Assembly: GCA_903902745.1 (NCBI GenBank)
Contig: CAIUWA010000013.1
Coordinates: 1-64,000 of the forward strand
Length of the DNA stretch: 64,000 nt
Source: an uncultured Opitutia bacterium
GTDB lineage: Bacteria; Verrucomicrobiota; Verrucomicrobiia; Opitutales; Opitutaceae
Reading direction: 5' to 3'
Position 1 is the first letter of the stretch. Each line of letters begins with the position of its first letter. Under the pieces are notes generated by a model. That model was not told the origin of the DNA, did not search any database, and saw nothing but the letters and a program-made list of their open reading frames with translations. The translations under genes were made by a program, and so were the position numbers. Below, piece after piece: positions 1 through 64,000 of the stretch.

Positions 1-1
1 C

Positions 2-2218
2 GACCAGGGCGGTCTGGCGTCCACTTTTTCCGGCGCCTTCTCCGACGCCACCAGTGTGGTTGGCCATCTCAATATCGCGAATTCTGGCACTAACGGCGCG
101 GTGACCTTCACCGGGACCAACACCTACACGGGCGGCACGACTATCAACTCCGGCGCTACGCTGGCGCTGGGTAACGGCGACACGACCGGCAGCATCGTCG
201 GCAACGTGGCGGACAACGGCGCTCTGGCCTTCAATCGTTCCGATGCAGTGACCTTCGGCGGCATCGTCTCGGGCGCGGGCACGCTGACGCAGGCCGGCAC
301 GGGTACGCTCACCCTCACCGGGACCAACACCTACGCGGGCGGCACGGCCATCAACAATGGTGCGATCGCCATCGGTGCCGACGCCAATCTGGGCGCCGCC
401 AACGGCCTGCTCGCGATTTCAGGTGGCAGCCTGCAGCTGACGAGCAACGTCAGCACGGCCCGCCCCATCGGCATCGGCTCGTCGGGCGGAACCATCAATA
501 CCGGCGCCTCGCAGCTGAGCACCACCGGGATCCTCATCGGTCCGGGCAACCTGACCCTCCAGGGCGGCACCGGCAGCTGGAACCTCGGCGGCAATGCCTC
601 CGCTTATACGGGCAGTTTCCGGGTCGCCCAAGGCACCCTCTATCTGAATACCGCGCTCGGCGCGTCCCAGCTGACGGTCAGTCCCGGCGCCACGCTGCGC
701 GGAACCGGTCTCCTGGCCGGAGCCCTGTCGGTTCAGGGTCAGCTCAATCCGGGCAACTCCCCGGGCACCCTCAGCGTTGTCGGTCCGGTCAGTTTCGCGG
801 CGGGCAGCACGGCGACGTTTGAAATCGACGGCACGGGCACCGGCAGCGGCGCCGGCAACTACAGCCGCCTGGTATCCTCTTCGAGCATCATCCTTAATGG
901 CGGTATGGTGGTTCCGGTGCTGCGTGGGCTGAGCGGCTCTGCCAGCAACACCTTCGTGCCTTCGCTTGCCCAGCGCTTCAATGTCATGGCGGGCGCCGGC
1001 GGTATCACCGGCGCCTTTGCCGGACTCACCCAACCGACGGCGGGCCTGCCGACCGGGCTGACCTTCGACCTCGTCTACGGCACGAGTTCGGTCGACCTCA
1101 TCCTTACTCCGGCTGACTACGGCCAGATCACCGCCGTGGGCATCGGCTACACCCCGAACCGGGCCCGCACCGGCACGGCACTGCAGACCCTGCGCCCGGC
1201 GGCGGGCGCGCGCCCGGCCAGCGACGTGGCCACGGTCTACCCGGCGCTCTTTAGCTTGGATACCGCTGGGCTGACCACCGCGTTGGACCAGATCGGCACC
1301 AACGTCTACGGCCAGCTGCTCGAAGGTGCGCTGACCGACCGGAGTGAGCTCATGGCCACCGTGGCGAGACACCAGCCGCACCGCGATCCGGTCTGGTTTG
1401 ATACGACGGCGGGTCGTGACTTCGCCCCGGGCGATGGGCTGTCGAGAGGTTACGGCCAAACCAACCTCGGGGCCATGGTGGGCTTCGACCTCTGGCGCAC
1501 CGCTCCCTGGCTAGCCGGGGTCGCCATCCAAAAACAAGCGGGCCGGCTGTCGTCCAACGGAGCGGACCGAGCCTATGCCAAGCTGGATGAGATGGGCGGG
1601 CTGGCGTATGCGCGCTACACGCAGGGTCCGTGGCAATTCAATCTCGACGGCGAAACCAGCCGCACCGCGGCCGAGGTGTCGCGCACGATCGCTTTCGGCG
1701 GCCTGGCGCTGCGCGCCTTGGGCCAACCGGTCGTCAACACCGCCTCGCTGTCAGCCACGCTTTCGCGCGACTACCAGCGGGCCGGTTTCCTGATTCAGCC
1801 TTCCGTTGGCCTGACCTACGGCACGGCCTGGGCGCATGCGTTTACGGATACCGGGGCCGACCCGCTCTCCCTGCACGTGCACTCGGTCAGCGACGAGCGC
1901 GCGGCCACCCTCCTGGCGATCGATTTGAGCCGCCGGCTGCTGGGCGCCCGCCATCCGCTCCTGCTCTCGGTCAACCTCGGCTACGAGCACCAGCTCAACA
2001 CCACGGGCGCCGAGAGCCGCGTCAACCTGACCGCAAGCGGTTCGCCGATCTTTACCCTGCGGTCGCAGCGTCCGGCCGCGGACCTGCTGCGCCTCCGCGG
2101 GCTGGCCGCGTTCACGCTCGGCGAAAATGCCGAGGCCTACCTTTCGGCCCAGAACACCGCGCTTAGCCAGAAGCAGACCGGGTACAGCCTGCGCGGCGGG
2201 CTAAACCTGCACTTCTAA
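2..2218 (+). CDS. Autotransporter, C-terminal part (5' end outside window)
   Basis: The frame is open from base 2, so the start lies upstream and about 738 residues are visible. The first ~440 residues are a Gly/Thr/Asn-rich passenger with two clear copies of the passenger-associated repeat (GTNTYTGGTTINSGATLALG and a similar copy about 65 residues later), which predicts a beta-helix. The last ~280 residues look like an outer-membrane autotransporter barrel and end in an aromatic residue (GGLNLHF), the usual signal for barrel insertion. The likely role is a surface-displayed or secreted type V protein; the passenger gives no hint of enzymatic activity. The gene appears to stand alone, and IS66 sequence begins about 140 bp downstream. 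Confidence 0.88.
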   Translation, partial: DQGGLASTFSGAFSDATSVVGHLNIANSGTNGAVTFTGTNTYTGGTTINSGATLALGNGDTTGSIVGNVADNGALAFNRSDAVTFGGIVSGAGTLTQAGTGTLTLTGTNTYAGGTAINNGAIAIGADANLGAANGLLAISGGSLQLTSNVSTARPIGIGSSGGTINTGASQLSTTGILIGPGNLTLQGGTGSWNLGGNASAYTGSFRVAQGTLYLNTALGASQLTVSPGATLRGTGLLAGALSVQGQLNPGNSPGTLSVVGPVSFAAGSTATFEIDGTGTGSGAGNYSRLVSSSSIILNGGMVVPVLRGLSGSASNTFVPSLAQRFNVMAGAGGITGAFAGLTQPTAGLPTGLTFDLVYGTSSVDLILTPADYGQITAVGIGYTPNRARTGTALQTLRPAAGARPASDVATVYPALFSLDTAGLTTALDQIGTNVYGQLLEGALTDRSELMATVARHQPHRDPVWFDTTAGRDFAPGDGLSRGYGQTNLGAMVGFDLWRTAPWLAGVAIQKQAGRLSSNGADRAYAKLDEMGGLAYARYTQGPWQFNLDGETSRTAAEVSRTIAFGGLALRALGQPVVNTASLSATLSRDYQRAGFLIQPSVGLTYGTAWAHAFTDTGADPLSLHVHSVSDERAATLLAIDLSRRLLGARHPLLLSVNLGYEHQLNTTGAESRVNLTASGSPIFTLRSQRPAADLLRLRGLAAFTLGENAEAYLSAQNTALSQKQTGYSLRGGLNLHF

Positions 2219-2355
2219 GCGCCCACTGCCGGCCCGGAGTCCCGCGATCGCGGTGGCTCCGGCTGGCAGTTTGCGGCCAGGTCACCACCGATCAACGAGG
2301 CTTGATCGGGCAGGGGTGCGCTTGTCTTTGTCGCGTGGCGGGGCCTGAGTTGGGG

Positions 2356-2380
2356 GTAAGCGTCCGGCCGGGTGCCTCGT
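2356..2380 (+). repeat. Putative left terminal inverted repeat of the IS66 element
   Basis: The sequence starts GTAAGCGTCCGGCCGGG. IS66-family ends characteristically begin GTAAGCG. It lies 59 bp before the first IS gene. No matching right end was found: the only nearby reverse match is a short GCGCTTAC at 4492-4499, which shares about 7 bases. Confidence 0.5.
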
Positions 2381-2414
2381 AGGCGTCGGAGGCGGGACAT
2401 GATAGGTTGTTGGA

Positions 2415-2795
2415 ATGGCCACCAATCCAACGGAGACAACGACGGAGCTGATCGATACGGGAGCGCGGCGGGACACGCTGGGCCGGATCGTAACCCCGAA
2501 GGTACGGCGGTTGGAACTGGTGGCCGCGTGGCGGCAGAGCGGGCTGACGCAGGCGGAGTTCGCCCGGCGGGAGGGCTTGCGGTATACGACCTTCGCGCAT
2601 TGGGCGCAGCTGGGAGAGCGCAAGCCGAAGCCGGGCAAGAGTGCAGTGCAGTTTGCCGAGGTGCGGCTGCCCCTGCCGGCGCCTGGAGGTCAGCGCGGCG
2701 TAGCGCGACTGGAGGTGCGCCTGGCCGACGGCACGGTCTTGAGTGGGAACAACGCCACGGAGCTGGCCGCGCTGGTGCGGGCCGTGAGGGCGTAG
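2415..2795 (+). CDS. tnpA: IS66 family accessory protein TnpA
   Basis: A 126-residue protein with a helix-turn-helix-like segment at about residues 40-65 (SGLTQAEFARREGLRYTTFA), as in the small OrfA/TnpA protein of IS66 elements. It is thought to assist transposition, probably through DNA binding, but is not the catalytic transposase. It starts at ATG 2415, and the next IS gene begins 3 bp after its stop, consistent with a tnpA-tnpB-tnpC operon. The gene itself looks intact although the element as a whole is truncated. Confidence 0.88.
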   Translation: MATNPTETTTELIDTGARRDTLGRIVTPKVRRLELVAAWRQSGLTQAEFARREGLRYTTFAHWAQLGERKPKPGKSAVQFAEVRLPLPAPGGQRGVARLEVRLADGTVLSGNNATELAALVRAVRA

Positions 2796-2798
2796 GCG

Positions 2799-3143
2799 AT
2801 GCTGGCCTTCCCGGCGGCGATCAAGATCTACGTGGCGGTGCAGCCGGTGGACATGCGCAAGCAGTTTAACGGGCTGTGGGCGGCGGCACAGGAAAATCTG
2901 CACGAAGATCCGAAGAATGGCGCGGTGTTCGTGTTCATCAACAAGGAGCGCACGCGGCTGAAATTGCTCTATTGGGACGGCACGGGCGTGTGGGTGCTGG
3001 CGAAGCGATTGGAGCAGGGCCGCTTCTCCTGGCCCGCGGGGACGCAGCGCACGAAACTCTCGCTCGCGCCGGAGGCCCTCGCCTTGCTCGTGGGCGGAGT
3101 GGAGTTGAAGCACGGCTCGCTGAAGCCGTGGTACGAACGCTGA
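2799..3143 (+). CDS. tnpB: IS66 family accessory protein TnpB
   Basis: A 114-residue protein of the IS66 Orf2 family. The diagnostic motifs are VDMRKQFNGL near the N-terminus, FVFINKERTRLKLLYWDGTG in the middle and RLEQGRFSWP towards the end. Its length is normal for the family. It is required for IS66 transposition, but its biochemical role is unknown. It lies between tnpA (3 bp upstream) and tnpC (about 50 bp downstream) on the same strand, so it should be co-transcribed. No frameshift is visible. Confidence 0.92.
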   Translation: MLAFPAAIKIYVAVQPVDMRKQFNGLWAAAQENLHEDPKNGAVFVFINKERTRLKLLYWDGTGVWVLAKRLEQGRFSWPAGTQRTKLSLAPEALALLVGGVELKHGSLKPWYER

Positions 3144-3192
3144 AAAAATAATTACTGAGCGCTGGGAACTCTGTCTCGCTGGCGCTGACAGA

Positions 3193-4551
3193 GTGCGCGC
3201 GATGAGCGTGGCGGCGACCAGTCCCAGCGAAGTGCAACTCCTGCGGGAGGAGATCGCGCATCTGCGGACCCAGATCGCGTGGTTGAAGCAGCAGCTCTTC
3301 GGGCCGGGCAAAAGTGAAAAGCTGGACCGGGCGCAGTTGCGCCTGCAGCTGGGCGAACTCGAAAAGCTCGCGGCGGAACTGCCCGCAGTGGAGACGATCA
3401 CCTACGAGCGGGCGAAGGGCCCGGCGACGCCGCGCAGTCTCCCCGCAGAAAACTTTGCGCACCTGCCGGTGAAGGAGACCGTGGAGCTCGTGCCACCGGC
3501 GGTGCAGGCGGAGCCGGAACTCTACGAACGGATCGGCGAGGAGCGGAGCTTCGAGGTGGACGTGGTGCCCCCGAAACTCTTCAAGCGCGAGATCGTGCGG
3601 CCGAAATACCGGCACCGGCTGGACCGTTCCCGCGCTCCGCTGGTTGCGGCCGCGCCGGCCCGGCCGGTGGCCGGGGGCTACGCCTCGGCGGGCCTGCTCG
3701 CCTGGGTGGCGCTCAGCAAATACGTCGATCACGCCCCGCTTTATCGTCTTGAGCAGATGTCGCGGCGCTGGGGCGCCACCATCACGCGGCAGACGATGGC
3801 CGACTGGATCCGGCTCACCGCCGAGTGGCTGGAGCCTATTTACCGGCAGATGTACCAGGAGCTGCTGGCCGGCGGCTACGTCCAGGCCGATGAAACCCCC
3901 ATCCGATGTAACGACCCGGATGAAAAACACGGTGGCACTACTCAAGGTTGGCTCTGGGTGATCAGTCGACCCGGCGGCGACGTGGTCTTCGACTGGCGAC
4001 TGTCCCGGCGGCATGGCGAACTGACCTCCTTGCTCGAAGGCTACCGGGGCATTTTGCAGTCCGACGGTTACGCGGCTTATCCGAGTTTTGCCCGGGAGCG
4101 GGCGGAGGTGACCTGGGTTGGCTGCTGGGCGCATGCCAGGCGTTACTTCGTCGAGGCGCTCGCTGAGCGGCCGAAGGCCGGTCAGTTGGTGCTCCGATTG
4201 ATCGGCCGGCTCTATCAGCTGGAGCGGGAGTGGGACGAGGCGGGTGTGACTGAAAACCGGGCGGCTCTGCGCCAGGCGCACTTTGCCCGGCCGCTTTACT
4301 GGCTGCACCGCGTCGTGCTTGGGTTGCGGGCGCAAGCTCTGCCGCGCTCGCTGCTGGGCAAGGCGTGCGCCTACAAGCCGATTGGCAAATTAGCCGAGTT
4401 GCCCTTCAACCAGCAACGCGCCGCGTTCGCGAAATTGCGCGCTGAATACGAGCAGCAACAACAAACCAACCGTGCGCGGCAAAACATTGTCGCGCTTACG
4501 GCGTCTACGATGCCATCCGGCGGTCCGTCTTTTCGAGCATCAGCAGGCTGA
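3193..4551 (+). pseudogene. tnpC: IS66 family transposase TnpC, 3'-truncated
   Basis: The frame starts at GTG 3193; ATG 3202 is an alternative start. The N-terminus carries the family leucine-zipper-like helix (LLREEIAHLRTQIAWLKQQL). The first two DDE residues are present: D233 in QADETPIRC and D291 in LQSDGYAAY, followed by CWAHARRYF. IS66 similarity stops at GKACAY (about base 4374). The family normally continues into the asparagine-rich segment with the catalytic Glu and an IRP...GRKN block, and none of that is here. The last ~59 codons read through unrelated sequence. The protein therefore lacks the third catalytic acid and should be inactive, so the element is a remnant. Confidence 0.88.
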
Positions 4552-4635
4552 ATTCCTCGGTCGCGAGTCTTACGCGTGCGAGTTTTCTGGGTGCCAAATT
4601 GCGGCAAGAATCGACATGATTTTGGGTCGAATTCA

Positions 4636-4726
4636 TTTTGCCTCACTTTGCGGAAACAGGGCGTGCAAGGGAGAAAATAGGGGCCGCCGTGGAGCAAACG
4701 AAGAACTTTTGAAAAGTGAGGCAAAA
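4636..4726. repeat. Perfect 14-bp inverted repeat pair
   Basis: TTTTGCCTCACTTT at 4636-4649 is matched exactly by its reverse complement at 4713-4726, with 63 bp between. It lies in the AT-richer degraded stretch between the IS66 remnant and tRNA-Gln. It may be the ends of a small element or a paired binding site. Confidence 0.6.
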
Positions 4727-4782
4727 ACCGAATTTCCGGTTGTTGCGGATTTATCGGCACTTAGCTCCTCTTTTGTCTTACC

Positions 4783-4810
4783 TCGAAAAAAGTTCTCGGA
4801 ATTTTTTCGA
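4783..4810 (-). terminator. AT-rich hairpin directly 3' of tRNA-Gln
   Basis: TCGAAAAAA and TTTTTTCGA face each other at 4783-4791 and 4802-4810, immediately beyond the encoded CCA of the tRNA on the minus strand. The position suits transcript end formation, but the stem is A/T-rich and weak and there is no separate U-tract, so the terminator call is tentative. Confidence 0.35.
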
Positions 4811-4884
4811 TGGCTGCCCGACATGGATTCGAACCATGACTAGGCGAGTCAAAGTCGCCTGTGCTACCATTACACCATCAGGCA
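4811..4884 (-). tRNA. tRNA-Gln (anticodon TTG)
   Basis: The reverse complement folds as a 74-nt cloverleaf. It has an acceptor stem TGCCTGA/TCGGGCA (with one wobble or mismatched pair), a D-arm with the AATGGTAGCA segment, an anticodon stem AGGCGA/TCGCCT with loop CTTTGAC (anticodon TTG, Gln), a T-arm with GGTTCGAATCC, and a genomically encoded CCA. It lies next to degraded mobile DNA, which fits tRNA genes as integration sites, but no second copy of its 3' end is visible in the window. Confidence 0.95.
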
Positions 4885-4956
4885 GGGAGCTGAGGAAGGA
4901 GCACGTTGCGCCACCTCAACGGACGGTCAAGGCCGGAAACTTTGAGCTCGGAATGA

Positions 4957-5112
4957 GCCACGGAGGCACGGAGACACGAAGCCCAATCCGATGGGGGATT
5001 CCTGGTCTCATCATGCCTTCTAGAGTAAATCAATTCGGAGAGACCGACGGGCTTCGGAGGGCGCCCGCAAGGAGCGCCCCTACCATTTCCCAATTACCAA
5101 CTCCCAATTCCT
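4957..5112. repeat. Intergenic repeats: CACGGAG units, GC hairpin and CCAATTC heptads
   Basis: Three pieces lie between tRNA-Gln and the kinase stop codon. 4957-4981 is a run of CACGGAG-type units. 5059-5080 is a GC hairpin built on GGGCGCCCGCAAGGAGCGCC. 5083-5112 is an array of degenerate heptads (CCATTTC, CCAATTA, CCAACTC, CCAATTC). The GC hairpin plus heptad block recurs at 8051-8107 in the same orientation, and both copies end about 10 bp from the stop of a minus-strand gene. Confidence 0.75.
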
Positions 5113-5122
5113 CATCCCGCCC

Positions 5123-6322
5123 TCATTGCGTGGCGGGCAGCGTGAAGGAAAACGTGGAGCCTTTGCCGACCTCGCTCTCCACCCAGATGCGGCCGCCATG
5201 GCCCTCGACGATGCGGCGGACGATGGCGAGTCCGAGTCCCGTGCTTTGCTCCCCGTCGGTGCTGCGCACGCTGGCCGTGCCGAAAGGCTTGAACAACTTT
5301 GGCAAGTCCGCCGCGGGGATGCCCTGGCCATGGTCCTCGACCGCCACCGTCACCAAGTCAGGAGTACCGGTCAGCCGGACCTGCACCTGGGTTCCGCGAT
5401 GGGAGAACTTGACGGCGTTGCCGATCAGATTGTTCAGCACCTGCTCGATCTTGCCGGCATCGAAGGAGAGGGGCGGAAACGCCGCCGGGGCGTCGAATTC
5501 AACGGCGATGTCCTTCTTGCCGGCGAGCACGCGGTTGAGCGTCACGTTGTGCCGGATGAGGCGGACCAGGTCCGTGGGCTTGCGGTCCAGTTTCAACTGG
5601 CCGGCCTCGATGGCCGAGACGTCCAGGAGGTCGGTGACCAGGCGAAGCATGAACTGGCTCGTCTCCTTGATCGTGGTGACAAACTCGCGCTGCTCCTCAT
5701 TGAGCGCGTCGGCCGCCTCGGTCTCCAGGAACTCGGCGTAGGTGAGGATGATTCCAAGCGGGTTGCGCAGATCATGCGCGGCCATGCCGAGCAAACGGTT
5801 CTTTTGCGCATTCAGCCGCTCGAGATCGGAGTTCTTCTTTGCCATCTCGCGCTGCAGATTCGCCATGTCGTTGTTTAACCGGCTCAGTTCCTCATAGACG
5901 GAGTCCTCCCGCCCGGGGTGCCGGTTCACGGCGCGGGCTTGTTCCTGCGCCCTGGTTCGCAGCAGGTTGGCCTGCTCGTTGTTGATCCGCATCAGGTCGT
6001 CGTTGATCTGGGCCAGGCCGTGGCGGGAGCAGGCGGCGACCACCAGGTAGCCGGGTTCCAGGCGGGCCCCGGCGAAATGGAGCGGCAGCAGCGTCCCCTG
6101 GACCGGAACCGTGATTTCCCAGTCGTAGGCCGCCTGCCGGGCCTGCAACTCCGCTAGAAAACCACCGATCTTTTCCCGCACGCCCGCATCGGCCAGGTCG
6201 TTGACCGGCGTGCCCGGCGGCACGCGGGCCGACAGGCCCAGATCATCGCGCACAATCCGCTGGACGGTGCCGTTCCGGTCACAGACGAGGACGATGCCCC
6301 GGCCTTCGCCGTCCGGGATCAT
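5123..6322 (-). CDS. Sensor histidine kinase with N-terminal PAS-like region
   Basis: This cytoplasmic 399-residue kinase has a PAS-like N-terminal region (about 1-115), a long coiled-coil linker (about 118-175), then the HisKA domain with phospho-acceptor H183 in AAHDLRNPL. The HATPase domain follows: N-box [10 protein letters not shown]1 VEDHGQGI, F-box LFKPFGT, G2 STGLGLAIV. No membrane helix is visible, so the signal is probably cytoplasmic. The start codon at 6322 overlaps the stop of the upstream cobalamin-binding gene as ATGA, showing translational coupling. Upstream codons in the same frame are shadow of that gene. No response regulator is adjacent. The likely role is relaying a signal perceived by the B12 protein. 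Confidence 0.9.
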
Positions 6323-7395
6323 GCCTTGGCCTCCTGCACCATTAGATCCGCCAGAACAATCGCCTGCTGGGCGTCCGGCGCGGAACCATCGGCGCCGATT
6401 TTTCGCCACAGACCGGGATCCTGGTTGAACGGGTAGCCTCCGACCAGAATCCTGACCCGGCGGGCGACGGGATCCTGCCGGACCGCACGGATCAAATCCC
6501 GCACGGCCTCCACATGGTAGGAGATCGTGGCCGAGATGGCCAACACGTCCGCCGACCGTTCGATGATGGTCGCAATGACACTGGAGTGGGGGGTGCTCGC
6601 CCCGAGGTAGAAAGTGTTCCACCCCTCCATCTCGAAGAAATCGGCCACCATCCTCACGCCGATCTCGTGGAGGTCGCCCGCCACGCAGGTCGCGATCATG
6701 GTGCGCCCGTTTTTCACCGTCGCAAAAACCTGCGGGTAGAGCTGCGACATGATGAGCTGGGTGGCCGCGGTGCAGTAATGTTCCTGGGCCACGGTGATGC
6801 GGTTGGTCTGCCAGAGGCGGCCGATTTCATACTGCGCCGGCTGGAAGACATTCAGGTAAATCTCCTTCACCGGCGTGCCGGCCGCGACCGCCTCCAGCAC
6901 CAGCCGGCTGGCCAGATGGCGTTCGCCGCGGCGCAACGCCTCAAAATACTGATGGGCCAGCGGCGACAACGGCGCGCCCTCGTGCAGGAAAGTGGGCAAA
7001 TCCTCCGGCATCGCGGGCATCGCCCGCACGGCCGCAGTGACGAATCCGGCCGCCCGGGTGCCGGACTCCGCCGGGAGCCGCTCCCGCAGCACCTCGGCGA
7101 GGCATTCCAGATGAAAGGCGAGGTCGGTCGCCAGCACCTTTCTCTGGCCGAGCATCACCTTCGCCCAGGCGATGTAATCGACAAACACGGCCTCGTTGTC
7201 CAACGCGAGCGCTTGCGCGAGGAACGACAGATGGTAGCCGGCGTCCTGCAGCGACTTTTCGCGGCCGATCTCTCCGTAGCGTTCCCGGAGTTCAGGGTGA
7301 CGCGCGAATTCGCGGTCCACCAGGGCCGCCGCGATTTCGGTTCGCTGGCCCAGGACGGCTTGGCTTGCGGAGGGCTGAGTGGCGGGCGCGACCAT
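6319..7395 (-). CDS. Cobalamin-binding protein of the B12 photoreceptor type
   Basis: The protein is about 358 residues from ATG 7395; a TTG at 7416 would add seven. Residues ~165-225 look like the four-helix B12-capping domain and contain W195-x9-E205-H206 ([12 protein letters not shown]), the signature of CarH/LitR-type adenosylcobalamin light sensors. A Rossmann B12-binding domain follows with DLHEIG (D241-x-H243-x-x-G246), where the histidine should be the lower cobalt ligand. No methyltransferase or MerR DNA-binding domain is present; the first ~160 residues are helical and unassigned. It lies 1 bp downstream of the ABM gene and overlaps the kinase gene by 4 bp. This suggests a light or B12 sensor acting through the kinase. 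Confidence 0.85.
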
Positions 7396-7396
7396 G

Positions 7397-7765
7397 CTAG
7401 GAGCCCACGTGTTCAAAGCGGGTGATCTTGGTCTCTCCCGGCAGCAGTTTCAGCCCCTTGGGAATTCCCCGGTGCGATTCATGATACGTATGACTGTGAT
7501 GCCAGGCGCGGAAACTCGCCTCGTCGGCCCAGAAGGTCAGCAGCCAGATTTCCTCCGGACGATCGAGGGGGCTGATCACTTCCATGCGCCGATAGCCGGA
7601 GGCATTGTCCACCAGATGTGGCCGCTGGCGAAACGACGCCTTCACTTCGGCCGCCATCCCGTTGGCAATGACAAAGCGGCTGAGGGCGGCAAAACCCATC
7701 GTAGAGCCTGGTGCCGGCTGTGCCGGAGCCAGGTATTCAACCACGGGTTCGGGTCCGTTCGTCAT
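7397..7765 (-). CDS. Antibiotic biosynthesis monooxygenase (ABM) domain protein
   Basis: A small protein (122 residues from ATG 7765) with a ferredoxin-like ABM fold, indicated by SRFVIANGMAAEV, then MEVISPLD and IWLLTFWADEASFRAWHHSH. Families of this type include cofactor-free monooxygenases and heme-degrading IsdG-like enzymes. The His-rich helix (WHHSHTYHESH) could suit heme or metal contact, but the substrate cannot be assigned. It is the first gene of the ABM, cobalamin protein, kinase run, with 1 bp before the next start. In-frame codons upstream of 7765 lack protein-like sequence, so the internal ATG was chosen. Confidence 0.82.
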   Translation of the reverse strand: MTNGPEPVVEYLAPAQPAPGSTMGFAALSRFVIANGMAAEVKASFRQRPHLVDNASGYRRMEVISPLDRPEEIWLLTFWADEASFRAWHHSHTYHESHRGIPKGLKLLPGETKITRFEHVGS

Positions 7766-8116
7766 GTGGGAAGGGCTCGCCACCGGTTTCCAATCAAGGA
7801 GCCGCGCTGAATGCCTTGATCTACTGTCTCCCGCGAAAGGCTGTGGGGCGAGGCCAAGCCAGCCAACCTCTGTCAGGTCTTCACCCCATGCCGGGGATGG
7901 AGACGCCTTTCCTTGCCGGCGCTGCAAGGGATCTGGTCGCTGGAATTGCGCCCTCTCTGCTCTGCTGGCGGTAGATTGGCACGTCACCGGCCAATTGCTT
8001 TTTCCGCTGTTTCAAGCCGGGGTTGAATCAATTTGGGGAAATGGCCGGCCTTCGGAAAGGCCCGCAAGGAGCGCCCCCACCAATTCCCAATTACCAACTC
8101 CCAAATACTATCCGCC
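7766..8116. other. Gene-free stretch with repeat material
   Basis: About 350 bp separate the ABM gene start from the stop of the DUF4159 gene. The left part is the upstream and promoter side of the ABM, B12, kinase set, but no confident promoter boxes were seen. The right end (8051-8107) is a GC hairpin plus CCAATTC heptad array. No small gene was found. Confidence 0.6.
8051..8107. repeat. GC hairpin plus CCAATTC heptad array (second copy)
   Basis: TTCGGA, then GCCCGCAAGGAGCGCCCC, is followed by heptads CCAATTC, CCAATTA, CCAACTC, CCAAATA. It aligns closely with 5051-5110, and like that copy it ends about 10 bp beyond the stop codon of a minus-strand gene (8117). Confidence 0.78.
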
Positions 8117-9085
8117 TCAATGCGTCATCAGATAGAACACGAGGTTGATGCCGAGGGGGTAGGCGATCCTTTCCGAGAACTGCTGGAAGTATTCCACGTT
8201 CTCGCCTTCGCGCTCCCAACCGTCGGGGATGTCGGAGTTGTGGATGGCGATGACCATAATGCGCTGGTGGTCGTCGAGCAGCGCCCGCACGTGCATTTCC
8301 TCGGACTCCGGCCCGCGGTCGCGCAGACTGAGGTGGGAGTTGGGATCCTTGGGATCGTAGTCGCGGTTCCAGAACTGCAGCGTGGGCATGCGCAGGCTTT
8401 GCAGGGGGCGGGGCAGATGGTACACGCAGTTGAAGATCGGATGGTTCATGGGCAGGTCGACCCAGTTGCGCCCGGGCAGCACGCGCTGCATCTCGGCGGC
8501 AAAGTTGGTCCAGCCATGGATGTTCCAGAAATCATTGATCAGGAGGGCGCCGCCGTTGAGCAGGTATTTGCGCAGCACTTCCACTTCCTTGGCGCTCAGG
8601 ACCATGCCCTCGACATGCTCCGCATAGATGAAGGGATAGTCGGTCAGCGCCATGTCGGTCAGGTGGAGCACGCGGCCGTCCGGATCGGTCCGGATGGTGG
8701 TCAGTTGCTGCAGGCGGTAGGAGAGGTTGAGGTCGGCGTCGGGATAGTCGACGTACCAGCCGAGGGTCCGGCCCCAGTCGGCCTGGTTGGCGCGCGACTT
8801 GAAGACGATGCGGGCGAAGGTGAACACATCCTTTTCGAAGCCCGGAGGATTCGTCCATTCGGGCGTGCCGGTGCTGTGGGACGCGGTCTCGCGGGCGGTT
8901 TGCACGGTATCCTCGTCCACCCAGCCGCCGCCCTCGAGCCGGATGATGGAACTGCCGCCGCCGCCGGAGCCGCCGGGGAATCCGCCACGACCAGGGCGTG
9001 GAAACTGCGCCACACTTGAGCCGGCGGTGAGGACCGCCAGGAACGCGGCCGGAATGATCCTGCGCGTGAGGAGTCTCACCATCAT
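8117..9085 (-). CDS. DUF4159 domain protein, exported
   Basis: A 322-residue protein from ATG 9085. The N-terminus is a Sec signal peptide (RIIPAAFLAVLTAGSSVAQ) followed by a Gly-rich linker (PGGSGGGGSS). The C-terminal ~220 residues match the DUF4159 family, recognisable from NSDIPDGWEREGENVEYF and the terminal YPLGINLVFYLMTH. The family adopts a glutamine-amidotransferase-like fold and has no established activity. It is divergent from oppC, with 211 bp between that must hold both promoters and a REP-like palindrome. The start was set at the ATG that leaves a normal signal peptide. Confidence 0.85.
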   Translation of the reverse strand: MMVRLLTRRIIPAAFLAVLTAGSSVAQFPRPGRGGFPGGSGGGGSSIIRLEGGGWVDEDTVQTARETASHSTGTPEWTNPPGFEKDVFTFARIVFKSRANQADWGRTLGWYVDYPDADLNLSYRLQQLTTIRTDPDGRVLHLTDMALTDYPFIYAEHVEGMVLSAKEVEVLRKYLLNGGALLINDFWNIHGWTNFAAEMQRVLPGRNWVDLPMNHPIFNCVYHLPRPLQSLRMPTLQFWNRDYDPKDPNSHLSLRDRGPESEEMHVRALLDDHQRIMVIAIHNSDIPDGWEREGENVEYFQQFSERIAYPLGINLVFYLMTH

Positions 9086-9186
9086 GATGCCCGGTTCCGC
9101 GGTCCGTTGCTCATGCCGGCAGCGTGTGCGGTTGGCGGGAGGAAGCAAGCGCCTGCGATGAAAGGTAGATCCAGGTGTGACCGAGT

Positions 9187-9236
9187 TGTAGGCCAGCCCG
9201 CTGGGCTGGCTGCCAGGTCAGCGACCTGGCCTACAG
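9187..9236. repeat. REP-like palindrome, GTAGGCC family, copy 1
   Basis: A 50-bp unit opens TGTAGGCC and closes GGCCTACAG. Inside are two hairpins, CCAGCCCGCTGGGCTGG and CCAGGTCAGCGACCTGG. It lies between divergent genes. Related copies are at 49959-50007 and 53897-53947. Confidence 0.8.
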
Positions 9237-9296
9237 CGATCACTGATCCCAGTTGCCACTTGCCGCGGCCGCTGCAGCGGCGTTTCCTCGGGCGGA

Positions 9297-10433
9297 ATGT
9301 CCGCCGTTGCCACCCCAGCACGCCGCGTTGAGGCCCCGTCCGGAACGCTTTCCCAATGGGCGCTCATCCGGCGGCGCTTCGCCCGCCACCGGTTCGCCGT
9401 GGCGTCACTTTACCTGCTGGCCGTGCTCTACGTGCTGGCGGTGTTCGCGGAGTTCCTGGCGCCCACCACGCGCCAGTGGCGCGACCTGTCGCATGCCTAC
9501 TGCCCGCCGCAGCTACCGCGCTTTTCCTTCGGCCACGGTTTTTATGTGCCGGCCATGCAGCGGTATTCCGATCCGCTCACGTTCAAGACGACCTACCTCG
9601 AGGATCGGGCGCGCCTCGTCGAGCTGGGTTTCTTCGTGCGGGGCGAACCCTACAAATTCTGGGGGCTTTTCACCTGGGACCGGCATTTCTTCGGCGTGAA
9701 GGCAACCGCGGCCCGCCGGCCGGACGGGACGAGGCCGACCTTTTATTTCCTCGGCGCCGACAAGTACGGCCAGGACGTCTTCTCCCGCATGGTCTACGGC
9801 TCGCGCATCAGCCTGTCCGTCGGCCTGGTGTCGATCGCCGTCACCTTCCTGTTGGGCGTCACGATCGGCGGCATCTCGGGCTACGCCGGCGGCCAGGTGG
9901 ACAATGTGATCCAGCGCGGGATCGAGATCGTCAGCGCCTTTCCGCAAATCCCACTCTGGCTGGCCTTCGGCGCGGTATTGCCGGCGGACTGGTCGCCCCT
10001 CTCCGCCTACTTCGCCATCACCCTTGTGCTGAGCCTGCTCGCCTGGACGAGCCTCGCCCGCGTCGTGCGCGGCAAGATCCTGTCGCTGCGCGAGGAGGAC
10101 TACGCCGTGGCCGCGCGATTGCTCGGCGCCTCGCACACCCGCATTCTCTTTCGCCACCTGCTGCCCGGCTTCACCAGCCATATCATTGTGGTCCTGACGA
10201 TGAGTGTCCCGGCGATGATCCTCGGTGAAACCTCGCTCTCGTTCCTCGGGCTCGGCCTGCGCCCGCCGATCGTGAGCTGGGGCGTGATGCTGCAGGATTG
10301 CCTCAGCCTGCAGAACGTCGCCAGCTATCCTTGGCTGCTCATGCCGGTTGTGCTCATCGTTTTGACGGTGCTCTGTTTTAATTTTCTTGGCGATGGCCTG
10401 CGTGACGCCGCCGACCCCTACGCTTCGAGATGA
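9297..10433 (+). CDS. Peptide/oligosaccharide ABC transporter permease, OppC type
   Basis: A 378-residue inner-membrane permease. TM1 (about 37-58) is followed by a ~100-residue periplasmic insert and then five more helices of the binding-protein-dependent permease domain. The EAA coupling loop is visible as [18 protein letters not shown], and the domain ends in the OppC-like [14 protein letters not shown]. It should form the channel half of an Opp/Dpp-type importer with the ATPases encoded next. Its stop overlaps the oppD start as ATGA. Neither an OppB partner nor a binding protein is encoded nearby, so they must be elsewhere or lost. Confidence 0.9.
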
Positions 10434-11509
10434 CCGCCTCCGAATCCGTCCCTCGTCCCTCTCCCTCGTCCCGCCAGGATGACTTCGTCCTGGAAGTCAC
10501 CGACCTGCGGACGTACTTCGACACCGACGACGGCGTGCTGCCGGCGGTCGATGGGGTCACGTTTTCGATCAAGCGCGGACAAACGCTGGCCCTCGTGGGT
10601 GAGTCGGGCTGCGGCAAGTCCGTGACGAGCCATTCACTGCTACGGCTGATCCAGCGGCCAGGCCGGATCGTGGGCGGGAAGATCCTGCTGCACTCCGCCC
10701 GCGCGGGGGAGATCGACATTGCGCAGTTGAAGGAGAACTCCCGCCAGCTTTTCCAGGTGCGTGGCGGCCTCATCAGCATGATTTTTCAGGAGCCGATGAC
10801 GGCGCTTTCGCCGGTGCACACCATTGGCGACCAGGTCACGGAGGCGATTTTTCTCCATCAAAAGGTCTCCGTCGCCGAGGCGCGCCGGCTCGCCATCGAG
10901 ATGCTCGGGAAGGTCGGGCTTTCGGCGCCGGAGCAGCGATTCAGCCAGTATCCCCATGAGATCTCCGGCGGCATGCGCCAGCGCGTGGTCATTGCGATGG
11001 CGCTGGTGTGCCGGCCCGAGCTGCTGATCGCCGACGAGCCCACGACGGCGCTGGACGTGACGATCCAGGCGCAGATCCTCAGCCTCATCAAGACACTGCA
11101 GCGCGAGATCGGCTGCTCGGTGCTGCTGATCACGCATGACCTCGGCGTGGTGGCGCAGACGGCTGACGAAGTCGCGGTGATGTACCTCGGCCGCATCGTG
11201 GAGCACGGCCCGGTCCGCGAACTGCTAAAAAATCCGCGGCACCCCTACACGCAGGGCCTGCTCCAATCGATTCCCGCGCTCAACCGCGGCACCCGCCTGG
11301 CCTCGATCCCGGGCATGGTGCCGGCGCTCACCGCGATCCCGCCCGGCTGTCCGTTCCACCCTCGCTGCCCGCACGCCCAGACCGGTCGCTGCGACCACGG
11401 CGGCGCCCCGCCGCTCCGGCCCATCGCGCCCGGCCGGGACGTGGCCTGCCTGAGGGCGGAAGAGATCGCCGGTGTTGCCGGTGAAGTGGCGAGTGCAAGT
11501 GGCAAGTGA
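10430..11509 (+). CDS. Oligopeptide-type ABC transporter ATPase, OppD type
   Basis: A 359-residue ATPase with Walker [10 protein letters not shown]-loop MIFQEPM, signature SGGMRQR, Walker B LLIADEPT and switch His in LLITHD. The C-terminal oligopeptide-transporter extension carries the Cys-rich motif [16 protein letters not shown] seen in Opp/Dpp ATPases. The start overlaps the end of oppC (ATGA). The last codons (SASGK and the stop) lie inside an intergenic-type heptad element built of AAGTGGC units, so the C-terminal tail is probably repeat-derived. Confidence 0.92.
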
Positions 11510-11570
11510 CCAGTGGAAAAACCGCATGCGCTCCGATTCCACCAGCCACTCGCCCCCGCCACCTGCCACT
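11484..11570. repeat. AGTGGCA heptad hairpin spanning the oppD/oppF junction
   Basis: The left arm 11484-11516 is built from AAGTGGC, GAGTGCA, AGTGGCA and AGTGACC units. The right arm 11539-11570 has the complementary CCACCAG, CCACTCG, CCACCTG and CCACT units. The oppD stop lies in the left arm, the probable oppF start in the spacer, and the right arm encodes part of the Ser/Pro/Ala-rich OppF N-terminus. Confidence 0.7.
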
Positions 11571-12590
11571 GCAGCAGCGGCCCCGCCGCTGCTGTCCGTC
11601 CGCGGCCTCTGCCGGCATTTTCCGATCCATGGCCGCGGGTTTGGGCGCAAGGTCATCGGCACGGTGCGCGCGGTGGATGACGTGAGCTTCGACCTGCATG
11701 CCGGCGAGACGCTGGGCCTGGTCGGCGAATCCGGCTCCGGCAAGACCACGACCGCCCGCTGCATCATGCGGGCGATCACGCCGACCTCGGGCGAGGTGAT
11801 CTTCCATCCGCGCGACGGGACGGCGGTTGATCTCGCGCGGCTACCCGAGCCCGCGCTCAAGCCGCTGCGCCCGCGGATGCAGATGATCTTCCAGGACCCG
11901 TTCTCCTCGCTCAACCCGCGCATGACGGTCGGCGAGATTGTCGGCGAACCGCTGGTCATCCATGGCCTGGCAAAGGGCGACGAGCTCGACGCGCGCGTCG
12001 ATGACATCCTGCGGAAGGTCGGGTTGAAGCCCGAGCACCGCACCAGTTATCCGCACGCGTTCTCCGGCGGCCAGCGCCAGCGCATCGGCATCGCCCGCGC
12101 GCTGATCATGCGTCCGTCGCTCATTGTGGCGGACGAGGCGGTCTCGGCGCTCGATGTTTCCGTCCAGGCGCAAGTGCTGAACCTCCTCAAGGACCTCCAG
12201 GCCGAGTTCCAGCTCACGTACCTCTTCGTGGCGCACAACCTCGACGTGGTGCGCCATTTTTGCGATAGGGTGGCCGTGATGTACGCCGGCCGCATCGTGG
12301 AGCTCGCGCCCACCGCCCGGATGTTCGAGCGGCCGCTCCATCCCTACACGAAGGCGCTGCTCGCCGCCGTGCCCTGGCCCGACCCGGAGGTGAAAATGAA
12401 ATTCGACGTGCCCGGCGAGATTGCCGACCCGAGCCGGCTGCCGCCCGGCTGCGCGTTCCATCCGCGCTGCAAGGAATGCTACGCCCCCTGCCTCCGGCAC
12501 CGGCCGGAATTGCGCGACGCGACCGGGGACGGGCGTTTTGCCGCTTGCCATCGGCACGATCCCGCGCACGCGTCTGGGGTTGAAAATTAA
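11526..12590 (+). CDS. Oligopeptide-type ABC transporter ATPase, OppF type
   Basis: About 354 residues from ATG 11526. An in-frame ATG at 11472 would overlap oppD by 38 bp and add 18 residues of repeat-encoded sequence. It has Walker [11 protein letters not shown]-loop [16 protein letters not shown] (typical of OppF/DppF), signature SGGQRQR, Walker [13 protein letters not shown] and switch His in FVAHN, plus the Cys-rich tail [15 protein letters not shown]. The first ~30 residues are low complexity and coincide with a heptad repeat arm. The stop codon directly abuts the ATG of the dehydrogenase gene. Confidence 0.9.
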
Positions 12591-13625
12591 ATGAAGGCCC
12601 TGCTCCTCACCGCCCCCACCAAGCTTGAACTGGTTGATTTCCCCAACCCCGCGCCCGCCGATGACGAAGTGCTGGTGCGCGTCCGCGCGTGCGGCATCTG
12701 CGGCAGCGACATCCACGGCTGGGATGGCTCGACCGGCCGCCGCCGCCCGCCGCTCATCATGGGCCACGAGGCCTCGGGCGAAATTGTCTCCGCCGGACCG
12801 AAGGTGACTCGCTGGAAGGCGGGTGACCGGGTGACGTTCGACTCCACGATTTCCTGCGGCCAGTGCCACTACTGCCTCGCCGGCCAGGTGAACCTTTGCG
12901 ATCACCGCCGGGTCGTCGGCGTGGCGCCCGTCGAATACCGCCAGCACGGCGCCTTCGCCGAGTTCGTGGCCCTGCCCGCGCGCATCCTGTATGCGTTGCC
13001 CGACCAGCTCACCTACGCGCAGGCGGCGATGATCGAGCCCGTGTCCATCGCCATCCATGCGGTGGGGCGGGTGAAGATCGCGCCCACCGACACGGTCGTG
13101 GTCGTCGGCAGCGGCATGATCGGCCTCTTTGTCATCCAGGCCCTCCGCTGGGCGGGCGCGGCGCGCGTTATCGCCGTCGACCTCGAGGACAAGCGCCTCG
13201 CGCTGGCCCGCGAGCTGGGGGCGACCGACACCATCAATTCCGGCACCGGCGACCCCGTCGCGGAGATCCAACGCCTGACGGGCGGCCGCGGCGCCGACCT
13301 CGCCTTCGAGGTCGTGGGCATCTCGCCGACGCTCAACCTTGCGCTGGCGGCGTTGAAACGCGGCGGCTCCGCCGTCCTGGTGGGCAACCTCTCGGCGAAG
13401 ACCGATTTCCCGATGCAGGCGGTCGTGACGCGCGAGCTTACGATCTACGGGACCTGTTCCTCGGCGGGCGAATACCCGCTTTGCCTGGACCTCATTGCGC
13501 GCGGCACGATCCGCGTGGAGCCCATGATCAGCGCCGTCGCGCCGCTGGCCGATGGCATCGACTGGTTCCAGCGCCTCAGCGCGAAGGACGGCGGCAAATA
13601 CATGAAGGTGATTTTGCAGCCGTGA
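12591..13625 (+). CDS. Zinc-dependent medium-chain dehydrogenase (sorbitol/threonine dehydrogenase type)
   Basis: A 344-residue MDR enzyme. The catalytic zinc region is CGICGSDIHG (from residue 34) and MGHEASG. The structural zinc lobe is CGQCHYCLAGQVNLC. The nucleotide-binding fold starts VVVVGSGMIGLF, and the acidic residue at the second strand end (VIAVDLEDKR) favours NAD+. Relatives oxidise polyols, L-threonine or sugar derivatives; the exact substrate is unknown. It follows oppF with no gap (TAA then ATG), so it should be translated with the transporter. This suggests that the imported compound is a sugar, polyol or conjugate. Confidence 0.9.
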   Translation: MKALLLTAPTKLELVDFPNPAPADDEVLVRVRACGICGSDIHGWDGSTGRRRPPLIMGHEASGEIVSAGPKVTRWKAGDRVTFDSTISCGQCHYCLAGQVNLCDHRRVVGVAPVEYRQHGAFAEFVALPARILYALPDQLTYAQAAMIEPVSIAIHAVGRVKIAPTDTVVVVGSGMIGLFVIQALRWAGAARVIAVDLEDKRLALARELGATDTINSGTGDPVAEIQRLTGGRGADLAFEVVGISPTLNLALAALKRGGSAVLVGNLSAKTDFPMQAVVTRELTIYGTCSSAGEYPLCLDLIARGTIRVEPMISAVAPLADGIDWFQRLSAKDGGKYMKVILQP

Positions 13626-13639
13626 ACCTCGGCAAACCC

Positions 13640-13719
13640 ACCAACTGCCAAATACCAACTACAAACTGCCAACTAAGGCTGAGCAGTTCGTAGTTGGCAG
13701 TTGGTAATTAGTAATTGGT
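13640..13719. repeat. CCAATTA/CCAACTG heptad hairpin
   Basis: The left arm 13640-13674 (ACCAACTGCC, AAATACC, AACTACA, AACTGCC, AACTA) pairs with the right arm 13691-13719 (TAGTTGG, CAGTTGG, TAATTAG, TAATTGG). It begins 15 bp after the dehydrogenase stop and ends 25 bp before the SDR start. Confidence 0.8.
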
Positions 13720-13743
13720 GCGATACCAGCCACACTTTCTCCG

Positions 13744-14538
13744 ATGAATACCTCTCCTCTCTTTGATCTCACGGGCAAGATTGCCTTCGTCACCGGTGCG
13801 AGCCGCGGGCTGGGCCGGACCTTCGCCCTCGCGCTGGCGCGGGCCGGGGCCGACGTCGCCATCACCAGCCGCACGCTCGCGTCGCTCGATGGGACGAAGC
13901 GCGAGGTCGAGGCCCTGGGCCGGCGCTGCTTTGCCACGCCGCTCGATGTCCGCGTCCATGAGAGCATCGAGGCGGCCGTGGCGGCGGTGCACGCGCACTT
14001 CGGACGCATCGACATCCTCGTGAACAATGCCGGCTGCAACATCCGCAAGCCTGCGCTCGACGTCACGTGGGAGGACTGGAACACGATCCTCGACACGAAC
14101 CTGCGGGGCCCGTTCTTCGTCGCGCAGGCCGTGGCGCGCCACATGGTGGGCCGGCGCTACGGCCGCATCGTCAACATCGGCTCGGTCACCAGTGTCGCTG
14201 GCTACGCGGGACTCAGCCCATACGGCGCGAGCCGCGGAGGCATCCGCCAGCTCACGATGAGCCTCGCGGCCGACTGGGGGCCGCACGGCATCACGGTCAA
14301 CTGCCTGGCGCCCGGCTGGTTCAAGACCTCGCAGAATGCGATGATGTACGAAAATGCTGAATGGGTTTCCTACCTGTCCGACAAAATTCCGCTCCGCCGC
14401 CCCGGGCGGGCGGATGACCTGGATGGCACCGTCGTGTTTCTGTCCAGCGATGCCAGCGCCTACATCACCGGCCAGCTCCTGCTCGTCGATGGCGGCATCT
14501 CCGTCAACGACACCCGGGCGTTGCCGGCGAAAAAGTGA
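13744..14538 (+). CDS. Short-chain dehydrogenase/reductase, gluconate-5-dehydrogenase-like
   Basis: A 264-residue classical SDR. The cofactor motif is TGASRGLG, followed by NNAG. The active-site Ser147 lies in NIGSVTS and Tyr160 in SPYGASRGG. The position that is Lys in the canonical YxxxK motif is Arg164 (codon CGC at 14233-14235), so the proton relay is altered or a subfamily trait. The C-terminal LAPGWFKT and ITGQLLLVDGG are typical. The family interconverts sugar acids and ketones. It is encoded with the Opp-type transporter and MDR dehydrogenase, which points to carbohydrate catabolism. Confidence 0.9.
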   Translation: MNTSPLFDLTGKIAFVTGASRGLGRTFALALARAGADVAITSRTLASLDGTKREVEALGRRCFATPLDVRVHESIEAAVAAVHAHFGRIDILVNNAGCNIRKPALDVTWEDWNTILDTNLRGPFFVAQAVARHMVGRRYGRIVNIGSVTSVAGYAGLSPYGASRGGIRQLTMSLAADWGPHGITVNCLAPGWFKTSQNAMMYENAEWVSYLSDKIPLRRPGRADDLDGTVVFLSSDASAYITGQLLLVDGGISVNDTRALPAKK

Positions 14539-14557
14539 GGGGCGCGTTGGCGCGCGG

Positions 14558-14590
14558 GTAGTTGGCAATTGGGAATTGGGAGTTCGGTTG
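14558..14590. repeat. TTGGGAA heptad array (single arm)
   Basis: GTAGTTGGCAATTGGGAATT followed by GGGAGTTCGGTTGG, in units of seven, starts 20 bp after the SDR stop. No matching opposite arm was found downstream. Confidence 0.65.
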
Positions 14591-14672
14591 GAGGACCGGT
14601 TTCAGGCTGAAACCTGCCACCCGGATTCTGCGCTTCGTTCCGTCTGGAAATTATGCCAGCGTTTTTCCCGTC

Positions 14673-14972
14673 ATGCTCATCCACACCGTTTTTTTCTGGC
14701 TGAAACCCGAACTCACTCCGGCGCAGCGCGCCGAGTTCCGCCGCGGCGTCGAGTCGCTCGCCGCCATCAAGGCGGTCGAGAAACTCTACATCGGTGCGCC
14801 CGCTGCCGTCGCCAAGCGGCCGGTGGTTGATGATTCCTACTCCGTATCGATCACGGCGGTCATGCAGGACATCGCGGCGCAGAATGCCTACCAGGTCGAC
14901 CCGCTGCACGTGGCGTTTGTGAACACGTTCAAGTCCTTCTGGACGCGCGCGCAGATCTACGACGCGGAGTGA
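14673..14972 (+). CDS. Dabb family (stress-responsive A/B barrel) protein
   Basis: A 99-residue protein from ATG 14673. The start MLIHTVFFWLKPELTPAQRA is typical of the Dabb dimeric alpha-beta barrel family, followed by VDDSYSVSITAVMQDIAAQN and YQVDPLHVAFV. Family members are small dimeric proteins, some with enzymatic roles in plants and fungi; bacterial functions are mostly unknown. It is last in the plus-strand run after the SDR gene, about 135 bp downstream, and is convergent with hflX. In-frame codons upstream back to 14562 encode repeat-derived sequence, so the ATG at 14673 was preferred. Confidence 0.82.
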   Translation: MLIHTVFFWLKPELTPAQRAEFRRGVESLAAIKAVEKLYIGAPAAVAKRPVVDDSYSVSITAVMQDIAAQNAYQVDPLHVAFVNTFKSFWTRAQIYDAE

Positions 14973-15019
14973 ATCGGGGGGAGACGGGCTGACCGGCGAC
15001 AGGTGACGGGAGCGGAAGC

Positions 15020-16330
15020 TCAGCGCTTCCGAGCGGTCACGGCCTTCTTTGGCTTCTCGGGCACCACGAACGGCGCGAAGAAGCCCGCTTGGGACGCGGG
15101 GAACCGGCCCTGGATATGCACGCCATCCTCGGCGTGTTCCTGCTCGTGGATATGGCCGAGCTGATGAAGCCGGGCGATCACGTCGTAGCGATCGTGTGGA
15201 ACCAACAGTGTCGTTGGTTCGAACTGGCCGGCGATGAGTTCGCGACAGCGGCCCGCGAGCACGTCGAGGCCGGCGCCGGTCCGGGCGCTCACGAACAGCG
15301 CATCGGGCACGAGCTGGAGCGCGCGCCGCCGCATGGCTTCGTCGGCGAGGTCGACCTTGTTGAAGACGGTGAGGATGGGCTGGTCCGCCGCGCCGAGCTC
15401 GGCGAGGACCGCGAGCGTGGTGACGTGGTGTTGCTCGAAATTGGGGTTCGTGACGTCGAGGACGTGGATGAGGAAGCCCGCGATGATGACCTCCTCGAGG
15501 GTGGCCTTGAACGCCTCGACCAGGCCGTGGGGCAGGCGGCGGATGAAACCGACCGTATCCGTGACGAGGAGTTTTTCGTTGCCGGGCAGGACAAGCTGGC
15601 GGGTGGTTGGATCGAGGGTGGCGAAGAGCTTGTCCTCGGCCAGCACGTGCGCGCCGGTGAGGGCGTTGAGCAGGGAGGACTTGCCGGCGTTGGTGTAGCC
15701 GACAATGGCGGCGGTGGGCAGCGGCACGCGGAGCCGCTTGCGGCGCTGGACGCTGCGCTGCAGCACGACGTTGGCGAGCTCGACCTTGAGGTGCGCGATG
15801 CGGTCGCGGACGACGCGGCGGTCCTGCTCGAGCTGGGTTTCGCCCTCACCGCCCATGGAGCCGGCACCCCGCTGGCGCGAGAGGTGGGTCCAGGCGCGGG
15901 TCAGGCGCGGCAGGGAATACTGCATGCGGGCGAGGGCGACCTGCAAAATGGCTTCCCGCGTGCGGGCGCGGTCGGCAAAGATCTCGAGGATGACCTCCTG
16001 GCGATCGATGACGGCGAGCCCGGAGAGTTCCTCCCAGTTGCGCTGCTGACCGGGAGTGAGCGCCTCGTCGATGACGATCACGTCGGCGCCGGCGGCCTTC
16101 GCCTGCTCGATCAGCTCGGCGGTCTTCCCGCTGCCCAGCAGGGTGGCCGAGACGGGCACGCGCAGGTTGATCAGCGCGGAGCCGACAATGGCGAGATGGA
16201 GGTTCTCAACCAGCTCCTGCAGCTCGGCGAGCAGTTCCGCCCCCTCGCCGGGCGGCATTTTCTGCGTTTGCACGCCGATAAGAAAGGCGCGTTCGGGCTT
16301 GGCGGTGGGGGATGCGATGAAGTCGGCCAC
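15020..16330 (-). CDS. hflX: GTPase HflX
   Basis: A 436-residue ribosome-associated GTPase. An N-terminal HflX domain (about 1-180) includes LLGSGKTAEL, a glycine-rich linker (QRGAGSMGGEGETQLE) and a helical segment. The G domain has G1 GYTNAGKSSLLNAL, G3 DTVGFIRRLPHGLVEAFKAT and G4 FNKVDL. The family splits stalled or stress-inactivated 70S ribosomes. The length is normal, and the basic tail (PKKAVTARKR) is of a kind seen in some members. It is monocistronic on the minus strand, divergent from the receiver gene at 16454 with a 123-bp gap. Confidence 0.95.
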   Translation of the reverse strand: MADFIASPTAKPERAFLIGVQTQKMPPGEGAELLAELQELVENLHLAIVGSALINLRVPVSATLLGSGKTAELIEQAKAAGADVIVIDEALTPGQQRNWEELSGLAVIDRQEVILEIFADRARTREAILQVALARMQYSLPRLTRAWTHLSRQRGAGSMGGEGETQLEQDRRVVRDRIAHLKVELANVVLQRSVQRRKRLRVPLPTAAIVGYTNAGKSSLLNALTGAHVLAEDKLFATLDPTTRQLVLPGNEKLLVTDTVGFIRRLPHGLVEAFKATLEEVIIAGFLIHVLDVTNPNFEQHHVTTLAVLAELGAADQPILTVFNKVDLADEAMRRRALQLVPDALFVSARTGAGLDVLAGRCRELIAGQFEPTTLLVPHDRYDVIARLHQLGHIHEQEHAEDGVHIQGRFPASQAGFFAPFVVPEKPKKAVTARKR

Positions 16331-16453
16331 AAAAAGTGAAGGAAACTATGCGGCCGTCAAAGGGACGCGTCAACTGGAGCAGCGGGTTAACTACCGCCGG
16401 CCAGCGCCTGCAAGGGGCTTGTGGTTGGGGGCGAAGCGCGCAATCTGGGGTGA

Positions 16454-16861
16454 ATGGCATCCTGTTCAATTCTGGTCGTTGACGATGAGCAGGGTCTGCT
16501 CGACACCTTGGCGCAGGTTTTAACTGCCGCCGGTCATCGGGTGGTGACCGCCAGTGACGGCCAGAAAATTGGCGCGATCCTGGCAAAGGTCCGGGTTGAT
16601 CTGGTGTTGACCGACCTGCTGATGCCGGAGATGGACGGGACCGAGGTGATTGCCGAGCTGCGCAAGAAGCAACCCGGCCTGCCCCTGATCGCCATGTCGG
16701 GGGGAGGCCGCATGTCGTCCGCCGAGTGCCTGAAGATCGCGAAGATACTCGGGGCGCACGCGATCCTGGAAAAACCCTTCACCAACGAGCAGCTTCTATC
16801 GACCATCGACCGACTGGTACCCGACCCAAAGGTGGCCAGGGACGGGCGGGCCGAAGGTTAG
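16454..16861 (+). CDS. Single-domain response regulator (CheY-like receiver)
   Basis: 135 residues containing only a receiver domain. The acidic pocket is VVDDEQ, the phospho-acceptor is D54 in LTDLLMPEMDG, the Ser/Thr switch is in IAMSGGG, and the conserved Lys is in LEKPF. There is no output domain, so it must act by protein contact or as a phosphorelay intermediate. No kinase is adjacent. It closely resembles the other stand-alone receiver at 26773, sharing the GAHAIL-KPF segment. Its stop overlaps the stop of the convergent lactonase gene by 3 bases. Confidence 0.93.
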   Translation: MASCSILVVDDEQGLLDTLAQVLTAAGHRVVTASDGQKIGAILAKVRVDLVLTDLLMPEMDGTEVIAELRKKQPGLPLIAMSGGGRMSSAECLKIAKILGAHAILEKPFTNEQLLSTIDRLVPDPKVARDGRAEG

Positions 16862-18006
16862 TTCGCGAACAGCACGCAGACCGGGGCGGGGATCTGGACG
16901 GTGCTGCCGGCCGGAGTGAGCCGGCCGGTATCCGGGTCAACGCGGAACACGACCAGCGAATTGGAATTCTGATTGGCTGCGATCAGCCAGCGACCGGATG
17001 GCTCGAGGGCAAAGTGGCGCGGGGTCTTGCCCAGCGTGGAGACGGCCTCGACAAAGGAAAGCTGGCCGGAGGTGGCGTCGACGCGGAAGAGCGCCACGCT
17101 GTCGAGCCCACGGTTCGAGGCATAGACAAAACGGCCGGAGGGATGCACGGCAATCTCCGCGCCGCTGCTCGTGCCGGTGAAGCCGGGCGGCAACGTACCG
17201 ATGGTCTGGAGCGCGGTCTCATCAAACGAGCCCTGCGCGGCATTGTAATTGAAGACTGTGATGGTGCTGGCCATCTCGCTGATCACGTAGGCATGCCGGC
17301 CATCCGGATGGAGCGCGAAGTGGCGCGGGCCGGAACCGGGCTTGAGGGCGACCCACGAGGGATCGAGCGGTGCCAGGGTGCTGTGGGCGGCATCGACCGC
17401 GTAGCCATATAGCTTGTCGGTCCCAAGGTCGTCGGAAAAAAGGAAACGGCCGTCGCGGGAAAAATCCACCGAGTGGGCGTAGGCGTGATCCTGGCGCTTG
17501 GGATCGATGCTCTTGCCCTTGTGCTCAATGTAGGTCGCGGGCTCGCCCAGGTGGCCGTCCGGCAGGATCGGCAGCGCCGCGAGGCTGCCGTTGTCGTAGT
17601 TGGCCACCACCGCGGTCCGGCCCGAGGGATCGACGGCGATGTGCGTCGGCCCGGGACCACCCGCCGACGCGCGGTTGAGCAGGGTGAGCTCGCCGCTGGT
17701 GGAGTTGATCGCGAAGGCATAAACCGCCCCCGCATGCTTTCCCTCCGTCTCGGCGACCTCCGATGTCGCATAGAGGTGTCGGTGGTTGGGGGCAAATGCG
17801 AGGAAGGAGGGGTTGGCTCCTTCCGCCGTGAGGGCGAAGACACCGAGTTTGCCTGTGTCGAGGTCAAGCCGGCCCAGATAGATGCCCTTGCTGCCGGTAT
17901 CCACGCCGTTGAAGTGGGTGAAAGTTCCGACGTATACGAACACCTCGCGGGCGGAGGCGAGGGCGGTGGTCAGGCTGAGGAGGAGCAGGAAGGACAGGGA
18001 GCGCAT
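16858..18006 (-). CDS. Secreted lactonase-family seven-bladed beta-propeller protein
   Basis: 382 residues with a clear signal peptide (RSLSFLLLLSLTTALASA). The mature part is a 6-phosphogluconolactonase (YbhE/Pgl) type propeller with repeated blades. Diagnostic segments are YVGTFTHFNG, ANPSFLAFAPNHRHLYATSE, GPGPTHIAVDPSGRTAVVAN, GSGPRHFALHPDGRHAYVIS, SGRFVYASNRGLDSVALFRV and TPRHFALEPSGRWLIAANQN. Cytoplasmic relatives hydrolyse 6-phosphogluconolactone; the signal peptide suggests an extracytoplasmic sugar lactone instead. It is the downstream member of a tandem pair with the paralogue at 18060. Confidence 0.88.
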   Translation of the reverse strand: MRSLSFLLLLSLTTALASAREVFVYVGTFTHFNGVDTGSKGIYLGRLDLDTGKLGVFALTAEGANPSFLAFAPNHRHLYATSEVAETEGKHAGAVYAFAINSTSGELTLLNRASAGGPGPTHIAVDPSGRTAVVANYDNGSLAALPILPDGHLGEPATYIEHKGKSIDPKRQDHAYAHSVDFSRDGRFLFSDDLGTDKLYGYAVDAAHSTLAPLDPSWVALKPGSGPRHFALHPDGRHAYVISEMASTITVFNYNAAQGSFDETALQTIGTLPPGFTGTSSGAEIAVHPSGRFVYASNRGLDSVALFRVDATSGQLSFVEAVSTLGKTPRHFALEPSGRWLIAANQNSNSLVVFRVDPDTGRLTPAGSTVQIPAPVCVLFAN

Positions 18007-18059
18007 GGTGGGTGGGGTGGGGATAAAAGCTGGCGGCCGGCGGCCGGAATGTCACGGAC

Positions 18060-19169
18060 TCATCGGGCGAACAGTACGCAGACCGGGGTGGACGCGCTGA
18101 CCGTGCCGCCAGTCAGTGTGAGGCGGCCGCTAGCCGGATCCACGCGGAAAACGGCGAGAGTGTCGGAGTACTGGTGCGCACAGACGAGCCACGCGCCATC
18201 GGGAGATAGCGCGAAATTGCGCGGCTCCTTGCCGCCGGCCGGGGCGATTTCCACCAGCGTGAGCCGGCCGGTGTCCGCCGCGATGGCGAAGATCGCGATG
18301 CTGTCATGGCCGCGGTTCGACGTGTAGAGGAACCGGCCGTTCGGATGGACGTGGATTTCGGCGGCCCGGTCGGGGTCCGTGACGAGGAAACCGGCCGGCA
18401 AGGTGGAGATGTGCTGGAAAGGGGTTCCGGTACCGCGCGCGGCGTCGTAGGCGCAGGCGGTCACGGAGCCGTCGATTTCGTTGAGCACGTAGAAGAACCG
18501 CCCGTCCGTGGAAAACTTGCTGTGGCGCGGCCCGGTGCCGGGCTCGATCGTGATGAAGGGCGGGTCGTTGGGCGTGAGCAGCGCGCGGGCGGGATCGAGC
18601 CGGTAGGAGAACACGCGGTCGAAGCCGAGGTCGGCGACCAGCACGAAGCGGTTGTCCGGGGAAAACGTGACGCAGTGGGCGTGAGATTGGTTCTGGCGGG
18701 CGCGGTTGGGACCGAGCGGACCTTGCTGCGGGATGAGAACGCTCCGGGGGCCAACGTGGCCGCCGGCCTCAAGCGGAAAAGCCACCACGTAGCCGCCGCC
18801 ATAGCTGACGGCGGCAAGAGTGTGGCCGGTGGCGTCGACGGCGAGATGGGCGAGGCCGAGGCCACCGCTCCGCTGCTCATTCAGCAGCGACAGGGCACCC
18901 GTGACGGCGTCGATGGCATAGGCGCGCACGGCGCCACCGGGTTTGCCGTCCACCATGCCCGACTCGCAAACGGAGTAGAGCACGCGTCCGTTGGGATGCA
19001 GGGTGAGAAAGGTGGGATTGGCCGCCTCCGCCACGAGTTGCGGCGCGGTGAGTGCGCCGGTGCGGCCATCCAGCCGCAGCGCATGGATGCCGCGGCTGCC
19101 GGACTTCGTGTAGGTGCCGATGAAAATGAGGGAGGGGGAATCCGCGGAGCGGACGGAGGGCTGGCTCAT
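18060..19169 (-). CDS. Lactonase-family beta-propeller protein, paralogue of the next gene
   Basis: 369 residues from ATG 19169. A GTG at 19205 would add 12 residues and create a plausible signal peptide (FRAVLPFCFSLM), matching its secreted paralogue, so the true start may be there. Propeller motifs include FIGTYTKSGSRGIHALRLDG, ANPTFLTLHPNGRVLYSV, LAHLAVDATGHTLAAVSYGG, GTGPRHSKFSTDGRFFYVLN, GRFLYTSNRGHDSIAIFAI and PRNFALSPDGAWLVCAHQYS. The two genes are 53 bp apart on the same strand and presumably arose by duplication. A role in sugar-lactone hydrolysis is likely from family knowledge only. Confidence 0.86.
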   Translation of the reverse strand: MSQPSVRSADSPSLIFIGTYTKSGSRGIHALRLDGRTGALTAPQLVAEAANPTFLTLHPNGRVLYSVCESGMVDGKPGGAVRAYAIDAVTGALSLLNEQRSGGLGLAHLAVDATGHTLAAVSYGGGYVVAFPLEAGGHVGPRSVLIPQQGPLGPNRARQNQSHAHCVTFSPDNRFVLVADLGFDRVFSYRLDPARALLTPNDPPFITIEPGTGPRHSKFSTDGRFFYVLNEIDGSVTACAYDAARGTGTPFQHISTLPAGFLVTDPDRAAEIHVHPNGRFLYTSNRGHDSIAIFAIAADTGRLTLVEIAPAGGKEPRNFALSPDGAWLVCAHQYSDTLAVFRVDPASGRLTLTGGTVSASTPVCVLFAR

Positions 19170-19282
19170 CAGGGAAAAGCAAAAGGGCAGGACGGCACGG
19201 AACACAAGCCGGTCGGCGTGCGTCGTTGCGGCAACATGCCGGACGCTGGCGCGCGCGGGGGCGCCGGGCAAGCCGGACCACC

Positions 19283-20245
19283 TTAACGGGCGCCTGCGAA
19301 CTCGAAGGAATTGTGGATCAGCTCGGTCTGGCGCTTCTGCACGTCGGCCACGTGGTTCGCATTGAGCTCGGCGATCACCTCGTCGAGGTCGCGCTCCTTC
19401 ACATAGTGACGGAGGGCATGATCGCGCGCCTCCTGCCAGCAGGCCTGCAGGTAATCCTCGCGGAGCTGCAGGCACGCGGCATGGGTCGTGGCGGCCTGGT
19501 CGAGCAGGGTCTTGATGCCGTCGCGGGTGAAGGTGCGGGCCTCCTCCTCGCACTTTTCCAGCTCGGTCAGGGCAGCGTCGTCGGAGAGGGTGGCCAAGTG
19601 GTCGATCCAGGCCACGGTGCGGAACTGCGGTCCGCTGGGCAGCCGGGCGGAGGCCGGCAGCTCGTCCGCGCTGAGCTGCGTGACGCGGCTGGCGGTCTGG
19701 GCGATGTCGGCGAGTTCGATGCCGGCGGCCACGACGGTGGCGCGCAGGCCGGCCGTGGCCTCGAGGCGGCTCAAGCGGGGGCCCCGGGCGACCCCGGGCC
19801 GGCCGGCGATGGCATCGGCGACCGCGCGGGCATCGCGGGCGAGGGCGGTGCCCTTTTCACGCAGCTCGTTCATCTGGTACTCCCAGAGCTTCACGGATTC
19901 GCAGATGCCGTTGTAGTACTGGTAGTCGGCGTTGGTGGTGATGAGAAATTTATGCATGGCCCGCGGAATGATCGGTTCCAGCCAGGCGTCGACCGGTGCC
20001 AGCAGCGCGATCCGCCGACGGAGGCCCTCCTCGGTGTCGAGCACCGACCGGAGCGAGGTTTGGAACGCCTCGCGGGCGGTCTTCGAGGCGAGCATCCCGA
20101 AGGGCGGCTTGGTGGCCATGACATCCTGCTTCTGCTTCTCGAGCTCATCGAGCGCGCCAATCAGCGACTGCCGGCAGAGCGTGGCGTAAGCTTCGTTGCG
20201 AAGATAAGCGACGAGGTCGTCGGGCAGAGTCACGGTGTCGGTCAT
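19283..20245 (-). CDS. Uncharacterised helical cytoplasmic protein
   Basis: 320 residues from ATG 20245; upstream in-frame codons read through low-complexity sequence. I do not recognise the family. It is almost entirely predicted helix, with many charged and heptad-like segments (LIGALDELEKQKQDV, LREKGTALARDARAVADAIA, DAALTELEKCEEEARTF, YVKERDLDEVIAELNANHVA). It has no signal peptide, membrane helix or obvious catalytic motif. It lies 59 bp downstream of the MFS gene and upstream of the lactonase pair on the same strand, so it may share a transcript. The codon pattern and length argue for a real gene. Confidence 0.72.
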   Translation of the reverse strand: MTDTVTLPDDLVAYLRNEAYATLCRQSLIGALDELEKQKQDVMATKPPFGMLASKTAREAFQTSLRSVLDTEEGLRRRIALLAPVDAWLEPIIPRAMHKFLITTNADYQYYNGICESVKLWEYQMNELREKGTALARDARAVADAIAGRPGVARGPRLSRLEATAGLRATVVAAGIELADIAQTASRVTQLSADELPASARLPSGPQFRTVAWIDHLATLSDDAALTELEKCEEEARTFTRDGIKTLLDQAATTHAACLQLREDYLQACWQEARDHALRHYVKERDLDEVIAELNANHVADVQKRQTELIHNSFEFAGAR

Positions 20246-20304
20246 GTTCGCGGATGGGCCGGGAGTTTCAACTGCAGGCGTCTGAGTATTATTACGGCGG
20301 GACG

Positions 20305-21591
20305 CTACGCGGTTTCCGCGGGATCCGCGGGCAACCACCATGAGCCTACCGCGGCGATGAGACCTAGTGCGCTCGCCGCAAGGAGGGCGAGGCGAAAGTC
20401 ATTCACGGGGGCGAGCCAGCCAAAGACCACGGAGGCGAAGGCGGCCGCGAGGCGGCCGATGTTGTAGCAGAAACCGGAGCCGGTGGTGCGCAGCAGCGTG
20501 GGGAAAAGCGGCGGGAGGTACATGGTGAACAGGGCGAAGACCCCCGAGAAAAATCCCACCAGCGGAAACCAGAACCACGCGAGTTCGTGGTAGCCGCGCG
20601 GGATGATGAAGGCCCCGAAGATGCTGCCGCCGAGCCCGGCGAACATGATGAGGATGCCCCGGGGGTTGCCGAGCCGGCGCACGAGCCAGCCGCCGGCAAA
20701 GTTGCCCGCGATGGCCACGGCGTTGAGGGCGAAGAACGAGACCGACACGTAGCGGGTGATGTCCGCGGCCGGCAGTCCGGCGGAAGTGAGCAATTGTCGC
20801 AGATGCTGGGACTGCCAGAAAAGAAACAGCCACCACGAGGAAAGGCCGAAGGCACAGACCAGGGTGGTGCGCACGGTGATCGACGCCGTGGCGCCGTGGA
20901 AAAGCGCGGCGGCACCGGGTTTTTTGGCCACGGCCGCTTCCGCGCGCTGCCAGGCCTCGGGCTCGGGCACGTTGCGGCGGATCCAGAACACGAGCAGCGC
21001 GGGCAGCACGCCGACGAGAAACACCCAGCGCTCCCCGCCCGGGGGCAACACGAGCGTGAGGAGGTAGACGATGGCGGCGCCGGAGAGCACGCCGAGGTTC
21101 ACGCCGGTTTGCAGCACCGCGGCCATCCACGGGCGCCAGGCGCGCGGCCAGGTTTCCGACAGCAGCGAGGCGCCCACAGCCCACTCGCCACCGATGCCGA
21201 GGGCCGCGATGAACCGGAACAGCATCAGCTGCCACCACGTCTGGGCGAACGCACACAGCCCGGTGCAGAGCGCATAGGTGAGTACCGTGAGCGCGAGCGC
21301 GCGGCTGCGGCCGAGCAGGTCGCCGATCCGGCCGAAGAACGCGCCGCCCAACGCCCAGCCGACGAGAAACGAGGCTTGGATATAGGCGGACTTTTCCTTC
21401 ACAGCGGGATCGGCCGCGCTCGTGGCATGGAGGAGCTGGATGACCAGCGGGAGTGCGATGAGCGTGTACAGGTGCAGCTCGAGCCCATCGAACAGCCAGC
21501 CCAGCCAGGCGGCGGTGCCGGATCTCCATTGCTGCGGGGTGATTTCGCGGAGGTGAGTGGCCTCGGGGGCGCCGGCGGTCGGAGTGCTCAT
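20305..21591 (-). CDS. MFS transporter (carboxylate/SHS-like)
   Basis: 428 residues from ATG 21591, with about 12 membrane helices. The cytoplasmic loop 2-3 motif is GRIGDLLGRSRAL and the helix 4 region RFIAALGIGGEWAVG, which resembles the aromatic-acid/lactate (AAHS/SHS) branch. The equivalent loop in the second half is GWLVRRLGNPRG. The substrate is probably an organic acid, but the sequence does not fix it. It is divergent from uup; the 208-bp gap holds a CGTTCTC hairpin repeat. It heads a possible minus-strand operon with the helical protein and the lactonase propellers. Confidence 0.86.
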   Translation of the reverse strand: MSTPTAGAPEATHLREITPQQWRSGTAAWLGWLFDGLELHLYTLIALPLVIQLLHATSAADPAVKEKSAYIQASFLVGWALGGAFFGRIGDLLGRSRALALTVLTYALCTGLCAFAQTWWQLMLFRFIAALGIGGEWAVGASLLSETWPRAWRPWMAAVLQTGVNLGVLSGAAIVYLLTLVLPPGGERWVFLVGVLPALLVFWIRRNVPEPEAWQRAEAAVAKKPGAAALFHGATASITVRTTLVCAFGLSSWWLFLFWQSQHLRQLLTSAGLPAADITRYVSVSFFALNAVAIAGNFAGGWLVRRLGNPRGILIMFAGLGGSIFGAFIIPRGYHELAWFWFPLVGFFSGVFALFTMYLPPLFPTLLRTTGSGFCYNIGRLAAAFASVVFGWLAPVNDFRLALLAASALGLIAAVGSWWLPADPAETA

Positions 21592-21659
21592 GGGGCAGCC
21601 GAGTCGTGCACGCGCCGCCGCCCCGCTCAAGCCAAATGGCGGAGGAGAAGTCTATCTCC

Positions 21660-21729
21660 AATCGTTCTCGTTACCGTTCCTCGTTCTTGCTGTCCGGAAT
21701 GACGAGGGGAATGGAGAACGAGAACGATT
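21660..21729. repeat. CGTTCTC/GAGAACG heptad hairpin
   Basis: The left arm 21660-21689 (AATCGTTCTCGTTACCGTTC, CTCGTTCTTG) faces the right arm 21698-21729 (AATGACGAGGGGAATGGAGA, ACGAGAACGATT). It lies between two divergent start codons, unlike most other members of this architecture, which sit by stop codons. Confidence 0.8.
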
Positions 21730-21799
21730 TGGCGGGCGGGGGCCAGCGAGGTTCCGCCATTGCATGCGGCCGGCCGGCGGTTCACGTTGGACCGTTTAT

Positions 21800-23617
21800 A
21801 TGGCTTTGCTCAACCTCCTCGATGTCAGTCTCAGCTTCGGTGGTCCCGCGATCCTGGCGAAGGTCAACTTCCAGGTCGATCCGGGTGAGCGGGTCTGCCT
21901 GGTCGGGCGCAACGGCGCCGGCAAGTCCACGTTGATGCGTGTCATCGCCGGCGAACTGAAGCCCGATACCGGCGACATTTCCCGGCCCTCGGGCGCGGTC
22001 TATACCCGTCTGACCCAGGAGGTGCCGGCCGGCCTCGTGGGCTCCGTCCATGACATCGTCGCCAGCGGCCTGCGTGCGCCGCACGACCATGAGGAGGACT
22101 GGGAGCGTGAGGTGCGGGTGGAAAACCTGCTCGAACGCCTGCAGCTCCCCGCCCTGGCCGGCTTCGGCACGCTCTCCGGCGGGCTCAAGCGCCGCGTCCT
22201 CCTCGCGCGCGCCCTCGCCGGCCAGCCCGACCTGCTGCTGCTCGACGAACCGACCAACCACCTCGACATCGAGTCAATCCTCTGGCTCGAGGAATTCCTC
22301 CTGAGCGAAAAGCTCCCGCTCTTCTTCGTCACCCACGACCGCGCCTTCCTCAAGCGCCTCGCCACGCGCATCGTCGAGCTCGACCGCGGCCGGCTCGCGA
22401 GCTGGGCGTGCGACTACGACACCTATCTCGTCCGCAAACAGGAGGTGCTCGAGGCCGAGGAGCGGCAGCAGGCGCTCTTCGACAAGAAGCTGGCGCAGGA
22501 GGAGGAGTGGATCCGCCGCGGGGTGAAGGCCCAGCGCTCGCGCGCCACGGCGCGCATCAACCAGCTCATGCAGATGCGGGCCGACCGCCGCGCCCGCCGC
22601 GAGCGCACCGGCAACGTCAACCTCAAGCTCGCCGAGGCCGAGCGTTCCGGCGTGAAGGTCATCGAGGCCGAGAACGTGGCGTTCGCTTATCCTGACGGCC
22701 GCGTGCTCGTGCGCGACTTCACCACCACCATCATTCGCGGCGACAAGATCGGTCTCATCGGCCCCAATGGCGCGGGCAAGACCACCCTGATCAAGCTGCT
22801 GCTCGGCCAGCTCGCGCCCACGGGTGGCACGCTCAAGCACGGCACCAACCTCGAGGTCGTCTATTTCGACCAGATGCGCGACCAGCTCGACGACAACAAG
22901 ACCGTGGCCGACAACATCGCGAACGGCAATTCGACCGTGTCGATCGACGGCCGCTCGCGCCATGTGATCAGCTACCTGCAGGATTTTCTCTTCACGCCCG
23001 ACCGCGCCCGCACGCCGGCCCGCGTGCTCTCCGGCGGCGAGCGCAACCGGCTGTTGCTCGCGAGGCTCTTCACCAAGCCCGCCAACATGCTGGTGATGGA
23101 CGAGCCGACCAACGACCTCGACGCCGAGACGCTCGAGCTGCTCGAGGACCTCCTCGTCGAATACCAGGGCACGCTCCTGCTGGTGAGCCACGATCGCGAG
23201 TTCCTCGACAACGTCGTGACCAGCACGCTGGTCTTCGAGGGTGACGGTCGCATCGGCGACTACGTCGGCGGCTACGCGGACTGGCTGCGCGAAAAGGAGA
23301 AGCGGGCCGTGGTTGCCGCGCGCGCCACCGCGGCCAAGGCGCCGGCTGCGCCGAAGCCCCGTCAGGGCGGGGCCGCCCAGACCCGAAAACTCACGAACAA
23401 GGAGCAGCGCGAGCTCGACGCGCTGCCGAAGCAGATCGAGACGTTGGAAACCGAGCAGGCCGAGCTGACCGCGAAGCTGGCCGACCCGGCGTTCTATAAA
23501 AGGGAGCCGGCGGCCTTTTCCACCGTGAAGGCGCGACTCGACGCGCTGGAACAGGAGCACGCCCGGGCGTTTGCCCGCTGGGAGGAACTGGAAGCGGCGA
23601 AGAACGCCGGCAACTGA
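21800..23617 (+). CDS. uup: ABC-F family ATPase Uup
   Basis: 605 residues from ATG 21800; the in-frame codons upstream cross a hairpin repeat and are not protein-like. Two ABC domains sit in tandem: first Walker A GRNGAGKST, signature LSGGLKRR and Walker B LLLLDEPTNHLD; second Walker A GPNGAGKTT, signature LSGGERNR and Walker B MLVMDEPTNDLD. Between them is the ABC-F linker (about 240-310), and the C-terminal ~90 residues form the Uup coiled coil (KEQRELDALPKQIETLETEQ). There is no membrane domain. The Uup group is linked to ribosome function, branched-DNA binding and precise excision of transposons. The gene stands alone. Confidence 0.93.
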   Translation: MALLNLLDVSLSFGGPAILAKVNFQVDPGERVCLVGRNGAGKSTLMRVIAGELKPDTGDISRPSGAVYTRLTQEVPAGLVGSVHDIVASGLRAPHDHEEDWEREVRVENLLERLQLPALAGFGTLSGGLKRRVLLARALAGQPDLLLLDEPTNHLDIESILWLEEFLLSEKLPLFFVTHDRAFLKRLATRIVELDRGRLASWACDYDTYLVRKQEVLEAEERQQALFDKKLAQEEEWIRRGVKAQRSRATARINQLMQMRADRRARRERTGNVNLKLAEAERSGVKVIEAENVAFAYPDGRVLVRDFTTTIIRGDKIGLIGPNGAGKTTLIKLLLGQLAPTGGTLKHGTNLEVVYFDQMRDQLDDNKTVADNIANGNSTVSIDGRSRHVISYLQDFLFTPDRARTPARVLSGGERNRLLLARLFTKPANMLVMDEPTNDLDAETLELLEDLLVEYQGTLLLVSHDREFLDNVVTSTLVFEGDGRIGDYVGGYADWLREKEKRAVVAARATAAKAPAAPKPRQGGAAQTRKLTNKEQRELDALPKQIETLETEQAELTAKLADPAFYKREPAAFSTVKARLDALEQEHARAFARWEELEAAKNAGN

Positions 23618-23744
23618 TTTTAACGCAGAGGCGCAGAGAACGCCGAGATCGGAACAGGAATTCGTGATTCGATCCGATCCCCCTGTTTTAGTAGCTTTGA
23701 TAGTGATTGGAACCCTCTGCGAACTCCGTGCCTCCGCGTGAAAC
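23618..23744. repeat. CGCAGAGG hairpin element
   Basis: The left arm 23619-23647 (TTTAACGCAGAGGCGCAGAG, AACGCCGAG) is nearly complementary to the right arm 23715-23743 (CTCTGCGAACTCCGTGCCTC, CGCGTGAAA). It begins 1 bp after the uup stop codon. Confidence 0.8.
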
Positions 23745-23852
23745 CGGATCGGAGGGTGGACATATAAAACAGAAATTCATTCTCGTTGCCGGGAGCGCGG
23801 CGGTTCGCTTCCATTGCCTAGCTTTCCAGTCGTTCCTCAACCCCTCTCGTCC

Positions 23853-24269
23853 ATGAAAAAGGTCCTTACGCTTAGTTTCCTGCCATCGTCCACCAGTCTT
23901 GGGCTCTGTGTGCTTCGCGTCTGGCTCGGGTTGACCATGTTGATCATCCATGGCTGGCCGAAGCTCACGGGCTTTTCGGCGATGGCTTCCGGTTTCTTTG
24001 ATCCGCTCCACATCGGTTCCCGGCTGAGCCTGGGTTTGTCGACTTTTGCCGAGGTGGTTTGCTCGGCCCTCGTGGTGATCGGCTTCGCCACGCGCCTCGC
24101 GGCGCTCGGGCTGGTCATCAATCTCGGGGTGGCCTTCGTGCTGGTGCACAAGCTGGCACTCAGCGGTGCCATGAGCGGTGAATTCGCGTTTCTCTATCTG
24201 GCCGGCTTCATAGCCATCTTCCTCGGCGGCCCCGGCTGCTGCGCGGTTGACTCCAAAAGCGGCGGCTGA
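23853..24269 (+). CDS. DoxX family membrane protein
   Basis: 138 residues from ATG 23853, with four predicted membrane helices in the DoxX pattern. The first contains LRVWLGLTMLIIHGWPKL and the second LSTFAEVVCSALVVIGFATR, followed by LGLVINLGVAFVL and FLYLAGFIAIFLGGPG. The C-terminus ends GCCAVDSKSGG. DoxX-type proteins are inner-membrane components of redox or oxidative-stress systems, often of unknown partner. The gene appears to be separate from uup; two adjacent GC hairpins lie directly downstream. Confidence 0.85.
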   Translation: MKKVLTLSFLPSSTSLGLCVLRVWLGLTMLIIHGWPKLTGFSAMASGFFDPLHIGSRLSLGLSTFAEVVCSALVVIGFATRLAALGLVINLGVAFVLVHKLALSGAMSGEFAFLYLAGFIAIFLGGPGCCAVDSKSGG

Positions 24270-24272
24270 AAA

Positions 24273-24312
24273 GGGCGTCCGGGCGGACGCCCGGCTGGAC
24301 CCAAGGTCCGGC
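24273..24312. repeat. Twin GC hairpins between doxX-like and aldo/keto reductase genes
   Basis: GGGCGTCCGGGCGGACGCCC (24273-24292) is immediately followed by GGCTGGACCCAAGGTCCGGC and one more C (24293-24313). Both fold perfectly or nearly so. There is no T-tract, so this is more like a REP pair than an intrinsic terminator. Confidence 0.6.
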
Positions 24313-24334
24313 CCTGCAGTGAAAACTTCATACC

Positions 24335-25366
24335 ATGGAAACCAGAAATCTTGGCGGATCGGATTTGAAAGTACCGGTCCTCAGCTTCGGCACGGCGACG
24401 TTTGGCGACGCGCCGGTGTTCAAGGAGTGGGGAGCGAATGGCGTGAAGGAGGCCACGCGCCTCGTGGACCTTTGCCTGGAGGCGGGCGTCACAATGTTCG
24501 ACTCGGCGGACATCTACTCGGCGGGACAGGCGGAGAGCATCCTCGGCCAGGCGATCAAGGGCCGGCGCGACCAGGTCCTCATCTCGACCAAGGGCACGTT
24601 TCGATTCAGCGATGCGCCGGATGACGTCGGCTCGGGGCGCAAGCACCTGACCAAGTCGATCGAGGACAGCCTGAAGCGGCTGGGCACGGACTATATCGAC
24701 CTCTACCAGTTGCACGGCTTCGATGCGAAGACGCCCATTGAGGAGGCGGTGGAGACACTCAACGACTTCGTGCGCGCGGGCAAAATCCGCCATGTCGGCT
24801 GCTCGAATTTCTCCGGCTGGCACCTGATGAAGTCGCTCGCGATTTCGGATCGCAAGGGCTGGGCACGCTACGTGGCGCACCAGGCGTATTATTCGCTGCT
24901 TGGCCGCGAATTTGAATGGGAGCTGATGCCGCTCGCCCTGGCCGAGGGCGTCGGCACGGTGGTCTGGAGCCCGCTGGGCATGGGCCGGCTGGGCGGGAAG
25001 CTTCGGCGTGGCCAGGCGGCGCCGGAAGTCAGCCGGCTCAAGGACGCCACCACGGCGCGAGTGGCGCCGCCGGCGGCAGACGAACAGGTTTACCGCATCG
25101 TGGACGCCTTGGACGCGGTGGCCAAGGAGACGGGGAAGAGCGTGGCGCAGATCGCCATCAACTGGGTCCTCCAGCGCCCGAGCGTGGCGACCGTCATCAT
25201 CGGCGCGCGCGACGAGGCCCAGCTGCGCCAGAACCTCGGCGCCGCGGGCTGGAGACTCACGCCCGCGCAGATCGCGCAACTCGATGCTGCCAGCGCGAAG
25301 GAGAAGACCTACCCGTATTGGCACCAGGCGCAGTTTGCGGAGCGGAATCCGTTTCCGACCAACTGA
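24335..25366 (+). CDS. Aldo/keto reductase
   Basis: 343 residues, single-domain (beta/alpha)8 NADPH-dependent oxidoreductase. The catalytic tetrad is visible: Asp in FDSADIYSAG, Tyr61 in the same segment, Lys in ISTKGTF and His in YQLHGFD. NADP contacts appear in WSPLGMGRLGG and IIGARDEAQLRQNL. It resembles the YakC/Gcy-like branch that reduces aldehydes or sugar ketones. The start METRNLGGSDLKVPVLSFGT is canonical. A CACAGAGG hairpin separates it by 100 bp from the Gfo/Idh gene on the same strand. Confidence 0.93.
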   Translation: METRNLGGSDLKVPVLSFGTATFGDAPVFKEWGANGVKEATRLVDLCLEAGVTMFDSADIYSAGQAESILGQAIKGRRDQVLISTKGTFRFSDAPDDVGSGRKHLTKSIEDSLKRLGTDYIDLYQLHGFDAKTPIEEAVETLNDFVRAGKIRHVGCSNFSGWHLMKSLAISDRKGWARYVAHQAYYSLLGREFEWELMPLALAEGVGTVVWSPLGMGRLGGKLRRGQAAPEVSRLKDATTARVAPPAADEQVYRIVDALDAVAKETGKSVAQIAINWVLQRPSVATVIIGARDEAQLRQNLGAAGWRLTPAQIAQLDAASAKEKTYPYWHQAQFAERNPFPTN

Positions 25367-25373
25367 ACGGAAA

Positions 25374-25466
25374 TTTTTAACACAGAGGACACGGAGGACG
25401 GAAGAGGACGGATTAAGACGGGTTTTAAAACTTCTCCCCATCCTCTGCGCCCTCTGTGTTTAAAAC
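25374..25466. repeat. CACAGAGG hairpin element
   Basis: The left arm (TTTTTAACACAGAGGACACG, GAGGACGG) faces the right arm (ATCCTCTGCGCCCTCTGTGT, TTAAAA). It starts 8 bp after the aldo/keto reductase stop and ends at the start codon region of the next gene. Confidence 0.8.
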
Positions 25467-26498
25467 ATGTCTGGAAAAAAGAAATTAGCCTCGGCCCAGC
25501 TGAGGATCGCCGTGGTTGGCACCGGTGGCGTGGCGCAGCGGAACTACCTGCCATTCCTGAAGGCGCAGCCGGACGTGGTCATCGCCTGTTACAACCGCAC
25601 AGCGGCCAAGGCGAAGGCGGCGGCAAATGAGTTCGGCGGGGAGGCGTTCCCGACCCTGGCCGCACTGGCGGCGTGGCAGCCGACAGCCGCGTTGGTTTTG
25701 ACGGCCGAGACGTGCCGATACGAGGTTGGTACAGAGCTGATCGAGCTCGGCGTGCCCAGGATTTTCTTTGAGAAACCCCTGGTGGCCGTCCACGGCCAGG
25801 CGCGCGTCGAGGAGGGGGATTTTTTCAAGGGCCGCGAGATGCTTGGTCTCGCCGCCCGCCGTGGCTGTGAGACGGCGATGGTCTTCAACTACCGCTTCTT
25901 CGAGCAGAGCCTGGCGGCGCGGGAGATCGTGCGGAGCCGGAAGTTCGGCCGCGTGATCGCCATCACGGCGCAGGTGCATTATGCGTGCTGGAGCCACTGC
26001 ATCGACCTGATCCACCATTTTGCGGGTGACATCCGCGAAATCACCGCGCTCTCCGGGCCGGTGGCGCGGGAAGGGGACCGCGTCGGCTCCGCCCATGATG
26101 TGACAGCGGCGTTTCTCACCGAGGACGGGGCGGCCGGCACGATCATCGGCACGGCCGGCATGAAGTGGCAGCATCCGCTGTACGAGCTGGTGCTCACCTT
26201 TGAAAACGGCCGCCTGCATCTGCGCGATCTCGACGGCACGCTGGAGATTCTCGACGGGGCACGCCAACAGCACGAGACAGTGTCCTTTGTGCGCGATGCC
26301 TCCCGCTGGGCCAATTACGACGAGTCGTTCCGCAAGGCGCTCGGCGCCTACCTGCAATCGCTGCGCGCGGGCACGCCGCCGCCGGTGCCCGGGGTGGACG
26401 GCCTGCGCGAACTGCAGGTCGAGGCCGCGCTCAAGCGTTCCATCAAGGAAAAGCGCCCGGTCAATCTGGCAAAGGAATTTCCGCTGCAGGTGAAATAA
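25467..26498 (+). CDS. Gfo/Idh/MocA family oxidoreductase
   Basis: 343 residues. The N-terminal Rossmann fold has IAVVGTGGVAQRNYLPFL, and the family EKP motif is in RIFFEKPLVAV. The C-terminal alpha/beta domain contains the substrate-site helix CWSHCIDLIHHFAGDI. The family uses NAD(P)(H) on sugars, inositols and amino-sugar derivatives; the substrate is unknown. ATG 25467 starts immediately after a hairpin repeat, so the repeat may form part of the 5' leader. Confidence 0.9.
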   Translation: MSGKKKLASAQLRIAVVGTGGVAQRNYLPFLKAQPDVVIACYNRTAAKAKAAANEFGGEAFPTLAALAAWQPTAALVLTAETCRYEVGTELIELGVPRIFFEKPLVAVHGQARVEEGDFFKGREMLGLAARRGCETAMVFNYRFFEQSLAAREIVRSRKFGRVIAITAQVHYACWSHCIDLIHHFAGDIREITALSGPVAREGDRVGSAHDVTAAFLTEDGAAGTIIGTAGMKWQHPLYELVLTFENGRLHLRDLDGTLEILDGARQQHETVSFVRDASRWANYDESFRKALGAYLQSLRAGTPPPVPGVDGLRELQVEAALKRSIKEKRPVNLAKEFPLQVK

Positions 26499-26552
26499 CA
26501 AGGAGCATAGGTCTGCTTTGCTTCTGCGCCGTCGGTGCGATCAGGGCGTAAG

Positions 26553-26647
26553 TTTTTTAGCCACAGATTGCACAGATTACACAAATGGGGATCTAGGCAG
26601 CTCCGATTCCGAATCTGGGCCCATCTGTGGAAGCAGTGGCTAAAAAT
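26553..26647. repeat. CACAGAT hairpin element
   Basis: The left arm TTTTTTAGCCACAGATTGCA continues CAGATTACAC. The right arm is CCATCTGTGGAAGCAGTGGC then TAAAAA. The outer ends TTTTTAGCCAC and GTGGCTAAAAA are fully complementary. It lies 55 bp after the Gfo/Idh gene. Confidence 0.78.
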
Positions 26648-26772
26648 GCCACTCCGCGGCTTGGCATCTGCTACGTAGTTTCCACCTGCGCCCTCGCTCG
26701 CTTTCCTGCCGGTTCGGGGCACCTTGGTGCTCCCTTTCAAACCGGATGGCTGGCGAAAGGGGTAATTCGGAC

Positions 26773-27195
26773 ATGAAAACACTTTCCATTCTGGCCGTGG
26801 ATGACCACGAGGAGATCTGCGCCCTGCTCGCGGAAAACCTTGGCCGGGCCGGACATAGGGTTACGTGCGCCCATGACGGCCGCAAGGCGGCCGACTGCCT
26901 GGCCGACCGGGAATTCGACTTGGTTATCACCGACATCATCATGCCGGAAATGGACGGGCTGGAACTGATGGCCGAAGTCAAAAAGCGTCAGCCCGCCGCA
27001 CACCTGCTCGCCATGTCCTGCGGCACCCGCTATCTCTCACAGGGCGATTGCCTGAATCTTGCGGCGAGCCTTGGCGCCCATGCGATACTGCCCAAGCCCT
27101 TCAACAAGAAGGAGCTGATGCAGGCCGTGGATCACGCTTTCGGCCAGCAGGATGGCTGGCTGGACTCGGAGGACAGTTCGCCCGCGGCCTCCTGA
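26773..27195 (+). CDS. Single-domain response regulator (CheY-like receiver)
   Basis: 140 residues from ATG 26773 with only a receiver domain: acidic pair in VDDHEE, phospho-acceptor D54 in ITDIIMPEMDG, switch Ser in AMSCGTR, conserved Lys in LPKPFNKKEL. It shares a distinctive C-terminal half (CLNLAASLGAHAILPKPF) with the other lone receiver at 16454, so they are probably paralogues. No output domain and no kinase lie next to it. It ends 4 bp from the convergent lipoprotein stop. Confidence 0.92.
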   Translation: MKTLSILAVDDHEEICALLAENLGRAGHRVTCAHDGRKAADCLADREFDLVITDIIMPEMDGLELMAEVKKRQPAAHLLAMSCGTRYLSQGDCLNLAASLGAHAILPKPFNKKELMQAVDHAFGQQDGWLDSEDSSPAAS

Positions 27196-27198
27196 AGA

Positions 27199-27468
27199 TC
27201 AGGGCAGGCGGATCCGGGGAGGCGGCGGCAGATTAATCTGACCCCGAGGCGGACTGATGTAGACATCGCCGCCGCCACGATAGTGGTCGCGCTCATAGTA
27301 ACCGCGGCGGCCATCCATCCATGGGTCGTCCCGGAACCACGGATCACGATACCGCGGGCCGTAGTAAACACCCGTGCTCACGTAGCCATCGGAGACGCAG
27401 CCACCGAGACCGAATTGGAGGAGGAGGAGAAAGAGGAGACCGGGGAGGAGAAGGCGGGAAGTTTTCAT
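27199..27468 (-). CDS. Small Tyr/Arg/Pro-rich lipoprotein
   Basis: 89 residues with a lipoprotein signal: SRLLLPGLLFLLLLQFGL followed by lipobox LGGC, so it should be lipid-anchored in the envelope. The mature part is rich in Tyr, Arg, Asp, Gly and Pro (VYYGPRYRDPWFRDDPWMDG, RGGGDVYISPPRG), with no recognised domain. Its start overlaps the VOC protein stop as ATGA, indicating a two-gene operon. Function unknown. Confidence 0.78.
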   Translation of the reverse strand: MKTSRLLLPGLLFLLLLQFGLGGCVSDGYVSTGVYYGPRYRDPWFRDDPWMDGRRGYYERDHYRGGGDVYISPPRGQINLPPPPRIRLP

Positions 27469-28385
27469 GGGCGGTCGGTCGGGTTGGCGGGCTTGGCGTT
27501 GTCCACATATTCCACCAGGCCGATGGTGCCGCCGGTGGAGTCGGCGATGATGGCAAAACGGCTTTCGTAGGCGGCCGGGCGCGGGGCCAGCAAGACTTCG
27601 CCGCCCAGCGCGGGGAGGCGGGCGAGGGTCTCGTTCATGTTTTGCACCCGGACAATACCCAGCCAGTCGGCCTTGGCGTCATCGCTGTCGGGCAGCGGGG
27701 CGACTCCGCCGCGCTCGCGATCCCGGCTCGTGAGCAGGAAATCGTCCTTTCGCTCGGTGCGCGTGTCAGGCTTCACGTCGTAGCTGAAGACCTGCCCGTA
27801 AAAGGCGGCGACGGCCTTGGGATGCTTGACGTAAAGTTCGAACCAACTCCAGTCACCGGCCTTCGGCTCGGCATCAGCCGTGTCGCCCGAGGAGGACTGG
27901 AGCACGCCGACGGTGCAGCCCTCGTTGTCGGCAATGATCGCCTGCAGGCCGCGGTCAGGAAAATTGATGGCCTTGGCGCGGACCTCGCCGCCGGACTGTT
28001 TCACGAGCGCGAGGGTGGATGCGATGTTCGTGACCGTGACATAGCCGATCCAGCGGGAGTTGCGCTTGATGAGCGAAGCCGGCCGTGGTGCGAGCCCCGC
28101 GACGGGGCGGCTGCCATTGCTGAACACGGTGTAGGATTTGCCGTTCTGTTCGATCTTGTTGGCGGTCCAGCCGAACAATCCGCTGTAGAACTTGGTCGCG
28201 GCGACGGGATCGGTGGTGAACAGGTCGGCCCAGACGAACTTGCCGGGAAGGTGTTCCTTGGTGGCGGGGCTGTTGAGCGGCTGAAACACGGCGTTGCTGG
28301 CGCGGAGGGAGGAGGCGAGCGCGATTCCCAGCATCGTGGTGAGGACGAGCCGGGTCGCGAGCCGGGGAAGGGATGTCGTATGCAT
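27465..28385 (-). CDS. Exported VOC (glyoxalase/bleomycin-resistance fold) protein with two domains
   Basis: 306 residues with an N-terminal export signal (TRLVLTTMLGIALASSLRAS). Two vicinal-oxygen-chelate modules follow: one around FVWADLFTTDPVAATKFYSG (about 50-165) and one around WSWFELYVKHPKAVAAFYGQ (about 180-300). This arrangement is seen in the two-domain VOC proteins of the CFP32 type. Catalytic metal ligands are not obvious, so it may bind rather than convert a ligand. It is translationally coupled to the downstream lipoprotein gene, suggesting an envelope role. Confidence 0.87.
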   Translation of the reverse strand: MHTTSLPRLATRLVLTTMLGIALASSLRASNAVFQPLNSPATKEHLPGKFVWADLFTTDPVAATKFYSGLFGWTANKIEQNGKSYTVFSNGSRPVAGLAPRPASLIKRNSRWIGYVTVTNIASTLALVKQSGGEVRAKAINFPDRGLQAIIADNEGCTVGVLQSSSGDTADAEPKAGDWSWFELYVKHPKAVAAFYGQVFSYDVKPDTRTERKDDFLLTSRDRERGGVAPLPDSDDAKADWLGIVRVQNMNETLARLPALGGEVLLAPRPAAYESRFAIIADSTGGTIGLVEYVDNAKPANPTDRP

Positions 28386-28579
28386 GATGATGATCGGTGG
28401 GGGGAAGCGCGACCGACAGCGCCAAGGGAAGGTGGTTCACTGATTTGTCCTTCGGATTTGCGTGAGGATAGCCGGTGGCGGGCGGCGGTAAAATGGGGTC
28501 TTACCCACCTTCGTCCCGCTGCCCGCGGGACTACGGCGTGGCGGGCCCGCTTTGCGTGGGGGATTTGGGAGTTCTGATG

Positions 28580-28625
28580 GCGGAGGACAGAGGACCGAAG
28601 ACTGATAACGGAGGACTGACGACCG
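28580..28625. repeat. GGAGGAC-type repeat array
   Basis: Degenerate units GGAGGAC, AGAGGACC, GAAGACTG, GAGGACT and GACGACC, about 7-8 bases each, lie in the gap between the divergent VOC and esterase genes. Only one arm is visible. Confidence 0.55.
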
Positions 28626-28677
28626 GGTTTTGCATGGCGCTGTAATCTGGCATGCATATGGCTGCCGGGGACCCACC

Positions 28678-29835
28678 ATGATTTATCCGGCAGGTTATCT
28701 TTCCCGCTTTATTCCCACCGCGTTGCTGGCCGTGCTGGTTGTACTGCCCGGCGTGGTCCGCGCGCAGCCGGCCGCGCTCAACTCCCATGAGGTCAATCCG
28801 GACCGTTCCATCACCTTTCGCCATTACGCTCCCCTGGCCAAGACCGTGGCGCTCAGCCTGGATTACGATCGCCATCTGAGCCCACTCACGAAAGGGCCTG
28901 ATGGAGTCTGGACGTTCACGACACCGCCCCTGCAACCGGCCCTCCACATGTACGAACTGGAAGTCGACGGTACGCCGATCTTTGATCCACTGAATCGGCT
29001 GACGGCCCCGAATCTCTTGTACGTGACGAACGAAGTGACGGTACCGGGTGCGCCGCAGCTCTGGGACATGACCGACGTCCCGCATGGCGTGGTGCATCAC
29101 CATTCCTACCGGACCGCAATCATCGAGGGGCTGCCGGACAGCGCCGAGGATTTCTACGTTTACACGCCACCGGGGTACGACGCGGCGGCGCCCAAGCTTT
29201 ATCCGACCCTGTACCTGCTGCATGGCTGGAGTTCGCTGGCGGATTCCTGGACCCATGAAGGGAAGGCCCACCTGATCCTCGACAACCTGATCGCGCAGGG
29301 CCGGGTGGTGCCGATGATCGTGGTGATGCCCTTGAGCTATGGAGACCTGACCTTTGTGACGCGCGGATTCGACGAGTGGAAGGATGAGTCAAGGATCGGG
29401 CACAATCTCGGGCTTTTTAGCCAGGCGCTGATGACGGAGATCATGCCCCGGGTGGAAGCCGCGTACCGGGCATCGACCAAGGGCGAGGACCGCGCGATCG
29501 CCGGCCTCTCGATGGGCGGCGGGGAAAGCCTGGTCATCGGGCTCAATCACCCCGCGACATTTGCCTGGGTCGGCGGCTTCAGCTCGGCCGTCGAGTACCG
29601 GGAGTTTGAAGGATTATTCCCGGGCCTCGGCCCGAAGGTCGCGCCGAAACTGCTCTGGATCGCGTGCGGCACGGAGGACGATCTGATCGCGCCCAACCGC
29701 AAATTTATGGCCTGGCTCAAGACCAAGGCCCTGCAGCCCGTCGCGATTGAAATGCCCGGCATCCACAACTGGCCGGTGTGGCGCGACAACCTGATCCAAT
29801 TCGCGCCGTTGCTCTTCCGTCCCTCCGTGCGCTGA
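28678..29835 (+). CDS. Secreted esterase of the enterochelin-esterase/feruloyl-esterase type
   Basis: 385 residues from ATG 28678, with a signal peptide (FIPTALLAVLVVLPGVVRAQ). An N-terminal early-set (CBM48-like) beta domain covers about 30-120 (ITFRHYAPLAKTVALSLDYD). The alpha/beta hydrolase domain has a Ser278 nucleophile in GLSMGGGES and a probable catalytic His363 in GIHNWPVW; the Asp is probably in GTEDDLIAPN. Relatives are feruloyl or acetyl-xylan esterases acting on plant polysaccharide, and Fes-type esterases. The export signal favours a polysaccharide-linked ester. The gene stands alone. Confidence 0.88.
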   Translation: MIYPAGYLSRFIPTALLAVLVVLPGVVRAQPAALNSHEVNPDRSITFRHYAPLAKTVALSLDYDRHLSPLTKGPDGVWTFTTPPLQPALHMYELEVDGTPIFDPLNRLTAPNLLYVTNEVTVPGAPQLWDMTDVPHGVVHHHSYRTAIIEGLPDSAEDFYVYTPPGYDAAAPKLYPTLYLLHGWSSLADSWTHEGKAHLILDNLIAQGRVVPMIVVMPLSYGDLTFVTRGFDEWKDESRIGHNLGLFSQALMTEIMPRVEAAYRASTKGEDRAIAGLSMGGGESLVIGLNHPATFAWVGGFSSAVEYREFEGLFPGLGPKVAPKLLWIACGTEDDLIAPNRKFMAWLKTKALQPVAIEMPGIHNWPVWRDNLIQFAPLLFRPSVR

Positions 29836-29951
29836 TAGTGCCATGCTCTGAGAAAGTATAGGGGAGGCGCTTGATGTTCCGGCCGCGCTTCAAGATCGCC
29901 TATTGTGACCTTGAAGCGCGGTCACGATGCTCCACTCACAGCGGGGGCAAG

Positions 29952-29980
29952 AAAAAAGCCCCGGCGATTCGGCCGGGGCT
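29952..29980 (-). terminator. Intrinsic terminator of ppdK
   Basis: On the minus strand AGCCCCGGC, a short loop and GCCGGGGCT are followed directly by TTTTTTC. It lies 65 bp beyond the ppdK stop. The strong GC stem plus a U-run is the textbook form. Confidence 0.85.
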
Positions 29981-30002
29981 GAAGGACTTGGGGCATTCCG
30001 CT

Positions 30003-30026
30003 GTTGCCAGGCTATGGCGGACAGGA
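30003..30026. repeat. Fragment of the TCCGCCATAGC repeat family
   Basis: Read on the minus strand, CTGTCCGCCATAGCCTGGCA matches the core of the repeats at 53804-53860 and 56184-56216. It lies between the ppdK stop and its terminator. Confidence 0.5.
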
Positions 30027-30044
30027 AAGCCCCTCCCACAATGG

Positions 30045-32810
<2,766 letters not shown>

Positions 32811-33183
32811 GATGTGGTGATTTTGGAAATTAAGCGGGTCCCGGCGCGGGGCGCAAAGAGGGTTACGGCATAGCTGGGCGGCGGGGGGTGTCAACAGCGC
32901 GCCGGAGGCGCGCTGGGTAGTTGGTAGTTGGGAATTGGTAATTGGTGGGAAATCCGGCTGGCCTTCCGGTAGGGCGTGGACTCCGTTCCGCGCCGGGCCC
33001 GGGGACAAGGCTCATCCGGCCACCGGCGGCAATGCGGGCGCAAGGGAACCCCGCCACGCTCCAGCCCACAAATGACCAATTCCCAACTACCAATTCCTAA
33101 CTACTCCGCGAATCTGATCGCGGTCCCAACAACACGCTTCCGTTTTGGAAAAAAGCCCCCACGATGCGCCCCTTGCATTGCCC
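32811..33183. other. Divergent ppdK/tatC gap
   Basis: About 370 bp hold the promoters of ppdK (minus) and tatC (plus). The centre is occupied by a wide TTGGGAA/CCAATTC heptad hairpin (32917-33104) whose 124-bp spacer is GC-rich and has no reading frame of note. No clear promoter boxes were found. Confidence 0.6.
32917..33104. repeat. CCAATTC heptad inverted repeat with long spacer
   Basis: The left arm 32917-32949 (TAGTTGG, TAGTTGG, GAATTGG, TAATTGG, TGGGA) and the right arm 33074-33104 (ACCAATTC, CCAACTA, CCAATTC, CTAACTA) are complementary. They are separated by about 124 bp. Confidence 0.78.
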
Positions 33184-33996
33184 ATGAGCGACGAGTCCGA
33201 AAAACCCAAGGAAGAGGTAACCCTGACCACGGTGATGAACCGTGGACGGGAGAAGGCCATGGGCTTTTTCGACCACCTCGAGGAGATGCGCTGGATGCTC
33301 ATCAAGTGCCTGGTGGTCTTCCTTATCTTCGCGACCCTGATCGGCATTTATCTGCAGGAGTTTAACTCGGCGCTCCTCTGGCCATTGCACCGGATCCAGG
33401 CCGAAAACCCCGCGATCCACCTGAACCTCATTACCACCAGCGTGCTGGGGCCGTTCGACGTGGTCATCAACATGTGCCTCCTCGGCGGCTTGGGCCTGTC
33501 GGCGCCGTTCATGCTGTTTTTCATCGGCCGGTTTGTTTCGCCGGCACTGAACGAGAAGGAACTCAAGGTGGTGCTGCCCCTCTGCCTCGCGGCGTTTTTC
33601 CTTTTCCTATTCGGCGCGTCGTTCGGTTTCTTCGTCCTGATGCCGGGTGCACTGCGCATTTCCCTGGAACTGAGCACCCTGTTCCAGATCGACCCATACT
33701 ACACGGCGGAGAGCTACTTCAGCATGCTCTCCAAGCTCATGCTCGGCGTGGGTGCGACGTTTGAATTTCCCCTCGTCATTATTCTGCTGGTCTGGCTCGG
33801 CGTCATGAGCACGGCGTTCCTGCGGAAATACCGCCGCCACGCCATCGTGGTCATCGCCATCATCGCGGCAATCGTGACGCCGACACCCGACCCTTTTAAC
33901 ATGCTGGCGATGGCCGCTCCGCTCTACGTGCTGTTCGAGATCTCGATCTTGATCTCGGCGCGGGTCGAAAAGCGCCGTGAGCTCCGGAATCGCTGA
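33184..33996 (+). CDS. tatC: Twin-arginine translocase subunit TatC
   Basis: 270 residues from ATG 33184, with six membrane helices. The N-terminal cytoplasmic motif is MGFFDHLEEMRWMLIK, matching the conserved HLxELR region. Further conserved parts are FNSALLWPLH, APFMLFFIGRFVSPAL, FVLMPGALRI, FEFPLVIILLVWLGV and IVTPTPDPFNMLAMAAPLY. TatC recognises twin-arginine signal peptides and forms the receptor of the Tat export system. No tatA/B gene is adjacent. The slightly long charged N-terminus (SDESEKPKEE) is the only unusual feature. Confidence 0.95.
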   Translation: MSDESEKPKEEVTLTTVMNRGREKAMGFFDHLEEMRWMLIKCLVVFLIFATLIGIYLQEFNSALLWPLHRIQAENPAIHLNLITTSVLGPFDVVINMCLLGGLGLSAPFMLFFIGRFVSPALNEKELKVVLPLCLAAFFLFLFGASFGFFVLMPGALRISLELSTLFQIDPYYTAESYFSMLSKLMLGVGATFEFPLVIILLVWLGVMSTAFLRKYRRHAIVVIAIIAAIVTPTPDPFNMLAMAAPLYVLFEISILISARVEKRRELRNR

Positions 33997-34020
33997 GTAG
34001 CGGCGTAGAAGCTCGGATTT

Positions 34021-34161
34021 GTTTCGCGCAGAGGCACAGGGTGGCAGAGGAGGGGGAAGTTTGAATCCATCCTTGAGCCGCAAGGGTTGGAAAGGTTCAT
34101 GCGACCCTTCCACTCCTGCGGAATCCGGCTTGCTCCGCGCCCCTGCGGCTCTGCGCGAAAA
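34021..34161. repeat. CGCAGAGG hairpin between convergent stop codons
   Basis: The left arm begins TTTCGCGCAGAGGCACAGGG and the right arm ends CCCCTGCGGCTCTGCGCGAA. It fills the gap between the tatC stop (25 bp away) and the DtxR-like gene stop (7 bp away). Confidence 0.75.
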
Positions 34162-34167
34162 TTCGTC

Positions 34168-34614
34168 CTAGCGCTTGAGCTTGGCGGCGACGGCAGGGTT
34201 CTGGCCGAGCCAGCGGGAGAGGCCCTCGATGGCGCGGAATGTCTCCGGGCTGATGTGATGCTCGAGACCCTCGACATCGCGGGCGATGACGTCGCCGGGC
34301 AGGCCGAGCTGACCGAGAAAGACCGTGAGCAACTCGTGGCGGTGGGCGATGCGGAGGGCCACTTCCTCGCCCGCGCCGGTGAGCACCATGCCGCGGTATT
34401 TCTCGTATTTGACCAGGCCCTCGGCATCGAGGCGCTGGACCATGGCGGTGACACTGGCCTGGGAGATTTTCAGTTCCGCGGCGATGTCGACGACCCGGGC
34501 GTAGCCCTTGCGACGGATCAGCTCGCTGATGCGCTCGAGGTAGTCCTCGGCCGCCGCGGTCGTGCGGGGTATTTTCGTTGGGGCGGCCACGCGATAGAAA
34601 ATCGGCGCGCCCAC
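34168..34614 (-). CDS. DtxR/MntR family metal-dependent transcriptional regulator
   Basis: 148 residues from GTG 34614; a GTG at 34590 is an alternative. The winged helix covers about 20-80 (AAAEDYLERISELIRRKGYA, ISQASVTAMVQRLDAEGLV, Y..YRGMVLTGAGEEVA). The metal-binding and dimerisation helices follow, with candidate ligands in HRHELLTVFLGQLG and ARDVEGLEHHIS. There is no SH3-like third domain, as in MntR. It should repress Mn or Fe uptake genes in response to the metal. No transporter is adjacent, so its targets lie elsewhere. Confidence 0.88.
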   Translation of the reverse strand: MGAPIFYRVAAPTKIPRTTAAAEDYLERISELIRRKGYARVVDIAAELKISQASVTAMVQRLDAEGLVKYEKYRGMVLTGAGEEVALRIAHRHELLTVFLGQLGLPGDVIARDVEGLEHHISPETFRAIEGLSRWLGQNPAVAAKLKR

Positions 34615-34647
34615 CGGGGAGTCAAGCCGGGGCGCAGCATGGAAAAT

Positions 34648-34702
34648 GTAGCGGCGGTCTACCTGTCTCGCCCTTGCTTCAGCGACGGCGGATGATCGCC
34701 GG
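34648..34702. repeat. GTAGCGGCGGTC palindromic repeat, copy 1
   Basis: TGTAGCGGCGGTCTACCTGT leads into CTTCAGCGACGGCGGATGAT and CGCCGG, so the two ends are complementary. It is homologous over its length to 53804-53860. Confidence 0.75.
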
Positions 34703-34756
34703 CTTGAGCAATTCGGCGCTCATAGAGCGCCGCTAGAGCCACCGGCGGCGCCGGGC

Positions 34757-34993
34757 TTATTTCTTCGCCGCGCGCTGGGCGCGGAGCACCACGCGGAACA
34801 TCTGGATGCAGAGCCAGAATACGCCCGACATGCAGGCGGCGCAGAGTGCACCCCAGAACATGATCCACTTCGGGTTGTGCGACTGCACGTGCGAGCTGAC
34901 GAGGTGGTAAAGGTAGGCGAAGAAGAGGACGACGAGCACGGCGTCGACAATCAGGGAGACGGGAGTGACGAGCTTGGTTTCAGGCTGGGCCAT
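34757..34993 (-). CDS. Small membrane protein, function unknown
   Basis: 78 residues from ATG 34993, with two predicted membrane helices: VSLIVDAVLVVLFFAYLYHL (about 12-31) and IMFWGALCAACMSGVFWLCI (about 44-63). A short His-containing periplasmic loop lies between, and the C-terminus is basic (RVVLRAQRAAKK), predicting both termini in the cytoplasm. I do not recognise the family. It appears to be monocistronic, between the DtxR-like gene and the lipoprotein pair. Confidence 0.72.
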   Translation of the reverse strand: MAQPETKLVTPVSLIVDAVLVVLFFAYLYHLVSSHVQSHNPKWIMFWGALCAACMSGVFWLCIQMFRVVLRAQRAAKK

Positions 34994-35105
34994 GGCGCGA
35001 AGGGAGAAGCAGCCGGAGAGGTTTGTCCAACCCGTTTTCTAGGTCCCGCGCCTAATTATTCCCTCTGATATGAAGCGATGGTTCCGGTACTCACCAGGCA
35101 GGGTC

Positions 35106-35234
35106 TGGAAGCTCCAAATACCCACCTCCAAGTTTACCCGACTTCAGCGGCGCCAGAAGCGACCAGGCTCCAATGAATCTTCAATCCCAGTAAGCTTGAA
35201 AATTGAAGTTTTTCTGGAGCTTGGGGATTGGGAG
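35106..35234. repeat. CTCCAAA-type hairpin element
   Basis: The left arm (GGAAGCTCCAAATACCCACC, TCCAAG) faces the right arm (TTCTGGAGCTTGGGGATTGG, GAG). It ends 15 bp from the stop of the minus-strand lipoprotein gene at 35249. Confidence 0.7.
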
Positions 35235-35248
35235 CCTCCCGACAGGGA

Positions 35249-36010
35249 TCACAGCCCCTTCTTGACGAAGGCGATGTCGCCGTCCTTGGCGTCCGTGAGC
35301 TTAACCTTTTTCTCGCCGCTGGTATCCTTGCCGATGTAGCCGATGGTGGCCGCCGCCATGAGCGGGATGTATTTCCGGAGATTGGTGCTTGAACCCTCGC
35401 TGGTCACGTCGATGGACCAGACCTCGAGGGGCTGACGGCCCTCCGCGGCGGGTTTGTTTTCGCGGGCGGAAAGTCGCAGGTATTTTTCGTAGGTGACGAT
35501 TGGGACCAAATAGGACTCATCGCCGACATATTCGGTCCGTGGCGGCTCCTGCGTCATGATTTCCGTGTAAATCGGGTTACCTTGGCGGTCGCGGCCGGTC
35601 ATGACGACTTCGGAGTGCATCTGCCCCGGCGTGGAGACGAAAATGGGATTCTTGCGCTGTTCCTCCGTGACCTTCGGGGGATTGATCCCGTAATCGAGAT
35701 TCACGATCAAGTCGGCCTTCTCGGCACTGGGCGCCTCGTACATGCCCTTGCCGGATAGGGCGGTCTTGACCGCTTTTTCGACCTCCTTGTAACGGAGGCT
35801 GTCGGGATCGATCGTCGGATTATGATTAACGATTTTGTATGACGCGGCGCTGTCCACCTTGGGCCGGGTGAGGGCATCCACCTTCATCTCGTAGGTGTTG
35901 GCGCAGGCGGACAGCAGCAGCGAAGCCGTTGCCGACAAAAGGAAGACGGACCACCGGCCGGTGGACCCGGGCGCGGAGTGGGACGAGCCGCTAGTCTTCA
36001 GGGGATGCAT
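35249..36010 (-). CDS. Envelope lipoprotein, paralogue of the upstream gene
   Basis: 253 residues. A hydrophobic stretch (VFLLSATASLLL) precedes lipobox LSAC, so it is probably lipidated. The mature region shares with its neighbour the ordered motifs KVD-AASYKI, LRYKEVEKAVKTALSGKGMY, EAP..EKADLIVNLDYGI, DRQGNPIYTEIMT, EYVGDESYLVPIVTYEKYL, NLRKYIPLM..A and the terminal DIAFVKKGL. The layout recalls DUF4136-type outer-membrane lipoproteins, but I cannot assign the family firmly. It lies 38 bp downstream of the paralogue, probably in one operon. Function unknown. Confidence 0.82.
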   Translation of the reverse strand: MHPLKTSGSSHSAPGSTGRWSVFLLSATASLLLSACANTYEMKVDALTRPKVDSAASYKIVNHNPTIDPDSLRYKEVEKAVKTALSGKGMYEAPSAEKADLIVNLDYGINPPKVTEEQRKNPIFVSTPGQMHSEVVMTGRDRQGNPIYTEIMTQEPPRTEYVGDESYLVPIVTYEKYLRLSARENKPAAEGRQPLEVWSIDVTSEGSSTNLRKYIPLMAAATIGYIGKDTSGEKKVKLTDAKDGDIAFVKKGL

Positions 36011-36048
36011 CGGGAGTGGCGCCAGGCGGTGGAGCGGTCGGCGGGCCG

Positions 36049-36852
36049 TCAGAGACCCTTTTTCACGAAGGCGATGGCCGGGTCCTTTTCGTCGACCTTG
36101 ATGGTCTTGATTTCACCACCGGAGTCCTTGCCGATGTACTCGATGCTGGCCGCGATCAGGACGGGAAGGTATTTCCGGAGGTCCTTGCTCTCATCCTCGC
36201 TGGTCACCTGCACGCCCCAGACCGTCTTGGGGCCCTTGCCCTCGGAGGCCTCCTTGTTCTCGTGCGCGGTCACGGTGAGATGTTTTTCGTAGACGGTCAC
36301 GGCGAGCGAATATTCACGGTCGCCGAGGTACTCCTGGCGGGCGGGTTCCGAGGTCGAAACGGTCGAGTAGATGGGGTTTCCGCGGATGTCGGTGCCGACC
36401 TGAACGGTCTCGGTTTTGGTGCTCCCGGGGATGTTTTGATAGATCGGCTCGGTCATGGCCTTCCGGCTGATCTGGGGCGGCCCGATGCCGTAGTCGAGGT
36501 CGACGACCATGTCGGCGAGCTCGGGTTTCGGGGCCTCGTACATGCCCTTGCCCGAGAGGGCGGTCTTCACGAAATTTTCGGCCTCCTGGTAGCGCAGGGT
36601 GCTGGTGTCCACGTTGGGGCTCTTGCTCTCGATGCGATAGGAGATGGCTGCCTTGGCCTGGGGCTTGGCGGCCGCGTTTAACTTTACGTCGTATCCGGTG
36701 CTGGCACAGGAGGAGCCCAGCAGGGCCATGGCGGCCAGCGCGGCGGGCGTGAACGAACGCCCGGCTGATCCAGAACTGCCAATGAGAAATTGGAAGGCGG
36801 ATTTCACGGGAGGCGGGCGAAAATTAGCCGGAAGCATGCCGAAATCAACCAC
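36049..36852 (-). CDS. Envelope lipoprotein, paralogue of the downstream gene
   Basis: 267 residues; an internal ATG at 36837 is an alternative start. The signal segment FTPAALAAMALLGSS leads to a lipobox-like GSSC. Shared with the 35249 gene are AISYRI, LRYQEAENFVKTALSGKGMY, EAPKPELADMVVDLDYGI, DIRGNPIYSTVST, EYLGDREYSLAVTVYEKHL, DLRKYLPVLIAAS and the ending AIAFVKKGL. The identical phrase KTALSGKGMYEAP in both argues for a recent duplication or strong constraint. Probably an envelope protein of unknown role. Confidence 0.82.
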   Translation of the reverse strand: MVDFGMLPANFRPPPVKSAFQFLIGSSGSAGRSFTPAALAAMALLGSSCASTGYDVKLNAAAKPQAKAAISYRIESKSPNVDTSTLRYQEAENFVKTALSGKGMYEAPKPELADMVVDLDYGIGPPQISRKAMTEPIYQNIPGSTKTETVQVGTDIRGNPIYSTVSTSEPARQEYLGDREYSLAVTVYEKHLTVTAHENKEASEGKGPKTVWGVQVTSEDESKDLRKYLPVLIAASIEYIGKDSGGEIKTIKVDEKDPAIAFVKKGL

Positions 36853-36936
36853 AAGAAGGTAACAACTTGGTCAGCCGCCGCCCGTCGTGGTTCGAGCCAA
36901 AATTGCCGTTGCGGAAAGGCCGGAAGACGGGGCACT

Positions 36937-38754
36937 TCATGTGACGGCCGCCTCGAAGAGTGGAAGGATTTTCATGCCGGGCACAGTCACGAGGCCCCGG
37001 TCGGTGATGCGGATTTCGGGAATGACGGAAAGGGGGATGAGGTTGAAGCCCATGTAGGGTAGGGTGCAGCCGGCAGCGGTCCAGGCGGTCTTGAGCGCCG
37101 TGGACGCGGCGGCGACCGCCGGGGCGCGCTGGTCGGAGAGCAGCCCGGCGATCGGCAGGGCGATTTTGGCCGCCACCTTGCCGCCGCGGATCACACAGAC
37201 GCCGCCGCGCATGGCCTTGATCGTTTGAAACGCGAGTTGCAGGTCGGCCTCGTTCGTGCCGGCGAGGATGATGTTGTGCGCGTCGTGGCCGACGGAGCTG
37301 CCGACCGCACCTTCACGGAGATTGAAGTCCTTGAGCAAACCGTGGGCGACTGCGCCGTTCCGGCCATGGCGCTCGACTACCGTGACAAAGCACAGGTGGT
37401 GTTTGACGAACAGATCCTGCCATGTGCCGCCCGGCGCAGGGTCGAGCGCGACCCGGTCATGGAACAGGATGATGCCGGGCAGGGCGGTGCGGATGACGTT
37501 GGCGGTGACCGGACCGGCGGGCAGCTCGGGCGTGAGTTTCAACCGCGGGGCGACTTTCACAGTCTGATAGGCGGCACGAGGATAGCGGTAACGTTTCGAG
37601 AGCGCGCGGTCTAGGACCGGCATGACCTTGCGGTGCTCGACCACGAGTTGGCCGCCATACCAGGTGTTCTGCGGGACGAGGTCGTCATTGAGCAGCACGA
37701 TGTCAGCCCGGCGGGCCGGGGCGATGCCGCCTATTTCGCCATCCTGCGCATAGCGCGTGGCCGGGTGCAGCGAGCCCATGCTCCAGGCAGACAAGGTGCT
37801 CATCCCGTGCTTCACGGCCTCGCGCACGACCCAGTCGAGCCCGAAGAGGAAGAGGTCGTCGGCGTCGCGGTCGTCGGTGCACACGCAGACCCGCTTCGGA
37901 TTGGCGCCGAGTTCCGTGACGGTCTTGATGGCGAGTGGGAGGGAATGCCATGGCGTCGTAGGCGGACCGCCGCGGAGGAAAATCCACAGGCCGTTCTCGA
38001 GAAAATCATCGGCGATGGCCCGGTCGATAGATTCATGGGTGTCGGTGATGCCGCTGGCGGCGCCGGCGGTCACGAATTCACGGCCGTAGATGTGGCCGCT
38101 GACGGGCCGGCCGCGTTTGAGCGCCTCGGCGAGCACGGCATGGCTGCGCTTGTCGCCCATGGCCACCTGCACGAAGTCCATCTTCTCGCCGAGGGCGACG
38201 GCCTCGGGCCAGCGATCGAAGAGCCGGCCGATCTTCGCCGGCGTGAGGTCGCCGCCCGCGGTCTCAAACTTGGGCGACGTGGCCGGCACGGTGCTGGGCA
38301 CGGTGAGAAAGATATTGAGCGGGGCCTGGCGGGCGTCGCGGAGCATCCACTCGATGCCGGCAACGTCGCACACGTTGCCGATTTCGTGGCTGTCGCAGAA
38401 GATCGTGGTCGTGCCATTGAGCAGCGCGCCCTCGGCGTAGGCGCAGGCGGTCATCATCGAGCTCTCGATGTGGATGTGCGGGTCGACGAGGCCCGGCGCG
38501 AGGATGCCGCCGCGGGCGTCGTAGACCGCCGTCCGGGAGCCGGTCGCGGGGCGGAACGTGCCGGCGGGTTTCACCGCCGCGATGCGCCCCGACTTGATCC
38601 AGATCTCGCGGGCGTCATGCAGGCGCTCCGTGTAGGTGGACAGCACGCGGCTGCCAGTGATGACAAGGTCAGGCGCCTCGCGACCCATGGCGACGGCGGC
38701 GAGCGTCCGGGTGAGCTTGTGCAGCGGCGGGACGGAAAAGCGGGTCAGGGCCAT
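36937..38754 (-). CDS. ade: Adenine deaminase
   Basis: 605 residues from ATG 38754. It hydrolyses adenine to hypoxanthine and ammonia in purine salvage. Amidohydrolase-fold metal ligands are visible in [13 protein letters not shown] and in the Ade-specific [20 protein letters not shown]. Further conserved blocks are [24 protein letters not shown] and, near the end, [18 protein letters not shown]. The length is slightly above the usual ~580. It appears to be monocistronic; its start lies 28 bp from the CCAATTC hairpin at 38782. Confidence 0.93.
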
Positions 38755-38781
38755 GCCGCATTTCAGCACTCAGGATGCCAA

Positions 38782-38869
38782 ATTGAATTTGGGAGTGGGT
38801 AATTGGGAATTGGCAATTTGGCCCGGTGGCTTCGCTTCCCAACGACCAATTCCTGATTTCCAACTACCC
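38782..38869. repeat. CCAATTC heptad hairpin overlapping the usp stop
   Basis: The left arm (ATTTGGGAGTGGGTAATTGG, GAATTGGCAATTTGG) faces the right arm (CCCAACGACCAATTCCTGAT, TTCCAACTACCC). The TAG stop of the universal stress protein is contained in the right arm (CTA at 38864-38866). Confidence 0.8.
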
Positions 38870-39340
38870 TGCGCGTCCGCGCGCGGCCACTTTTTTGGCT
38901 GCCTTTATGACCGCCGGGACAATGAGGACGGGGCAGGGGGCCTTGCGGAGCACGCCATGGGCGGTGCTGCCGGCCAGCAGGTCGTACAGAGCAGTGTGGC
39001 CGTGCGAACCCATCACGATATAGTCCGCGCTGAGTTCCTTGGCCTGCTCGAGAATGTACGGCACGGGTGCGCCGTAGAACTGCATGCACTCGACCACCAC
39101 CAACCGGTCCTGCAGCTTCTTCTGCAGCCGCATCATCCGCTTCGCGGCGGCTTCCTCGCTGGCGGCGGAGATCTCCGCGATGTTTTCGACCATCGGGGCA
39201 TATTCGCTCGTGACGACCGGGGGCGCCACGCTGTGCAGCAGAATCAAGCGGCCGCCAACGGCCTTGGCGAGGCTGGCCGCCGCCGAGCAAACCCGGTCGG
39301 TGATCGGTGAAAAATCGATGGGAGCAAGGATGGTTTTCAT
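38864..39340 (-). CDS. Universal stress protein (UspA family)
   Basis: 158 residues from ATG 39340. The start MKTILAPIDFSP and the ATP-binding motif MGSHGHTALYDLLAGST (G-2x-G-9x-G-S/T) identify an ATP-binding UspA-type protein. A longer helical insert (AEISAASEEAAAKRMMRLQK) follows the first half. Such proteins accumulate under starvation or stress and often modulate partner proteins. The basic tail (AAKKVAARGRAG) is partly coded by sequence adjoining a heptad repeat. It appears to be monocistronic. Confidence 0.92.
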   Translation of the reverse strand: MKTILAPIDFSPITDRVCSAAASLAKAVGGRLILLHSVAPPVVTSEYAPMVENIAEISAASEEAAAKRMMRLQKKLQDRLVVVECMQFYGAPVPYILEQAKELSADYIVMGSHGHTALYDLLAGSTAHGVLRKAPCPVLIVPAVIKAAKKVAARGRAG

Positions 39341-39529
39341 GATGCCATCAGTGTAACCCATGGTGCCGCAGGGTTCCCTGCAATTCCTGCCGGGAAATGT
39401 GCACATTTTGTGCGCGACATCGGCGGGTGCGGCAGTGCCGGACCCGCCGAGGCTATGATTCCGTGGCGCCGGAACGGGTCTCAAGCCGCAGCCATGATCG
39501 CTGACGTCCCGGCCGGGATGCGCCTGCGA

Positions 39530-42500
39530 TCACTCCTTGGGCGTCAGCCCAAAGCGGCCCAGGCGCAAGGCGAGGGCCGGCAGTACCAGCAGATTGAGCA
39601 CGGCGGACGTCACGAGGCCGCCGAGGATCACCTGGGCCATCGGGCCCTCGATCTCGCGTCCGGCCTCGCCACTCCCGAGCGCGAGGGGCAGCAGGCCGAG
39701 CGCGGTGACCAGCGCCGTCATCATGATGGGGATCAACCGCTCCGATGCACCGTGGATCGCCGTCTCCAGGTTCCAAGGCCGACCCTCCTCGGTCACGAGA
39801 TGTTCGTAGTGCGAGATCATCATGATGGCGTTGCGCGTGGTGATGCCGAAGAGCGTCACGAAGCCCACCAATGCGCCCATCGAAAGCGAGCCGGTGCCAA
39901 GGTAACTGGTGATGGACACCGCCAGCACGCCGCCGGCAAGGGCGAGCGGCAGGTTGATGAGCACGAGCAGCAGATTGCGCCAGTGCCCCAGCACGACCGA
40001 GAGCAGCAGCAGGATGCCGACGAGGGCGATGCCGCCGTGCAGCAGGAGTTCGCGGGTCGCGGCCGTTTGCGCCTCGGCTGCGCCGGAAAACTCAAAATAC
40101 ATTCCGGGGGGCATGCTGACTTTCTTGGCCAGCACGTCGCGGGCCTCGGCCACGAACGACTGCACGTCGCGCTTCAACGGCGGGCTGCACGTCACGGTCT
40201 GCCGCCGCCGCGCGCCCTCGTGCAAGATGGAGGTACGTCCGCTGGTCAGGTAAACCTCGGCGATTTCGCGCAGCGGCGCCCGCACGCCGGTGGCGCTGGT
40301 CAGCAGCAAGGCACCGACGTCCTCGGGATCCCGACGACTGGCGGCGTCGAGCATCACAGCCACGTCGGTCGTCTGGCTTTCGCGATAAACCTGCGCCACG
40401 ACCTCGCCCTCATAGGCGGTCTGGACGGCCTCGAGCACCTCGACGGGGCGGAAGCCCAGGGCGGTCAGGCGGTCGGCGCGCAACCGCACGCCGATGCGCG
40501 GGGAGCCGGCGGGAGCCTTCACCTGCACGTCCTCCGCGTTGAGGCCGGTCAGCGCATCCTTCACCTCGTCGGCCTTGGCATCGAGCGCGTCGAGGTTCTC
40601 ACCGAACAAATTCACCACGACCGGGGCCTTTTCTCCGGTGATGGTCTCGCCGATGCGGTCCCCCAGGAAGGTCAGCACCTCGGACTGGATGCCGGGCGTG
40701 TTCCTCAGCACCTCGCGAATCTGGTCCTCGACCACCGCCTGCGTCCGGCCCGGGAGATCCGGCTTGAGCTCGACGTGAATTTCGCTGCGCTCCGGGCCCC
40801 ATGGGTCCTCGCCCCGCTCGGCGCGGCCGACCTGCTGTTCGATGGTGGCGATGTTATCGATTTTCAGCAGCTGTGCGGAAATCCGGCCGCCAATCCGCAG
40901 CGTCTCGGCCAGCGAGGAGCCGGGAACCGTGGACACGCCCACCACAAAATGGCCTTCCCGGAATTCCGGCAGCAGCTCGCCGCCGAGGCCATCCCCGTTT
41001 GGCCCGCCGAAGAAGAGCCGGGAGAGAAAGAGTCCGCAGAGCAGCGTGACAGCCGCAAACACCGACCAGGGATGGCGCGCCACCCCGTGCAGGATCCGTT
41101 CGTAGCCGCCGCGCAACGCCCGCTGCAGCCGCGGCAGCTCGGCCTCGCTCGCACCGCGGGAAAAAAAGACCAGGGTCAGGGCCGGCGTCACCGTGAGCGC
41201 CACGGCGAGCGAGGTCATGATCGCGAGGATGTAGCTCTGGGCGAGCGGGGCGAAAAAGCTCCCCTGCAGGCCCGTGAGGGTGAGCACAGGGAGGAACACC
41301 AGCGCCACGATGAAGGTGGCGTAGACGACCGCCTTGCGCACCTCGAGGGACGCCGCGAGAATCACCGCGAGCGCGGACCGGGGCCGGGCGCTGGCGCGGT
41401 TTTCGCGCAGCCGCCGCAGGATGTTTTCCACGTCAATGATGGAGTCGTCCACCACCTCGCCGAGGGCGATGGCCAGGCCGCCGAGCGTGATGGTGTTGAG
41501 CGTCACGCCGAGCCGGTCGAGCACGATGATGGCCGCGAACAGCGACAGCGGGATGGCGGTGAGGGAAATGAGCGCCGTGCGGAAATTGCCGAGAAAGAGG
41601 AACAGCACGGCCGCCACAAGCACCGCGCCGAGCAGCAGCGAGTGACCGATGTTGCGCAGGGATGCCTCGATGAAGGTCGCCGGCCGGTGGAGGGCGGGGT
41701 AAAGCTTGATCCCCTCCCGCTCGAGCACGGGCTTGAGGTCGGCGAGTGCCGCCTCCACCTGGGTCGTGACCTCCATGGTGTTGGAGCCGTACTGGCTCAG
41801 CATGGTCATCAGCACGCCGGGCCGGCCCATGACGAGCGCGTCGCCAAATTTCGGCTCGGCGCCCTCGGCCACGGTGGCCACGTCGCGGAGGCGCACCGGC
41901 ACGCCGCCCGCGCTGGTGACCACCACGAGGTCGCCGAGGGTCTCCACGGTGGGGGCGAGCCCCTCGGTCTGGAGCACGATGCGCTGGTTGGGCGTGTCGA
42001 TGAATCCGCCGCCGCGCACGCCACTGGCGAGGCGCGCGGCCGTCAGCACGTCGGTCAGGGCGAGATGGTGCGCGACGAGCAGATCGGGATGAACCTGGAT
42101 CTGCCACTGCCGCACCTCGCCACCAAAAACGTTGCACTGGGCCACGCCGGTCACCGCGAGCATCCTCGGCTTGAGCGTCCAGTCGGCAAAGGTCCGCAGC
42201 TCCATCGGCGTGAGCTTGTCGCTCACGAGGCCGATCTTGAGCAGGTCCATCGTCGCCGAGGTGAGCGAGGACATCTTCGGCGCGTGCACGCCCACGGGCA
42301 GGCTGCCGGCGATTTCACCGAGTTTCTCCGCGAGCATTTGCCGCGCGGGCAGGATGTCGGTGCCCTCCTTGAAGACGATGGTGACGATCGAAAGACCCTG
42401 GATGGACTCGGAGCGCAGCGATTCCTGGCTGCCGAGGCCGTTGATCGCGCTCTCGATGGGCCGCGTGACGAGCGTCTCCACCTGCTCGGGCGCCAGCCCG

Positions 42501-42661
42501 GGAGCCTCGGCCTGCACCGTGACCTCCGGCGGCACGAAGTTGGGAAAGACGTCGAGCTTGGCGTGGGACGCGACATAGAGTCCGTCGGCGAGCAGCAGGC
42601 CCGCCAGCGCCACCACGATGCCGCGGAACCGCAGCGAGAACTGGACGATGGATTGGAGCAT
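39530..42661 (-). CDS. RND efflux permease, CusA/CzcA type
   Basis: 1043 residues with 12 membrane helices and two large periplasmic loops. Family motifs include LDVFPNFVPPEVTVQAEAPG and VETLVTRPIESAINGLG at the N-terminus, GEVVDDSIIDVENILRRLRE in TM4 (the acidic proton-relay region), and SYLGTGSLSMGALVGFVTLF and ITTRNAIMMISHYEHL in the C-terminal half. The heavy-metal-efflux branch is likely, though metal specificity cannot be read directly. It is the last gene of a TolC, adaptor, RND operon, starting 3 bp after the adaptor stop. The very long antisense open frame is shadow. Confidence 0.92.
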   Translation of the reverse strand: MLQSIVQFSLRFRGIVVALAGLLLADGLYVASHAKLDVFPNFVPPEVTVQAEAPGLAPEQVETLVTRPIESAINGLGSQESLRSESIQGLSIVTIVFKEGTDILPARQMLAEKLGEIAGSLPVGVHAPKMSSLTSATMDLLKIGLVSDKLTPMELRTFADWTLKPRMLAVTGVAQCNVFGGEVRQWQIQVHPDLLVAHHLALTDVLTAARLASGVRGGGFIDTPNQRIVLQTEGLAPTVETLGDLVVVTSAGGVPVRLRDVATVAEGAEPKFGDALVMGRPGVLMTMLSQYGSNTMEVTTQVEAALADLKPVLEREGIKLYPALHRPATFIEASLRNIGHSLLLGAVLVAAVLFLFLGNFRTALISLTAIPLSLFAAIIVLDRLGVTLNTITLGGLAIALGEVVDDSIIDVENILRRLRENRASARPRSALAVILAASLEVRKAVVYATFIVALVFLPVLTLTGLQGSFFAPLAQSYILAIMTSLAVALTVTPALTLVFFSRGASEAELPRLQRALRGGYERILHGVARHPWSVFAAVTLLCGLFLSRLFFGGPNGDGLGGELLPEFREGHFVVGVSTVPGSSLAETLRIGGRISAQLLKIDNIATIEQQVGRAERGEDPWGPERSEIHVELKPDLPGRTQAVVEDQIREVLRNTPGIQSEVLTFLGDRIGETITGEKAPVVVNLFGENLDALDAKADEVKDALTGLNAEDVQVKAPAGSPRIGVRLRADRLTALGFRPVEVLEAVQTAYEGEVVAQVYRESQTTDVAVMLDAASRRDPEDVGALLLTSATGVRAPLREIAEVYLTSGRTSILHEGARRRQTVTCSPPLKRDVQSFVAEARDVLAKKVSMPPGMYFEFSGAAEAQTAATRELLLHGGIALVGILLLLSVVLGHWRNLLLVLINLPLALAGGVLAVSITSYLGTGSLSMGALVGFVTLFGITTRNAIMMISHYEHLVTEEGRPWNLETAIHGASERLIPIMMTALVTALGLLPLALGSGEAGREIEGPMAQVILGGLVTSAVLNLLVLPALALRLGRFGLTPKE

Positions 42662-42664
42662 GCG

Positions 42665-43636
42665 TCAGTCCTCGCTGCCGCCGGCCGAGCCCAGCACTTC
42701 AGTGGCAAGCAACTGTTGCGCGCCGGTCACGACGACCTGGTCCTTTTCCGTCACACCCTCCGTGACGACGAGGCCGGCGGCCACGGGGGATCCGAGTGTG
42801 ACCAGCCGCCGCTCAAAGCCGCCCTCGGCGGTCTGCACATAGATGAAAACTCCGCCCGCGTGCCGGACGAAGGCACCGCGGGGCAGCACCAGCACCTTTT
42901 GCGGATCACCGGGGGCCGTCATCACGGCCCGCAACGCGGTGCCGGGCGCCAGCGGGCCGGTGCGCCACAGCGCCAGATAACCGGTGCCCTGCGCCTGGGG
43001 ATCGGCGGCGGGGGCGGAACCGAGCAGCTCCACTTCGCTCAGGGTGTCGCTGCCCGTGAGGGCCCCAACCCTGGCTGACGCCAGTGGCTGCGCCGGCGAT
43101 TCGCCGGGTGGCAGGTCGATCCGCACCAGCGCGATCTCGCCCAGCGCCAGCTGGCGGACCAGCGCGGGCAGATCGGTCCGCTCCAGCAGCGCGCGGCCCC
43201 ACGCGCTGAGCAGCCTGGCGCGGGCGGCATCCAGTTGTGCCCGGTCGCGGAGCATGGCGGCGTTGGCGGTCTCGACCGACTGCAGCGAGGCGTTTTCCCC
43301 GGCGTCGTGCAGCGACTTGGTGCGGGTGGATTCCTTTTCCGAGGCCTCGGCGGTTACCTGAGCCACCTGGATTTCGGCGGCGGCGGCCACGAGCGGGGCG
43401 GCATCGAGCACGCGACCATAGCCCTTGACCTCGCGGGCGAGCACGGTGGGTTCGGGCGCGGCAAACTTGAGGCCGGCGTCGGCGATTTGCTTGGCGATGG
43501 CGGCACTGCCGGTGGAGATGTCGGGCCCCGGAGTTTTTTCCGCGGGTTTTTCCGCGGGGCCGTGGAAGAGCGCGAGCCAGATGACCGCGGCCCCGAGAAC
43601 GAAACCGGCCAGCAGGCTGAAGATGATTTTTTTCAT
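42665..43636 (-). CDS. RND efflux periplasmic adaptor protein
   Basis: 323 residues with an N-terminal membrane anchor or signal (KIIFSLLAGFVLGAAVIWLA). The membrane-fusion architecture is visible: a lipoyl-like start (KGYGRVLDAAPLVAAAAEIQ), a helical hairpin (ANAAMLRDRAQLDAARARLL), a beta-barrel (VRIDLPPGESPAQPL..ARVG) and a membrane-proximal region with VLVLPRGAFVRHAGGVFIYV and a CusB-like VTEKDQVVVTGAQQLLATEV. It connects the RND pump to TolC. It overlaps the TolC gene by 4 bp (ATGA). It is a little short for the family. Confidence 0.9.
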   Translation of the reverse strand: MKKIIFSLLAGFVLGAAVIWLALFHGPAEKPAEKTPGPDISTGSAAIAKQIADAGLKFAAPEPTVLAREVKGYGRVLDAAPLVAAAAEIQVAQVTAEASEKESTRTKSLHDAGENASLQSVETANAAMLRDRAQLDAARARLLSAWGRALLERTDLPALVRQLALGEIALVRIDLPPGESPAQPLASARVGALTGSDTLSEVELLGSAPAADPQAQGTGYLALWRTGPLAPGTALRAVMTAPGDPQKVLVLPRGAFVRHAGGVFIYVQTAEGGFERRLVTLGSPVAAGLVVTEGVTEKDQVVVTGAQQLLATEVLGSAGGSED

Positions 43637-45081
43637 GGGGAGGGCAGGGAAGTGAGCGCGCGGCTGGGAGCGACAATCGCGTCGAGATGGGTGAAAGGTA
43701 CCTGCAGGGCGTCCTCAAGCTGGCCGGCGGCGATGGCGGCCTGCGCCTCGGCGTCGAGGCCGGCGAGTTCGGCGGCGGTGAGTTCAAGCCGGGCGGTCTG
43801 GACCTCAAGGCGGTCGGCATTTCCGGCGGACAGCCGGGCCTCGAGCAAATCCTGCTGTTTCTTCAATCCGGCGCGGACAAGGGCCAGTCGCTCGACGCTG
43901 AGGGCGGCGGCGCCTTGGGCGGCCGCCGCGCCGTCGATCTCGGCGATGACCTGGGCCTGGATGGCGAGAAACTGCGCCGCGGCCTCCTTGCGATGCGCTT
44001 CGGCCTCGGCGATCGGCCCCTCGTTGTGGTTGAAGACTGGCAGTTCGAGCGTGAGTGCGAGGGACCACTTGTCGGCTCCCTGGTCCCACTGGTAGCCCGG
44101 TCCGAAGTGCAGGTCGGGATATTGCTTGGCTACCTCGATGGCGAGCGCGGCCTGGCTGGCCTCGTAGCGCGCGAGGGCGCCGAGCACGTCGGGCCGGCTT
44201 TGCAGCGACACGCGTCGCGCCGCGGCCAGCTGGTTCGCGGACAGCGGGACGGGAACGGCGGGGGCGCTGAAGAGCACATTGTTGACGGCCTCCGCCGGCA
44301 CGCCGAGCACGCGGGCGACATGCTGTCGCGCGACCGGGAGCTGGCGTTCCGCCGCGGTCATCTCGGTCTCGGCCCGAAGCAGCGCGATCCGCGGGCCCAT
44401 GGTGTCACCGGCGGAAATCGCGCCGGCCTGCAGCCGCTGCTCAAGCCGGGAGAGGATATCCTGCTGCAGGCCGGCTTGTGCCCGCAGTTGCGCCAGTTTC
44501 TTTTCCGCAAAGGCGGTGTCGATCAGCGCCTGGCGCAATTCGCCTCGCACCTGCCACGCCGCCGTGAGGACGGCCTGGCGGGAAGACTCGGTCGCGAGCC
44601 GGGCGGCATCGTTGCGCCGGGCGCGTTTGCCGGCGGTCTCGAGCAGCAGGTCGGCACTGACGGCGGGAAACCACGGAGAGATACCGGAATCCGGATTCGT
44701 ATTGTAGCCGGGAGTGACCGTGAGGTTGGGGTTCGGCCGGGCCGCGGCCGTTTTCATTCCGGCACGCGCGATCTCCCACTGGGCGCGGGCGACGTCGAGC
44801 GACGGATTATAATAAAAGGCGACCCACGACAAAGTCTCGAAATCCCATGTAACAACCGGCCAGGGCGATGGCTCGCGGCCGAGATTTTGTGCGAAGAAAC
44901 GCCGCAATCCCTCGTCATGCAACGTGCGTGCGGTCAGCGCGGCCGCGCTGGCTTCCGGCGAAAGCGGCTGCGGATCGGGATGATAAACCGCGCAACCCGC
45001 CAGCAGTCCCAAACCGGCCCCCAGCGCCAGCAGGAGGGGCGCCTTCAGGCGGCTGGAGGGGAGGGAGGGGAAGAATTTCAT
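43633..45081 (-). CDS. TolC family outer-membrane efflux protein
   Basis: 482 residues with a lipoprotein-like signal (LLLALGAGLGLLAGC), so probably lipid-anchored like CusC/OprM. The two homologous TolC halves show helical hairpins: LSWVAFYYNPSLDVARAQWE, TAAWQVRGELRQALIDTAFA and EKKLAQLRAQAGLQQDIL in the first, and SRPDVLGALARYEASQAALA, YPDLHFGPGYQWDQG and NADRLEVQTARLELTAAELA in the second. It forms the exit duct. It is the first gene of the TolC, adaptor, RND set and lies about 100 bp downstream of the YncE propeller gene on the same strand. Confidence 0.9.
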   Translation of the reverse strand: MKFFPSLPSSRLKAPLLLALGAGLGLLAGCAVYHPDPQPLSPEASAAALTARTLHDEGLRRFFAQNLGREPSPWPVVTWDFETLSWVAFYYNPSLDVARAQWEIARAGMKTAAARPNPNLTVTPGYNTNPDSGISPWFPAVSADLLLETAGKRARRNDAARLATESSRQAVLTAAWQVRGELRQALIDTAFAEKKLAQLRAQAGLQQDILSRLEQRLQAGAISAGDTMGPRIALLRAETEMTAAERQLPVARQHVARVLGVPAEAVNNVLFSAPAVPVPLSANQLAAARRVSLQSRPDVLGALARYEASQAALAIEVAKQYPDLHFGPGYQWDQGADKWSLALTLELPVFNHNEGPIAEAEAHRKEAAAQFLAIQAQVIAEIDGAAAAQGAAALSVERLALVRAGLKKQQDLLEARLSAGNADRLEVQTARLELTAAELAGLDAEAQAAIAAGQLEDALQVPFTHLDAIVAPSRALTSLPSP

Positions 45082-45182
45082 CAGGCCGCTCGGGAAAAGC
45101 TGATGGGCAACCCCGGCGAGCGTTGCACGCCCGCCGGTGCTGGCAATGCAATCGTTCGTGGAAGGAGCGAAATGGGAGCGGC

Positions 45183-46232
45183 TTACTTGCCCGTCCCGTA
45201 GACGAGAACCTTGAAGCTGTTCGGCACCATCTGGGCGCGCCCGCGCGCGCCGCCGGCGGCGGGGGCGACGGCCGCGAGATACTTGGCCGAGGCGAGGTAG
45301 ATCTTATGTGTGGCCGGATCAATCGTCATGGTGCGGGCGCGCGGCTCGGTCGTCAGGGTCTGCACGACGGTGAGCTTGTCCGGCGAATCCTCGTGGGCGA
45401 TGGTGACGGTACCGCTGCCACCGCACGAACTGAACGCCAGCTGGGTGGCGGGATCGAAGGAGCAGGCGTCCACGCCGGCGCCGATCGGCACCGTGGCGAC
45501 GATCTTGCCCGTGGTGTAATCCATCATCGCCATCGTGTTGCTGTCGCCGCAGCCGAGGAAAATCCGCTTGTGCGCGAGGTCGATCGCCATGCCCGAGGCC
45601 GCCGCATTGGGCGCGATCGGCCAGTGGTTCACCACGGTGTGGGTCTTGATGTCGATGGCGACGACCTCGTTCTTGTCCTCGATGTTGTCGAAGATGCGGT
45701 TGAGCGAGGCGTCGGTCATGGCGGTTTCCGGCTTGCCGCCGAGATCGATGGTGGCGACGACCTTGCCGGAGGCGGCGGAGATCACGGTGGAGGATTTGCC
45801 ATTCCCGTTGAAGGTGTAGACCTCGTTCTGCGTCGGCTCGTACATGATCCAGTCGGGGTTGCCGCCGGTCTCGACCTTCGAGAGGGTCTTCAAGGTCGCG
45901 AGGTCCACGATGCTCACGGTGTTGCCCCGGCCATTGCTCGCGAAACCGCGGCCCAGCTTGGGGGCGACGGCAAAACCGTGGACACCCGGCGTGTCCTCAA
46001 CCTGGCCGACCACCGTGTCCGTCGTGGTGTCGACCGCGACCACGACATTGCCATGGCTGAGATAGAGGCGGTGTGACGCGGAATCCATCGTCAGGTAATC
46101 CCAGCCGCCGTCGCCGCCGACGGAGATTTCCTTGATCAGGTGATAGGGGCCGTCCGCGGCAGAGACGGAGGTGAGTCCGAGGCCAAGCAGACCGAGGGTG
46201 AGGGAGGCGAGGAGGCTGAGGCGGGTTTTCAT
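45183..46232 (-). CDS. YncE-type secreted beta-propeller protein
   Basis: 349 residues with a signal peptide (LSLLASLTLGLLGLGLTSVS). The mature part is a seven-bladed YVTN/YncE propeller: GWDYLTMDSASHRLYLSHGN, VVAVDTTTDTVVGQVEDTPG, KTLSKVETGGNPDWIMYEPT, TVISAASGKVVATIDLGGKP and HKRIFLGCGDSNTMAMMDYT. Such periplasmic propellers are often encoded with metal or TonB-linked transport genes, but their ligand is usually unknown. It lies just upstream of the efflux operon on the same strand and is divergent from the PepSY/TonB-receptor genes. Confidence 0.88.
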   Translation of the reverse strand: MKTRLSLLASLTLGLLGLGLTSVSAADGPYHLIKEISVGGDGGWDYLTMDSASHRLYLSHGNVVVAVDTTTDTVVGQVEDTPGVHGFAVAPKLGRGFASNGRGNTVSIVDLATLKTLSKVETGGNPDWIMYEPTQNEVYTFNGNGKSSTVISAASGKVVATIDLGGKPETAMTDASLNRIFDNIEDKNEVVAIDIKTHTVVNHWPIAPNAAASGMAIDLAHKRIFLGCGDSNTMAMMDYTTGKIVATVPIGAGVDACSFDPATQLAFSSCGGSGTVTIAHEDSPDKLTVVQTLTTEPRARTMTIDPATHKIYLASAKYLAAVAPAAGGARGRAQMVPNSFKVLVYGTGK

Positions 46233-46445
46233 ACTGGGTGGGTTTTGCAGGCGGACGAACGGGGTAGTGGGTGAAGAAACGAGTCCAAAATTTCTCTGTC
46301 TGGGTCAACCTGCGTCAACGCCGGTAAAATTACGGTTTTGTCATATGGCCAATGCCTTGCCGCCATCTTTGGCCGATAGGATGTCCACCTGATATCGTCT
46401 GATATATCCTAAGAAGTACTGGCTCCATTGAAAGGCATTCCTCCC

Positions 46446-46820
46446 ATGAAAAAATCCATCCGCAGATTATTCGCCCTGAGCTGCCTCGCTGCGTTCATCG
46501 CCGGTCCCATTCTCTGGGCCGCCGCCCGGGAAACCAAGTCGGCGCCGAAGGGCTCCATCCATCCCGCGGGCAAAGTGAAGCCAGCGGATCTGCACGCTCT
46601 TGCCGGGATCTCCTTTCAGCAGGCCACGGTGAACGCGCTGGCGAGCGTGCCGGGCTCGGTCATCAAGGCCGAGCTTGAGGTGGAGGACGGCTGCCTCATG
46701 TACTCCTTCGAAATCGTCGGGACGAACAAGAAGATCACCGAGGTCGAGATCGACGCCGGCAACGGCAAGGTGCTCGATAGCGAGGACGAGGAGAGCGAAA
46801 AGGAAGACAAGAAGGACTGA
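46446..46820 (+). CDS. PepSY-domain periplasmic protein
   Basis: 124 residues from ATG 46446. A signal sequence (RLFALSCLAAFIAGPILWAA) is followed by one PepSY-like domain: ISFQQATVNALASVPGSVIK, AELEVEDGCLMYSFEIVG and KKITEVEIDAGNGKVLDSED. The tail is strongly acidic (EDEESEKEDKKD) and could bind cations. It is transcribed with the TonB-dependent receptor 23 bp downstream. PepSY proteins beside TonB receptors are common in iron or metal uptake, which is the likely context here. Confidence 0.88.
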   Translation: MKKSIRRLFALSCLAAFIAGPILWAAARETKSAPKGSIHPAGKVKPADLHALAGISFQQATVNALASVPGSVIKAELEVEDGCLMYSFEIVGTNKKITEVEIDAGNGKVLDSEDEESEKEDKKD

Positions 46821-46843
46821 TTTTAATTTTCTCCACCCACCGC

Positions 46844-49264
46844 ATGAAGCCCTCCCGCATCCTCCTGGCCCTGTTTTTAATCCTGGCACCCCGCCTGGTC
46901 GCGCAGAAGGCCGAGGAAGGCACGGTGACTGCCGTCGTTTTCGACCAGGCGACGGCCAAGCCGATCGAATACGTCGCGGTCGCGTTGAAGAAAAATCCGG
47001 GAGACCAGACGGTGCGCACGGCTGCGACCGACAGCCGGGGCGCGTTCACCTTGGAGAGCGTTCCGTTCGGCAACTACAAGCTGGTCTACGGGGTCATCGG
47101 CTTCGACAGCCACGAGTCGGCCCCCTTCACCGTCGATGCCACGCACCGTGCGACCGATCTGGGGCGCCTGCTCATCACCGAGGCCGTGGTCAAAATGGAG
47201 AAATTCGAGGTCACCACCCGCACCGAGGCCTTCTACAATTCGATCGACCGCAAGACCTACAACGTGGGCAAGGACATCCAGAGCGCGACCGGCTCGGCCA
47301 GCGACCTGTTGCAGAACCTGCCCTCGGTGCAGGTCGACGTCGAGGGCAACGTCAGCCTGCGGGGCGACGCCAATGTCCTGATCCTGATCAACGGGAAGAC
47401 CTCCACCTTGATGGGGGCGAACCGCGCGGCGGTGCTGGAGCAGATGCCGGCCGACGCGATCGAGAAGATCGAGGTGATCACCAACCCGTCGGCCAAGTAC
47501 AAGCCGGACGGCACCGCCGGGATCATCAACCTCACGCTGAAGAAAAAGCACGATCCGGGTTATTCGGCCTCGATCCGGGCCAGCGTGGGCAATGACCGGC
47601 GCTACAACACGGGCGTTTCCGCCAACTACAATCCCGGCAAGTACAATATTTTTGGCAGCTTCAACGTCCGGCAGGACGACCGCGTGCGCCGGTCCGAGGA
47701 GCACCGCCGGCACCTGGATACCGCGACCAACACCTTCCTCGGCACGGAGCAGAGCAGCACGGAGAACGCCCGGCCGCTTTCCCGCATCGCCCAGGCGGGC
47801 GTGGACTACAGTCCCGACGAGGAGAACAAGCTCGGCGCCTCCGTCAGCTACAACCGCCGCACGTTTTTCCGCACCGCCGACCAGCGGAACCGCTCGCTCG
47901 ATGCCACGGGGGCCGTGACCAGCGACTACGACCGGTTGCGCACCGACCCGGAATACCAGACGGACCTGGAATTCAAGGCGAGCTACGAGCATTCCTTTGC
48001 AGAGGAGGGACGCGAACTCAGCATCGAGTTGAAGAACAGCGACTCGAAGGAGCAGGAGGACAACCACTACGCGAATGTGTACCGCACGCCGGCGGTCCCG
48101 ACCACGTTCGACCACACGCGGATCGCGCCGCATGAGATCAACCGGGAGGCGTCCGCCGATTACACGCACCCCTTTGCCAACGACGGCAAGCTGGAGACCG
48201 GCTATGCGCTGGAGGCCAGCCGGATCGACACGGATCACTTCGGCAGTTCCCTCGATCCCCTGAGCGGCCTCTTCGTGACCGACCCGGTGGTCACCAACCG
48301 CTTTGTCTACGATTCAAAGATCCACGCGTTTTACGCCACCTACGGCCGGCCAGTGGGCGAGTTCGGGTTCCTCGCCGGCCTGCGCACGGAGGAGGCGATC
48401 ATCGACACGAACCAGGTGACGGCACGGCTCACGGACCACAACAGCTACCTCCGCGCGTATCCCAGCCTGCACCTGTCCTACAACCTGAAGGAGAGCCAGC
48501 AACTGCAGTTGAACTACAGTCACCGCATCCACCGGCCGGAGGGCGACGACCTGAACCCGTATCCCGAATACCAAGATCCCTTCAACCTGCGGGCCGGCAA
48601 TCCGCACCTCCTCCCCGAGGAGATTCACTCGATCGAGGCCGGGTACCAGTACAAGAAGGATGCGGCCAGCTACCTCGCGACCCTCTACTACCGCTACCAG
48701 TACCACGGGCTCACGGATGTCACCCGCTACATCAACAGCACGACACTGCTGACGACGAAGGAAAACCTTTCCAAGAGTTCATCCGGCGGCCTGGAACTCG
48801 CGGCGACCACCGACGTGGGCAGCAAGGTCTCGCTCAACTTCAGCTCCAACGTTTATTACAACGTGATCGACGCGAGCAACCTGGGCTTCAGCGCCAATCG
48901 CCGGACGCTGGCCTGGAATGCCAAGCTGAACACCAACCTTCACGTCTCGAAAACCACGCTGGTCCAGTTCAACACAAACTACTCCGCCAAGCGGCTTACC
49001 GCGCAGGGCTATCGGCTGCCGACCTTTGTGGCCAACATCGGCCTGAAGCATGACCTGGCGGACAAGAAGACATCCCTGATCTTCACGCTCTCGGACATCT
49101 TTGACTCAATGCGGGAAAAAACGCTCATCGACACCCCCATTCTCCACGACGAGATCACGCGCCAGCGGAGCGCCCGGATTGCCTACATCGGGGTCATCTA
49201 CAATTTCGGGAAGGCGAAGAAAAAGGGCAAGGACGACACCCTGCCATTCGACAACCAGCCGTGA
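46844..49264 (+). CDS. TonB-dependent outer-membrane receptor (OMP_b-brl_3-like)
   Basis: 806 residues with a signal peptide (RILLALFLILAPRLVA). A carboxypeptidase-regulatory-like domain covers about 24-105 (GTVTAVVFDQATAKPIEYVA). The plug domain follows (about 115-225) with SASDLLQNLPSVQVDVEGNV, LRGDANVLILINGKTS and IEKIEVITNPSAKYKPDGTA, then GIINLTLKKK. The rest is a 22-strand-type barrel with outer-membrane-3-like repeats. No classical TonB-box was pinned down. Encoded right after PepSY, it probably imports a metal chelate or another large ligand. The C-terminus (TLPFDNQP) is not aromatic. Confidence 0.9.
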   Translation: MKPSRILLALFLILAPRLVAQKAEEGTVTAVVFDQATAKPIEYVAVALKKNPGDQTVRTAATDSRGAFTLESVPFGNYKLVYGVIGFDSHESAPFTVDATHRATDLGRLLITEAVVKMEKFEVTTRTEAFYNSIDRKTYNVGKDIQSATGSASDLLQNLPSVQVDVEGNVSLRGDANVLILINGKTSTLMGANRAAVLEQMPADAIEKIEVITNPSAKYKPDGTAGIINLTLKKKHDPGYSASIRASVGNDRRYNTGVSANYNPGKYNIFGSFNVRQDDRVRRSEEHRRHLDTATNTFLGTEQSSTENARPLSRIAQAGVDYSPDEENKLGASVSYNRRTFFRTADQRNRSLDATGAVTSDYDRLRTDPEYQTDLEFKASYEHSFAEEGRELSIELKNSDSKEQEDNHYANVYRTPAVPTTFDHTRIAPHEINREASADYTHPFANDGKLETGYALEASRIDTDHFGSSLDPLSGLFVTDPVVTNRFVYDSKIHAFYATYGRPVGEFGFLAGLRTEEAIIDTNQVTARLTDHNSYLRAYPSLHLSYNLKESQQLQLNYSHRIHRPEGDDLNPYPEYQDPFNLRAGNPHLLPEEIHSIEAGYQYKKDAASYLATLYYRYQYHGLTDVTRYINSTTLLTTKENLSKSSSGGLELAATTDVGSKVSLNFSSNVYYNVIDASNLGFSANRRTLAWNAKLNTNLHVSKTTLVQFNTNYSAKRLTAQGYRLPTFVANIGLKHDLADKKTSLIFTLSDIFDSMREKTLIDTPILHDEITRQRSARIAYIGVIYNFGKAKKKGKDDTLPFDNQP

Positions 49265-49358
49265 GCGAGAGCGATGCCCTCGGGCGGTTACGCTCCGGGC
49301 GACAATTGAGCTCAGTTGTTGCTTTGACATTCGCCCACTCCGTTAAAGGACTGTGGGA

Positions 49359-49913
49359 GTGAAAGACATCCTGCCCTGGCTTCTGGCCTTGCAGCGGAAC
49401 CCCCGGCAAATGGGGGCGATCCTGCCTGCGACCCGGGCGCTGGCCCGGGCCATGGCCAAGACCGCGATGCACGGCCGGAGCGAATCCAGCATCATCGAGA
49501 TCGGCGCCGGCACCGGCAGGGTGACCGAGGCGCTCTGGCGCCTGAGCAACGGAAAAATTAGGATCCGGGCCATCGAGGCCAACAAGGACCTGGCGGACCG
49601 CCTGCGGCGCCGGCTGCCCGGGATCGAGGTTTTCTCCGGAATGTTCGAGGACGCACCGGAAAGGATGTTCTCGGGCATGGAGCGGGCGACCGTGGTTTCC
49701 TCCGTTCCCTTGTTTTCCCTGCAGGACGACAGCCGGGCGGCATTTTTCGCCTCCCTGACCGCGGGCATAAAGCGCGGCGGCGTCGGACGGTACGTGCAAT
49801 ACACCTACTGGCCGGTCTTGCCGTGGGAGGGGGCGAAAACCCTTTGCGGCACCGATCCCAAGCTGGTCGCGTTGAATTTCCCCCCGGCCTGGATCTGGAG
49901 CCAGGACCACTGA
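49359..49913 (+). CDS. SAM-dependent methyltransferase, phospholipid N-methyltransferase-like
   Basis: 184 residues from GTG 49359, chosen because AAAGGA lies 8 bp upstream; GTG 49353 is also possible. The N-terminal LALQRNPRQMGAILPATRAL and motif I IIEIGAGTGRVTEAL resemble the PmtA phospholipid methyltransferases and related rRNA dimethylases. Motif II is IRAIEANKDLADRL. The core is complete but short. It could methylate phosphatidylethanolamine, though the substrate is not proven. It follows the TonB receptor on the same strand with a ~95-bp gap. Confidence 0.85.
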   Translation: MKDILPWLLALQRNPRQMGAILPATRALARAMAKTAMHGRSESSIIEIGAGTGRVTEALWRLSNGKIRIRAIEANKDLADRLRRRLPGIEVFSGMFEDAPERMFSGMERATVVSSVPLFSLQDDSRAAFFASLTAGIKRGGVGRYVQYTYWPVLPWEGAKTLCGTDPKLVALNFPPAWIWSQDH

Positions 49914-49958
49914 GCGTTAGATTGGAGCGGGTCTCCGACCCGCCTTTTGATTCTCTTT

Positions 49959-50007
49959 TGTAGGCCACCTCGCTGAAGCGGCGCCAGGTCAGCGACCTGC
50001 CCTACAG
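49959..50007. repeat. REP-like palindrome, GTAGGCC family, copy 2
   Basis: It opens TGTAGGCCACCTCGCTGAAG and closes CCAGGTCAGCGACCTGCCCT then ACAG. The right hairpin CAGGTCAGCGACCTG is identical to that in the 9187-9236 copy; the left hairpin has diverged. Confidence 0.75.
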
Positions 50008-50145
50008 CTAGGCCATTCTCGCCACTGATTACGACTCGGTAATAATACCGCCGTTGAAGCGATTGTGGGAGTAAAGCAAGGTGCGGGGCGCCATGGGCAA
50101 GTTCTCCTCGAAGGAAATGATCCAGTTGGCGGTGATGCTCAGGGA

Positions 50146-50179
50146 TTACCAATTCCAAATTGCCAATTCCAAATTCCAA
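50146..50179. repeat. CCAATTC/CCAAATT heptad array (single arm)
   Basis: Units TACCAAT, TCCAAAT, TGCCAAT, TCCAAAT and TCCAA run for five periods of seven. No opposite arm was found. It lies about 57 bp upstream of the response-regulator start. Confidence 0.7.
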
Positions 50180-50235
50180 GCGCCGCATCCTTTCCCCTCG
50201 TCACCCTCCGGCATGAAACTAACCTCCGCTGACGC

Positions 50236-50910
50236 ATGCGCATCCTGGTCGTAGAAGACGAACGCAAGATCGCCACGTTCATCCGCAAGGGGCTGGCGGA
50301 GTCGGGGTTCAACCCGCTGGCCTGTGCGAACGGCGACGATGCCTTGCACCTGGCTTCCAGCGAGCGGTTCGATGCGATCGTCCTCGATGTCATGCTGCCG
50401 GGTCGCGATGGCCTCAGCGTGCTCCGGCAGCTGCGCGAGCAGCGCAACACGGTGCCGGTGATCCTGCTCACGGCGCGCGACGGCCTCGCCGAGCGCGTCG
50501 AGGGCCTGAACCTCGGCGCCGACGATTACCTCAGCAAGCCGTTCTCGATGGAGGAGCTGATCGCCCGCCTGCGCGCCGTGCGCCGCCGCCTGACCGGCGA
50601 GGGATTGAGCGTGCAGCAGTACGAGGATCTTTCCCTCAACCAGATCACGCACGAGATCACCCGCGCCGGCCGGAAAATCGAGCTGACCGCGCGCGAATAC
50701 GCCCTCCTCGAGTATCTCATGCGCTCCCCCGGCCGGGTGCTCACGCGCACGCAGCTGTGCGAGCAGGTGTGGGATTATCATTTCGATCCGGGGACCAACG
50801 TGGTGGACGTGTGTGTCCAGCGGTTGCGCCGCAAGGTCGATGACGGTCATCCGGTGAAACTCATCCAGACCGTGCGGGGCGTCGGCTACACCCTGAAGGC
50901 CGGCGCATGA
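50236..50910 (+). CDS. OmpR/PhoB-type response regulator (CusR-like)
   Basis: 224 residues. The receiver has VVEDERK, phospho-acceptor D51 in IVLDVMLPGRDG, switch Thr in LLTARD and Lys in LSKPFSMEEL. The C-terminal winged-helix DNA-binding domain (about 125-222) has the ELTAREYALLEYLMRSPGRV and VDVCVQRLRRKVDDGH segments. The QTVRGVGYTLK ending is typical of heavy-metal regulators (CusR/CopR). Its stop overlaps the kinase start as ATGA. It probably controls the nearby efflux, PepSY or TonB genes, which is inferred from proximity only. Confidence 0.94.
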   Translation: MRILVVEDERKIATFIRKGLAESGFNPLACANGDDALHLASSERFDAIVLDVMLPGRDGLSVLRQLREQRNTVPVILLTARDGLAERVEGLNLGADDYLSKPFSMEELIARLRAVRRRLTGEGLSVQQYEDLSLNQITHEITRAGRKIELTAREYALLEYLMRSPGRVLTRTQLCEQVWDYHFDPGTNVVDVCVQRLRRKVDDGHPVKLIQTVRGVGYTLKAGA

Positions 50911-52268
50911 AAACCTGGCCGCTCCGCTGGCAGATCACGCTGTGGTCCGTGGTGATCACCGCCCTGGCCCTGGTGACATTCGGGCTGGTGGTCGCCTACA
51001 CGCTGTGGGCGGAGCAGGTGGAGGTGGTCGATACGCAGCTGGCCACCGACGCCCGCTTTGCGTTTGCCGCCCGGACGGAACATCCCGGGACCGAACCGGC
51101 CGGCTTTGACTGGCTGGCCTTGCGCAAGGCCGACGTCGCGCTTCAGGGGTTCATGCTGGGACGAAAGGGGGATGAAGCCGCCCTCCGGACCGAGCCGGCG
51201 CTGTTGAAGCAGCTCGTGCCGCGCTGGCCACCGGGCCGGCGGCACTTCACGCGCGAGCTGGAGGGCCAGCGGGTGCGCTGCGGAGTATTCACCGAGGGCG
51301 ACACGGTGTTGGTACTGGCGGCCTCGCTCGAGCCGGCGGAGGAGAGCGTGGGGGACCTGCTGAGCGCATACCTCATTGCCCTGCCCGCGGTGCTGCTGGT
51401 CGTGGCCGGGGGCAGCTGGTGGATCGCCCGGCGGGCCCTCGTGCCGATCACGGACATCACGCGGGCCGCGGCGTCGATCACGGCCGACCGGCTGGGCGAG
51501 CGCCTGCCCGCTCCGGCCACGGACGATGAGATCGGCCGGCACATCCACGTGCTCAATGGCATGTTTGACCGGCTTCAGCGCAGCTTCGAGCAGGCCACGC
51601 GCTTCACGGCCGACGCCGCCCATGAACTGCGCACGCCGCTCACCATCATGCGCGGCCAGATCGAGGAGGCGCTGCGCTCCGGCCAGTTCACTCCCGAACA
51701 GCAGCGCCTCCTCGTGGGCTTGCTCGAGGAAAACACGGGCCTGCAGAAAATCTCCGGCAATCTGCTCCTGCTCGCCCGCTTTGACACTGGCAGGAGCCAA
51801 GTGGAACGCGTGGCCGTTGATCTCAGCACGCTGCTTACCGAGGCCCGGGAGGATGCCGAGCTTCTCGCCGCGTCACGGCACCTCGTGATTGGCGGGGCGA
51901 TTGCCCCCGGCATCCAAGTCAGCGGTGACGCGGTCATGCTGCGTCGCGTGCTGCTCAACCTCATCGACAACGCCGTGAAGTTCAATCGCGAGGGCGGGGA
52001 GCTGGGCCTGGCGCTGCGGATGGAGGCCGGCGAGGCCGTGCTGACGGTCGCCAACACCGGCCCCGGCATCCCACCGGAGCGGCAGGGCACGCTCTTCCAG
52101 CGCTTCTACCGCGCCGATGCCGGACGCAATCCTGACACCGCCGGCAGCGGACTCGGCCTCAGCCTCTGCCGCGAAATCATTACTGCCCACGAAGGCCGGA
52201 TCGAGCTCACCCGCTCCGAGTCCGACCGGACCGAGTTCACCGTGCGCCTGCCGGGCCTGATCGGGTGA
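50907..52268 (+). CDS. Membrane sensor histidine kinase (CusS-like)
   Basis: 453 residues. TM1 is at about 10-32 (ITLWSVVITALALVTFGLVV), a ~120-residue periplasmic sensor follows, and TM2 is at about 152-172 (LIALPAVLLVVAGGSWWIAR). HAMP follows with RRALVPITDITRAAASI. HisKA has H239 in DAAHELRTPL; HATPase shows NLIDNAVKFN, VANTGPGIP and GSGLGLSLCREI. The arrangement matches heavy-metal sensor kinases. It is translationally coupled to the regulator gene. A near-perfect 29-bp-armed palindrome sits 20 bp past its stop. Confidence 0.93.
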   Translation: MKTWPLRWQITLWSVVITALALVTFGLVVAYTLWAEQVEVVDTQLATDARFAFAARTEHPGTEPAGFDWLALRKADVALQGFMLGRKGDEAALRTEPALLKQLVPRWPPGRRHFTRELEGQRVRCGVFTEGDTVLVLAASLEPAEESVGDLLSAYLIALPAVLLVVAGGSWWIARRALVPITDITRAAASITADRLGERLPAPATDDEIGRHIHVLNGMFDRLQRSFEQATRFTADAAHELRTPLTIMRGQIEEALRSGQFTPEQQRLLVGLLEENTGLQKISGNLLLLARFDTGRSQVERVAVDLSTLLTEAREDAELLAASRHLVIGGAIAPGIQVSGDAVMLRRVLLNLIDNAVKFNREGGELGLALRMEAGEAVLTVANTGPGIPPERQGTLFQRFYRADAGRNPDTAGSGLGLSLCREIITAHEGRIELTRSESDRTEFTVRLPGLIG

Positions 52269-52287
52269 GAGCGCTGATCCCAGAGGG

Positions 52288-52379
52288 ATTTCGCGCAGAG
52301 GTGCAGGGACGCGAAGAAAGCCTTTCCCCAGGTGACCGGTTATTATCCGCCTTCGCGTCCCTGCGCCTCTGCGCGAAAT
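52288..52379. repeat. CGCAGAGG palindrome with near-perfect 29-bp arms
   Basis: The left arm 52288-52316 (ATTTCGCGCAGAGGTGCAGG then GACGCGAAG) and the right arm 52351-52379 are reverse complements with a single mismatch, around a 34-bp loop. It starts 20 bp after the kinase stop. It is the best preserved member of the architecture. Confidence 0.92.
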
Positions 52380-52480
52380 CGGTTTGAAAGGGCTATTTTA
52401 TGAAACAAACCGTCCCGGTTTTCATCTGACAAGAAGGCTTGCGGATAAGTCCCATCTCCCGAGCCTGATTGCCCCATCCC

Positions 52481-53791
52481 ATGTTTGGATTTTTCGAATC
52501 ACCGGAGAAAAAGATGCGCGAGAACGCCGCGCGCTGGCTCGAGCAGGCGGCGAAGGTCTGGCATTTCCGCCGTGATGTCCTTGGGGTGGAGCAGGAGCGG
52601 GAGCTCAACCGTCGCCGCGAGGAGCTCGCCGCGCTGGTGAAGAACCGGGCCGGCGTGGGCGAACTCAAGTCTTCCATCGAGTCCCTGGAAGGCGTGCTGC
52701 GGAAGACGGGCGGGGCGCTGTACCCGATGAGCGGGCTGAAGGAGAACGTCGAGTTCTTCCTGGTCGCGGCGATCGTAATCCTCGGCGTCCGGACTTATTT
52801 CCTCAAGCCGATGGTGATCCCGACGAATTCGATGTGGCCGACCTACTACGGGCTGACCGCGGAAAACTTTCCGCCCGGCACCGCGGCCCCGGGCTGGGGT
52901 GAACGCCTGTTCCGCCTCGCCGGGTTCGGGGCGGTGCGCAAGGAGGTCGTCGCCCCGAAGGACGGCGAGGTCTCGGCCCTGTTCACGGTGAGCCCGGGAG
53001 GCCAGCCGCATCCGTTCGCGGCCCGGGTCGACGGGACGTCGTGGCTGGTGTTTCCGGCGAAGCTGAACGAGTACACCTTTTTCGTGGACGACGAACCGGT
53101 GAAAATCCGGTTGAACGAGGACTTCCATGATTACGACGAGGTTTTCATGGAGACTTATTTCTCCGACCCGGCCGCGCTGGTCGCCCAGATCAAGCGGGCG
53201 CAGGCGCAGGGGTTGATCAGGGAGGTAACCGTGGGCAGCGGCTCGCAGGCTTACCGCGCCTACCGGATTCCGCTCGGACGGACCGTCAAGGCGGGCGATC
53301 CGCTGCTGCGGTTCGACCTGATGAAGGGGGACATGCTGGTCGTCGACTGTGTCAGCTGGCATTTTGTCCGCCCGAAGGTCGGATCGGGCTTCGTGTTTGA
53401 GACCGGGAAAATCCCCAACCTCGTGCTCGAGGGCTTTGGCGACCAGTATTTCATCAAGCGGCTGGCGGGCGTGCCGGGCGACAAGATCGAAATCAAGGAG
53501 CCGGCGATTTACCGCAATGGAAAGCCCATCGAGGGGGCGGCGGCCTTTGAAGCCAATGCACGCCGCGAGGGCAAATACCGGGGCTACTTCAACAATCCAT
53601 TAGGCAACGCGCAGAATCTTCTCCCCGGGGCGACCCTGACCGTCCCGCCCCGTTCGTTCCTCGCGCTGGGTGACAATTCCCTCATCAGCGAGGACGGCCG
53701 CTACTGGGGTTTCGTCCCCGAGAAGGAAGTCCTCGGCCGTCCGCTCTTCATCTATTACCCTTTCACCCGCCGCTGGGGTCCGGCGAAGTAA
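52481..53791 (+). CDS. lepB: Signal peptidase I (enlarged form)
   Basis: 436 residues from ATG 52481. A ~85-residue cytoplasmic N-terminal region with coiled-coil character (EQERELNRRREELAALVKNR) precedes one membrane helix (NVEFFLVAAIVILGVRTYFL). The catalytic dyad is Ser117 in IPTNSMWPT and Lys326 in YFIKRLAGVPGD; ALGDNS (box E) is near the end. About 200 residues separate Ser and Lys, against ~55 in E. coli LepB, including segments such as KDGEVSALFTVSPGG. It removes signal peptides from exported proteins. The gene appears to be monocistronic. Confidence 0.92.
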   Translation: MFGFFESPEKKMRENAARWLEQAAKVWHFRRDVLGVEQERELNRRREELAALVKNRAGVGELKSSIESLEGVLRKTGGALYPMSGLKENVEFFLVAAIVILGVRTYFLKPMVIPTNSMWPTYYGLTAENFPPGTAAPGWGERLFRLAGFGAVRKEVVAPKDGEVSALFTVSPGGQPHPFAARVDGTSWLVFPAKLNEYTFFVDDEPVKIRLNEDFHDYDEVFMETYFSDPAALVAQIKRAQAQGLIREVTVGSGSQAYRAYRIPLGRTVKAGDPLLRFDLMKGDMLVVDCVSWHFVRPKVGSGFVFETGKIPNLVLEGFGDQYFIKRLAGVPGDKIEIKEPAIYRNGKPIEGAAAFEANARREGKYRGYFNNPLGNAQNLLPGATLTVPPRSFLALGDNSLISEDGRYWGFVPEKEVLGRPLFIYYPFTRRWGPAK

Positions 53792-53803
53792 GCGCGGGCG
53801 TTT

Positions 53804-53860
53804 CTGTAGCGGCGGTCTGTCTGTCCGCCATAGCCCTGGCGACGGCGGACGACCGCCGGG
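53804..53860. repeat. GTAGCGGCGGTC palindromic repeat, copy 2
   Basis: TGTAGCGGCGGTCTGTCTGT, CCGCCATAGCCCTGGCGACG, GCGGACGACCGCCGG: the outer (GGCGGTC/GACCGCC) and inner (GTCCGCC/GGCGGAC) stems both pair. It aligns with 34648-34702. It lies 13 bp after the lepB stop. Confidence 0.8.
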
Positions 53861-53896
53861 TTTGAAGGGTAGGGACGAGCGGCCCTGCTTGTCCGT

Positions 53897-53947
53897 TGCA
53901 GGCCAGCCCGCTGGGGTGGCTGACCACCTCAACGAGGTGGTCTACAG
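53897..53947. repeat. REP-like palindrome, GTAGGCC family, copy 3
   Basis: TGCAGGCCAGCCCGCTGGGG, TGGCTGACCACCTCAACGAG, GTGGTCTACAG. The left hairpin matches copy 1; the right stem CCACCTC/GAGGTGG differs from copies 1 and 2 but still pairs. Confidence 0.75.
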
Positions 53948-54103
53948 CCGAATGGATGGCCCGGCCGCCTGTCCGTATCTTCGGTGCATGCGTACGCGCC
54001 GATTTTTCTGAAAGAACTGGGCGGATCCCAGCGTTATTAATGCGTTGGCTCCCATGCCAGCCATGCACGACGCATGGCGCAGGGCAGGGAGCCCGCGATC
54101 ACC

Positions 54104-56116
54104 ATGACGTCACTCCAAATCAACCCATGCCCGGTTGCTGAGCCCCTCCTGCATCCCCGTAGCAAACGAGGTAACGAGGCTGTCCTCCCAGCCCCAGCCT
54201 CCTTACGTCAGCTGCTACGCCGGACGGCGTGCAGGCTCGCGACGGTTCTGATTCTGGCGGCTGCTCCCTCCCACGCACCCGCGCAATCCACGGCCACGCC
54301 CCCGGCTTTACCGGGCAACGTCAGCCACCTCACTCACGCAGAGGCCCAATCGCGCCTCGAAAAGCTGCGCTCCGAGATCGCCCACCACGACGCACTCTAC
54401 TTCAAAAACTCCGCCCCGGAAATCAGTGATTTTGCCTATGATCAGCTCAAGCGCGAGTTGGCAGCATTGGAGCAGGCGTTTCCGGATCTTGTAGGCGGAC
54501 CATCGACCTCCGACAGCCTGGGCGATGACCGCACGGGGCTTTTCCCTGTCTACCGTCACCGCGAGCGGATGCTGGGTCTCGATAAAACCTATGCCGAGGC
54601 CGACGTCCGCGCGTTTCATGCCCGGCTCGTCAAACGGCTGGGCCGCGACGATTTGCTTTTTGTGGTCGAGCCCAAGGTGGACGGGCTTGCGGTCAGTATC
54701 ACCTATGAAAAGGGGAAATTGGTCCGCGCCGTCACCCGGGGCAACGGACTCGAAGGCGATGACATCACGACCAACGCCCTCCGGCTCCGCAATCTGCCGC
54801 AGCAGTTGCAGTCGGATCCGTCCCTTCCGCCGCCTGACTCGATTGAACTGCGGGGGGAGATTTACGTGCCGCTCGCTGAATTCCGGCGGGTAAATGACGA
54901 GCGCGAGGCGGCCGGTGAAACTCCTTTCGCCAATCCCCGCAACCTTGCGGCGGGTACGATCCGGCAGACCAATCCGGCGGAGATCGTCGAACGGGGGCTT
55001 GAGGTTATTTTCTATGGATCCGCGGCGTGTGAACCGGCATCAGCCGCACCGGCCACGCAGCGTGAGCTGCACCAGAGGATGCGTGTGTGGGGCCTGCCGG
55101 TTTTTGAAAAATATTGGACGGCCCGGAGTGCAGCGGAAATGTGGACCGCGGTGCAGGCGGTCGGCCGCGAGCGGGCGCGCCTCGCCTTCCCGACGGACGG
55201 TGCCGTGGTGAAGCTCGACCCGGTGGCGCTGCAGCGCGAACTCGGTGCCAGTGAGACGACCCCGCGCTGGGCGGTGGCCTATAAGTTTGCGCCGGACCGT
55301 GCCGAGACGCAGCTGCGGGCCATCACCGTGCAGGTCGGCCGCACCGGCCTGCTCACGCCGGTGGCGGAACTCGCGCCCGTGACCCTGGCCGGCACGACCA
55401 TCGCGCGTGCCACGCTGCACAATGCGGCGGACATCGCTCGTCACGATTTTCGCGTGGGTGATTATGTCTATGTCGAGAAGGCGGGGGAGATCATCCCGGC
55501 CATCGTGGGCGTGAACCTCACGCGACGGACCTCCGCCATTCAGCCGTACGTTTTCCCTTCGGCCTGTCCGGTCTGTGGTACGGCCATCGTCCCGGATGGC
55601 GATGTGATCGCGCATCACTGTCCGAATGCTGGGTGCCCTGCCCAGGTGCGCGGGCGCCTGGAGCATTTCGCCTCGAAATCATGCGTGGATATCGCCGGGT
55701 TTGGCCCGGCGTTGATCGATGCGCTGGTGACCAAGGGGAGAGTGAGGACGATTGCGGACATTTATCGTTTGCACGCGGATGATCTCGTCTCGTCGGGCCG
55801 GACGGCTGGCAACTCTACGGACCGCCTGCTGGAGGCGATCGCGGCCAGCAAGCGCGCCGAGCTGTGGCGTTTCATCAACGGGCTCGGCATCCCGCGAGTA
55901 GGCGAGGCGTCGGCGAAGGTACTCGCCCGCCGCTTCGGCAGCCTCGCCGCGCTGGCCGCGGCCCAGCCCGGCAACCTTGTCGCCGGCGGCGAGAGCGTGA
56001 TCCCCGGCTTCGGCGCGGCGACAGCCCTCTCCGTCCGTGACTGCCTCGCCGAGCCGAGAAACCGTGCCCTCCTCGCGGAGCTGCAAGCGGCTGAAGTGAA
56101 CCCGGTCGAGAAATAA
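54104..56116 (+). CDS. ligA: NAD-dependent DNA ligase with putative signal peptide and no BRCT domain
   Basis: 670 residues from ATG 54104 (ATG 54074 would add ten). The catalytic core is complete: domain Ia HHDALYFKNSAPEISDFAYD; adenylation Lys191 in VVEPKVDGLAVSI; RGEIYVP; NPRNLAAGTIRQ; TDGAVVKLD; RWAVAYKF; OB-fold QVGRTGLLTPVAEL and YVEKAGEIIPA; a four-Cys zinc finger (CPVCG...HHCPNAGCPAQ); and helix-hairpin-helix motifs. Two features are odd. Before domain Ia lies a basic-hydrophobic signal-like segment (RRTACRLATVLILAAAPSHA, cleavage plausible after APA, about residue 60). The protein ends right after the HhH region (EVNPVEK) without a BRCT domain. It may be an exported paralogue of the housekeeping ligase. 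Confidence 0.88.
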   Translation: MTSLQINPCPVAEPLLHPRSKRGNEAVLPAPASLRQLLRRTACRLATVLILAAAPSHAPAQSTATPPALPGNVSHLTHAEAQSRLEKLRSEIAHHDALYFKNSAPEISDFAYDQLKRELAALEQAFPDLVGGPSTSDSLGDDRTGLFPVYRHRERMLGLDKTYAEADVRAFHARLVKRLGRDDLLFVVEPKVDGLAVSITYEKGKLVRAVTRGNGLEGDDITTNALRLRNLPQQLQSDPSLPPPDSIELRGEIYVPLAEFRRVNDEREAAGETPFANPRNLAAGTIRQTNPAEIVERGLEVIFYGSAACEPASAAPATQRELHQRMRVWGLPVFEKYWTARSAAEMWTAVQAVGRERARLAFPTDGAVVKLDPVALQRELGASETTPRWAVAYKFAPDRAETQLRAITVQVGRTGLLTPVAELAPVTLAGTTIARATLHNAADIARHDFRVGDYVYVEKAGEIIPAIVGVNLTRRTSAIQPYVFPSACPVCGTAIVPDGDVIAHHCPNAGCPAQVRGRLEHFASKSCVDIAGFGPALIDALVTKGRVRTIADIYRLHADDLVSSGRTAGNSTDRLLEAIAASKRAELWRFINGLGIPRVGEASAKVLARRFGSLAALAAAQPGNLVAGGESVIPGFGAATALSVRDCLAEPRNRALLAELQAAEVNPVEK

Positions 56117-56122
56117 GGCGGT

Positions 56123-56185
56123 ATTCGCGCAGAGGCGCAGAGCCGCGAAGCAATCCCCCCGATCCTTTGCGTCCCTGCGCCTCCT
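56123..56185. repeat. CGCAGAGG hairpin element
   Basis: The left arm ATTCGCGCAGAGGCGCAGAG then CCGCGAAG faces the right arm CTTTGCGTCCCTGCGCCTCC. It begins 7 bp after the ligase stop, and a TCCGCCATAGC-type repeat abuts its right end. Confidence 0.72.
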
Positions 56186-56216
56186 TGTCCGCCATAGCTT
56201 CAGCGACGGCGGATGT
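56184..56216. repeat. TCCGCCATAGC repeat, partial copy
   Basis: TTGTCCGCCATAGCTTCAGC then GACGGCGGATG: the TCCGCC/GGCGGA stem pairs. It is the inner part of the repeat seen at 34648 and 53804, directly joined to the CGCAGAGG element. Confidence 0.7.
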
Positions 56217-56276
56217 GTGAAGCCGTATTTTCTTTGTTCGGTTTTGGGATCGGTGCCGGTATTAAGGTGAAAGACC

Positions 56277-57596
56277 ATGATCGAGGACGCCGAACTGCTC
56301 CGCCGTTATGCCGCCGAACGCTCCGAGGCGGCGTTTGCCGAATTGGTCCAGCGGCATCTCGGCCTGGTGTATTCCGTGGCGCTGCGGCAGGTGGAGCGCG
56401 ATGCGCACCTGGCGGAGGATGTAGCGCAGAAGGTTTTCAGTGACCTTGCGCGCAAGGCCGCGCCGCTCTCGCGGCATCCGGTACTCACCGGCTGGCTGTA
56501 CCGCAGCACACAGTTTACCGCGATCGACGTGATGCGGTCCGAGCGCCGGCGGCGAGCCCGCGAACAGGAGGCCCAAACCATGCATGAACTCACGACCGGC
56601 TCCGGCCCCGCAATGGACGGCGAAAAACTCCGCCCCGTGCTCGACCAGGTGATGGGCGAGCTGAACGACCGCGACCGCGACGCCGTCATGCTCCGTTTCT
56701 TCGAGGGCCGGCCGTTTGCCGAGGTGGGAGCGAAACTTCAGATCACCGAAGATGCCGCCAGGATGCGGGTTGAAAGAACCCTCGATAAAATGCGCACACT
56801 GCTCGGCCGCCGCGGGGTGACCTCGACAACCGCGGCGCTGGCTGCGGCACTCGCGAATCAGGCGGGTGTGGCGGCCCCGGCCGGGCTTGCTGCCATGGTG
56901 ACCGGAGCGGCCGTGACGGGGGCCAAAGCCGGCGGGGGCCTGGGGATGATTTTTATGAGTATGACCAAACTACAAGTTGGGATCGCCAGCGCGCTCGTCC
57001 TAGCGGGCGCAACGGGCATTGTGATGCAAGCAGAGACGAACAACGCGTTGCTGGGTGAAGTGTCCGAGCTCCGCCATGAGAATCAAAAAATGCCGGCTCT
57101 GGAGGCGGACAATCTCCGCCTGGCCAAGACCGCCGCCGAGGTCGCGGAGCTGCGCAAGGATGAGGGTGACGTGGCCCGATTGCGTGACGAGACGGCGCTT
57201 CTGCAAAGCCGGTTGCGAGCGATGGAGGCGGCCAGGATGGCCAGCGGCGGCGAGACCAAGGCCGGCCTTGCGGGCGTCACGATCTACGAAATTTCCAACC
57301 TCGACCGCATTCCGTCAGTGAAGTCGCAGGCCCGGCCGGTCTATCCGGTCGAGCTGAGAAAGGCGGGGGTGGCGGGTGATGTCCTCGTAGAGTTCATCGT
57401 CGACGCCAATGGCGATGTGCGGGACGCCCAAGTCCTCAAGGCCGAACCGCCGGATTTTGCCGAGTCGGCGGTCACGGCGGTAAGCCAGTGGAAATTCCAG
57501 CCGGGCGAAAAGGACGGACAGCCCGTTCATACCCGCATGCGAGTACCGATCAGGTTTACCGTGGATAATAACGAAGCGAAGCGGAGCGATCACTAA
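56277..57596 (+). CDS. ECF sigma factor fused to a membrane helix, coiled coil and TonB C-terminal domain
   Basis: 439 residues in one uninterrupted frame. Residues 1-190 form a sigma-70 family ECF factor: region 2 has AAFAELVQRHLGLVYSVALR, DVAQKVFSDLARKA and LTGWLYRSTQF; region 4 has LNDRDRDAVMLRFFEGRPFA and ARMRVERTLDKMRTLLG. An Ala/Gly-rich linker leads to one membrane helix (about 232-250, LQVGIASALVLAGATGIVMQ). A coiled coil follows (about 252-325, LLGEVSELRHENQKM...), then a TonB C-terminal domain (356-430: YPVELRKAGVAGDVLVEFIV, AVTAVSQWKFQPG). Topology predicts sigma in the cytoplasm and the TonB domain in the periplasm. This suggests a transmembrane sigma factor. The next gene starts 6 bp later. 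Confidence 0.9.
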   Translation: MIEDAELLRRYAAERSEAAFAELVQRHLGLVYSVALRQVERDAHLAEDVAQKVFSDLARKAAPLSRHPVLTGWLYRSTQFTAIDVMRSERRRRAREQEAQTMHELTTGSGPAMDGEKLRPVLDQVMGELNDRDRDAVMLRFFEGRPFAEVGAKLQITEDAARMRVERTLDKMRTLLGRRGVTSTTAALAAALANQAGVAAPAGLAAMVTGAAVTGAKAGGGLGMIFMSMTKLQVGIASALVLAGATGIVMQAETNNALLGEVSELRHENQKMPALEADNLRLAKTAAEVAELRKDEGDVARLRDETALLQSRLRAMEAARMASGGETKAGLAGVTIYEISNLDRIPSVKSQARPVYPVELRKAGVAGDVLVEFIVDANGDVRDAQVLKAEPPDFAESAVTAVSQWKFQPGEKDGQPVHTRMRVPIRFTVDNNEAKRSDH

Positions 57597-57602
57597 ACCC
57601 GC

Positions 57603-58328
57603 ATGGACATGCGCCGTAGTACCCTGCCGACGATGGTGATCACGATGCTGGTGATTGCCGGCGGCATGGTCTTGGCGTGGCAGTACCAAACGGCGTGCCA
57701 GTTGCGCGATGAAATCGGGCTGTTGCGCGGGCAGAACCGCCGACTTCGCCAACTGGAGGACGAACACCGGCGTTTGTCGGCGGCGGAGGTGGCGACCGGC
57801 GAATTGCAGGCCCTGCGTGACGATCATGCCGCGGCCGTCCGACTGCGGGGAGAGGTTGAGGCGTTCAAGGCCCGCGTGGAGGAAATGACCCCGATGGTGG
57901 TTTCGCCGCAACCTGTCGCGCTATTGACGCTCGGCACCTGGAAGAATGCCGGGCGGGCCACACCCGTGGCGGCGGTCGAAACCCTGCTGTGGGCCGTGGC
58001 GGGTGGCGACACTGACACCATGGCGGGAGGGATCGTCCTCGATCCCGCGGCGCGGACGAAAGCCGAGGCGCAGCTCGCACAGTTGCCCGAGGCCATGCGC
58101 CGGGAATATGGCACGGCGGAAAAATTCGCGGCCTTGCTGCTCGCGAGGAGTGCCGCGCCGATCAAGGAAGTGGAAGTGATTTCGCAGACCCCGGTCGATG
58201 CGGACACCACGGCCTTGCAGGTGCGTATGAAGGACGGAGAAGGCAAAACCAAGGAGACCGTCTTCATGTTTCAAAAGAGTACATTCGGTTGGCAGTTGAA
58301 AGTCCCCGCGAACGGATTGAACAAATAG
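57603..58328 (+). CDS. Membrane-anchored coiled-coil protein, partner of the sigma-TonB fusion
   Basis: 241 residues. One membrane helix (about 9-27, LPTMVITMLVIAGGMVLAW) is followed by a coiled coil (about 30-95, LRDEIGLLRGQNRRLRQLED, RRLSAAEVATGELQALRDD). That coiled coil aligns with the one in the upstream sigma-TonB protein. A C-terminal globular region has no known domain (TPVAAVETLLWAVAGGDTDT, KTKETVFMFQKSTFGWQLKV). The topology is N-in, so most of it is periplasmic. It starts 6 bp after the fusion gene stop, so the two are probably co-translated and may interact. Confidence 0.8.
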   Translation: MDMRRSTLPTMVITMLVIAGGMVLAWQYQTACQLRDEIGLLRGQNRRLRQLEDEHRRLSAAEVATGELQALRDDHAAAVRLRGEVEAFKARVEEMTPMVVSPQPVALLTLGTWKNAGRATPVAAVETLLWAVAGGDTDTMAGGIVLDPAARTKAEAQLAQLPEAMRREYGTAEKFAALLLARSAAPIKEVEVISQTPVDADTTALQVRMKDGEGKTKETVFMFQKSTFGWQLKVPANGLNK

Positions 58329-58472
58329 TCCCGGGCCGCCTGAAATTGGCGCAACCCATCGGGCAAATTGTCAGCTATTAGTTGACACCCCCGGAGGGGT
58401 GGGTGGTTCTTTTGTCGTTACTGGCGAGGGACCCCTCATCATGATCCGAGAGCCCCGGCTGCTTCCGCCCCA

Positions 58473-59456
58473 ATGAAAACCCGCTGCTTCTGGCTCACCG
58501 GCCTGCTCTTGCTTCCAGTGGTCTTTGCCGCGGACCAGCCGGTCTCGACAGCGGCGCCGAAAAAGCCCGTGAAGCAGGGCGGCGATTTCGTTTTTTCGCT
58601 CCTACCCAAGGCGTTCTCGAAAAATCCGTTTGTGAATATGAGCGTGTTCACCGAGATGACCGAGGAGGGCAAAAAACTTCCGCCGCCTACGCCGGACAGC
58701 CCGGCGTACTACATTGCGCAGTCGGCCGGCTTTCATGCCTTCGGGCCGCCGGTCGCCAGACTGACGCCGCCGACGCAGGAGAGCATCGAGCGGGTGCTGC
58801 GCACCACCCTGGACGGCGAAGGCTACCAGGTGGAGGCGCCGCCGGAGCACGCGGCGACCCTGGTCGTCATTTATAGCTGGGGCCTGCACAGCAAGGTTGA
58901 GCCGCTTGGTGACGAGGAGAATGGCGAGTCCACTTACAACGCCAATGCGGGGATCAAGAACCTGTATGAGCGGGCGGCCCTGATCGGCGGCGAAAAATAC
59001 GCCCAGAAACTGGTGGAGGCGAATATGACGGCGATCACGCAGTCCGCCGACCTCGACGATGCCCTGGCGAACAGCGGCCGGGTCGGCAGCCCGATTCTCA
59101 CGCCCGAAGCCATGGCGTTTTTCAAGAAAATGAACCCGGTGCAGCAGCTGTACGACAGCAGCCCCAATATGGCCGAGCTCATGGAGCAGACCAACGAGGA
59201 CGTCTATTTCGTCGTGGCTTCGGCCTATGATTACCAGGCGATGGGAAAAAACCGGCGAATCCTGCTCTGGCGTACGAAGATGACGGTGGACACCAAGGGA
59301 GTCTCCATGACCGACACGTTGCCCGCGGTGATCGTGGCCGCCGGGCCCTATTTTGGCCGTGAGACGGAGGAGGCCACGGTCCTGACCAAGCGGGTGGTGC
59401 GGCAGGGGAAGGTCGACGTGGGCACGCCGACGGTGGTGGAGCCGGTGAAGAAATAG
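58473..59456 (+). CDS. Exported protein of unknown function
   Basis: 327 residues with a signal peptide (FWLTGLLLLPVVFAADQ). I recognise no family. Visible blocks are SPAYYIAQSAGFHAFGPPVA, TQESIERVLRTTLDGEGYQV, AATLVVIYSWGLHSK, YFVVASAYDYQAMGKNRRIL and LWRTKMTVDTKGVSMTDTLP. The pattern of VV-Y-W followed by LLWRTKM is reminiscent of envelope lipoproteins of the DUF4136 type, but the lipobox is absent. It lies 144 bp downstream of the membrane coiled-coil gene on the same strand, possibly in the same envelope-related group. Confidence 0.78.
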   Translation: MKTRCFWLTGLLLLPVVFAADQPVSTAAPKKPVKQGGDFVFSLLPKAFSKNPFVNMSVFTEMTEEGKKLPPPTPDSPAYYIAQSAGFHAFGPPVARLTPPTQESIERVLRTTLDGEGYQVEAPPEHAATLVVIYSWGLHSKVEPLGDEENGESTYNANAGIKNLYERAALIGGEKYAQKLVEANMTAITQSADLDDALANSGRVGSPILTPEAMAFFKKMNPVQQLYDSSPNMAELMEQTNEDVYFVVASAYDYQAMGKNRRILLWRTKMTVDTKGVSMTDTLPAVIVAAGPYFGRETEEATVLTKRVVRQGKVDVGTPTVVEPVKK

Positions 59457-59480
59457 AACTCAGCCGGACTCATGCAGTAG

Positions 59481-59640
59481 GAAACCGCGGATGCCGCGGA
59501 TGGACGCGGATAAACCAGAGCCAAAATCATGGATTGATCATGCCGCTGCCATCACTCACCGGATCGTGTGCCCCCGGGGTAGTCGAATTTTAATCCTAAC
59601 TGCCTTATCCGTGCTCATCCGTGCAATTCGCGGAAAATCC
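59481..59640. repeat. CGCGGAT hairpin element
   Basis: The left arm (AACCGCGGATGCCGCGGATG, GACGCGGATAAA) faces the right arm (TTATCCGTGCTCATCCGTGC, AATTCGCGGAAAAT). It begins 25 bp after the stop of the exported-protein gene. Confidence 0.8.
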
Positions 59641-59663
59641 GACTGAATTGCTCCGGCTCAGTG

Positions 59664-59757
59664 GGTGGAGCGCGTTGACCCCAACGCGCTGTGAGCCGTC
59701 ATCCGCGTTTGAGCGTCGACGGGGCCGAACAACGCGTTGGGGTCAACGCGTTCCACC
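59664..59757. repeat. Palindrome with 25-bp arms, one mismatch
   Basis: The left arm 59664-59688 (GGTGGAGCGCGTTGACCCCA, ACGCG) and the right arm 59733-59757 are reverse complements except one base, around a 44-bp loop. Each arm itself contains the inverted word CGCGTTGACCCCAACGCG. No other copy was seen in the window. Confidence 0.88.
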
Positions 59758-59761
59758 AAAA

Positions 59762-59798
59762 CAAAAACGCGCGCTTCCCGGAGGAAAGCGCGCGTGGT
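59762..59798 (-). terminator. Intrinsic terminator of the sugar ABC transporter operon
   Basis: On the minus strand ACGCGCGCTTTCC, a short loop and GGAAGCGCGCGT (one bulged base) are followed by TTTTTGTTTT. It lies about 20 bp beyond the stop of the binding-protein gene. Confidence 0.88.
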
Positions 59799-59818
59799 GG
59801 GAAAACGTTTTGTCCGCC

Positions 59819-60814
59819 TCAGAAGTCGAACTGGTCGATGTTGCCCTTGTTGAAGATGTAGGGCTTCCCGAGGAGGATGTTGTCACCCTTGATTTCGAAG
59901 GTGCCGAGCGTGCCGGCCTTGAAGCTCGCGGCGCCGGGCTTGAGCTCGTTCTTCGCGACGGAGACGCCGGCGTAGATGCTGAGGTAGCCGAGATCCATCG
60001 TGTTCCAGAGGATGACGCTGTCGGTCACGCCATCATGGACGTAGCGCTTGTTCTCGTTGGGCAGGCCCAGGCCGATGACCTTCACCTTGCCGGTCTTGCC
60101 GGCCTGCTTCACAGCCTCGGCCGCACCGGGGACGCCGGGCGAGCAGATGGCCATGATGAGCTTCAGGTTCGGGTTGGCGCTCATCATCGCCGTGGCCTCG
60201 GACTGGGCCTTGTCCTTCATGTCGTCGCACGGGCGGGTGATCGCGAGTTTCATTTTCGGATACTTTGCGGCGAGGCGGGCCTGAATGTGCTTCATCCACT
60301 CCTGTTGGTTGGAGGCGGTCAGGCTGGCCGTGATGATGGCGAATTCACCCTCGTTGTTCATCAGGCGGGCGGCCTCGTCCATGAGCGAGTAGCCAATGCC
60401 CTCGGGCGTGGCCTGGTTGACGAAATACGAGCGGGAATCAGGCAGCGCGTCGGCGTCGTAGGTGACGACCTTGATGCCCTGCTTCTGGGCCTTGCGGAGG
60501 GCGGTGGAGATGCCCTCCTTGTTTTCACAGGCGGCGACGATCACGTCGACGCCGAGGGTGATCCAGTTCTCGACGATTTCGTTCTGCTTGGCGGCGTTGG
60601 AGTCGGTCGGGCCGTCGAACAACAGCTCGACGCCGAGCTCCTTGGCGGCCTTTTCGGCGCCGGCCTTGCAGGAGATGAAGTAAGCGTTGCCCTTGGCCTT
60701 GGGCAACATGGCGACCACGAGCTTCTGGTTCGCGGCCGCGGCGGAGGCGACGGGCGCCAAGGAGGTCAGTAACAGGCCGAGTGCGAGGAGCAGACGGAGG
60801 GGGAGGGATTTCAT
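59819..60814 (-). CDS. Sugar/AI-2-type ABC transporter substrate-binding protein
   Basis: 331 residues with a signal peptide (LRLLLALGLLLTSLAPVASA). A periplasmic-binding-protein type I fold is shown by KLVVAMLPKAKGNAYFISCK, DAVIVAAC-like VDVIVAACENKEGISTALRK, VVTYDADALPDSRSYFVNQA and TPEGIGYSLMDEAARLM. The FVNQATPEGIG block is typical of the rhamnose (RhaS)/AI-2 (LsrB) group. The ligand is probably a deoxysugar such as rhamnose, or AI-2. It is the last gene of the ATPase, permease, permease, binding-protein operon, overlapping the permease gene by ATGA and followed by a strong terminator. Confidence 0.9.
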   Translation of the reverse strand: MKSLPLRLLLALGLLLTSLAPVASAAAANQKLVVAMLPKAKGNAYFISCKAGAEKAAKELGVELLFDGPTDSNAAKQNEIVENWITLGVDVIVAACENKEGISTALRKAQKQGIKVVTYDADALPDSRSYFVNQATPEGIGYSLMDEAARLMNNEGEFAIITASLTASNQQEWMKHIQARLAAKYPKMKLAITRPCDDMKDKAQSEATAMMSANPNLKLIMAICSPGVPGAAEAVKQAGKTGKVKVIGLGLPNENKRYVHDGVTDSVILWNTMDLGYLSIYAGVSVAKNELKPGAASFKAGTLGTFEIKGDNILLGKPYIFNKGNIDQFDF

Positions 60815-61878
60815 GCAGCAGTTGGGGTTTGAGGTTGGGGACGGGCAGAGTGGCGCGAGGCCCGCCAGTTAGACAAGTATTTTGGCAGAACGCTCCCGGC
60901 GAGGGCGAGGAGCAGCAGGACACCGGTGAGCATGCCGGAGAGTTCCTCGGCGCCGTTCATGCGCATGACCGCGGGCAGGCAGGCGAGACCGTTCTTCAGC
61001 ACCGCGATGGCCGCGACTCCGAGCAGCGTGCCGGTGATGCTGCCGACGCCGCCGAAAATGCTGGTGCCGCCGAGCACGACGGCGGTGATGGCGAAGAGTT
61101 CATAGCCCGTGCCGGCGTCGGCCGTGGCCTGGCCGAGGCGCGCGGTATAAATGAGGCCCGCCAAGGCCGACACGAAGCCAGCCATGACATAAACCATCGC
61201 GAGCCGGCGCCCCACGGGCAGACCGGCATAGCGCGAACCTTCGGGGGAAAATCCAATGGCGCGGAACGACCGGCCGAACGTCGTGCGGTGCACGAGCAGG
61301 CCCATCAGCACGGCGACGGCCAGGAAGATCCAGGCCTGCGTCGGCAGGCCGAGCCAGCGTTCCTGGCCGAGAAACAGGAACGAAGTGGGGAAGTCCGTGT
61401 ACGTCACGGCGCCATGCGTGATGGCCTCGGCCAGTCCGCGATAAAGCGAATAGGTGCCGAGCGTGACGATGAGCGGCGGCAACCGCAGCCAGGTGATGAG
61501 CGTGGCGTTGAGACCGCCGCCCAGGGCACCGACAACCAGCGCACCGGCCGCCGCCATGGGAATGGACATCCCGAAGTCGTGCCAGAACATGCCGAAAAGG
61601 ATCGCGCACAATCCGAGCAGCGAGCCGACCGAGAGATCGATGCCGGCCGTCAGGATGATGGGCGTCAGCGCGAGCGCGAGCAGGCCGATCTCGCAGGAGT
61701 GCCGCAGGATGTCGAACTGCCGGTCAATCGTACCGAAGCCAACGATGACGCCGCGGCGGTTGGTGGTGGTGCCGAACTGGTAGAAGAAAACCCATTCGGC
61801 CACGAGCACGAGGAACAGGATGCCCTCATGGCTGAACAACGCGGACTTCCAGGCGGGAGTGGAGGAGGGGGAGCGCAT
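60811..61878 (-). CDS. Sugar/AI-2-type ABC transporter permease (second)
   Basis: 355 residues from ATG 61878; upstream in-frame codons belong to a shadow of the first permease gene. It is an RbsC-like permease with about 9-10 membrane helices: ILTAGIDLSVGSLLGLCAIL (conserved GIDLSVG), LPPLIVTLGTYSLYRGLAEA, GSRYAGLPVGRRLAMVYVMA and VLGGTSIFGGVGSITGTLLG (the EAA-like loop). It pairs with the permease encoded 11 bp upstream to form the heteromeric channel. Its stop overlaps the binding-protein start. Confidence 0.9.
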   Translation of the reverse strand: MRSPSSTPAWKSALFSHEGILFLVLVAEWVFFYQFGTTTNRRGVIVGFGTIDRQFDILRHSCEIGLLALALTPIILTAGIDLSVGSLLGLCAILFGMFWHDFGMSIPMAAAGALVVGALGGGLNATLITWLRLPPLIVTLGTYSLYRGLAEAITHGAVTYTDFPTSFLFLGQERWLGLPTQAWIFLAVAVLMGLLVHRTTFGRSFRAIGFSPEGSRYAGLPVGRRLAMVYVMAGFVSALAGLIYTARLGQATADAGTGYELFAITAVVLGGTSIFGGVGSITGTLLGVAAIAVLKNGLACLPAVMRMNGAEELSGMLTGVLLLLALAGSVLPKYLSNWRASRHSARPQPQTPTAA

Positions 61879-61889
61879 GGCGGGGCGGG

Positions 61890-62819
61890 TTAGCGGTTTC
61901 CCTTGCGGCTCCTCAGGCCGTCGGCGACGACGGCCAGCAGGATGATGGCTCCCTGGATTGCCTTTTCCCAGTAGGCCTCGATGTGGAGGTGCGTCAGCGC
62001 CGGCGACACGCACGCGAGGAGCAGCAGGCCGGCGAACATGCCCCAGACGCTGCCGCGCCCGCCCGAGATGGCGACGCCGCCCACGACGACGGCGGCGATG
62101 ACCTTCAACTCCAGGCCGCTGCCCGAGAGCGGCTGCACCTGGGGCGACTGGATGATGTTCATCATGGCGGCGAGCCCGGTGAGCATGCCCATGAGCACGA
62201 AGACGGAAAAGGTGACGCGCTGCGGATTGATGCCGGCGAGCCGCGCGGCCTCGGTGTCGGTGCCAACCGCATAGACAAACCGGCCGGCGGCGAGGTAGCG
62301 CAGCGCGAGGGCGAAGATCACGAGCAGCACGAGCGCGGCGGCAACTAGGGTCCACTGGCCGTCGGTCTGGCTGAGCCCGAACCACTGCAGACCGTCGGGC
62401 AGGTTCACGAACTCACCCTGGCGCAGCAGATTGAGCCCCTGCCGCAGCGAGACCAGGGTGGCGAGGGTGACCACGATGGACGGCAACCGCAGGCCGGCGA
62501 CCAGCACGCCATTGAAGGCGCCGAGCAGCGCACCGATGGAGACGGACGCGAGCAGCACGAGCCCGGCGGGACAGCCGTGCGCCGCGAGGAGGCCCGCGCC
62601 CACGCTGCACACGGAGAATTGCGAGCCGACGGAGATGTCGATCTGCCGGCAGATGATGACGAGCGTCATCCCGCAGGCGACCACGAGCGTCGGCGCCTCG
62701 CGCGTGGCGAGCGAGAGCAGGGGCTGCGGCTGGTAAAAGGCGGGCGCGACAATGGCCAGCATGGCCAGGAGGAGACCGAGGGCACCCGCTACCGAGAGTT
62801 CGCGGAAATAGCGGTTCAT
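61890..62819 (-). CDS. Sugar/AI-2-type ABC transporter permease (first)
   Basis: 309 residues from ATG 62819. It is an RbsC-like permease: VACGMTLVIICRQIDISVGS (IDISVG), LRLPSIVVTLATLVSLRQGL, TDTEAARLAGINPQRVTFSV and AAVVVGGVAISGGRGSVWGM. It is slightly shorter than its partner. It lies between the ATPase gene (137 bp upstream, separated by a CTCCAAA hairpin) and the second permease gene (11 bp downstream). It resembles the first permease of the rhamnose or Lsr systems. Confidence 0.9.
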   Translation of the reverse strand: MNRYFRELSVAGALGLLLAMLAIVAPAFYQPQPLLSLATREAPTLVVACGMTLVIICRQIDISVGSQFSVCSVGAGLLAAHGCPAGLVLLASVSIGALLGAFNGVLVAGLRLPSIVVTLATLVSLRQGLNLLRQGEFVNLPDGLQWFGLSQTDGQWTLVAAALVLLVIFALALRYLAAGRFVYAVGTDTEAARLAGINPQRVTFSVFVLMGMLTGLAAMMNIIQSPQVQPLSGSGLELKVIAAVVVGGVAISGGRGSVWGMFAGLLLLACVSPALTHLHIEAYWEKAIQGAIILLAVVADGLRSRKGNR

Positions 62820-62823
62820 CGGG

Positions 62824-62955
62824 AAAAACTCCAAATCCCAAACTCCAAACTCCAGAGAAACTCCAAGACACCATCGTCAAAGGCCGGGCCGCCGATGGCT
62901 TGATGCTTCAATGTTTGGAGCTTCATTGGAATTTGGCGCTTGGCGTTTGAAATTT
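62824..62955. repeat. CTCCAAA hairpin element inside the ABC operon
   Basis: The left arm 62824-62863 (AAAAACTCCAAATCCCAAAC, TCCAAACTCCAGAGAAACTC) faces the right arm 62915-62955 (TTTGGAGCTTCATTGGAATT, TGGCGCTTGGCGTTTGAAAT). It fills the gap between the ATPase stop (1 bp away) and the permease start (4 bp away). Confidence 0.78.
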
Positions 62956-64000
62956 TCATTTGGCGGTTCCCAGCGCGACCGACATCACATTCTGCGCCTC
63001 GGATTTGCCGGGCAGGACGGCCGCGATGGTGCCGTTGCGCATGACGCCGATGCGATCGCTCATGCCGAGGACCTCGGGGAGATCGCTGGAGATCAGCAGC
63101 ACGGCGAGGCCCTCCTTGGCGAGGCGGCGGACGATCTTGTGGATTTCGCTCTTGGCGCCGACATCCACGCCCTGGGTGGGCTCGTCGAGGATCAGCAGCT
63201 TTGGCTTGGTGGCGAGCCAGCGGGCGAGCGAGACCTTCTGCTGGTTGCCGCCGGAGAGGCTGCCGCCGGGTGCGTCCGGGCCGTAGGCTTTCACCGCGAG
63301 ATCGCGGATGAAATCAAGCGCGTGACGGCGCTCCGTGCCAAACCGCAGCCACGTGCCCGGGAAAATGCTCCGGTGGACGGCCATGGACATGTTCTGCGCG
63401 ATGGGCATCTCGAGCACCACGCCGTGGCGCCGCCGGTCCTCGGGGACGTAGGCGATGCCATGGGCGACGGCCTCCTGCGGTGAATGCAGGATCACGCGCC
63501 GTCCGTTGAGCAAAATCTCGCCGTTGGTGGCGGGGGTCAGCCCGAAAAGAATCCGCGCGAGCTCCGTCCGGCCCGCGCCGACCAACCCCGCGAGTCCGAA
63601 CACCTCTCCAGCGCGCACGTCGAAGGTAACATCGTGCACCGGGCATTCAGTGCAGCCCACGGCGCGCAGGGAAAGCACCACCTCGCCGGGGTCGGTCTCG
63701 GCGGGGGGATAAATCTGCGTCACCTCCCGGCCCACCATCATGTGGATGAGGCCGGCTTCGTTGATGTCGCCCACCGCGCTCGTACCCACGCTCTCGCCGT
63801 CGCGCAGCACCGTGACGCGGTCGGCCAGCGCAAAGATCTCATCCAGCCGGTGCGAAATATAGATGACGCCGACGCCGCTGGCGCGCAGCTCGCGCACGAC
63901 GGCGAAGAGCAGGTGCTGCTCCTTCTGCGTGAGCGAGGCGGTGGGCTCGTCCATGATGACGATGCGGGCGCCCGCGCCAAGTGCACACGCGATCTCGACG
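62956..64000 (-). CDS. Sugar/AI-2-type ABC transporter ATPase (5' end outside window)
   Basis: About 347 residues are visible; the gene continues past base 64000. The fragment begins in the first ABC domain at EIACALGAGARIVIMDEPTA (Walker B), with switch His in YISHRLDE. The second domain has the degenerate Walker A GLVGAGRTELAR, signature LSGGNQQKV and Walker B LLILDEPTQGVD, as in RbsA/MglA/LsrA-type double ATPases. The C-terminus ends in VMSVALGTAK. It energises the two permeases encoded downstream; gene order ATPase, permease, permease, binding protein matches lsrACDB. Confidence 0.93.
   Translation of the reverse strand, partial: VEIACALGAGARIVIMDEPTASLTQKEQHLLFAVVRELRASGVGVIYISHRLDEIFALADRVTVLRDGESVGTSAVGDINEAGLIHMMVGREVTQIYPPAETDPGEVVLSLRAVGCTECPVHDVTFDVRAGEVFGLAGLVGAGRTELARILFGLTPATNGEILLNGRRVILHSPQEAVAHGIAYVPEDRRRHGVVLEMPIAQNMSMAVHRSIFPGTWLRFGTERRHALDFIRDLAVKAYGPDAPGGSLSGGNQQKVSLARWLATKPKLLILDEPTQGVDVGAKSEIHKIVRRLAKEGLAVLLISSDLPEVLGMSDRIGVMRNGTIAAVLPGKSEAQNVMSVALGTAK

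Follow-up and report, generated by a model that had tools for sequence, protein, structure and literature searches.

Cell-surface signalling normally divides its tasks among separate proteins, namely receptor, anti-sigma factor, sigma factor and TonB. In the stretch of Opitutaceae DNA analysed here (64,000 nucleotides, referred to as the window), one open reading frame (ORF) carries both an ECF sigma factor and a TonB C-terminal domain, which raises the question of whether the two are truly parts of one protein and, if so, what such a protein would do. A sigma factor and a TonB-type domain in one chain, together with a partner, would constitute a compact and testable route from the envelope to a promoter.

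Domain Architecture of the Sigma-TonB Fusion

The ORF starts with ATG and runs over 439 aa with no interruption. Its parts are as follows:

56277–57596, + strand: ECF sigma–membrane helix–coil–TonB C-terminal domain, 439 aa (ORF list, Pfam, AlphaFold)
56343–56552, + strand: sigma region 2, residues 23–92 (Pfam Sigma70_r2, 5.4e-9)
56652–56795, + strand: sigma region 4, residues 126–173 (Pfam Sigma70_r4, 3.6e-11)
56826–56927, + strand: Ala/Gly linker, about residues 184–217, kept also in siblings without TonB
56970–57026, + strand: predicted membrane helix, residues 232–250 (hydropathy)
57027–57242, + strand: long helix, coiled coil, to residue 322 (AlphaFold)
57333–57560, + strand: TonB C-terminal domain, residues 353–428 (Pfam TonB_C 1.7e-20, 77/79 positions; Foldseek)

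The NCBIfam models sigma70-ECF and tonB_Cterm both match the fusion above their cut-offs. Structure prediction, which the first-pass annotation had proposed as a check, was done with an AlphaFold input of eight rows (four full fusions and four sibling heads). The model displays the helices of sigma2 and sigma4, a long helix at residues 247–322, corresponding to a coil of ~75 residues, and a TonB part at residues 336–428. The sigma2, sigma4 and TonB parts are confident (mean pLDDT 70.1 overall), and residues 194–255, where the membrane helix and the greater part of the linker lie, are poorly modelled, with pLDDT below 50. Foldseek searches with this model retrieved ECF sigma factors (9m9e_F, 3.0e-6) as well as TonB C-terminal domains (CTDs; 6i97_D, TM 0.86 on target, 1.8 Å over 90 columns). 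The TonB fold is complete and, upon structure comparison, near to CTDs solved with FoxA, BtuB and FhuA. Pfam, NCBIfam, AlphaFold and Foldseek agree that a sigma factor and a TonB-type domain are joined in a single polypeptide, as had been claimed.

The sigma part has regions 2 and 4 only, as is characteristic of ECF sigma factors, according to the same four approaches, and the sigma part, a predicted membrane segment and a predicted periplasmic part lie in one chain, making the protein a fused membrane ECF. Beyond the sigma regions, Pfam gives TonB_C alone above cut-off; a CSS anti-sigma domain is absent. The architecture thus stands as first described, while the sibling family, the partner gene, the C-terminal -WF tail and the promoter-like element treated below had been overlooked.

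Conservation of the Fusion among Relatives

Altogether, 53 fused ORFs were collected from 47 genomes of one family, the Opitutaceae (own genome included). These were picked by their match to the window protein and are, hence, not a sample of all fusions. Scoring the best six candidates per genome at E 1e-72, and leaving out G001:C158 (no TonB match), we obtained 52 stop-free matches reaching from query residue ≤15 to ≥380 in 46/252 family genomes (own included), five of which are single-contig genomes (G005, G006, G015, G021, G252). In nine of these 52 fusions, the alignment stops at 386–396, within the TonB domain; some have an insert in this domain by eye, and one runs off its contig. The 53rd fused ORF, L051 (G029), has a disturbed sigma part. 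The matches without internal stop rule out an assembly or frameshift artefact joining two genes, the probability of which we consider negligible, even though two relatives look disturbed (L051, L044; nothing of the kind was found for the window gene). Both objections raised against the fusion at the outset, namely a hidden stop/start between the sigma and TonB parts and relatives always encoding separate proteins, are thereby removed.

Near-whole-length matches occur in several other genera (57 genomes searched as relatives). Across Verrucomicrobiota, where a search for the same domain order had been suggested, whole-length matches were limited to Opitutaceae among 387 genomes of the phylum (best four candidates per genome, E 1e-40), a scan which more distant fusions could escape. 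Six short peptide patterns scanned over genome contigs, with the same possibility of escape, yielded three matches, in Opitutae/Opitutaceae.

The Partner Gene

The fusion is one half of a conserved pair. Its gene is directly followed by a second gene on the same strand:

57603–58328, + strand: partner gene, 241 aa, with short N-terminus, membrane helix, coil and NTF2-like domain; begins 6 nt past the sigma-TonB stop
57921–58307, + strand: NTF2-like domain of the partner, residues 107–235 (structure model/comparison)

The N-terminus of the partner is short and charged and has no sigma part. Structure comparison returns an NTF2 fold (best 3k7c_A, E 8.0e-5, TM 0.60 on target); Pfam DUF4878 stays below cut-off. 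Between −40 and +80 nt from the stop, 47/52 fusions versus 7/24 siblings have the start of an ORF whose N-terminus carries a membrane helix; this count omits L134 and L041:19319, where a contig end truncates the ORF, as well as three short sigma matches. Four of the remaining five fusions have a partner by homology (L043, at 308 nt distance, L051, L125 and L151), leaving L044 as the sole exception among the 52, where neither the helix test nor homology revealed a downstream partner. The NTF2-like domain is less constant than the gene itself: it was not found downstream of 11/50 scorable fusions, comprising nine with coil-only partners of 95–111 residues, one with a partner of 196 residues, and L044.

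An HMM of the first 100 residues of the partners matches the membrane-coil segment of 49/53 fusions, 7/25 siblings and 0/53 reversed controls. This similarity supports the pairing of fusion and partner, for which a heteromeric periplasmic coil would be the simplest reading. Likewise, the simplest reading of the partner's origin would be loss of the head from a sigma-bearing relative.

The C-Terminal -WF Tail

A further trait of the family, which the window protein does not share, is a terminal Trp-Phe (-WF-COOH) in 34/53 fusions, preceded by Asp, Asn or Glu in 17/34. This end is rare elsewhere: among 3383 mechanically called ORFs of ≥100 aa from the fetched stretches plus the window, 36 end in -WF, of which 34 are fusions, and it occurs in 0/7 TonB ORFs without sigma and 0/28 sigma ORFs without TonB (one cut by a contig end).

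The tail was scored against the downstream NTF2-like domain in 50 fusions (L134 as well as the contig-edge cases L117, which ends in WF, and L123:397 were left out). Both are present in 33, the tail alone in none, the domain alone in six, including the window locus, and neither in 11. The association in raw counts (Fisher 3.3e-7) is inflated because the rows are related; on four well-supported tree pairs (48 fusions; L044 and L051 excluded), on average 3.2 agree, none disagree and 0.8 show no difference, which is not significant (p 0.125–1, median 0.25). Retained as a lead, the pattern suggests that -WF may either dock on the NTF2-like domain of the partner or serve as a protease handle that the partner would cover.

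Siblings with Differing C-Terminal Modules

The fusion belongs to a larger family. Many matches to the window protein span residues 1 to about 220–330 alone, mostly within frames of 400–800 residues, and there are up to 35 matches per genome, TonB-only matches included. Common to fusions and siblings are the sigma head, the linker (STTAALAAALANQ...APAGLAA.VTG) and the start of the helix (FMS.TK), and it is the C-terminal ends that differ. The C-terminal modules of six scanned siblings gave no Pfam match above cut-off; some sibling C-terminal domains may be Spy/CpxP-like. TonB is one module among several that a membrane sigma platform carries at its C-terminus and no isolated oddity. With differing outer modules and siblings often in tandem, such a platform is a candidate for wiring many inputs. 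Sibling arrays include ten matches within G024:C102:39702–77970 and five in G052:C1; the former (L040 and L041) contains ten membrane sigma matches with varied C-terminal modules over about 38 kb.

A tree of 108 sigma heads, including 51/53 fusions (L051 and L130 were too short), requires 18 changes of the TonB label, at least four of them on well-supported branches. Hence, either heads were swapped between outer modules, or the module has been repeatedly lost and gained; a single origin of the fused TonB domains is not rejected (p-AU 0.263, few columns).

At L079:4986–10392 (+ strand), two sigma siblings are each followed by a sigma-less membrane-coil protein with a similar C-terminal module by eye, so that pairing with a sigma-less partner may extend beyond the TonB fusions. 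In the own genome, a sibling sigma gene (L152; G000:C49:9181–9891) contains an in-frame TAG and is possibly a decayed copy. At L052:12282–13682 (+ strand), four TonB_C-like matches lie in one frame, adjoining other TonB_C ORFs.

The Promoter-Like Element

Upstream of the fusion gene, a further shared feature is found:

56234–56262, + strand: promoter-like element TTGTTCGGTTT-N5-TCGGTGCCGGTAT; ends 14 nt before the ATG, with related elements before most family genes

Its general form, TTGT-K-CGGTTT ... GG.G...GCTA, stands shortly 5' of the ATG, whether or not the gene encodes a TonB domain. The core, picked by eye after seeing the data, matches at ≥9/11 positions in 53/76 upstreams versus 3.3% of shuffles (76/81 upstreams were scored, without L046, L051 twice, L152 and L130; a later comparison kept 70/76). 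A strict pattern drawn from the same genes has five matches in seven other whole genomes, all directly before sigma genes of the family that are among those from which the pattern was drawn, and the reversed-pattern control has none; there is no match in 4/7 of these genomes nor in the own genome. There, the window-type pattern with ≤3 mismatches has two matches, which precede the window gene and the sibling C12:8492.

Autoregulation is the usual reading for ECF genes. The variable base of the element follows the sigma tree, with 11 changes versus a shuffled mean of 22 (minimum 18 of 300), which would also be expected from joint inheritance of a gene and its upstream DNA. The element also fits a sigma70-like promoter (TTGTGC-N18-TGCTAT), and a housekeeping promoter with similar spacing may explain it. 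The shared element before family genes makes the outputs searchable. An inverted repeat GGCGG...CCGCC before the ATG, seen by eye, was discarded, its stems being no longer than those of shuffles; it is absent from the window.

Predicted Membrane Topology

The membrane helix of the window protein (residues 232–250) has a Kyte-Doolittle hydropathy of 1.89, with a net charge of +2 before and −3 after it. Among 52 fusions (L051 left out), net charge is higher before than after the helix in 39, and the helix reaches a hydropathy of 1.6 in 45. The Ala/Gly linker also reaches 1.6 in 32/52 (1.5 in the window protein), so that a second span is possible in some members, which would place the TonB domain in the cytoplasm. 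The single N-terminal helix-coil of the partner resembles that of the fusion, which argues for an N-in/C-out topology and against a second span. We infer N-in/C-out, with the sigma head probably cytoplasmic and the TonB domain beyond the inner membrane.

Proposed Mechanism

Our preferred reading, which we hold tentatively and at slightly less than even probability, is that the fusion acts as a transenvelope sigma receptor made in one piece and served by a partner of its own, and that proteolysis releases the sigma factor, which switches on its own operon. The sigma head would face the cytoplasm, held at the inner membrane, and the similar coils of fusion and partner would pair in the periplasm. 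The TonB domain would read the periplasmic or outer-membrane state, most likely that of a TonB-dependent receptor; the -WF tail, where present and perhaps docked on the NTF2-like domain of the partner, would take part in this reading. By analogy, TonB domain and partner might hold the C-terminal part protected until a change at the outer membrane exposes it. Upon such a change, the periplasmic part would be trimmed and a site-2 (M50) protease would cut the membrane helix, as in IutY, freeing the sigma head to transcribe, first of all, its own operon through the element in front.

For the sigma/anti-sigma fusion IutY of Pseudomonas putida, PMC5411451 describes cleavage by Prc and RseP, with Prc trimming the periplasmic part to about 50 residues and thereby creating the RseP substrate. 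A receptor that shields the anti-sigma factor from proteolysis has been reported for the Fox system (PMC11637429). The own genome encodes M50 and S41 proteases; both kinds are present in most control genomes too and, therefore, lend weak support to proteolytic release.

The sigma head might instead work at the membrane unreleased, a shape change passing through helix and coil to free sigma2/sigma4. Such tethered action would suit the Ala/Gly linker, which is kept in siblings with and without TonB and might act as a leash or as a self-inhibiting hairpin, and a planctomycete proteome includes ECF sigma factors in Triton- and SDS-soluble fractions (PMC8567305). However, proteolysis is what releases IutY, the closest fused ECF to have been tested (PMC5411451), and we regard action without release as rather unlikely.

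Also unlikely in our estimation is that the TonB domain binds a ligand other than a TonB box (peptidoglycan, a lipoprotein or the partner) and senses the state of the cell wall or envelope. TonB_C does occur in further contexts, i.e., four times in the L052 frame and in a 1082-aa frame of the own genome, and in siblings the platform bears other C-terminal modules; the preferred reading differs in taking a TonB-dependent receptor as the most likely object of sensing.

The receptor reading may be widened to a plug-in class of paired sigma-bearing and sigma-less coil proteins with exchangeable periplasmic modules, in which the TonB module would tap TonB-dependent receptors, an NTF2-docked -WF would keep the C-terminus out of reach of C-terminal proteases until freed by a signal, and the sigma factor thereby released would fire its own operon. 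Taken as a whole, this wider scheme is improbable.

Sensor or Energiser

The coiled coil had been noted as standing in place of the Pro-rich span of ordinary TonB, and the comparison bears this out: the long Pro-rich TonB spacer is missing from 52 fusions, whose coil has a median of 1% proline (maximum 15%) versus 18–24% in the spacers of six standalone TonBs, chosen for their N-terminal anchor. A histidine in the membrane helix of TonB makes the ExbB/D contact. In the best helix, His occurs in 2/52 fusions and 1/23 siblings versus 5/6 of the anchored standalone TonBs; the window helix has none. The sixth of these TonBs, which lacks the helix His, is the own genome's standalone TonB (C34:18327), adjoining two ExbD genes. 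Thus, the missing His in the fusion does not exclude ExbB/D coupling.

It is the membrane helix, being that of siblings without TonB, together with the Pro-poor coil that favours sensing over energising. The earlier proposal that the protein senses rather than energises consequently stands on these two points, while the argument from the anchor histidine is weak. With both points considered, the fusion probably does not act as an energiser. The converse, i.e., a TonB domain that powers or gates an outer-membrane transporter, with a sigma head that only reports the use of this transporter, could draw on the complete TonB fold with its nearness to receptor-bound CTDs and on the His-less TonB beside two ExbD. 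We nevertheless judge it very unlikely, given the shared helix, the scarcity of the histidine compared with anchored TonBs, the Pro-poor coil and a genome that has a separate TonB with ExbD. Plug-domain matches in the own genome number 17, one of them within the window (ORF 46844–49264).

Relation to Known Systems

Extensions for which a regulatory role is predicted are present in no fewer than 26 ECF groups, of which 15 are unstudied (PMC8999054); hence, a sigma factor and a membrane segment in one chain are already known. IutY (ECF243) resembles the fusion in that a single chain holds an ECF sigma head as well as a periplasmic signalling part bound to the membrane; however, its periplasmic part is a CSS anti-sigma domain instead of a TonB CTD, and, in contrast to the partner gene of the fusion, a sigma-less coil partner goes unmentioned in the excerpts of PMC5411451 and PMC8999054. 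ECF52/SCO4117, ECF48 and ECF53 of Actinobacteria likewise combine sigma, a transmembrane region and an extracytoplasmic C-terminal part (PMC5826349 and PMC8999054). In ECF52/SCO4117, a motif also precedes the own gene, as in the fusion family, but there is a zinc finger, a Pro-rich extension and a carbohydrate-binding domain, and the class is described as exclusive to Actinobacteria (PMC5826349). ECF57 and planctomycete ECFs with WD40 extensions are also lineage-expanded with long C-terminal extensions; they differ by WD40-like repeats and a proposed sigma2–sigma4 cysteine link, and the excerpts of PMC8999054 and PMC8567305 make no mention of a TonB domain.

TonB of E. coli and P. aeruginosa shares the C-terminal fold of the fusion and differs in the spacer and N-terminal part. 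In CnrYXH-type metal-sensing systems, two membrane-anchored periplasmic proteins control one ECF sigma factor; this two-membrane-protein control is alike, whereas sigma, anti-sigma and sensor are separate proteins there. For the sigma-TonB fusion, the sigma-less coil partner and the -WF tail, an open-licence literature search, covering its sources in part, returned no description.

Neighbouring Genes

Three neighbours were considered as further conserved parts of the locus and set aside on their recurrence in the fetched stretches. The LigA-like gene at 54074–56116 (+ strand) recurs in L040, L037 and, weakly, L121. It encodes an NAD-dependent DNA ligase-like protein with adenylation, OB and HHH domains and a weak zinc finger, the Pfam list being without BRCT; its N-terminus is signal-peptide-like by eye, and the protein is possibly exported or LigB-like. 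The gene at 58473–59456 (+ strand), probably for an exported protein, has no Pfam (E 0.1) or NCBIfam match; its recurrence is strong in L041 and L121 and weak in L140. The binding-protein gene at 59822 recurs in L037 and L038 only. Further upstream, at 52469–53791 (+ strand), a large protein of 440 aa is signal peptidase I-like by eye.
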